From a virus, in the IMG/VR virus record IMGVR_UViG_3300042373_000061, positions 1 to 25,539 of that record: a stretch of 25,539 nt of DNA; one strand, written 5' to 3'. Below, piece by piece: positions 1-25,539 of the stretch (position 1 is its first letter; each line of letters begins with the position of its first letter). The translations under genes and the position numbers were made by a program. The notes beneath the pieces were generated by a model, which searched no databases, was not told the origin of the DNA, and saw only the letters and a program-made list of their open reading frames with translations.

Positions 1-298
1 GTTGTTCTATGCCGCCGCGTCTGGAAAATCGTTGCTTGGAATTAAGGTGCTGCACGATTGCGACAACCCTTCATGCGTTAACCCATCTCATCTCCACGCC
101 GGAACACAAGCTGAGAACATGAGAGAGCGTACTCAACGCGGGCGGTCGGGTAGGCGGCTGACGCAAGCGGATGCTGGAAGCATTCGGTTGCAGTTGGAAA
201 CTGGTCGCTCACAGCGGTGGGTTGCAAGGTTCTGGGGTATTTCTCAGCGCCTTGTATGGGCAATTGGAAAGGGGCGTGTATGGAACGCGAACAAGTGA
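1..298 (+). CDS. HNH endonuclease (5' truncated by window edge)
   Basis: The reading frame is open at the left edge, so the N-terminus is missing. What remains starts inside an HNH_3-type nuclease core: V-L-H-D-C-D-N-P, then C-V-N-P-S-H-L and G-T-Q-A-E-N-M. This is the His/Cys/Asn/His cluster typical of free-standing phage homing endonucleases. The last ~45 residues (LTQADAGSIR... GISQRLVWAIGKGRVW) look like the small helix-turn-helix DNA-binding tail often fused to this nuclease. Such enzymes cut DNA and promote their own spread, and do not usually serve the phage directly. The stop overlaps the next gene by 19 bases. The family call is strong; the full length is unknown. Confidence 0.85.
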   Translation, partial: LFYAAASGKSLLGIKVLHDCDNPSCVNPSHLHAGTQAENMRERTQRGRSGRRLTQADAGSIRLQLETGRSQRWVARFWGISQRLVWAIGKGRVWNANK

Positions 299-693
299 TC
301 CGCATGGCGCGTGAGGCTGGTTTGTCGAACGATTTTGGGCATTTTGGTTACCCCTATCTTCCAGAACTTGAACGCTTCGCAGCCCTTGTCGCTGACGCAG
401 AGGCAAAAAGAATGCACGCCGAAGGCATGGTCACTGTCGGCTACATGCGCCAGCAGATCGCAGCCGAGCGCAACAAGGTGGCTCAGTGGATGATGGCCCA
501 GGGCTACGCCACCGGCCACGGTGATACGACCGAAGACCTGCTGGACGAGCTGGATTGGCAGATCACTGAATCGTGGTCAAAGGTCGTCATGACCAGCGTT
601 GGGGCCGAGCGCGAGGCGTGTGCGAAGGTGTGTGAACACCAGCCACATTGGGTGGCTTGCGCCGCCGCCATCCGAGCAAGGGGGCAAGCATGA
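280..693 (+). CDS. phage hypothetical protein with EREACAKVC motif
   Basis: This 137-residue protein starts at the ATG at 280, chosen because GGAAAGGGG lies at a good distance upstream; an in-frame ATG further left lacks this. It has no transmembrane segment. The C-terminal part carries a conserved phage motif, AEREACAKVCE followed by CAAAIRARG, seen in many small early phage proteins of unknown function. Paired Cys residues there could bind metal or form a small knot, but this is inference. The middle (MRQQIAAERNKVAQWMMAQGY) looks helical. The gene overlaps the HNH gene at its start and the next gene by ATGA at its end, so it belongs to the early operon. No function can be assigned. Confidence 0.75.
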   Translation: MEREQVIRMAREAGLSNDFGHFGYPYLPELERFAALVADAEAKRMHAEGMVTVGYMRQQIAAERNKVAQWMMAQGYATGHGDTTEDLLDELDWQITESWSKVVMTSVGAEREACAKVCEHQPHWVACAAAIRARGQA

Positions 694-911
694 CTGATGA
701 AAAACTACTGGGCTTGCTTGAAGATTACTACGCAACCAACATACAGGCCATCCAAGCGATGAGATTGGCAAGGTGGCATTTTGAGTATAAGGATGACCAA
801 GTGGCTTGGAAATACTTGTTCCTTTGGCGCGAGCTGATGGATGAGCGTGATGAGATATTTGCACGTTTGGGTAACAACTGCGGTCGGGCAGTTTTGCTTG
901 CGCGGGGGTAA
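690..911 (+). CDS. small hypothetical early protein
   Basis: This is a 73-residue protein starting at the ATG at 690, which overlaps the stop of the gene before it (ATGA). A GGGGCAAG stretch just upstream may act as the ribosome binding site. The sequence is mostly alpha-helical and rich in aromatic and charged residues (DYYATNIQAIQAMRLARWHF, then YLFLWRELMDERDEIFARLG). It has no membrane segment and no motif that I recognise. It may be a small helical binding protein acting on host or phage DNA metabolism, but that rests only on its location. Its position in an unbroken coupled operon supports it being a real gene. Confidence 0.65.
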   Translation: MTDEKLLGLLEDYYATNIQAIQAMRLARWHFEYKDDQVAWKYLFLWRELMDERDEIFARLGNNCGRAVLLARG

Positions 912-913
912 GC

Positions 914-1045
914 ATGATAGAGATCATCATCACCGTCGGCGTCTTCGTCGTCATCGTCTGGTGGGCCGCGAACGCCAACTTTGACGCCTGCGACGAGTGC
1001 AACTACGACTGTCGGCAAGGGCGTGACTGCCCGAATCGCAAATGA
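914..1045 (+). CDS. 43-residue membrane peptide with Cys-rich tail
   Basis: The gene starts at the ATG at 914, three bases after the previous stop; GGGGGTAAGC serves as ribosome binding site. Residues 2-18 (IEIIITVGVFVVIVWWA) form one hydrophobic membrane segment. The remaining tail carries four Cys residues in a pattern CDEC-x3-DC-RQGRDC. The CN-x-DCRQGRDCP type of tail recurs at the end of small phage membrane proteins. The function is unknown; the tail could be a metal site or a disulfide knot. The stop overlaps the VRR-NUC start (ATGA). Confidence 0.65.
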   Translation: MIEIIITVGVFVVIVWWAANANFDACDECNYDCRQGRDCPNRK

Positions 1046-1320
1046 AAGAGTCAACAATTGAAAAATACTTCGTCGCCCAAGTCAAGGCCGCTGGCGGCAT
1101 CGCGTACAAGTTCACCAGCCCCGCGCACCGGGGCGTGGCTGACCGCGTGGTGTGCCTGCCTGACGGCAGCACATGGTTCGTCGAGCTGAAGGCGCCGGGC
1201 GGTCGGCTGTCTGAATTGCAAAAAATTTTCCAATCTGACATGGCGCGGTTGCGCCAGAACTACGCCTGTCTATGGTCAAAGGAGCACGTTGATGAATGGA
1301 TTAACAGCCTTGCCGGCTAA
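1042..1320 (+). CDS. VRR-NUC domain nuclease
   Basis: This 92-residue protein is a stand-alone VRR-NUC domain of the PD-(D/E)XK superfamily. The visible active-site pattern is E7 in the first helix, G31-V-A-D34 (the usual G-x-x-D before a strand), E48-L-K50 (the E-x-K pair), and Q60 in the following helix. These residues match the family in order and spacing, and 90-100 residues is the normal size for phage members. Family members are metal-dependent nucleases linked to structure-specific DNA cleavage. Its start overlaps the Cys-rich peptide stop. A SNF2-like helicase lies one gene downstream, a common phage pairing, so the two may act on the same branched DNA; that is inference. Confidence 0.88.
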   Translation: MKESTIEKYFVAQVKAAGGIAYKFTSPAHRGVADRVVCLPDGSTWFVELKAPGGRLSELQKIFQSDMARLRQNYACLWSKEHVDEWINSLAG

Positions 1321-1606
1321 GTACTTCGCCGTCGGCCCGTACCGCGCCGAGCAGGTCGGCCCGACATGGTGGGGCGTGATGAACAAGAACGGCGTCAACG
1401 TGCTGACGTTCGCCGAGAAGCGCGGTGCTGTGGTGACCGATGAGGCGCACGCCAAGCAGATCGCCGACGAGTGGAATCAGACTACGGAATTCGTGTACCC
1501 GCCCGACCCGTATGTGCCGCCCGTCACGCAGCGCATGACTGACGAAGAGATGACTGCGTACATCCAAAGCCGGCGCTACAACTGGGAGACAAAAAGGTGG
1601 AGCTAA
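1292..1606 (+). CDS. hypothetical protein between nuclease and helicase genes
   Basis: This is a 104-residue protein. The start is the ATG at 1292, preceded by AAAGGAG with 7 bases of spacing; the TTG three bases earlier is less likely. It overlaps the end of the VRR-NUC gene by 29 bases and the start of the helicase gene by 10 bases. The sequence has a mixed beta/alpha look (YFAVGPYRAEQVGPTWWGVM, then AHAKQIADEWNQ), followed by a Pro-rich linker and a charged C-terminus. There is no membrane segment and no catalytic motif that I recognise. Position between two DNA-processing enzymes suggests a role in the same process, but there is no direct support. Confidence 0.7.
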   Translation: MNGLTALPAKYFAVGPYRAEQVGPTWWGVMNKNGVNVLTFAEKRGAVVTDEAHAKQIADEWNQTTEFVYPPDPYVPPVTQRMTDEEMTAYIQSRRYNWETKRWS

Positions 1607-2877
1607 GACCCTACCAAGAGCAGGCGGCTGACTTCCTGTACGAGCACGACCGCGCCATGATCTTGGCGCCGGTCGGCGCGGGCAAGACGGCGATCACGCT
1701 GACGGCCATGCAGGACATGGTGCGCGACGGCCACGTCAGGCGCTTCCTCGTCGTCGCCCCGCTGCGCGTCGCCGCCAGCGTCTGGCCGCAGGAGCAGCCT
1801 AAGTGGGCGCCTTACATGCGTATGTCTATCTGCGTCGGCACGCCACGCGAGCGTCTGATGGCCTATGCAGCTGACACTCAAGTGATGGTCGTTAACTACG
1901 ACAACCTCCAGTGGCTGGCCGAGCAAGACCTAAGCACCTTCGACGGCGTGGTGTTCGACGAGCTGACGCGCCTGAAGAACCCGTCGGGCGCTAGGTTCAA
2001 GGCGCTTGCCAAGGCGCTTGACTGCCCGATCCGCTGGGGCCTGACCGGCAGCTTCACGAGCAACGGCTTGGAGGACGTCTTCGGGCAGTGCAAGATCATT
2101 GATCAGAAGCTGCTTGGCCGCAGCAAGGGCGCGTTCCAGCAGCAATACTTCTACCTCGTCAACAAGGACTACAACGACTGGCAACCGCGCCCCGGCGCGC
2201 TGGAGCAGGTCATGGCCCGGATCAAGCCGGCCACCTTCGTGCTGGAGCCAGGCGAGTACAAGGACAAGCTGCCGCCGCTTCACACGGTCGAGGTGCGGCT
2301 GGACCTGCCCGACCGCAAGCCGTACGAGGACATGAAGAAGGACTTCGTGACGCGCTTCCCGGACGCGACTGCGGTGGCGATCAACGCCGCCGTGGTGACG
2401 CAAAAGCTCTCGCAGATGGCCGCAGGGTTCGTCTACACGCCAGAGCCGGTCTGGTTCAGCAGCCACAAGTTCGACCGGCTCGAAGAGCTGCTGGCCGAGA
2501 ACCAGCAGGCCAACACGATTGTCTTTTACAACTTTGTCGAGGAACTCCATGAACTCAAGCGACGTTTTCCTTACGCCCGGACAGTTGACAGCATTGATGA
2601 CTGGAACGCCGGACGAGTACGCCTTCTATGCCTGCACCCGCGATCTGCCGGGCACGGGCTCAACCTCCAGCACGGCGGGCACCACATCGTCTGGCTCAGC
2701 CTGCCTTGGAGCCTTGAGTTGTTCGAGCAGGCCAACGGGCGCCTGCACCGATCCGGGCAGCGCCACGACGTCTGGTGCTACGTCATGATCGCCAACCAGA
2801 CGGTGGACGAGAAGATATGGGCCGCGCTGCACAGCAAGCAGGCGGTCAGCGACATTGCAATGGAGAGCCTGAAATGA
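1597..2877 (+). CDS. SNF2-like superfamily 2 helicase/ATPase
   Basis: This 426-residue protein starts at a GTG codon at 1597, with GGGAG eight bases upstream. Superfamily 2 motifs are visible in order: an N-terminal Y-Q motif (residues 6-7), Walker A APVGAGKT (24-31), Walker B variant DELT (121-124), motif III LTGS (149-152), and SNF2-type motifs V and VI near the C-terminus (HGLNLQ about 353-358, QANGRLHRSGQ about 378-388). It is compact, without accessory domains, like phage SNF2-family ATPases. The expected role is ATP-driven remodelling or unwinding of DNA during replication or recombination. It sits just after the VRR-NUC nuclease and one small gene, and its stop overlaps the next ATG. 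The DELT variant in place of DEAH is usual for this phage group. Confidence 0.93.
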   Translation: MELRPYQEQAADFLYEHDRAMILAPVGAGKTAITLTAMQDMVRDGHVRRFLVVAPLRVAASVWPQEQPKWAPYMRMSICVGTPRERLMAYAADTQVMVVNYDNLQWLAEQDLSTFDGVVFDELTRLKNPSGARFKALAKALDCPIRWGLTGSFTSNGLEDVFGQCKIIDQKLLGRSKGAFQQQYFYLVNKDYNDWQPRPGALEQVMARIKPATFVLEPGEYKDKLPPLHTVEVRLDLPDRKPYEDMKKDFVTRFPDATAVAINAAVVTQKLSQMAAGFVYTPEPVWFSSHKFDRLEELLAENQQANTIVFYNFVEELHELKRRFPYARTVDSIDDWNAGRVRLLCLHPRSAGHGLNLQHGGHHIVWLSLPWSLELFEQANGRLHRSGQRHDVWCYVMIANQTVDEKIWAALHSKQAVSDIAMESLK

Positions 2878-3050
2878 ACACCCTGAAAGACCGTATTCGC
2901 TCGACGAAGGCGCAGTTCCGCATCGCCGTCAAGCAGTACAACCAAGCGCAGCGCCTGATGGAGCGGCTGAAGAAATCACTCGAACAACTGGAGAAGAAAG
3001 ATGAACTGGCGCGAGCTAAACAAAAAGCTAAACATGCTGACCGAGGATGA
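2874..3050 (+). CDS. small helical (coiled-coil) protein
   Basis: This 58-residue protein starts at the ATG at 2874, which overlaps the helicase stop (ATGA). Almost the whole chain is a charged helix (RIRSTKAQFRIAVKQYNQAQ, then LMERLKKSLEQLEKKDELAR) with coiled-coil periodicity and a strongly basic C-terminus. It overlaps the next gene by 50 bases in another frame. There is no recognisable family. It could be a small nucleic-acid-binding or oligomerising partner of the helicase, since the two are translationally coupled; this is inference. Confidence 0.6.
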   Translation: MNTLKDRIRSTKAQFRIAVKQYNQAQRLMERLKKSLEQLEKKDELARAKQKAKHADRG

Positions 3051-3183
3051 GGTGCTGGCGCTGCTGGAGGCCGAGCGCCAAGGCGCCAAGCGTGTGACGT
3101 TCTTGGAGCGCCTGCACCAGCGGTACACCATGCTGCGGGCGGCGCGCGAACGAGTGGAACTACTGAAGGAAGCAGTCAAATGA
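3001..3183 (+). CDS. small helical protein
   Basis: This 60-residue protein starts at the ATG at 3001, with GGAGAAGAAAG just upstream. It begins MNWRELNKKLNMLTEDEVLA and continues as an amphipathic charged helix (LLEAERQGAKRVTFLERLHQ). Phages often carry one or two such small helical proteins next to a helicase; no function is known to me. It overlaps the previous gene by 50 bases and the next by 4 bases (ATGA), so three small coiled-coil genes run in a staggered chain. The start choice is supported by the ribosome binding site. Confidence 0.65.
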   Translation: MNWRELNKKLNMLTEDEVLALLEAERQGAKRVTFLERLHQRYTMLRAARERVELLKEAVK

Positions 3184-3371
3184 GCAAAATTTTTAAGGTG
3201 TTTTTGCCGCCAAGCGCCGAGACGCTGGCGCTCAAGGAATTGGAAGAGGCCAAGCGCAAGCTGCTAGCGGCTCAATCAGCGCACGAATACGCCGAGTCGA
3301 TGTGCAAGTACTACGACGTTAAGATCAAGCGCTTGACGTCGTACCTACGCCGCGCAACGGACGCGAAATGA
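3180..3371 (+). CDS. small coiled-coil protein
   Basis: This 63-residue protein starts at the ATG at 3180, overlapping the previous stop; AAGGAAG lies seven bases upstream. A short N-terminal piece (MSKIFKVFLPPSAETLAL) is followed by a long charged helix (KELEEAKRKLLAAQSAHEYA) and a basic end (KIKRLTSYLRR). The PPS-ETLAL-ELEEAKR-LL pattern recurs in small proteins of other phages. The likely structure is a helical hairpin or coiled-coil oligomer. Its stop overlaps the zinc-ribbon start (ATGA). Confidence 0.68.
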   Translation: MSKIFKVFLPPSAETLALKELEEAKRKLLAAQSAHEYAESMCKYYDVKIKRLTSYLRRATDAK

Positions 3372-3583
3372 AATGCCCGATATGCGGAACGTGGACAGAA
3401 GTAAGATTAACTAAACAGATGGGCGAGTACGTCCAGAGATCAAGGACATGCGGCAATGAGCACAAGTTCACCACAGAAGAGCGCGTCGTCGTCACAAAAC
3501 CTCGCGGGCGGCCCAGACTTCGCAAGCTGGAGCCCAATGGTGCTAACGAAGTTCGCGCAAGACTCCTACGCAAAGATGCGTGA
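3368..3583 (+). CDS. zinc-ribbon protein, NrdR-N-terminus-like
   Basis: This 71-residue protein starts at the ATG at 3368, within an ATGA overlap. It opens with CPIC, and C28 with nearby H32 (TCGNEHKFTTEE) could complete a zinc site. The layout resembles the N-terminal zinc ribbon of NrdR and of small phage transcription-regulator-like proteins. The C-terminal half is basic (KPRGRPRLRKLEPNGANEVR), which fits nucleic-acid binding. A regulatory role is inference. Its last 128 bases are overlapped by another gene in a different frame, so the C-terminal tail may be less constrained than the zinc part. Confidence 0.72.
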   Translation: MKCPICGTWTEVRLTKQMGEYVQRSRTCGNEHKFTTEERVVVTKPRGRPRLRKLEPNGANEVRARLLRKDA

Positions 3584-3662
3584 GCAGGAGGACCAGCTAG
3601 AGCAGTTGCGCCAAGACCTCAAGACGGCGCTGGAGGCTTACCGGGCCTTGTTACGCCGATAG
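3456..3662 (+). CDS. small coiled-coil protein overlapping the zinc-ribbon gene
   Basis: This 68-residue protein lies in a different frame from the zinc-ribbon gene and overlaps it by 128 bases. The ATG at 3456 has AAGGA nine bases upstream; the ATG at 3537, with TGGAG just before it, is an alternative that would shorten the protein to 41 residues. The N-terminal ~18 residues are Ser-rich, then GGPDFASWSPMVLTKFAQDS and a coiled-coil end (EQEDQLEQLRQDLKTALEAY). The C-terminal part looks like real protein. It is the last gene of the + strand operon, and its stop overlaps the end of the convergent muramidase gene. The start is uncertain. Confidence 0.55.
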   Translation: MSTSSPQKSASSSQNLAGGPDFASWSPMVLTKFAQDSYAKMREQEDQLEQLRQDLKTALEAYRALLRR

Positions 3663-4163
3663 CGTTTTGGACTCGGTTTCGACCGAGTCCAGTCGGCGCA
3701 TCCAGCCTTTGCCGAACGTGGCAAAGGTGGATAGGCTCTTGTAGTGAGCCTCACGCAGGTTACAGAACGCCTCGATAACCTCTTCGGCGGGCTTGGCTGT
3801 GGTGGCCGCAACGGTCATGGGGCCGATCTGCCCATCGGCAGTCACTCCAACAGCCTGCTGTAGAAATTTACTAGCCCGACCAACGCCAGCGTTGACGGCA
3901 CAATCAAACACGCACAGATCAACACCGCTAGGAAGGTCATCGCCGCGCACAGCGTCCCAGTAGCGCTTCTTGTACAGCGGAGAAACCATCTCAACGGTAA
4001 GCCCACGCATGTCGGCTTCAGTGGCAGGCTTTCCAGTCCATTCTTCCCAGACACGTTTGGTCACCCCCAAGTTGGTCATCCCGCCGGGATCGTCGGGATG
4101 GTTGACGTAACCGCCCTCGTACTTGAGGATGTGCTTGATCGCTTCTTCCCAGTTGTGCTTCAT
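3651..4163 (-). CDS. endolysin: GH108 N-acetylmuramidase with PG-binding domain
   Basis: This 170-residue protein starts at the ATG at 4163, overlapping the holin stop by ATGA; upstream in-frame codons would run into the holin gene. The N-terminal half is a glycoside hydrolase 108 domain with catalytic E16 in K-Y-E-G-G-Y, followed by the family pattern P-x-D-x-G-G-x-T-x-x-G-V-T. The C-terminal half (DCAVNAGVGRASKFLQQAVG, then ADGQIGPMT) is the peptidoglycan-binding_3 region usually paired with GH108. It would cleave the glycan strand of the cell wall at the end of infection. There is no signal peptide, so it needs a holin for export, and one precedes it. The length is normal for the family. 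Confidence 0.93.
   Translation of the reverse strand: MKHNWEEAIKHILKYEGGYVNHPDDPGGMTNLGVTKRVWEEWTGKPATEADMRGLTVEMVSPLYKKRYWDAVRGDDLPSGVDLCVFDCAVNAGVGRASKFLQQAVGVTADGQIGPMTVAATTAKPAEEVIEAFCNLREAHYKSLSTFATFGKGWMRRLDSVETESKTLSA
3669..3690 (+). terminator. 9-bp hairpin with TTCG loop at the convergent junction
   Basis: A perfect inverted repeat lies six bases after the last + strand stop: stem GGACTCGGT at 3669-3677, loop TTCG, stem ACCGAGTCC at 3682-3690. No T-run follows, so it is not a classical intrinsic terminator, but a strong hairpin between convergent operons suggests a stop, pause or RNA-end-protecting role. It lies inside the 3' coding part of the muramidase gene on the other strand. 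Confidence 0.5.
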
Positions 4164-4645
4164 TTTTTCGCCATCATTTCTGTCTTGGCCTGAGAGCCAG
4201 CAGACGAGCCAAAGTAGTAGGCAATGATGCCGGTCCAAGCAGTGCCCAACGACCCCAGCATCATCAAAATGGCTGGGTTGTTGCTGTCGATCTGGTTGAA
4301 GAACATCATCACCACGATGCCGAAGAATCCGACGGTGACCGCGCTAGCTAAAATGGGCGGCATCATCGAGCGGGTTGTAGCCTGCATCTCGCGGGCACTC
4401 TTGCGGTCGTCTACGGCCAGCTTCTCAAAGTTCAATCCCAATTCTTGCGCCTGCTTGGCAAGCTCAATCTCGGCCAACTTTAGCTGCGCCACTTGATCGG
4501 CGCTGAGCTTGTTGCTGGAGATCATGTCTTGGACCTTGTCCTCGTCCACGCCGATCGCTTTGGAGATGGCCGACACAGCCATGCCGGCTAGCGGGCCACC
4601 CAGCGCGGTGGCGACGGTGGGCGCGATCTGTTTAAGCCAGTCCAT
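4160..4645 (-). CDS. holin, GTA_holin_3TM-like
   Basis: This 161-residue protein starts at the ATG at 4645, with GAAGGAA upstream on its strand. It has an N-terminal Gly/Ala-rich hydrophobic segment (about 10-30), a charged amphipathic middle (KLAEIELAKQAQELGLNFEK), then two clear membrane segments near the C-terminus (PPILASAVTVGFFGIVVMMF and ILMMLGSLGTAWTGIIAYYF). This layout matches the three-TM holin family first named for gene transfer agent release. It would permeabilise the inner membrane and let the muramidase out. The gene is coupled to the muramidase by ATGA, the usual holin-endolysin arrangement. Confidence 0.8.
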   Translation of the reverse strand: MDWLKQIAPTVATALGGPLAGMAVSAISKAIGVDEDKVQDMISSNKLSADQVAQLKLAEIELAKQAQELGLNFEKLAVDDRKSAREMQATTRSMMPPILASAVTVGFFGIVVMMFFNQIDSNNPAILMMLGSLGTAWTGIIAYYFGSSAGSQAKTEMMAKK

Positions 4646-4647
4646 GC

Positions 4648-5064
4648 TTATTCCTTCTTCGTTGTGACAACGTCGTCACCCTTACGAACGGTAACCTTGT
4701 CACCCTCAACGTCAACGCGCATGGGTTGCTCAAGGCGGTCGAGCTTGTCAATCAACTGCTTCATGACCTCAAACTCGGGCTTCTCTTGTTTGGTGTTTGC
4801 GCCAGCGATGCCGTTGAGCATACTGATCAGCGCGGTCAAAGCGGCGCCCAGCAGGCCCATAACGGCGGCGATCTTCTCATTCTCCAGCACCACGCTAGAA
4901 CCGACGCCGATCACGATGATCAGCGTGATGTAGAAGAGGCCGCTTTCACCAATCGCTTTACCAGCCACTTCTTTGGCGGTGCTCTGCGCTTGCAGTCTGC
5001 TCAGCTCAACTTTGGCCTGCTCCTTGATGAGCGCCAGTTCGTGGTTCAGGTCTTGGTCTGACAT
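4648..5064 (-). CDS. lysis-cassette membrane protein
   Basis: This 138-residue protein starts at the ATG at 5064 (MSDQDLNHELALIKEQAKVE) with GAAGG about eight bases upstream; longer in-frame starts lack a ribosome binding site and overlap the neighbour. An N-terminal charged helix is followed by two hydrophobic segments (SGLFYITLIIVIGVGSSVVL and AVMGLLGAALTALISMLNGI) and a cytoplasm-like charged tail with a coiled-coil stretch and KVTVRKGDDVV. Two TM segments and position between other lysis genes suggest a second holin or antiholin. No named family is recognised. Confidence 0.7.
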   Translation of the reverse strand: MSDQDLNHELALIKEQAKVELSRLQAQSTAKEVAGKAIGESGLFYITLIIVIGVGSSVVLENEKIAAVMGLLGAALTALISMLNGIAGANTKQEKPEFEVMKQLIDKLDRLEQPMRVDVEGDKVTVRKGDDVVTTKKE

Positions 5065-5066
5065 AC

Positions 5067-5306
5067 TTACACCTTCAGCAGTTCCAGAGCCACGCCAGCG
5101 GCAACGCCAGGCAGCGCGGTCGCTATGGCGTCCCAAGCGTCAGGCTGACCTTCTTTGCGATACCACTGCTGGAACTCGTAGAAGACGCCAAACACGATAC
5201 CACCGATGGCGACGGCCCAGCCTACAGATAGAAAGTGAATCGCGCCAAGAACAACAGTCGAGCCGACGCCCATTGCGAGATGTTGTAGCTTGTCTTTTGC
5301 AATCAT
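5067..5306 (-). CDS. small membrane protein, YfiM/VanZ-like
   Basis: This 79-residue protein starts at the ATG at 5306, overlapping the preceding stop. It opens with KDKLQHLAMGVG, followed by hydrophobic segments (TVVLGAIHFLSVGWAVAIGG, then IVFGVFYEF) and a late one (ATALPGVAAGVALELL). The D-K-x-x-H, E-x-x-Q-W and D-A-x-A-T spacing resembles YfiM/VanZ-type small membrane proteins that occur in phage lysis regions. Its function is unknown; a role in membrane permeabilisation or envelope disruption is inferred only from its neighbours. Confidence 0.68.
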   Translation of the reverse strand: MIAKDKLQHLAMGVGSTVVLGAIHFLSVGWAVAIGGIVFGVFYEFQQWYRKEGQPDAWDAIATALPGVAAGVALELLKV

Positions 5307-5524
5307 TTGTCTACCTTGTTGTCGAGCTTGTCGAAAATCTTACCCAACATTCCTTTGATGTCTACCATGTCGGCGCGGTAGTCGTCGCGGGCGACGTAGT
5401 GCGTCGGCATCTGCCGCACGTCAGCGTCAAGCCGGTCGATGGCCTGGTAGATGCGGTTGAGTGTCCAGCCCCCAAAAAATCCTGCGACGGCCACGGCGAT
5501 GTTGAAGAGAATTTGGTAGTCCAT
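5303..5524 (-). CDS. single-TM, coiled-coil lysis-region protein
   Basis: This 73-residue protein starts at the ATG at 5524; a TTG at 5542 would add six residues but has no ribosome binding site. An N-terminal membrane segment (ILFNIAVAVAGFFGGWTL) is followed by a charged helical tail (RIYQAIDRLDADVRQM and VDIKGMLGKIFDKLDNK). One N-terminal membrane anchor plus a helical soluble tail is the general layout of an inner-membrane spanin, though this one is short. It is equally consistent with a holin accessory protein. It is the first gene of the lysis cassette and its stop overlaps the next start (ATGA). Confidence 0.65.
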   Translation of the reverse strand: MDYQILFNIAVAVAGFFGGWTLNRIYQAIDRLDADVRQMPTHYVARDDYRADMVDIKGMLGKIFDKLDNKVDK

Positions 5525-5583
5525 GACCGTTAATTTGACCAAACGTTCGTGCGGAGTTCAAGACAAGTGACAAGATTTTGCAG

Positions 5584-7404
5584 TTAGGGTGCGAGGGTGT
5601 TTCGACGGGCCAAATCAATTTCACGCGCTTCTTGCAAAGCAAGCGCGTTTCGTGCGGCCTGTGGGCTCGTCAGTCTGTCAGCAAAAGACCTGTAATCGGG
5701 CGTTATGCGGCGCTGTGCCGTCTGGGACAACAGATAGTTTCTCATGCCCGCTGACACCATCTCAGGAGCAAAACCACCCACACCAGCGCCGATGCCCGCT
5801 CCTACTCCCTCACCTAAAAGATAGCCTACGCCGCCGCCGACGGTGCTACCTAAGCCGCGCCCAAGCAAAGTGCCCGCAGCGGGCGCGCCGATCTGAGACG
5901 GTGTTTGCGCTACACGCGGAAAAACGTTGGCAAACTCGGCGATTGTTTTAATGTCGCCAGACACATACTTGCCGCTTTGAATGTCTCGGGCCAGTTTAGC
6001 CGCCATAACAGAGCCGCCACCTTCTTTGATGGCGTCTTCTACGCTGTGGCTAATAGCCATTCGTTGCCGAGACAACCGAAACTGCTCAAGCATCTTTGCG
6101 GCGTTAGGATTGTTGGCGGCCGTCAATGCTCGCTCAATCTGGTTTTCCAGCGCGTTAGCCATAGCAATTTGCGCGTTTCCGAGCGACGTGTCCCCGCTGT
6201 TAAAATTGCCTTTGGCGTCTTCACGCAATGTTTTGACGGCTGTGAGGGCGTCGCTAGCTTGAAACTTGTCTACAGTGTAATTTTTTACCAAATTGCCAAC
6301 TTTTTGTGGAACCGCGCCAGGAAAAGACCCCTCCGCGCCCGAGTACTTGGCTTCTATCCCTACCAAGTCATCTAAGAACGCAGAGTCAGTAGCCACAGAC
6401 CCCACCCTATTGAGAGGGGCGTACCCCTTTTCAAACTCGGCCTTGCGAATTTGACGCATTGACTCAGACGTTAAAGGCGAGTTAGGCGGTAGCCCAACAG
6501 CTTGTCTGGCAAGCCTATCGGTTACGGCTTGATTTTGAACTGACGCAAGCTGCTCCAAGTGAGTTTTGCCTGCAATTCGTTCAGCCAAAATGTTTTTGCC
6601 CGTGGGGGAAACGGCGCCGGGGGTGACGACATAGCCCTCAGATTGCGCAGCGCGGAGGGTAGCGTCACGCACAGCGTTGGCTTGCTGTTCTGCAACCAAC
6701 GCGCTGGGTAAAACTTTACGTTTTTGCTGGAGCGCAAACTGCGCCGTCTTTACGACAGGCGTCAGCGGGTTGGTTACGGCCGCTGCGGTGTCAAGCGCCC
6801 CTGAAACGCTGGGCCCGACTCTAGCCGCTGTCGCGGCGCCAGTTTCTAGGACTCCAGAAACTTGCGGGGCGTATCTAGATGTTGTTCTTGCGCCGACATC
6901 CAACGCCTTAGCTACTGACGATGAAGTTTTTGACGCCAGCGTGGAGCCGCCAGAAAACAACATAGACAAATCAGCGGCGGCGCCTACAGGGTCTTCAGCC
7001 AATGTGCGTTTGATGCTGTCATACGACCCATAGCGGTCTTTATACAGGCCGCCTACCGCATTGGCTGCTTCGACTGCGCGCGCGGCGGCGGCGGGGTTGC
7101 CTTCAAATCTATTGATAAAGTTAACTACCGTGTCAGGCAGCGCTTTTTGTAGTGCGCCAGCACCCACATCTAGCACTGCTGATACGGTTTGCAGGGGATT
7201 AGCGACGGCCTCGTACAAATTCGTGGCGAACTGTTTAGCGCTTCGCGGTAAGTTAGCCACGGCTGCGCCGGGCACTTCAGCCGCCGCGTAAGACCGCCGA
7301 GGGCCTGGAATGCCCGACGGCGTTGTTGCCACAGGTTTAGCATCAAACCTGTCAAAAATATTAGCCGTCGGCGCGTCAAATTGGTCATACGGGTTGGCTG
7401 CCAT
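5584..7404 (-). CDS. ejection/internal virion protein in P22 gp16 position
   Basis: This 606-residue protein is the third large gene after the gp7-like gene, the place of P22 gp16 (609 residues). Sequence identity to gp16 is not something I can show; the call rests on order and size. The N-terminus has two copies of a D-Q/R-F-D motif (YDQFDAP, FDRFDAK). Most of the rest is Ala-rich helix. Residues about 511-544 form a glycine zipper (GLGSTVGGGVGYLLGEGVGA and GIGAGVGG), a pattern that fits insertion into a membrane, as expected of ejected proteins that help DNA cross the cell envelope. An AGGAGGT ribosome binding site precedes the start. It is the last virion gene before lysis. Confidence 0.72.
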   Translation of the reverse strand: MAANPYDQFDAPTANIFDRFDAKPVATTPSGIPGPRRSYAAAEVPGAAVANLPRSAKQFATNLYEAVANPLQTVSAVLDVGAGALQKALPDTVVNFINRFEGNPAAAARAVEAANAVGGLYKDRYGSYDSIKRTLAEDPVGAAADLSMLFSGGSTLASKTSSSVAKALDVGARTTSRYAPQVSGVLETGAATAARVGPSVSGALDTAAAVTNPLTPVVKTAQFALQQKRKVLPSALVAEQQANAVRDATLRAAQSEGYVVTPGAVSPTGKNILAERIAGKTHLEQLASVQNQAVTDRLARQAVGLPPNSPLTSESMRQIRKAEFEKGYAPLNRVGSVATDSAFLDDLVGIEAKYSGAEGSFPGAVPQKVGNLVKNYTVDKFQASDALTAVKTLREDAKGNFNSGDTSLGNAQIAMANALENQIERALTAANNPNAAKMLEQFRLSRQRMAISHSVEDAIKEGGGSVMAAKLARDIQSGKYVSGDIKTIAEFANVFPRVAQTPSQIGAPAAGTLLGRGLGSTVGGGVGYLLGEGVGAGIGAGVGGFAPEMVSAGMRNYLLSQTAQRRITPDYRSFADRLTSPQAARNALALQEAREIDLARRNTLAP

Positions 7405-9282
7405 TTATTGACCTCCTAAAGCCCGAGCAGCCGCGCCTGCGCCGTATTTTTTGTCGAATTCTGCGCGCGTTGTGGGATTGGCGCGCAAAAAATTTATTGC
7501 TGCTTGTGGCGGCGCAGCATCTGCACCCGCGCCGGCGGGGCGTGGGGGTGGCTCTTCTACTGTAAGCGGAATGTTGGTTTTGATGCCTTTGACGTCTCTA
7601 TTGTGACGTGCGATAACATTGCGCGCCGCGCGTTCGTTAATGTCAAGAATGCGGTTGATAGCTTTGGCATCAAGCGTAATTTTGCTGCCCGCCATTTTTT
7701 CCGCGTACTCGCGGTCAGCGTTAGACAGACCCGTACCGGCGCCGAACTGTTTGATAAGGCGCCCTACGTTGTTCGCCATGTTGGCTGCAAATGCTTGAGA
7801 ATTGGCCGCAGCGTCTGCGTAGCCCGAATCAATTCCAACAGTCTTCAAGGCTTGGTTCAAATTAACTAAAAATTCGGCGCCTGCGCCAGTAATCATGCCC
7901 GCTTGCATGATCTGGCGCCCAGTGTTCACGGTGTCAATAATACTTGCGGCTTCTTGCGCAACCACTTGATTAGTAAGAATTCGTTCTGATTGGCCTTTAC
8001 CAAGACCTGTTTCAAATGCGCTTTCCTGTTTTCCACCAGTCACGGTGACACTGCTAGTCGATCTGTTCACCGCGCCTGTGTACGGGACTCGAACTTGTTT
8101 ACCAGATGCGTCTACCCCAATCTTAAATTGCGCGTCTGTGTTTTTATCAACATAAACCGGCGTGTCAGTTCCTTTGGCAACACCAATTATTTCAACTCTC
8201 GGCGTAACCGGTGCTGCCGGCGCTGTAGCAACCACATTGCCGCTAGCGTCGTACACAACTGAACCTGGCGAGGCAGTAATCCTCTTAGACATCAGCGCAA
8301 TGTCTGCATCCAAAGACTTAGCGGCTTGCAGGGCGCGAGGAGTTCCAAGCGCGATAAGCTGATCTCGCCGAGTCCGAAGCGCCGCAACAGGGTCTGCCGA
8401 CGGCGCGGCCGACGGCGCGGCCGCCGCCGCAGCTCCACCAGCAGCCGCCAACTGGTTGACGTTTTCAGGTGGCGCAGTGGGTGCGAGGGCGTTAGCCTGA
8501 GCAGCAGGCCCATAGCCCAAATCTTGAGCAGCACGGGTCTCAGGCGACAAAAGATCGCGGCTGAGTTGCGAGAACGCAGGCACTCGCCCAGCAGACACGC
8601 CAGGAATTTTCATGCTGGGCAAAGCACGTTCTATAGCCGCTTGTTCTTCTGGCGGCGCACGAAGAATGTCGGCGATCATTGACTCTGTGCCCGTGTACGG
8701 GCCTTGCGGCATTCTCATGCTTTGGATGCCACCAGGGCCAGCACTTGCAGCCATCTCAGCTTTGTCAGCCGCCGACATGCGTGAAAGCCCCGGCTGTGCA
8801 AGTCCAATATCGCTGATGCGGGCGCTGTCAAAAGTCCCTGTGCCCAAAGTGCCCATTCGCACATCTTTGCCTGCAATCGGGAATGTCGGCGTTGCCCCCG
8901 CCGCAGACGTTGGTGCAGTTGCAGCAGCGCCGCCAGTTGCAGGACGAGCGCCGCCGCCCATGATTCTCGCAAAGGCGTCCAGCTCGTCTAAGTCTTTTTC
9001 TAGCGTCAAGCCAAACTGCATAAACTCTGGGACGCCCGACTGCACATACGCTCTTGCGATTTCACGGCGGTCAGTCGGGCCGCCATTCTTTGCCGCGGCG
9101 GCTTGAATTTGGCTTATGGCTCGGTCTTTTCGGCGCAGGGCTTCCAGTTGCATGTCGGCAATTTCAGTCTGACGCTGACCACCTACAATCTGTTGGACTT
9201 GCGCGTACTCGGCCAGCGCATTACGCGGCCTAAACTCGGGCTGGCGAAAGCTCATCGCAATGTTAGGGTTAACGAGTGCCAT
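7405..9282 (-). CDS. internal virion protein in P22 gp20 position
   Basis: This 625-residue protein ends directly against the start of the next gene. It follows the gp7-like gene, the place of P22 gp20 (471 residues), so an ejection role is inferred from order. The first 60 residues contain a helical, Gln-rich stretch (ALAEYAQVQQIVGGQRQTEI). The middle is low-complexity Ala/Pro/Ser, including a coded tandem repeat. The last third (VVAQEAASIIDTVNTGRQIM, then NMANNVGRLIKQFGAGTGLS, ITLDAKAINRILDINERAA) is helical and better ordered. There is no enzyme motif. The C-terminus has FLRANPTTRAEFDKKYG, a tail seen at the end of many phage virion proteins. Confidence 0.65.
   Translation of the reverse strand: MALVNPNIAMSFRQPEFRPRNALAEYAQVQQIVGGQRQTEIADMQLEALRRKDRAISQIQAAAAKNGGPTDRREIARAYVQSGVPEFMQFGLTLEKDLDELDAFARIMGGGARPATGGAAATAPTSAAGATPTFPIAGKDVRMGTLGTGTFDSARISDIGLAQPGLSRMSAADKAEMAASAGPGGIQSMRMPQGPYTGTESMIADILRAPPEEQAAIERALPSMKIPGVSAGRVPAFSQLSRDLLSPETRAAQDLGYGPAAQANALAPTAPPENVNQLAAAGGAAAAAAPSAAPSADPVAALRTRRDQLIALGTPRALQAAKSLDADIALMSKRITASPGSVVYDASGNVVATAPAAPVTPRVEIIGVAKGTDTPVYVDKNTDAQFKIGVDASGKQVRVPYTGAVNRSTSSVTVTGGKQESAFETGLGKGQSERILTNQVVAQEAASIIDTVNTGRQIMQAGMITGAGAEFLVNLNQALKTVGIDSGYADAAANSQAFAANMANNVGRLIKQFGAGTGLSNADREYAEKMAGSKITLDAKAINRILDINERAARNVIARHNRDVKGIKTNIPLTVEEPPPRPAGAGADAAPPQAAINFLRANPTTRAEFDKKYGAGAAARALGGQ
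7409..7420 (-). promoter_or_regulatory. strong ribosome binding site of the gp16-position gene
   Basis: On the - strand an AGGAGGT sequence precedes the ATG at 7404 by a short spacer and lies within the last codons of the upstream gene. It matches the ideal Shine-Dalgarno sequence, stronger than most others here, which mainly use AAGGA or GGAG. Confidence 0.7.
8396..8419. repeat. 12-bp perfect tandem repeat, two copies
   Basis: GCCGACGGCGCG occurs twice in a row, followed by a GCC-rich run. It lies in frame in the gp20-position gene and encodes a repeated Ala-Pro-Ser-Ala low-complexity linker. The length is a multiple of three, so copy-number change would keep the frame. Confidence 0.85.
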
Positions 9283-9284
9283 GA

Positions 9285-9980
9285 TTAGTACCCCACGCCA
9301 GCAAAGTTAGACGGGTCGTAACGGCGGCTGTTAAGAGCCTGTTGCAGCAACGAGTTCTGCGCTTGACCCTGCTGATAGTTCATGTATTGGCCCAAGCCGC
9401 CAGTAATTGCGTTGGCTGCACCCATGTAGCCAGATGCGCGGGCCTGAGCACCAGCACCAATGGTTTCAGCCAAGTTGGAGCCGAACTGCCCGGCTTGTCC
9501 GGCAAGATTCTGCGCTGCGGTCTGACCAACGCCGGCCAGCGATTGCAGCGGGTTAAGTCGCGCTTGGCGCTCGGCTTGATAGCGGTTGAAAGCGTTCTGA
9601 TACTCTTGCGAGCCCATCTCCTGCCCGAACCGCGCCAGCGCCTTGCCGGTTGCGCCGCCCATCAGCCCGCCCCGCGCCGCAGCCGACCGTTCCAGCGCCT
9701 TCTGGCCTTCGGACAGCCTGAATGCGTAGCCGGGATCAGCCTGAAACTGTTGCATTCCGAACGGCGTGTATTCGGTTGCCAGCGGGATCAGCTTGTTAAG
9801 CGCCTGCTCACCAGCCTCACGGTAGGGTCTGCCCAGCTCAACCTGCCGCTCAAAAATCTCGCGCTGCACATCGGCAGCGCGGTCAGCAGCGGCGGCTTGT
9901 GTGCTGGCGGCCCTGCGGGCGGAGCTGCCTCCAAGCAAAGAACTGCCAATAATTGCGGCGGGAAGCATCCATGCGGCCAT
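9285..9980 (-). CDS. DNA ejection protein, P22 gp7-like
   Basis: This 231-residue protein (P22 gp7 is 229) starts at the ATG at 9980 with GGAG upstream. An N-terminal hydrophobic Ala/Gly stretch (MLPAAIIGSSLLGGSSA) is followed by a conserved phage pattern: YREAGEQALNKL, FQADPGYAFRLSEGQKALE, RSAAARGGLMGGATGKAL, and SQEYQNAFNRYQAERQARLN with PLQSLAGVGQTAA. This pattern is characteristic of gp7-type ejection proteins, which leave the virion first and help form the DNA conduit through the cell envelope. It is followed by the other two internal protein genes as in P22. Function is well supported by both sequence and order. Confidence 0.82.
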   Translation of the reverse strand: MAAWMLPAAIIGSSLLGGSSARRAASTQAAAADRAADVQREIFERQVELGRPYREAGEQALNKLIPLATEYTPFGMQQFQADPGYAFRLSEGQKALERSAAARGGLMGGATGKALARFGQEMGSQEYQNAFNRYQAERQARLNPLQSLAGVGQTAAQNLAGQAGQFGSNLAETIGAGAQARASGYMGAANAITGGLGQYMNYQQGQAQNSLLQQALNSRRYDPSNFAGVGY

Positions 9981-9990
9981 GTCAAACTCC

Positions 9991-10326
9991 TTAAGTCACT
10001 TCGCGTCCACTGACGCGCATGTTGATGGCGCTGGCAGTTCCAGCAATTGTACTGATGAAGTCGCCGATGCCAAGCACCTGGCCCACCAGCTCAGGGAAGG
10101 TGTACACCTCGGACGGCTGAAGTGTCTTGGTCTTGGTGATCAAGTTCTGGTTGCCGGCCGAGCCAGCAGCCGTGACGAGGTTGACGCTGATCGTCGCGGC
10201 AGTGGCGCTGTAGTTCGTCGCCGTGAACTTGTCGATGATAGTCGTCACGCCAGTCGCGGTGTACTGGGTGGTTTGGCTGTTCTCGACCGTTTTGGCCGGA
10301 ACGAGGACTTTGACGGTAACTGTCAT
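9991..10326 (-). CDS. small virion-region protein, P22 gp14 position
   Basis: This 111-residue protein sits between the needle-like gene and the gp7-like gene, where P22 has gp14, although I see no clear sequence link. It is beta-rich: VKVLVPAKTVENSQTTQYTA, TTIIDKFTATNYSATAATIS, VNLVTAAGSAG, YTFPELVGQVLGIGDFISTI and a final NMRVSGREVT. Similar proteins are frequent in P22-like phages, where they look like single beta-sandwich domains. It has no membrane segment and no Cys. It may be a capsid decoration or a small tail component; function is unknown. Confidence 0.7.
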   Translation of the reverse strand: MTVTVKVLVPAKTVENSQTTQYTATGVTTIIDKFTATNYSATAATISVNLVTAAGSAGNQNLITKTKTLQPSEVYTFPELVGQVLGIGDFISTIAGTASAINMRVSGREVT

Positions 10327-10328
10327 GG

Positions 10329-11408
10329 CTAGACTCCCTGTAGTGTCGGCACAGAGGCTATCGACACAGTTAATATGACTGACGGCGTGGCCGGACGAAC
10401 TGGCCCGGTTTGTGCAGCAATGTACTCAATTGTAGTGGAGGCGTTAGTAGTTGCCCACATCAACTCAATGTATTCGTCAGCGGCTAAATCGATGAACAAG
10501 TTCAGCGCGCCGATCAAGTGGCCGTCTATGGAGCCGTGCCGATTGGGCACGGAAAACTGGCTGTTAGTGTCAGGCACATCCACGCCGTTTTTACGCATCC
10601 AAATATTGGTGTCGTGGATGTTGTTGTCGGTGTTTACAAATTGAACGCTGAACTGAATGTTGTACGTCCCGGCAATCTCACACCTGACCTTGGACTTGCA
10701 GGTGCCAGTGATGGTCGTAGACGCTACGGTCTGCGACACGCTGACCTGATAGGTGCCAGTGCTGCCGTCCGTGCCAGTCAACTGAGACACGATGCGAGTT
10801 CCAGCCGTAACGCCAGTGCCCGCGATCACCATGCCAGGGTAGATTGGCCCCGAGGTGATCGCTGTCACCGTCATGGTGGTCGTGGCAATCGACGCAGTGA
10901 ACACGGCTGTGCGGTCTTCTATCGTGACGTTTTTGCTGAACTGCGTGGTGTCGTACAGCAGCGGGTACGCCGTAGTTGTTGAGCCGTCAGGCTGGTTGGC
11001 CGTGCTGTAAAAGGAGCCGTATACAAACTGCGGAATCTGCGGCGTGGTAATCGGCGCAGACTGAAGTGCGTCGATCTGCTTTTGCATTTCGGCTATCTGC
11101 GACACCAAAGCCGAGCAGCAATCTGCCAACGCTGCTGCTTGGATTTGCTTAGTCAACTCATCGCTCAAGTCAACCGCAGGCGGCAGCGTCTGCAACTCTT
11201 GCCGCACGGCGTCGAGCGCAGCCTCAAGAGACGCAATCGTTGACTCGGCGCTGAACGTAAGCCCTGAGTCGTCAATGATCGCCGTGGCCGCGTTGTTGAG
11301 CGACAGGAAAAACAAGTACCAAGCCCTGTCGATCAACCCCGTGCGGGGGTCGATCAACGGCACCCGTGGCGGGGTGATTGGCGTCGGCGTCGCGTTAGGG
11401 CTAGGCAT
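10329..11408 (-). CDS. tail needle-like protein with C-terminal jelly-roll and inserted module
   Basis: This 359-residue protein directly follows the gp10-like gene (8-base overlap), the place of the P22 gp26 tail needle. Residues 1-45 are a Pro-rich start with the phage motif [18 protein letters not shown]. Residues about 55-118 are a coiled-coil stretch with a Cys pair at 97-98. Residues about 128-359 form a beta-rich C1q/TNF-like jelly-roll ([20 protein letters not shown], then [10 protein letters not shown] and YIELMWATT). Sf6 has a needle ending in a jelly-roll knob, so this could be a comparable plug. Residues about 169-236 look like a separate module inserted in the jelly-roll. Needle function is inferred from order and layout; a short tail fibre is the alternative. 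Confidence 0.6.
10701..10904 (-). other. module inserted in the jelly-roll of the needle-like protein
   Basis: About 68 codons encode a beta-rich, Thr/Gly-rich unit: [18 protein letters not shown], then [40 protein letters not shown] and STTITG. This pattern recurs as a stand-alone unit in many phage virion proteins. The jelly-roll strands on either side (FSKNVTIED before, [15 protein letters not shown] after) would normally be nearly adjacent. Confidence 0.6.
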
Positions 11409-12840
11409 TCGTTGGACTCAGGATCAACTCTGCGCCCATGATGCTGATCTTGACCGGATCGGTGCCCGATAGCTCATAAACGCGGTCGCGCAGCTTCAGG
11501 GTCATGCCCATGCGCCGCCAGAACACCCGGCGGTAGTATTCGCCGATCTTGCCGATCTGCGCCCAGTGCTCGTTGCCCCATGTGTGGCCGCCGTCGTCCG
11601 ACCAGCGCAGCATGACCTCGGGGTTGCTGCCTTGGCCCAAGTTCAGACCAGTACCGGCCTCAATGTCCAGTTGCAGGCTGTGCTGCGCGGTGCGCTTGAG
11701 GTTGTTCTGGCCGGTAGGCAGCGCCCGCCACGACCGCAGCCACTTCTGGATGCTGCCGTTGTCCGAGTAGTCTTCCAGATCAAAGGCGTAGATGTTGCCG
11801 TTCTCGTAGTCGCCGACGACCACCTTGTTGTTGAACGCCATTTGGCAGTTGCTGCGGTGCCGGGTGAACTCGCCGTTGCTCCAGCCAGCCCGCTCGTGCC
11901 AGGCTTGGGTGGCGGCGTCGTAGACCCAAGTCGTGTTGGCGCTCGGGAAGATCAGCACATAAAAGCTGTGGCCGTCTTGCTGGTAGGTGTACGCGATGGC
12001 GTCCGACAGATCGCTGTACTGTTGAATCTGCCACTCGACGGCGTGGGTGCTGATGCGCTGGCCGGTGTAGCCGTTGGCCCGGTAGACCATGCCTTGGCCC
12101 CGGCGGTCACGCCCGAGCCAGAACAAGGCGTTGTCCATCTTGGCAACCGAAAACGGGGCCGCGCAGCCCAGCTCGTTAAACGCGCCTTGGATGCGCTGGA
12201 GCGGGAAGTCGGTCGCGCCGGAGTCGTACCAAACCTCAATCGAGTTGGTGCCAAAGGCCCAGATTTCGCGGAAATTAGACGCCACGGCAACCAGCCCGTC
12301 AGGCGAGCCCTCGGTGCTGGCAAACTCTAGCGGGTCAATCGACGTACCGTCCAGCAGCGCCGTGATCCACATCTTCTGGCTGTTGGGCTGATTGAAGACG
12401 AAGTAGCCGTCCAAGTAGCCCACGGTCACGGCGCCGGGAAAGTCCGGGTCGGTGATCTGCCCGAAAGCGTTGGTCGTGTTGTTGTAGATGTAGCTTGGGC
12501 CGTTGGCTGCGATGAAAAGCTGCGTGCCGTTGTCGGCCATGCTGACCGGGCCGGTGCCTGCCACGGTGCCCAGCAGCGTCGGCGCGTAGCTGTTGTTGAT
12601 CTTGTAGAGCTGCGTGCCCGACACCACGAAGCCTGTGCCGTCTTGCGGCGAGAAGGCCCACAGGCCACGGATCGGGCCGGTGCCAATCGAGTTGAGCAGC
12701 TTCAGCCCCGGAGCGCGGTTCAGGAACGCCGGCTCCTTGCCCGCCTCGGGCACGATCTCGGGGAACAGGTTGACCATGCGGGCGTCGGCAGCATTGACGC
12801 TGCGAGCCACATAGGTCGAACCAAGAATCGGCGTCTTCAT
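11401..12840 (-). CDS. tail accessory factor, P22 gp10-like (packaged DNA stabilisation)
   Basis: This 479-residue protein (P22 gp10 is 472) matches gp10-family patterns: [20 protein letters not shown] at the N-terminus, [10 protein letters not shown], repeated blade-like segments ([40 protein letters not shown]), [20 protein letters not shown] and a C-terminal [15 protein letters not shown] with [10 protein letters not shown]. The repeated beta segments fit the beta-propeller-like fold of gp10. The protein forms part of the tail tube that closes the head after packaging and carries the adsorption apparatus. Its start overlaps the gp4-like gene stop by one base. Confidence 0.9.
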
Positions 12841-13571
12841 CAGTAGTTACCGGCGTAGATGTTGTACCGCTGCCGCGTGGCAATCAGCGAGTACGGCATC
12901 GACATCACATCGTCCGGGTTGTTGATGCGCTTGAGGTTGCGCTTGCTGTACATCGCGATGCGCTGCACCTGGGGGCTTGGCTCAACGCCAAATTCCGGCG
13001 CGATCTCGCAGGCCAAGTTGTAGGTGAACGCCCGCAGGTAGCCTGGCGGAAACAGGATGTCCGTGGACAGGTTCGCAGGCTGCGTCAGCTCCTGGACGCT
13101 GATGAAGTGGAACTCCAGCAGCCGCGTCGGGCGCGGGTAGATGAAGATGTCAAAGTCCGGGTAGGTGTTGTTGACGAACATCACCTGCGGGTACGTCGAG
13201 GTCACGGTCTTGACCGCGATGCCATCGTACTGCTGCTGGTTGATCAGCTTGATGCCGTATGACACGCCAGTGCCGGGGTCTTTGAAGTAGGTGGCGTCGT
13301 CCACCAGAATCGGGCGTACAGCAGTGCCGTTGAGCCGCACCAGCGAGCCGCTGGGGCCAAGGGTTGCGTTGATTAAGCCAACCGGCCAATTGCAAATCTG
13401 GTCGATGGTGGCAAAAACAGACAGGCGCTCGGTATTCCACGAGTCGATCATCTGATTTAGCGCCATCAGGGAGTCCTGAGACACTGAGGCCGACGACGTT
13501 TCGCCCTCGGCTAGAACGCCTAGCAGCCGCAACGCCCGGTTAATCTGTTCGCCTGCGGTGTAGGTCGTCAT
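12840..13571 (-). CDS. head-to-tail connector, P22 gp4-like
   Basis: This 243-residue protein begins TAGEQINRALRLLGVLAEGE and contains LMALNQMIDSWNTERLSVFA, features of the P22 gp4 tail accessory factor family, which is longer than P22 gp4 itself (166 residues). Later beta-rich segments include FDIFIYPRPTRLLEFHFIS and a conserved PPGYLRAFTYNLACEIAPEF. The protein binds the portal after packaging and forms the first ring of the tail. P22 gp4 also has reported peptidoglycan hydrolase activity, but no matching motif is claimed here. It is coupled to the gp10-like gene. Confidence 0.88.
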   Translation of the reverse strand: MTTYTAGEQINRALRLLGVLAEGETSSASVSQDSLMALNQMIDSWNTERLSVFATIDQICNWPVGLINATLGPSGSLVRLNGTAVRPILVDDATYFKDPGTGVSYGIKLINQQQYDGIAVKTVTSTYPQVMFVNNTYPDFDIFIYPRPTRLLEFHFISVQELTQPANLSTDILFPPGYLRAFTYNLACEIAPEFGVEPSPQVQRIAMYSKRNLKRINNPDDVMSMPYSLIATRQRYNIYAGNY

Positions 13572-13572
13572 G

Positions 13573-13767
13573 CTATTCCTCTTCGTCCTTCTTGCGCCGC
13601 CCGCGCCGAGGTGCAGGTGCTACCTCAATTTGCGGCTCAATCTGAGGCACATCTTGTTCCTCAGGATTGTAGCGTGACCAGCCGTTTTGAACATCAAAAT
13701 CGGCCTCCATGTCCAGCACGGCGACTTTAGCGCCGTGGACGGGATGTGTCAGGTAGATTGCGGCCAT
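13573..13767 (-). CDS. small hypothetical virion-region protein
   Basis: This 64-residue protein starts at the ATG at 13767 (MAAIYLTHPVHGAKVAVLDM). A longer reading from 13797 would start inside a strong hairpin and is unlikely. No clear ribosome binding site is visible, because the hairpin occupies the leader. The N-terminal half (YLTHPVHGAKVAV, then DVQNGWSRYNP) is a pattern I associate with small proteins near phage connector genes. The C-terminus is acidic, then very basic (RRGRRKKDEEE). Function unknown. Confidence 0.65.
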   Translation of the reverse strand: MAAIYLTHPVHGAKVAVLDMEADFDVQNGWSRYNPEEQDVPQIEPQIEVAPAPRRGRRKKDEEE

Positions 13768-13775
13768 GTGTGCAG

Positions 13776-13799
13776 AAGTGGGGGCCAAAGCCCCCACTT
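13776..13799 (-). promoter_or_regulatory. 10-bp hairpin with UUUG loop
   Basis: Perfect inverted repeat with arms 13776-13785 and 13790-13799 around four bases. In the - strand RNA it reads AAGUGGGGGC, loop UUUG, GCCCCCACUU. It lies two bases after the stop of the gene at 13802 and just before the gene at 13767. No U-run follows. Confidence 0.7.
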
Positions 13800-13801
13800 A
13801 A

Positions 13802-14038
13802 TCAGCCAATGACCCAGTTCGTGCCGTCACAGAAAACGGGCACGATGTTGGAGCCACCGCCAGCGACGGTAGCCCCAGCGTTACCAGAGTACGCGGCGTT
13901 TGAGTTGCTCACAGCAGCCCGAGTCCCTGCCAAAGCGGCAGAGGCGGGAGGCAGTTGGGCAACCGTGTAGAGCGTAAATTGCGCTTCGTCCAACGCGGGG
14001 TCAGCGAATGCTACGCCAACAGGCTTAGTGTTCGACAT
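13802..14038 (-). CDS. small virion-region protein with GGGSN-VP-DGTNW motif
   Basis: This 78-residue protein starts at the ATG at 14038 with AAAGGA upstream. The C-terminal part (LPPASAALAGTRAAVSNSNA, then ATVAGGGSNIVPVFCDGTNW) is a repeated phage motif usually seen inside longer tail fibre or virion proteins (LP-A-A-GARA-V-D...VAGGGSN-VPVYSDGTNW-IG). Here it forms almost the whole protein. It could be a small capsid decoration or tail-surface domain; function is not known. Strong hairpins lie immediately before and after it. Confidence 0.7.
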   Translation of the reverse strand: MSNTKPVGVAFADPALDEAQFTLYTVAQLPPASAALAGTRAAVSNSNAAYSGNAGATVAGGGSNIVPVFCDGTNWVIG

Positions 14039-14055
14039 GATGGTTCCTTTTAAGT

Positions 14056-14075
14056 GAGGGGGCCGAAGCCCCCTC
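14056..14075 (-). promoter_or_regulatory. 8-bp hairpin with UUCG tetraloop
   Basis: Arms 14056-14063 and 14068-14075. In the - strand RNA it reads GAGGGGGC, UUCG, GCCCCCUC: a C(UUCG)G tetraloop, the extra-stable class. It begins seven bases after the stop of the gene at 14083 and precedes the AAAGGA ribosome binding site of the gene at 14038. No U-run follows. Confidence 0.75.
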
Positions 14076-14082
14076 TTGGTTC

Positions 14083-14511
14083 TTAGGACACGCGGTAGAT
14101 CGTGTACGCTGCGTCACCCGTCTTGCGGAAACGGAACGTGCCCGAGGTGTTGCTGGTTTTGGTCAGCGCATCCTGAATCACATCGTTACCAACCAGAGTG
14201 TTGCCCGTGCCAGCAGTGAAGGTCACGTCGTTTGCTGCGTTGTCACCAATGTTGATGAACGAGCAGTCAAACGTCGAGCCAACCTTGAGGCTAGGGAACG
14301 CTGCGTCGATCAGCGCACCAGTGGGGAACACATAGGTTCCTGCGTCCGTGCCGCCCGAGTCCATCGTGCAAACACCAGCGGCCAAATCGGCTGCGGTGAT
14401 GGTGACAGATGCACCGGCCAGCGCAACGGGAGTGCTGGTGTTAGAGAAGCTGATTTCGCCGAGGTTGCCGTCGCCGACTTGATAACCACCTGCGCCATTA
14501 GGGAGAGCCAT
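14083..14511 (-). CDS. small beta-rich protein after coat gene, possible decoration protein
   Basis: This 142-residue protein starts at the ATG at 14511 with AAAGGA upstream. It is Gly/Thr/Asp-rich and beta-like throughout (LGEISFSNTSTPVALAGASV, TITAADLAAGVCTMDSGGTD, FTAGTGNTLVGNDV, and a final RFRKTGDAAYTIYRVS). There is no membrane segment or signal. Its position directly after the coat gene, with strong translation signals, is the usual place for a head decoration or capsid-associated protein. I do not recognise a named family, so that role is inferred. Confidence 0.7.
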   Translation of the reverse strand: MALPNGAGGYQVGDGNLGEISFSNTSTPVALAGASVTITAADLAAGVCTMDSGGTDAGTYVFPTGALIDAAFPSLKVGSTFDCSFINIGDNAANDVTFTAGTGNTLVGNDVIQDALTKTSNTSGTFRFRKTGDAAYTIYRVS

Positions 14512-14541
14512 GATGAAATCCTTTCAAAAAAGTTAAGACAA

Positions 14542-14557
14542 GGGGGCCGAAGCCCCC
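14542..14557 (-). promoter_or_regulatory. coat-gene 3' hairpin with UUCG tetraloop
   Basis: Arms 14542-14547 and 14552-14557. In the - strand RNA it reads GGGGGC, UUCG, GCCCCC, again with a C(UUCG)G loop, starting about ten bases after the coat stop. A CUUAACUUUUUUG stretch follows roughly ten bases later, so this one could end some transcripts as well as protect RNA ends. Confidence 0.75.
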
Positions 14558-14566
14558 CTGGGCCTA

Positions 14567-15766
14567 TCAGCCCCACATCCGAACAGCCATCTGGGGACGG
14601 ATGACGCTGTAGCCATACAGCACATCAATACGGCAGGGCATACGGTCGTTGTTGATGTCGTACTGGCGCACCACACGCAGGCTGATGCCGTTGTGAACGG
14701 CGCGAGCGGCCATGTCCACACCTTGCGGCAGGAGCAGGTCGGCGGTTGCGAAGGTGATCGCGTCCTTGTGGTACACCAAGTTCTGGGCGTACTGGCTGGA
14801 CGGAGCGCCAACGAACACGACAGCCTTGTTGTTGCCAGGCAAAGCGGTCATGGTCGCCAGAGCATGGCTGGCCGAGTACATCGGAGCCACGGTCACAGTT
14901 GCGGTGGTGGTGGCGGTTGAAGAAGCCAAGGCCACAAACTGAAACAGCGAGCCGGTGGACTCACGAGTCTGCGGGTTCACAGCGTAGACATCAGCGATGG
15001 TGAACACGTCACCAACAGCGATGGTGTCGCCAGAGCCAACAGTCAGGGTCAGCGTAGCAGCGCCTTCAGCAGTCACGGCGGCGGCGGTAACCACGCCAGT
15101 AGCAGCGCGGGAGCCGGTGGTGTGCTGCTTGATCGACTGAGACATGTTGATCTCGTCGAAGCCCAACACGCCCATGCCCATCATGCCGTTCTTGAACTGC
15201 TTGCTAATGGTGTCGGTGGGGTTGAAGAGACCCTTCATGCCCTCGACCAGACCAGCGTTGGCAGCCGGGTTGACGGTTGCGTAGCGCGGGCTCATCACAG
15301 CAGCGTTCTCGTTGAGCTTCTGCTGGGCTTGCAGCAAAACCAGCGAGGTAGCGGGCGTGGTGCCAGGGGTGCCGACGGAGTTACCGATGCTCTTGTAAGC
15401 GTTGGCAACGTCAGCGTCGATGCTCGAAGCCAACTGGCTGATACGAGGCTTCAGAACACGCTCTGCGAAGTCGTCCAACTGCATGGTCAGTTCGGCAGAC
15501 GTGAAGTTCACGCCGATGTGCTTCTGCGAAGCCACAGTCAGGGTGGTGAACTGCTCGTTGTCGTCCTGCACTTGCAGGGCGGCGCCGTCGGTGACCAGAG
15601 CGCGATCAGGCAGACGGATACGCAGGGTCGAACCGATCTTGGCACCTTCAACAGCAAAGCTGTCGTCGTACTGACGGTTCACGTTACGGGTGAGCACAAG
15701 GTTGTTTTCCAAGATCTCCAACGCTTTGCGTGTGATCATGTCGATTGTAAGAATCGAGTTCGCCAT
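14567..15766 (-). CDS. major coat protein, P22 gp5-like
   Basis: This 399-residue protein (P22 gp5 is 430) begins ILTIDMITRKALEILENNLV and LTRNVNRQYDDSFAVEGAKI, the conserved N-terminal arm and start of the HK97-type fold in P22 coat proteins. The helix ISQLASSIDADVANAYKSIG and the C-terminal part (LLLPQGVDMAARAVHNGISL, RVVRQYDINNDRMPCRIDVL, YGYSVIRPQMAVRMW) are also typical of the family. A Thr/Ala-rich beta segment in the second half (VTAEGAATLTLTVGSGDTIA) may be an accessory domain. The protein forms the head shell. An AAAGGA ribosome binding site lies inside the upstream HNH gene, whose stop is one base before the coat start. Confidence 0.92.
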   Translation of the reverse strand: MANSILTIDMITRKALEILENNLVLTRNVNRQYDDSFAVEGAKIGSTLRIRLPDRALVTDGAALQVQDDNEQFTTLTVASQKHIGVNFTSAELTMQLDDFAERVLKPRISQLASSIDADVANAYKSIGNSVGTPGTTPATSLVLLQAQQKLNENAAVMSPRYATVNPAANAGLVEGMKGLFNPTDTISKQFKNGMMGMGVLGFDEINMSQSIKQHTTGSRAATGVVTAAAVTAEGAATLTLTVGSGDTIAVGDVFTIADVYAVNPQTRESTGSLFQFVALASSTATTTATVTVAPMYSASHALATMTALPGNNKAVVFVGAPSSQYAQNLVYHKDAITFATADLLLPQGVDMAARAVHNGISLRVVRQYDINNDRMPCRIDVLYGYSVIRPQMAVRMWG

Positions 15767-15767
15767 T

Positions 15768-16301
15768 TCAATTTCCTTTCAATGTCAAAGAAGTTTGGTG
15801 AGGACAAACGCCGCCGTTCTTATGTTTCCCTACTTGACAGTTCATACACAACACTTGATACCCCGAAGGGAACTTGTTTTTACGTAGCCACTGGTAGAAA
15901 GCCGTACCGCTTCCGCGATACAAGCCCGATTTTCGTTCAGTTGCGCCGTTGTTGTCTATGTGGTCTATCGAAAGAAACATTGGTTCATCTTCGCCGCAGC
16001 ATTTGCAAATGTAACCGCCGTAAGCGTCAAACACTTGGTCTTTGCAGGCCGCTTGCAAGCGTCGGGTTTTGTCTGCTTCTGCCTTCCGTATTCGGTTAGC
16101 TTCTTCAGGTGTTGCCTGGGCTAGCTTGCGGGTACGTGATTCACGAGACTGCTTACGGACTTTCTCCCGATTTGCTTCTCGCCAATCGCGCATACGCTGA
16201 TTGAACTTTTCCCGGTTTCGTTCTCGGTATCTGGCCGCTGCCTCTTTGTTGCGTTGCCGCTTCAATTCGTCAGGTGTCAGATGCTGATTGTCACTCTCCA
16301 T
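15768..16301 (-). CDS. HNH homing-type endonuclease inserted between scaffold and coat genes
   Basis: This 177-residue protein starts at the ATG at 16301 with AGGAG six bases upstream. Residues about 20-60 are basic with imperfect repeats of RERNREK / REANREKVRK, probably DNA-binding. The nuclease part has Cys pairs at about 99/102 and 152/155 for zinc, the catalytic D-H at 113-114 (SIDHIDNNG) and a C-terminal CMNCQVGKHKNGG. It is a free-standing HNH endonuclease of the homing type. In P22 the scaffold and coat genes are adjacent, so it appears to be a guest; its 3' end contains the coat ribosome binding site. GC looks lower than the genes on either side. Confidence 0.88.
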   Translation of the reverse strand: MESDNQHLTPDELKRQRNKEAAARYRERNREKFNQRMRDWREANREKVRKQSRESRTRKLAQATPEEANRIRKAEADKTRRLQAACKDQVFDAYGGYICKCCGEDEPMFLSIDHIDNNGATERKSGLYRGSGTAFYQWLRKNKFPSGYQVLCMNCQVGKHKNGGVCPHQTSLTLKGN

Positions 16302-16309
16302 TCGTTTCT

Positions 16310-16339
16310 CCTATTTCGGGTAATAATACCCTATTTCGG
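16310..16339. repeat. 10-bp direct repeat with a palindromic core before the HNH gene
   Basis: CCTATTTCGG occurs at 16310-16319 and again at 16330-16339. Between them GGGTAATAATACCC (16318-16331) is an inverted repeat with a 5-bp stem. The pair sits between the scaffold stop and the HNH ribosome binding site. It may mark the edge of an insertion or a small regulatory site. Confidence 0.7.
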
Positions 16340-16342
16340 AGG

Positions 16343-17134
16343 TTAGCGGTTCATTTGTGCTTGCAGCTTCTTCATCTGCCGGGCACGTTCAGCTTCAATC
16401 CACTGCGAATCAGTCATGGTCTTCGTCGAGCGAGGATCAGTCGTGTCGTAGGACGAACTTCCACTGGTGCGTGCGGTAACAGGCGAAATAGGCGCAGGCG
16501 CAGACGTAGTCGGTTTCACAAGAGGATTGGAGCCAAGTTTGGCCTCAATCTTCCCAATCTCTCGGGCCTGCAAAAGAGGTGCCAAGCGGGAAATGCGATC
16601 AGCTTCCTTCGGGTTGGTTCCCAGCCAGTAGGCTAGGTCCGGCCCCATGTCGGACGCCTTGATTGTCTCGGCCATCACGTCAGTGACTCGAAGCTGCGGG
16701 TTGTAGGCGACTTGTTCAAAGTCGTCGTACTTGGCCCTGGCCTCTTCCTCACGGTCGTGGTAAGCGTCGTTAATCTCAGCCTGTTGCCGTTGGAACTCAC
16801 GCTGTGCAAGCAGTTCTTCAGCCTTTTTGACGGCCAACGCTTCCGCGTAGGCATCAGGCGACTCGAAATGCTCGATAGGCGGGACTTCTCTTGGCGCTTG
16901 CGGTTGGGCAAGTTTAGCCTGCTGCTCACGTTCCCATTTGCGCTGCTCTCTGGCAAGGCGCTTGCTGATCTTCTCGTCGAGTTCAGCCTGGGTGAATTTC
17001 TTCTCCTCGGGCGTTTGCTCGGGTTGATTCTCAGCTACTTCCGGCGCGTTTTGTGCATTCTCCGGGGCGGCCGTCGCCTCGGGTGCTGGCGCGGATTCAA
17101 CTTCCGCTAAGGCTTGTTGGACTTCTTCAGTCAT
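16343..17134 (-). CDS. scaffolding protein, P22 gp8-like
   Basis: This 263-residue protein (P22 gp8 is 303) is charged and largely helical, with no hydrophobic core. The N-terminal 45 residues are Glu/Pro/Ala-rich and look disordered. The middle holds long charged helices (KKFTQAELDEKISKRLAREQ, KAEELLAQREFQRQQAEIND) and a conserved block AYNPQLRVTDVMAETIKASD followed by GPDLAYWLGTNP. The basic C-terminal helix (WIEAERARQMKKLQAQMNR) matches the coat-binding end of P22-type scaffolds. It directs coat assembly and leaves the head before or during packaging. It sits before the coat gene as expected, apart from the HNH insertion. Confidence 0.87.
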   Translation of the reverse strand: MTEEVQQALAEVESAPAPEATAAPENAQNAPEVAENQPEQTPEEKKFTQAELDEKISKRLAREQRKWEREQQAKLAQPQAPREVPPIEHFESPDAYAEALAVKKAEELLAQREFQRQQAEINDAYHDREEEARAKYDDFEQVAYNPQLRVTDVMAETIKASDMGPDLAYWLGTNPKEADRISRLAPLLQAREIGKIEAKLGSNPLVKPTTSAPAPISPVTARTSGSSSYDTTDPRSTKTMTDSQWIEAERARQMKKLQAQMNR

Positions 17135-17180
17135 TTTCGATTCTTGTGAATCCCTGGTCTACCGGGCCAGTACAGGTTGT

Positions 17181-17196
17181 GCCGCTATTATGCGGC
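17181..17196 (-). promoter_or_regulatory. hairpin enclosing a tandem stop codon
   Basis: GCCGC (17181-17185) pairs with GCGGC (17192-17196), extended by one pair at 17180/17197. On the - strand the six-base loop is ATAATA; the TAA stop of the gene at 17188 begins in it and is followed directly by an in-frame TAG. The stop is therefore placed in the hairpin loop. Confidence 0.55.
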
Positions 17197-17439
17197 AGAT
17201 TCTTTCACTTGTGCAGCTTTGTACGCAGCCACAACATCTTTGGTGTGCAGGGCCTTGCAAATGGCCTGCACCTTGGCATCCTCGGAGCTGTAGTCGTCGC
17301 CAGGGGCGACAACGCGGCGGTGAAACTTGCTGCTGATCTCAACGCCATCTTCTTTGATGGCGGTCTTAGTGCGAACTTGCACGCAGTCGTTTTCGACCAC
17401 TTCAATCAGATCAACTAGGGTAACTTTTTCGAGAGACAT
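17188..17439 (-). CDS. small conserved phage protein upstream of scaffold gene
   Basis: This 83-residue protein starts at the ATG at 17439, with AAGGAAAC upstream. It is beta then alpha: LEKVTLVDLIEVVENDCVQV, RTKTAIKEDGVEISSKFHRR, VVAPGDDYSSEDAKVQAICK, ALHTKDVVAAYKAA. The V-L-I-E-V-x-E-N-x-x-x-Q-V-R-T / F-H-R-x-V-x-x-P pattern is shared with short proteins of other phages, where it often lies near virion genes. No membrane segment and no catalytic motif. Function unknown; possibly a small tail or fibre-associated domain. Confidence 0.72.
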   Translation of the reverse strand: MSLEKVTLVDLIEVVENDCVQVRTKTAIKEDGVEISSKFHRRVVAPGDDYSSEDAKVQAICKALHTKDVVAAYKAAQVKESAA

Positions 17440-17457
17440 GATGTTTCCTTGTTTCCA

Positions 17458-17504
17458 GCCTGACCATCCAGTCAGGCATTAAGGTTTCCAGTTGTCCGAA
17501 CTGG
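17458..17504 (-). promoter_or_regulatory. two tandem hairpins after the tailspike gene
   Basis: First inverted repeat: CCAGTT (17488-17493) with AACTGG (17499-17504). Second: GCCTGAC (17458-17464) with GTCAGGC (17471-17477). They follow the tailspike stop and precede the AAGGA of the gene at 17439. No U-run follows either, so they look more like RNA-end or processing structures than classical terminators. Confidence 0.6.
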
Positions 17505-17510
17505 TACGGG

Positions 17511-19355
17511 TTAATTTGGTAATACTGTGTTGGCGGGCAATGTGCTTTTTGACCAAGCCAGCACACCCGCAGCGTTTTTGCTGGAGTTGCCAGTAATCGC
17601 TAAAATGTCAAAAGTGCTGGTTGTTTGAACAACATCTTCTTGTGAAGATTGGCTGACGTTGTAAAAACGGTTGTTGACCATCTCAAACGTGCCATTGTGG
17701 TCAAGGATGTCTACTCTGCGTGGGGAATATTCCGATGTCCAAGTGGAAAGATTGCGATCCAGCAGAACATATTTCATTCGGCTGAGTGAAAGTGTTCGAC
17801 CGTTTTCAATAGTGTTGTAACAAAATCTCAATTGTGCTTTGCTTGCAGCGTTTGTGCCGCCATCAATTTGCAAGCCACGATCCATGTTGCCAGATGCGCC
17901 GACAAATCTGTTGTTTGTAATGTTGATGTTGTTGACAACAATGTCAGCGCCATCGTCAAGTGTCATTACAAAATAACCACCACCAAGGTTGAAGCAGTTG
18001 TTGTTTTCAATGTACACGTTGCTGATGTCAAACTCAGGAACTGCGCCGCTGTTGTTTCTGATGTAAACAAAAACGCTTGCGCCAGCAGAAGAAGCCAAAG
18101 CACCCTTGTCTTGCGACGTGAACGTGTTGTTCTGGATGTATAAACCATCAATGGATGTGTTGTTGTTCTGCTGAAGCACAACACCAGTTAACCCTCGCAT
18201 GATGTTGCCAACAATCTGCGTGTTTGTTGAGTGGCCAACAGAACCCACAGAATCAAGCAGTGTGAATTGAATACAATCGCCAATGCCTGCGGCATTTACG
18301 TCTGTCAAATAAATAAAGTTATTGCAGATTGTTGCGGCCTGAGGCGAAATAAGACGTATGCCAGTAGATGCCGCCCCAAGTTGCGAAACGTAGATATAGT
18401 TGTTTTGAAAATTTACGCCTTCGTTGACATTTTCATTGGCAAACGAGCCAGGCAAGAAAGCAAGGCCGTAACTGGTGACAAACAATCGGCAACCGACAAC
18501 ATTGATGTTGCTTGTGTCGTATGATCTGATGTCCAACTCATTGCCAAAGTCAATTCCTCGTCCAGCGGGGGTTTGGTTATCATTGACGACGATGTTTTCA
18601 AAAAATACGTTTCGTCCTGTGCAGTTAATTACAGAGCCGCCAGTGTGTGTAATTCGTGCATTTTTAACAACAACACCATCGGTGTAGTAAAAACTGACAT
18701 GGGTGGAAGTGTTGATTGGCGCACTCCCGTCAGCTCTCCAGTCAACAATGCTGATTGCTGAACACTCGTAGAACGCTGGGCCTTCTTCCCTGATTTTTGA
18801 TGTCTTCAGGTTTTGAAAGCTGACCCTTGTGCAGCGGTCAAATTGTGCAACGCCGAATTGCAAGGTTTGCCGCATTGTCAACGTGCTGTTCAGATTGGTG
18901 ACAAAATCAAACAACTCACAGTTTTCAAACGACATGTTGTCCACCAGCACGAACAACAAGCTGTTGATACTGGTTACATCCGGCCCGACAACATAGTTGA
19001 AGTTGCCTTTGGCAAAGTTGAACTTGATGTTGGAAAAGGCGATGTTTGTGTTGCCGTTAACGGTGTCTGCGTTGCGGAACATCTGGTTCGGGTAACCACC
19101 CACGCCGCCGCCTTGTGGCGTCATGATGCCCAGAAACTCAGTACCTGGTGCGCCTTGCAACCACACGTTGCTGGGCACCAAAACTGTCCCTGCAATTTTG
19201 TACGTCAATGGCTCAAAAATGATAATGCTGCCAGCGTTTACTGCTGCTTGAATTGCAGCGGTATCGTCCGTGGTTCCATCGCCAACTGCGCCAAAATCTT
19301 TAGGATTGACGACAGGGCCGTCAATCATCGAATAAGTTACTTTGGTCAAAGACAT
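17511..19355 (-). CDS. tailspike with right-handed beta-helix (pectate-lyase-3 type)
   Basis: This 614-residue protein starts at the ATG at 19355 with AAGGA upstream. A short N-terminal peptide (MSLTKVTYSMIDGPVV) leads straight into NPKDFGAVGDGTTDDTAAIQ, the hallmark start of a pectate-lyase-3 beta-helix. Many short repeats of the type N-x-x-x-x-N-N (IQNNTFTSQDKG, VYIENNNCFNLGG, NINITNNRFVG) follow to near residue 580. Such spikes bind and often cut surface polysaccharide. No catalytic residues can be named from sequence alone, and no separate C-terminal trimerisation domain is obvious. It lacks its own P22-type head-binding domain; that domain is the separate gene at 20555. GC looks distinctly lower than the genes around it. 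Confidence 0.85.
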   Translation of the reverse strand: MSLTKVTYSMIDGPVVNPKDFGAVGDGTTDDTAAIQAAVNAGSIIIFEPLTYKIAGTVLVPSNVWLQGAPGTEFLGIMTPQGGGVGGYPNQMFRNADTVNGNTNIAFSNIKFNFAKGNFNYVVGPDVTSINSLLFVLVDNMSFENCELFDFVTNLNSTLTMRQTLQFGVAQFDRCTRVSFQNLKTSKIREEGPAFYECSAISIVDWRADGSAPINTSTHVSFYYTDGVVVKNARITHTGGSVINCTGRNVFFENIVVNDNQTPAGRGIDFGNELDIRSYDTSNINVVGCRLFVTSYGLAFLPGSFANENVNEGVNFQNNYIYVSQLGAASTGIRLISPQAATICNNFIYLTDVNAAGIGDCIQFTLLDSVGSVGHSTNTQIVGNIMRGLTGVVLQQNNNTSIDGLYIQNNTFTSQDKGALASSAGASVFVYIRNNSGAVPEFDISNVYIENNNCFNLGGGYFVMTLDDGADIVVNNINITNNRFVGASGNMDRGLQIDGGTNAASKAQLRFCYNTIENGRTLSLSRMKYVLLDRNLSTWTSEYSPRRVDILDHNGTFEMVNNRFYNVSQSSQEDVVQTTSTFDILAITGNSSKNAAGVLAWSKSTLPANTVLPN

Positions 19356-19364
19356 TATTGTTCC

Positions 19365-20045
19365 TTAAACAAAATAAGTTAGTGTGAAGTAAATTCGACC
19401 GTTTATCGTAATGGAACCGACCGAATAAACCAAAGTGCCAGCGGCATATACCGAACCACCTTGATTTAAGTCTACGTTGTTGAACACGCCTGTGCTATCG
19501 GCGTTTACGGTAAACGGCAACCCGGTGCAAATAACCACACCAGAGGAGGCGGCGACAGAAGTTGATCCGATAAGCAGGCCGATGACAGTGACTTGCCTGC
19601 CCACCTTGGTGTATCTGCCAGATGATGAAAACGTGCCGACAACTGTAAGACCACCACCTTGACCCGGTGTCCAAGTACCTTCTTCATAGTCACTCAGCAA
19701 CTCGCTTGTGCCTGTGCCCGGTGTGGCAGAAAAATCGATGCCTTTGCCGTCTGTGCCAATGACAAGGTTGCCTGTTGATAGCGTTTGGTCGCCAGTAAAC
19801 GATTGCGCTGCGTCTGTGCGGGCCGCAGTAAAGTTGGCGTCTGGCGTAGTCATTACGCGGGTGGTGCTTGCGCCCGGCCCGGCGACTTGCAAGATACCCG
19901 TGGTTGCGTTTGACCGCACATTTTTGACCGTCAAATCATCAGTCGCAACTTTTTTGGTGCTGCTCGACTGCACAATCGGCAGAACTTCGGTGCCCGCAAG
20001 CGGAAGGGTTGCCGAAGTAAGTTGGGAAATTTTGAGGTCAGCCAT
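19365..20045 (-). CDS. tail fibre protein (adaptor-like)
   Basis: This 226-residue protein starts at the ATG at 20045 with AAGGAT upstream. The N-terminal part (ADLKISQLTSATLPLAGTEV, then LPIVQSSSTKKVATDDLTVK) is a widespread phage fibre pattern, as is ANFTAARTDAAQSFTGDQT. The C-terminal part has SDYEEGTWTPG and SSSGRYTKVGRQVTVIGLLI, a beta-sandwich tip seen at the end of other fibres. It is short for a full fibre, and lies between the anchor protein and the spike. It may be a branch or adaptor protein linking the two, or an independent receptor-binding tip. Confidence 0.75.
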   Translation of the reverse strand: MADLKISQLTSATLPLAGTEVLPIVQSSSTKKVATDDLTVKNVRSNATTGILQVAGPGASTTRVMTTPDANFTAARTDAAQSFTGDQTLSTGNLVIGTDGKGIDFSATPGTGTSELLSDYEEGTWTPGQGGGLTVVGTFSSSGRYTKVGRQVTVIGLLIGSTSVAASSGVVICTGLPFTVNADSTGVFNNVDLNQGGSVYAAGTLVYSVGSITINGRIYFTLTYFV

Positions 20046-20054
20046 GATGAATCC

Positions 20055-20555
20055 TTAAACGTAGTTGACTTCGATTGACGAAGTAACTGGGGGCGCTTCT
20101 GAGAACGTGACAACAACACCAGCGATGCTGTAGGTGTTTTTCTGCTGGTACACGCCGTTAATGTATATGTTGGTCGCGTTTTCGCCTGCGGGAGCGCTTG
20201 CCAAATTGAACGTGGTATCCGTGCCGTCACCCGTAAAGTTAGCGATGATTGCGGTAGCGTTGAAGCTGCTACCCACATTGTCGTATGTGGCAATCGTAAC
20301 GTCTGCGCTTGTTTTCAGGACAAACTTGTACAAACGCAACTGGTTCCAAATCTCGCCCCCAGGCACCCGGCCAGCGGAGTCCAAAATAATTGGGTTGGTG
20401 TGTGCCGTATTGCCGGTGCTTGATGTGTACGTTGCCAGCGGCGTGGTTGTACCGGCCTCGTAGGTAAAAATCTTGCCGCCAGTTAGGATGACCCCGTTGT
20501 TGTCAAAAAACTGAGCGCCAACGCCGCCAAAAATTGAGAGCGATACAGCGGGCAT
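20055..20555 (-). CDS. tailspike anchor: P22 gp9 head-binding-like domain as its own gene
   Basis: This 166-residue protein starts at the ATG at 20555 with GGAG upstream. Residues about 15-105 (FDNNGVILTGGKIFTYEAGT, TTPLATYTSSTGNTAHTNPI, ILDSAGRVPGGEIW, YKFVLKTSADVTIATYDNVG) match the pattern of the P22 tailspike head-binding domain, which fixes the spike to the tail. The rest (FTGDGTDTTFNLASAPAGEN, then IYINGVYQQKNTYSIAG) is a common phage fibre linker domain. No receptor-binding part follows; the gene stops and the fibre gene begins. It may be a docking protein for the fibre or spike encoded downstream. Confidence 0.78.
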   Translation of the reverse strand: MPAVSLSIFGGVGAQFFDNNGVILTGGKIFTYEAGTTTPLATYTSSTGNTAHTNPIILDSAGRVPGGEIWNQLRLYKFVLKTSADVTIATYDNVGSSFNATAIIANFTGDGTDTTFNLASAPAGENATNIYINGVYQQKNTYSIAGVVVTFSEAPPVTSSIEVNYV

Positions 20556-20558
20556 GTT

Positions 20559-20723
20559 TTACTCCAGCAAAAGAAGGCCATTATCCTCTTGCACGAGGTT
20601 TTCGCCCAACTCGGTAAGAAGGTTGCCTTGGGCTTGCTCATTGCCCCGGCCCGAAAACAGCGAAATAATGCCGCCAAGGCCAATGGCAACCGAGTTGCGA
20701 AGATCAGGGCCAAAGAAGCTCAT
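20559..20723 (-). CDS. 54-residue hypothetical protein
   Basis: The ATG at 20723 overlaps the previous stop (ATGA), and the stop comes three bases before the next start. The protein begins MSFFGPDLRNSVAIGLGGII and ends in ENLVQEDNGLLLLE, with a moderately hydrophobic Gly/Ile stretch in the middle that is short for a membrane span. It fills the whole gap between two well-supported genes with coupled start and stop, which is the main reason to call it real. I recognise no family. Confidence 0.6.
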   Translation of the reverse strand: MSFFGPDLRNSVAIGLGGIISLFSGRGNEQAQGNLLTELGENLVQEDNGLLLLE

Positions 20724-21028
20724 TGCTTGTTGATAGGTTTGGCGTACGCGGTGCCGTCGGTGCTGCCGATCCGCAACACGCTGACGCGCCAGGGGGCGCC
20801 AGTCGTGTTCAGCGGCACCACAAACGGGATGGGCGTGAAGGCAGGGATCGGGGTGCTGGCGCTGGTAGCCACGGCCCCCACGCCCACTTCAACGTAGCAG
20901 GATTGGTCGCACCACACCAGTACGCCTTGCGGGCCAGGGCCCCATGCGGTCGTGTTGCCCGCAGTGGCGCCGGCAGTTGCAGTGTACGCGGGGAAATCCG
21001 CTTTGCTCATCGGGTTGAGGAGTTCCAT
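20720..21028 (-). CDS. hypothetical virion-region protein
   Basis: This protein of about 102 residues has two adjacent ATG codons (21031 and 21028); the second is better spaced from AAAGGA. It is beta-rich, without membrane segments: ADFPAYTATAGATAGNTTAW, GPGPQGVLVWCDQSCYVEVG, TPIPAFTPIPFVVPLNTTGA, WRVSVLRIGSTDGTAYAKPI. Similar small proteins lie between portal and fibre genes in other phages. The pattern suggests a single beta-sandwich domain, perhaps a head or tail decoration. Function unknown. Confidence 0.7.
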   Translation of the reverse strand: MELLNPMSKADFPAYTATAGATAGNTTAWGPGPQGVLVWCDQSCYVEVGVGAVATSASTPIPAFTPIPFVVPLNTTGAPWRVSVLRIGSTDGTAYAKPINKQ

Positions 21029-21038
21029 CATGTGTCCT

Positions 21039-21404
21039 TTACGCCAGGAATTTGAGTTTGTACAAGGTGGTCAAGTACAGTTCGACGATATTATCAATCA
21101 ACTGCTGCAACGAGGTGTCTTCTTTTTTCGCCACCTTGTAGCGCATCTCCTCAACCTCGGCCAGCGATGCCTCAAGGAACTCGGTGATGTTGGTCGTCTT
21201 CTTGGCCGAGTGTAGGGTAATGGGGCCAATCAGCCCGTGACGCCCTTGGTACGCCTCGGCAAACGCATCAGCGTGGTCGATGATGGTGTCGTAAAAAGTG
21301 TTGAGCGCCACATGCTTAGAGTAGCTGCGCGTGTTCAGATGCACCGAGTGGGCTACGTCGCGGGCCAAGAACAAGAGGCCCATGAAGTCTGCGGCGGTGC
21401 TCAT
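21039..21404 (-). CDS. DUF5856-type helical protein
   Basis: This 121-residue protein starts at the ATG at 21404, overlapping the portal stop (ATGA). The pattern FMGLLFLARDVAHSVHLNTR, SYSKHVALNTFYDTIIDHAD, AFAEAYQGRHGLIGPI matches what I know as DUF5856, a phage family with helices that recall Dps/ferritin-like bundles. Several His, Asp and Glu residues in the helices could bind metal, but the fold and metal are not shown by sequence. Translational coupling to the portal suggests it is made in step with head assembly. Function is unknown. Confidence 0.75.
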   Translation of the reverse strand: MSTAADFMGLLFLARDVAHSVHLNTRSYSKHVALNTFYDTIIDHADAFAEAYQGRHGLIGPITLHSAKKTTNITEFLEASLAEVEEMRYKVAKKEDTSLQQLIDNIVELYLTTLYKLKFLA

Positions 21405-23584
21405 TGCATGGCTCCTTCAGGTGGCATCATCGGGGGCTGCTGCTCCATCATCTCTGGCTGCATCTCCGGCATCTGGGAGTTTAGGTTGTTGCTCTCCATC
21501 GCAGCCGCCACGACGCCCATAGCGATGTCCTGAATCTGCTGCTCGGTCATGCCGGCCTGCACCGCGCTGATGCGCTGCGTCTCAGCCTGGTACGCCTTGA
21601 TCTCGGCCTCGAACTCTTTGATCGACAGATCACGGGCCTCCATCGACTTCTGCACGTTCTGTAGCATCCCGGCCATCTGCTGCATCTCTTGGTTCATGGC
21701 CTCCATCTGCTGCTTGGCCGCAGCCAGCGCCGGGTTGTCCTCATCGTCGCCGATGATCGCCGGGTCGATGACCTTGGCAAACCGCTGAGACATCTCCTGA
21801 GCGCCCGGCCAGTCCATGTTCTTGACGAACAGGTCGCCGGCCACGCGCCAGAGGTCCGGGTTGCCTTGCAGCAGTTGGGCCATTGCCTCCAGCGACTCCT
21901 GACGCTTGGTGGCAAAGCCTGGCCCGGTGATGACCATCACGTCGTACTTGCCGACGCCGGGGTTGTAGATTTTGTCCACCACGATGCCCTGCTCGTTGCG
22001 GATTTTCTTGACCGGCTCGGGCTGCATCGGGTTGATCTTGATCATCTTGGACTCGCCGTCTTCGCCGACAATCCGGGCGATGCGCTGCGTGTCGTAGATT
22101 TTCGGGATCAGGTCGATCAACTGACGGCCGATGTAGCGAATGAACCGGGCGTAGTTGTCAACGTAGTGGTAGGTGCCGGTGTCCGACTCCTTTTGCCGGG
22201 CCAAGATAGCCCTGCCCGACCGCTCGTTGGACGTTTGGCCCAGCGATGCGTTGTACTGCCCGGTGACGCTCTTGATGTCGTCAGCAGCGCCCATTTTGGC
22301 CTGTATGAGGCCGGTTTGGGGCAGCGGTGGGGCAGCCCGCTGGGGCAGCGGCAAGACGGCTCCTGCGCCGTCTGTAACGTCTGGGTTGACCTCAAGGTAG
22401 GGCCAGTTCTGGGTGTTTGCAGTCTTCCACTGCATCTCGTAACCCTCGAACTGACCGCCGTAGCCGATGAACGGCGCCTTGGGGGCCAGCGCCAGCATCT
22501 CGGCCTCTTGGCTGGTCCAGTAGTTGTACATGCGCTGCGCGTCTTTGGCGTTACGCACGAGACCGCTGACGTACAGCCGGCCCTCAACCTCGAACTCGTT
22601 GCCCACGCAGCGGATCACCGGGATGTGCGAGCCGGCCCAGTCGGACCGCTCCAGCACCTCATAGCCGTTGATCTTGAGCCATTTGACCTTCTTGCGGTCA
22701 GACGGGCGCGAGCGCAGGGGCTTACCAAACTGCGCCCGCATCATCTTGTCCTCGGGCGTGCCGCTAAACGCCGTGGCGTTGCCAGGGTACAGGTTGAGCG
22801 TTTCCTTGGTGTTCTCGATGTAGAAATACTCGGCGATACGCACCGTGTTTTCGTTCATCCACTGGCTAAAGCCTTGGTCGCCCACGCCCAGCGTTTGCAG
22901 CGTGGTGATGGGCGCAGCGTCCGGGTACTGGCGCTCGTACTCGTCCTTGGGGATGTCCTCAGTGATGAAGCACCAGCGGGCGTCTGAGCCGCACGGGTCT
23001 TGAATCAGCGGGTCCATGTAGACGCTGAAGCTGTTGCGGATGCGCCCGATCTTGATGTCCTGATCAAACGTGTTGTCGTCGCAGTACTCGGTCAGAATGC
23101 GAGCGTAGCCCTCGCCGTAGGACACCTGGTTCTCGCAAGCCGTGTCGTAGGCCACGTCGGCGTCCGAGATGTACTCGATGTGCCGGATCATGCCGTTGAA
23201 AATCTCGGCCACCTCAACGTCAGCGCCGTCGTCTGCCGGGATGACCTTGGGCTGCGGCCTGTTTTGCCGCTGCTCGTTGGTGACTTGGTGGACGTGCTGG
23301 GGCAGCTTGTTGATCGTCAGGCACGGCCTGGCGTTGATCGTCTGGCCCTGCACCGCGCCACGGGTTGCCAGCACGTCAGCCGGCCACTGCCAGTGGTTGT
23401 CGGGCGAACCGGCGTAGAACCGCAGGTCGTCCAGCTCGTCCTCACGCGACTCAGACAGCGCAGAAATCGCCATGTCGAGGCGACTGCGGGCCGTCGAGAG
23501 CACCTCAGAGTCGCTCTTGTCCTTGGCCGAGCCGCCCTCGCTGACCGCTCCAGCAGCGGCGATTCCTGTGTAGTCTTGAGGCAT
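21401..23584 (-). CDS. portal protein, P22 gp1-like
   Basis: This 727-residue protein (P22 portal is 725) contains family patterns such as FYAGSPDNHWQWPADVLATR, PCLTINKLPQHVHQVTNEQR and QNRPQPKVIPADDGAD near the N-terminus, the region DPCGSDARWCFITEDIPKDE, and SVTGQYNASLGQTSNERSGR with AILARQKESDTGTYHYVDNY in the middle. The C-terminal ~130 residues are helical and Gln-rich (KQQMEAMNQEMQQMAGMLQN), ending in a Met/Pro/Gln-rich tail. The portal is the dodecameric ring through which DNA enters and leaves the head. It lies downstream of terminase as in P22, with five small genes in between. Confidence 0.93.
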   Translation of the reverse strand: MPQDYTGIAAAGAVSEGGSAKDKSDSEVLSTARSRLDMAISALSESREDELDDLRFYAGSPDNHWQWPADVLATRGAVQGQTINARPCLTINKLPQHVHQVTNEQRQNRPQPKVIPADDGADVEVAEIFNGMIRHIEYISDADVAYDTACENQVSYGEGYARILTEYCDDNTFDQDIKIGRIRNSFSVYMDPLIQDPCGSDARWCFITEDIPKDEYERQYPDAAPITTLQTLGVGDQGFSQWMNENTVRIAEYFYIENTKETLNLYPGNATAFSGTPEDKMMRAQFGKPLRSRPSDRKKVKWLKINGYEVLERSDWAGSHIPVIRCVGNEFEVEGRLYVSGLVRNAKDAQRMYNYWTSQEAEMLALAPKAPFIGYGGQFEGYEMQWKTANTQNWPYLEVNPDVTDGAGAVLPLPQRAAPPLPQTGLIQAKMGAADDIKSVTGQYNASLGQTSNERSGRAILARQKESDTGTYHYVDNYARFIRYIGRQLIDLIPKIYDTQRIARIVGEDGESKMIKINPMQPEPVKKIRNEQGIVVDKIYNPGVGKYDVMVITGPGFATKRQESLEAMAQLLQGNPDLWRVAGDLFVKNMDWPGAQEMSQRFAKVIDPAIIGDDEDNPALAAAKQQMEAMNQEMQQMAGMLQNVQKSMEARDLSIKEFEAEIKAYQAETQRISAVQAGMTEQQIQDIAMGVVAAAMESNNLNSQMPEMQPEMMEQQPPMMPPEGAMQ

Positions 23585-23586
23585 GA

Positions 23587-23772
23587 TTACTTGATCTTGC
23601 TCAGAACCTTAGCAACCGTGGCCTTGACGTTGGTGCCCGACGGGATGCTGCCGTGACAGCCCATGCCCGGCATCTTGGAGTAAGTCTCTTTGTTGCGGTC
23701 AGGCATCCCCCCGCCGGACATCTTTGGCTCACGGGCGTTGAGTTTGCTGATGGGTTCGAGGTGCTTGCTCAT
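23587..23772 (-). CDS. small basic protein upstream of portal
   Basis: This 61-residue protein starts at the ATG at 23772, overlapping the stop of the gene before it by ATGA. It is Lys/Met/Gly-rich: SKHLEPISKLNAREPKMSGG, PDRNKETYSKMPGMGCHGSI, PSGTNVKATVAKVLSKIK. No membrane segment or known domain. It is one of a run of tiny basic proteins between terminase and portal. A role in packaging or head assembly is possible from location alone. Confidence 0.65.
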   Translation of the reverse strand: MSKHLEPISKLNAREPKMSGGGMPDRNKETYSKMPGMGCHGSIPSGTNVKATVAKVLSKIK

Positions 23773-23906
23773 TTCTTTCCTTTCGGCGCAGCGCGCTTGA
23801 CAGCATATGCGATGGCAACGGCTTGCTTCACCGGCTTGCCGCTCTTGACTTCAGCCTTCACGTTCTTGCGGAAGGCTTCTTTACTAGCAGACTTGACGAG
23901 CGGCAT
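23769..23906 (-). CDS. 45-residue basic protein (MPLVKS-type)
   Basis: Begins at the ATG at 23906, whose first bases abut the stop of the gene before it. The sequence MPLVKSASKEAFRKNVKAEV then KSGKPVKQAVAIAYAVKRAA ends in PKGKK. The pattern KS-S-K-AF--NVK-E-K-GKP-KQA-AIAY-VKR is a frequent small phage protein, DUF6496-like in my memory, and probably a helical nucleic-acid or protein binder. It is too short for most gene finders but is conserved-looking and coupled on both sides. Confidence 0.72.
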   Translation of the reverse strand: MPLVKSASKEAFRKNVKAEVKSGKPVKQAVAIAYAVKRAAPKGKK

Positions 23907-24067
23907 TACTTGCCCTTCTTGGCCGTTTTGGCCGACTGCACAAAGTCTTTTTTGGTGGGTGCGCCGGGCGAGCCAGGCTTCCTCATCTTCTCGCCCGAGC
24001 CTTCTTTGATGCGCTCGCGCTTGGCGTGGATTGCAGCATATAGACCAGGATCGCCAGGTTTCTTCAT
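23906..24067 (-). CDS. 53-residue basic protein with repeated KPG-PG motif
   Basis: Starts at the ATG at 24067, overlapping the HNH stop (ATGA), and ends by sharing one base with the next ATG. It reads MKKPGDPGLYAAIHAKRERI, KEGSGEKMRKPGSPGAPTKK, DFVQSAKTAKKGK. The motif KPG-PG occurs twice, flanking a basic helix. Similar short proteins occur near terminase and portal genes in other phages. The high Lys/Arg content suggests nucleic-acid contact, but this is inference. Confidence 0.7.
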   Translation of the reverse strand: MKKPGDPGLYAAIHAKRERIKEGSGEKMRKPGSPGAPTKKDFVQSAKTAKKGK

Positions 24068-24561
24068 TTGTATGCCCCTACCGCAAGATTAAGCCCATTG
24101 TCGCCTAAAAACTGAGCAACGTCTGCACACAGCGCGTGAAAATCATCAAGCGAAAAATCCGATTTCATTCGGTTGATGGCTTGGCAAACAAGAATTGTGT
24201 TTTCGGGCGTGTACCCCACGGCGCTATCTATGCGCTCAATTGACACTGTGTTGAGATGCCCTGCCTCCAGCGTCATTTGCCGCCCGCTGTACGCGCAAAT
24301 TTCAGCCTGCTGTTTCCAGCACTTTACAACGTCATCAACTGTAAGCGCAAACACTTGTTGGCGTTTGGCCGCGCTTTTTCTTGCGTTTTGCAAGAACACT
24401 TTGGCACGACCTTCAATTGTAGAATTTAGCTTTGCGCGCGAGCGAATGTTACCCGCCGTGCAGCAGTCTTTACACCAGCTATGGTAGCCGTCAACGGTCA
24501 GACGATGCTTGAAATACAAAGCCAACGGCTTCGACTCTTTGCATTTAAAGCACGTCTTCAC
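24064..24561 (-). CDS. HNH endonuclease in the packaging gene cluster
   Basis: I place the start at the GTG at 24561, directly after the preceding stop, with GGAAG eight bases upstream; it gives 165 residues beginning MKTCFKCKES, the usual opening of this phage family. An ATG at 24606 would add 15 residues and overlap the previous gene by 44 bases. An N-terminal zinc ribbon has C4, C7, C30 and C33. The nuclease part (YSGRQM, SIERIDSAVGYTPENTILVC, then AINRMKS) is an HNH domain with the typical D-R-I-D-x-x-x-GYT-x-x-N pattern, here E-R-I-D. It is likely a mobile homing-type gene within the late operon. Confidence 0.82.
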   Translation of the reverse strand: MKTCFKCKESKPLALYFKHRLTVDGYHSWCKDCCTAGNIRSRAKLNSTIEGRAKVFLQNARKSAAKRQQVFALTVDDVVKCWKQQAEICAYSGRQMTLEAGHLNTVSIERIDSAVGYTPENTILVCQAINRMKSDFSLDDFHALCADVAQFLGDNGLNLAVGAYK

Positions 24562-24562
24562 G

Positions 24563-24820
24563 TCAGCACTTCCATCGTTTGAGTGATGCCTTAGCGCGTT
24601 CGCCATCTTTGGCCTTTTCGGCCACCGCAGACATCCTGGCACAAAATGACGCTTTACGCGCCGCATCTGCCTTAGTCTTGGGGTTGGGTGCTGGCGCCTT
24701 GAGGTTGGAGCCAGTAGCTGCGTTGTACTTCTCGCGGCCCTTGGCTGTTAGGCCCGCGCCCTTGCTGACGGGCAGCTTCTCGCCCCGTCCAACGCTTAGA
24801 GACACGCCTTTTTTAGCCAT
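24563..24820 (-). CDS. small basic conserved protein next to terminase
   Basis: This 85-residue protein starts at the ATG at 24820, immediately after the terminase stop. The sequence is Lys/Arg-rich and has KLPVSKGAGLTAKGREKYNA, ATGSNLKAPAPNPKTKADAA, RKASFCARMSAVAEKAKDGE, then KASLKRWKC. The KGAGLTAKGR-KYN-ATGSNLK-P-P pattern is recurrent in phages beside terminase genes, usually as a domain of unknown function (I think DUF6321, not certain). Its basic nature and position suggest a role with DNA at the packaging stage. Confidence 0.75.
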   Translation of the reverse strand: MAKKGVSLSVGRGEKLPVSKGAGLTAKGREKYNAATGSNLKAPAPNPKTKADAARKASFCARMSAVAEKAKDGERAKASLKRWKC

Positions 24821-25539
24821 TTACGCCCCCATCCAACTGGTTACAGCCCCGCCACTATACCCGCTTGCGGTGCGGATGTGTGACTTTGGCTCACGATACT
24901 CTCGGCTGGCAACAGGATACGCAAACGTCAGCGCGATGGCGTCTGCTGCGTCCGGTGAGGCCAGACCACGGGCTTTCATGTCCTTTTTGGACTCTAGATA
25001 GATCGTACCACGCGAATCGGGCTTCATCTTAGGCGAAATCAGGTCACTTTTCAAGAACCTGTCGTTGGGCACGCTTGCCGACTTCAGCCAATCGCGCATA
25101 TCACCCCACATTTCAGCCCGTTTGTTGCCATACATAATGGGGTTTTTGGCCTTGTTGCCGAAGTTTACGCCCCTGACCTTAAACCGCTGCTCCTTGAGCC
25201 GGTCCACAACGCCCGCCCCTAGCCCGCCCTCGTCGATGTTGACCAACGACGGCTTAAACTCTTCAATCGCGTCGATGACGTGCCCGACCACCGTCATGGT
25301 GTCGTCGCCCCGGTGCCTGATCAGCTTGACGATGTCGCGCCCCTGCCGCACGGCAATGACCGTTGCGTCTGCCCCGAACCGCGCCGGGTCTACGCCGATC
25401 ACAATCGGTGCCGACTGGTCCATATGCTTGGCCCGTTTCATTGCCTCATCGACTACGCCGATGCTGATGAACTGATCGTCGCCCTCGTTCGGGAACTGAC
25501 CGTACACCTCGACGTGCGCCTGTGAGGAGTCCGGCCCAT
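24821..25539 (-). CDS. terminase large subunit, nuclease end (5' part cut off)
   Basis: The frame stays open to the right edge, so only the C-terminal ~239 residues are present. The RNase H-like nuclease domain is visible: first Asp in VIGVDPARFGADATVIAV, second acidic site in NIDEGGLGAGVVDRL, and third in SPDAADAIALTFA. The ATPase half with Walker A and B must lie beyond the window. The segment HVEVYGQFPNEGDDQF links the two halves, as in other terminases. The protein cuts and pumps DNA into the head through the portal. It leads the late operon, as in P22. Confidence 0.92.
   Translation of the reverse strand, partial: GPDSSQAHVEVYGQFPNEGDDQFISIGVVDEAMKRAKHMDQSAPIVIGVDPARFGADATVIAVRQGRDIVKLIRHRGDDTMTVVGHVIDAIEEFKPSLVNIDEGGLGAGVVDRLKEQRFKVRGVNFGNKAKNPIMYGNKRAEMWGDMRDWLKSASVPNDRFLKSDLISPKMKPDSRGTIYLESKKDMKARGLASPDAADAIALTFAYPVASREYREPKSHIRTASGYSGGAVTSWMGA

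Follow-up and report, generated by a model that had tools for sequence, protein, structure and literature searches.

A stand-alone P22-type head-binding protein with a T4gp10-like domain, encoded beside exchangeable fibre and spike genes, as the probable adapter of a freshwater phage

Adapter proteins that carry separate receptor-binding proteins (RBPs) are known from K1-5/SP6-like Autographiviridae, whose gp37 is a small stand-alone protein with a virion-binding N-terminus, T4gp10-like docking and no receptor part. The available part of the source describes separate RBPs with a short conserved N-terminal peptide in K1-5/SP6 and docking of the K5 lyase on K1-5 gp37 via the sequence MAKLTKP (PMC6872550). 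In P22, the head-binding domain is fused to the beta-helix, while CBA120 TSP4 and G7C gp66 are spikes with a receptor part of their own that contain several XD domains; the accessible text reports that partner spikes attach to TSP4 via its XD2 and XD3 domains (PMC8825819). Vibrio phage 5P1a encodes a protein (p0040) with a PF09008 head-binding domain and an XD/DUF4183-like domain; after it comes a second spike (p0039), which begins MVTKTNNRMIDGSPVNV. Yet, the first protein keeps its own beta-helix and is an anchor-branch rather than an adapter.

We analysed a 25,539-nt stretch of DNA from a freshwater virus infecting bacteria (IMG/VR record IMGVR_UViG_3300042373_000061; hereafter the window), in which the minus strand carries three consecutive genes: an anchor (20055-20555, 166 aa), a fibre gene (19365-20045, 226 aa; phrog_17970, E=4.9e-14) and a beta-helix tailspike (17511-19355, 614 aa; Pfam PF12708, E=2.4e-9, and tail spike PHROGs). 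Both a fibre and a spike gene accompany the anchor; K1-5/SP6 have two RBPs per particle. In contrast to gp37, which has a T7-fibre-like N-terminus, two docking sites and about 300 aa, the anchor combines P22-type head binding with a single XD domain at the protein's end, and unlike the 5P1a protein it has no beta-helix. The adapter principle is already known from gp37; the combination of P22-type head binding and one XD domain in a stand-alone adapter is new, and searches of the open-licence PMC literature yielded no account of a P22-type head-binding adapter that stands alone.

The AlphaFold2 model of the anchor (pLDDT 93.5, 63-sequence alignment) consists of two domains. An earlier model built from 17 close sequences reached a pLDDT of 61.3, and its Foldseek list served only as a lead; structural scores given here are from VIA-align, which re-ranks Foldseek matches only and says nothing on absences. 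Residues 18-94 match the head-binding domain of the Pam1 tailspike (7eeq; phmmer E=2.7e-12), and residues 12-95 (20271-20522, minus strand) superpose on P22 1lkt (Z 10.8, rmsd 1.7 Å over 83 residues) as well as on the Pan3 (Z 12.6) and Pam1 (Z 10.8) domains. The likeness to P22/Sf6-type and Pam1/Pan3 tailspikes extends to the surroundings, as the window also holds a P22-type portal gene and gp4-like and gp10-like genes. The relation to the P22 head-binding domain is therefore real, but limited to residues ~12-95. Pfam PF09008 (Head_binding) was dropped as proof of this domain in favour of structure comparison, since it matched neither the window anchor at E<=1 nor 12 relatives at E<=0.1; PF03906 (T7/K1F-like N-terminus) was likewise not found in the window anchor and reached E 0.0063 in one of the 12 relatives.

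The original prediction regarded the anchor as a head-binding domain alone, with no receptor part. The latter is right, as is the assignment of residues ~12-95, but a second domain at residues 101-166 (20058-20255, minus strand) had been missed. This domain matches DUF4183 (PF13799; E=1.2e-6, 28.7 bits against a gathering cut-off of 25.1), as do all 12 relatives scanned (E<=0.1), and superposes on XD2 of CBA120 TSP4 (7rfv; Z 10.5, rmsd 1.4 Å over 63 residues, 22% identity) and T4 gp10 (5iv5; Z 6.7); 7rej also matched the XD-type fold. In a profile search, the domain matched the Kp7 tail adaptor 7y22_e (E=1.6e-8), whereas by sequence the similarity to TSP4 is weak (hmmsearch E 0.45-0.93, hhalign probability 23%). 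The T5 neck protein 9ilp scores level with TSP4 (Z 10.1) and the T7 fibre N-terminus about Z 9, the XD fold being frequent among phage neck and fibre proteins. As the anchor possesses this second, docking-type domain, it would probably itself be the adapter.

We consider it probable that, in these P22-like short-tailed phages, the three genes make up a split adsorption module of the adapter type, in which an XD trimer holds the spike by its N-terminal peptide. Judging from its relatives, the anchor would trimerise, its N-terminal domain would seat on the portal/gp4/gp10 tail hub as that of the P22 tailspike does, and its C-terminal XD domain would present a trimeric docking face into which one spike trimer may plug via M(S/A)LTK(V/A)(S/T)YSMI. 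Only some 11-20 residues would need to be conserved, so that the spike and fibre bodies could be freely replaced while the anchor stays, with crossovers where the fibre and spike genes have their conserved starts and immediately ahead of the scaffold gene.

Exchange of this kind is visible among related loci. From 125 loci, 80 had a complete anchor, fibre and spike, and 59 were retained after removal of 21 near-duplicates sharing the first 150 residues of the spike and the first 100 of the fibre. In 1,028 pairs the anchors share at least 80% identity, but the spike bodies reach 40% identity in only five of these. Spikes are thus replaced wholesale and independently of the anchor, in agreement with the prediction that the spike can be swapped on its own. 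The window and locus L001 have identical anchors and unrelated spikes, with 92-98% DNA identity in the flanks adjoining the exchanged block. The right boundary of this block lies at 17135-17175 (minus strand): in seven of the 10 loci compared by blastn, DNA similarity returns at 17175, which is 41 nt ahead of the scaffold start. Within the block, neither promoter-like sites (3 versus 3.1 in shuffles) nor terminator-like sites (10 versus 6.3, sd 2.3) were in clear excess. As for the fibre, its residues 1-42 are conserved (K5, I6, S7 and L9 invariant in 59/59), and its C-terminal part, with a YEEGTWTP domain, is exchanged too. The fibre is kept and the spike changed in 85 of 1,711 pairs, the reverse holds for three, and both are kept in three; the two bodies thus change independently of each other. 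With the putative docking part in a separate small protein, many related viruses keep a similar clip but carry almost unrelated spikes.

The Pect-lyase match of the spike begins at residue 16, so the gene indeed starts almost at the beta-helix, as was originally noted. It is preceded by the proposed docking peptide, or hook, MSLTKVTYSMI (codons 1-11; 19323-19355, minus strand). All 90 complete spikes examined open with a conserved peptide containing LTK within the first 24 residues, and M(S/A)LTK(V/A)(S/T)YSMI is the typical start. Residues L3, T4, K5 and S9 are invariant in 58/58 tabulated spikes while 6, 3, 2 and 5 codons are used, respectively (one of the 59 spikes, shorter by one residue at its start, was omitted); the hook is conserved at the protein level while its codons vary. 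Two ORFs taken for spike-fibre fusions (L095 and L105) start without this peptide and were rejected as such. The LTK shared with MAKLTKP of the K5 lyase, as given in the available part of PMC6872550, is a short match and may be due to chance. In named phages, second spikes open with the similar start TKVxxRMIDGxxVNV. An upstream RBP with an XD-like domain was found in 4/7 hook phages outside the profile set, plus three profile members, and in 1/7 hook-less controls, a small and indecisive comparison. The named phages were hand-picked from the listed matches, not randomly, and the N-terminal part of gp66 of the control St11Ph5 lay outside the stretch fetched.

The conservation of the hook could instead come from a role as beta-helix folding cap or trimer clamp, with another part of the first coils making the docking contact. 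In favour of this, the NVxDFGAxGDG next to the hook is a beta-helix start of a general kind that also occurs inside fused and other spikes. However, TKVxYSMI was absent from 7/7 control spikes, including that of Erwinia phage Pecta; in six of these, what precedes the beta-helix start belongs to another type (R-x-hydrophobic...), while PAS61 has no such start. A capping role seems doubtful to us. Against docking by a hook, CBA120 TSP1 retained its binding to TSP4 after loss of the first 13 residues, according to the accessible part of PMC8825819, so that some spikes can dock without such a peptide.

The other alternatives concern the partner of the anchor and depend on gene order, which we followed in 97 loci that extend to the scaffold gene. 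All of them contain the spike, and the order anchor-fibre-spike prevails (86/97). In seven, the spike adjoins the anchor directly, either with the fibre second (four) or without a fibre (three), and in four more another protein, which may be LamG-like, replaces the fibre, which is thus absent from 7/97; a Pfam scan of one such protein gave no match. The spike N-terminus is the same in all these arrangements. As a single XD trimer provides a face for one partner, and the fibre gene adjoins the anchor in most loci, the XD domain might carry the fibre, with the spike attached elsewhere on the virion, e.g., on the head, given that the spike gene neighbours those of scaffold and coat. We regard this as unlikely, since an anchor and fibre without a spike were found in 0/97 loci (an apparent case, L076, was rejected as its spike is there) and, in named phages, the second spikes that open in a similar way adjoin RBPs with an XD-like domain.

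Serial assembly, in which the fibre is held by the anchor and, as originally proposed, serves as adaptor for the spike, would suit the usual gene order and the fibre's own invariant N-terminal motif. Yet, a link between anchor and spike is an unlikely role for a protein that is missing or second in the loci listed above, where the spike and its start persist, and the independent change of the two bodies also speaks against it; we hold this arrangement to be quite improbable. That the split is only formal, through stop-codon readthrough or assembly error, is very improbable: although the three window ORFs share one reading frame, with a TAA stop and 9 nt at each gap, the gaps of relatives frequently have lengths not divisible by three (2, 8, 10, 11 and others), on which readthrough fusion was rejected, and the anchor is a separate ORF with the same end point in 163/163 distinct records (two cut at the 5' end; two of 40 loci from one set, L229 and L232, are omitted as contigs already counted), so that the predicted split holds and is not a sequencing artefact.

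If the adapter reading is true, the 166-residue protein and an 11-residue plug form a minimal natural module which joins P22-type head binding and gp10/XD branching in one small protein, nature offers dozens of combinations in which a single adapter family bears unrelated spikes, and the docking and exchange rule of phage spikes becomes directly testable. A wider relation may be considered with F-ENA spore appendage subunits, which belong to the same Pfam family (DUF4183) as the anchor's C-terminal domain and whose trimers take an N-terminal hook peptide into the cleft between protomers, as stated in the available part of a preprint (PMC11952670). F-ENA are, however, cellular pili, their hook (M-P-hydrophobic-hydrophobic) is unlike that of the spike, and the folds agree at Z 6.4-7.3 only; the F-ENA hook M-P-x-x-(polar)-P-x is also absent from the anchor, which starts MPAVSLSIFGG, with no second Pro, and leads into the head-binding domain. 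It is possible, if tentative, that an XD/DUF4183 trimer and an N-terminal hook are one inherited plug-and-socket joint common to the branched spikes of phages and the spore appendages of bacteria, the socket being minimal here (a head-binding domain and one socket) and an open-ended pool of spikes circulating on the 11-residue plug.

A relative of the window spike body, at 62-65%, is carried by locus L004; a pattern search for such relatives gave eight candidate stretches and none that proved related, and is insensitive, since it missed that of L004. The 12 nt 5' of the fibre gene most frequently start with TAAGGA in the 59 non-redundant loci; in the window this motif is formed by the anchor stop TAA and the GGA of the 9-nt spacer (20046-20054, minus strand) and is the likely Shine-Dalgarno sequence of the fibre gene. 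Finally, the spike gene had been described as AT-richer than its neighbours, in line with exchange. Its GC content (0.459) is in fact the lowest of 21 genes computed, but as a sign of import this was rejected as non-specific: in all 29/29 loci measured (those of the 59 with a recognised coat start), the spike exceeds the coat gene in AT content, which weakens the argument, and two long window genes (5584-7404 and 7405-9282) have a GC3 about as low as that of the spike.

Three adjoining minus-strand genes of the 25.5-kb virus record encode the proposed adapter, or anchor (20055-20555, 166 aa), a fibre (19365-20045, 226 aa) and a spike (17511-19355, 614 aa), the anchor/fibre and fibre/spike gaps each consisting of a TAA stop plus 9 nt. 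They lie between the portal side (phrog_156, E = 4e-131) and the scaffold (phrog_8865) and coat (phrog_283) genes of a P22-like structural block. Also matched in this block were a DNA-ejection family, gp4-like Ad3 (E = 1e-10) and gp10-like Hc3 (E = 4e-137), which we take to be the counterparts of P22 gp4 and gp10.

We found that the anchor is very likely a two-domain stand-alone adapter. Its residues 18-94 resemble the head-binding domain of the Pam1 tailspike (7eeq; E = 2.7e-12, or 1e-13 with a profile), while Pfam DUF4183 matches residues 104-159 above cut-off (E = 1.2e-6) and was found in all 12 diverse relatives searched. An AlphaFold2 model from an alignment of 63 sequences reached pLDDT 93.5. 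In VIA-align comparisons, residues 12-95 matched Pan3 (9vyg; Z 12.6) and, at Z 10.8 each, both Pam1 and P22 (1lkt; rmsd 1.7 Å over 83 residues). The best structural match of the modelled residues 101-166 is the XD2 domain of CBA120 TSP4 (7rfv; Z 10.5, rmsd 1.4 Å, 63 residues, 22% identity), tied with the T5 neck (9ilp; Z 10.1). Since the T7 tail (7ey9; Z 9.0), F-ENA (9hze; Z 7.3) and T4 gp10 (5iv5; Z 6.7) match as well, this fold is widespread in phage connectors. By sequence alone the TSP4 link is weak (profile E = 0.45-0.93; hhalign probability 23%); the second-domain profile picks up 7y22_e, the tail adaptor of Kp7 (E = 1.6e-8).

The original prediction of a P22-type head-binding domain forming its own protein held throughout: the anchor has an ORF to itself, about 158-172 aa long and in two cases truncated at the 5' end, in 163/163 distinct records, comprising contigs, phage DSL-LC05 (OR003940) and the window, with two repeated contigs not counted twice. 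No fused anchor occurs among the relatives examined (about 55% identity or more), and the split is real and old. In the distant Xanthomonas phage PBR31, by contrast, a single protein comprises a head-binding part, an XD-like part and a beta-helix. The anchor is proposed to work like the K1-5/SP6 adapter, but it lacks the T7-like N-terminus, a defining feature, and is therefore not classed as a member; the system is a new variant of an adapter principle already known from K1-5/SP6. We know of no cultured isolate of the anchor group, DSL-LC05 being metagenome-assembled. Its genome is so described in PMC10611076. An uncultured Burkholderiales MAG contig (L127, 5713-6201) gives the sole bacterial-genome match to the anchor and hints at the host; it may be a co-binned virus.

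Spike and fibre bodies are almost certainly exchanged as cassettes, as follows from the drop of identity within both and its restart behind them. Across 59 non-redundant loci (1,711 pairs), median identity was 82.4% for the anchor head-binding part and 82.8% for its XD part, 71.4% for fibre residues 1-42 versus 23.3% for the last 90, and 68.2% for spike residues 1-22 versus 16.6% from residue 101. A faint common-fold signal persists among the spike bodies, given their median identity of 18.3% versus 5.4% in a shuffled control. The window and its relative L001 have identical anchors, and their DNA agrees at 92% between 24049 and 19783, which lies at fibre codon 88; in the spike only about the first 90 nt match, at 75%, and identity is 98% from 17175 on, the point where similarity to the window restarts in 7/10 loci compared. 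The spike had been predicted to be swapped independently of the anchor, and by the test then proposed it is: only 5 of the 1,028 pairs whose anchors are at least 80% identical have spike bodies at least 40% identical. Yet it is not the sole mobile part, as the fibre body is swapped too. Among the 1,711 pairs, the fibre was kept and the spike changed in 85, the reverse occurred in 3, and both were kept in 3. In one pair of loci (L092 and L104) the spikes share 72-75% and the anchors only about 60% identity. The AT-richness of the spike, previously read as a trace of exchange, was confirmed (GC 0.459, the lowest of 21 genes computed), but it is no sign of recent import because spike GC lies below coat-gene GC in 29/29 loci.

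How the spike is attached may be approached by analogy. TSP4 XD2/XD3 domains are reported to bind partner spikes (PMC8825819), the K5 lyase of K1-5 is described as docked on adapter gp37 via MAKLTKP (PMC6872550), and a preprint on DUF4183 pili describes a 7-residue N-terminal hook lodged in an inter-protomer cleft (PMC11952670). Likewise, the first 11 residues of the spike would dock it on the XD trimer of the anchor. One XD trimer accommodates a single partner, and we assign this site to the spike because it is never missing, while the fibre sometimes is. TSP1 without its first 13 residues is reported to keep TSP4 binding (PMC8825819), which weakens the idea, and we consider attachment of the spike to the XD domain by such a hook moderately probable. 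LTK occurs within the first 24 residues of all 90 complete spikes; L3, T4, K5 and S9 are invariant in 58/58 tabulated spikes with six codons used for Leu, three for Thr and five for Ser9, so selection acts on protein, not DNA. Among 12 hand-picked named phages found by the peptide, 11, DSL-LC05 included, carry it at an ORF start; the copy in Erwinia phage Pecta lies within the ORF. An XD-like domain was detected in the upstream RBP of D148, 5P1a and 521E56-1, all used to build the profile, and in 4/7 peptide phages independent of it: VPMCC5 (1e-23), 1.264.O (1.6e-18), 207E48.1 (1.5e-10 for the domain) and SPO1L1 (6e-5). The match in phiBO1E was weak (0.014), and none was found in K475 and 2.275.O within the stretch fetched. 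Control loci without the peptide gave 1/7 (S-SRP01); in these small numbers, the association of peptide and upstream XD-like domain is suggestive only.

Of 125 loci listed, 97 extend to the scaffold or coat gene, none of them spike-less; the order after the anchor is fibre-spike (86), spike-fibre (4), other protein-spike (4) or spike alone (3). In a few further loci (L105, L109, L110) the anchor directly precedes the gp4-like gene. In L044, L079, L093 and L113 a 331-389 aa protein beginning MITPxFxLTATERVL or similar replaces the fibre, its start overlapping or abutting the anchor stop codon; Pfam gave no match for that of L044. A different fibre type, beginning MAQTGFTPIQLY, follows the anchor in L120, L244, L266, L270 and L285, and in L270 its end matches Peptidase_S74 weakly, short of the cut-off (E = 0.008). 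In the window, a DUF5856/phrog_858 'starvation-inducible transcriptional regulator' protein (21039-21404, minus) lies between portal and anchor. Between scaffold and coat, a 177-aa protein is inserted (15768-16301, minus; no Pfam match), whose Cys pairs and DHIDNNG motif look HNH-endonuclease-like by eye; DNA similarity to a related locus, L003, skips this gene. Between spike and scaffold, a small phrog_6228 protein (17188-17439, minus), present in 47/97 relatives, begins MSLEKV, and similar small genes at this position begin MALEK, MLEK or MALTK, all resembling the spike start.
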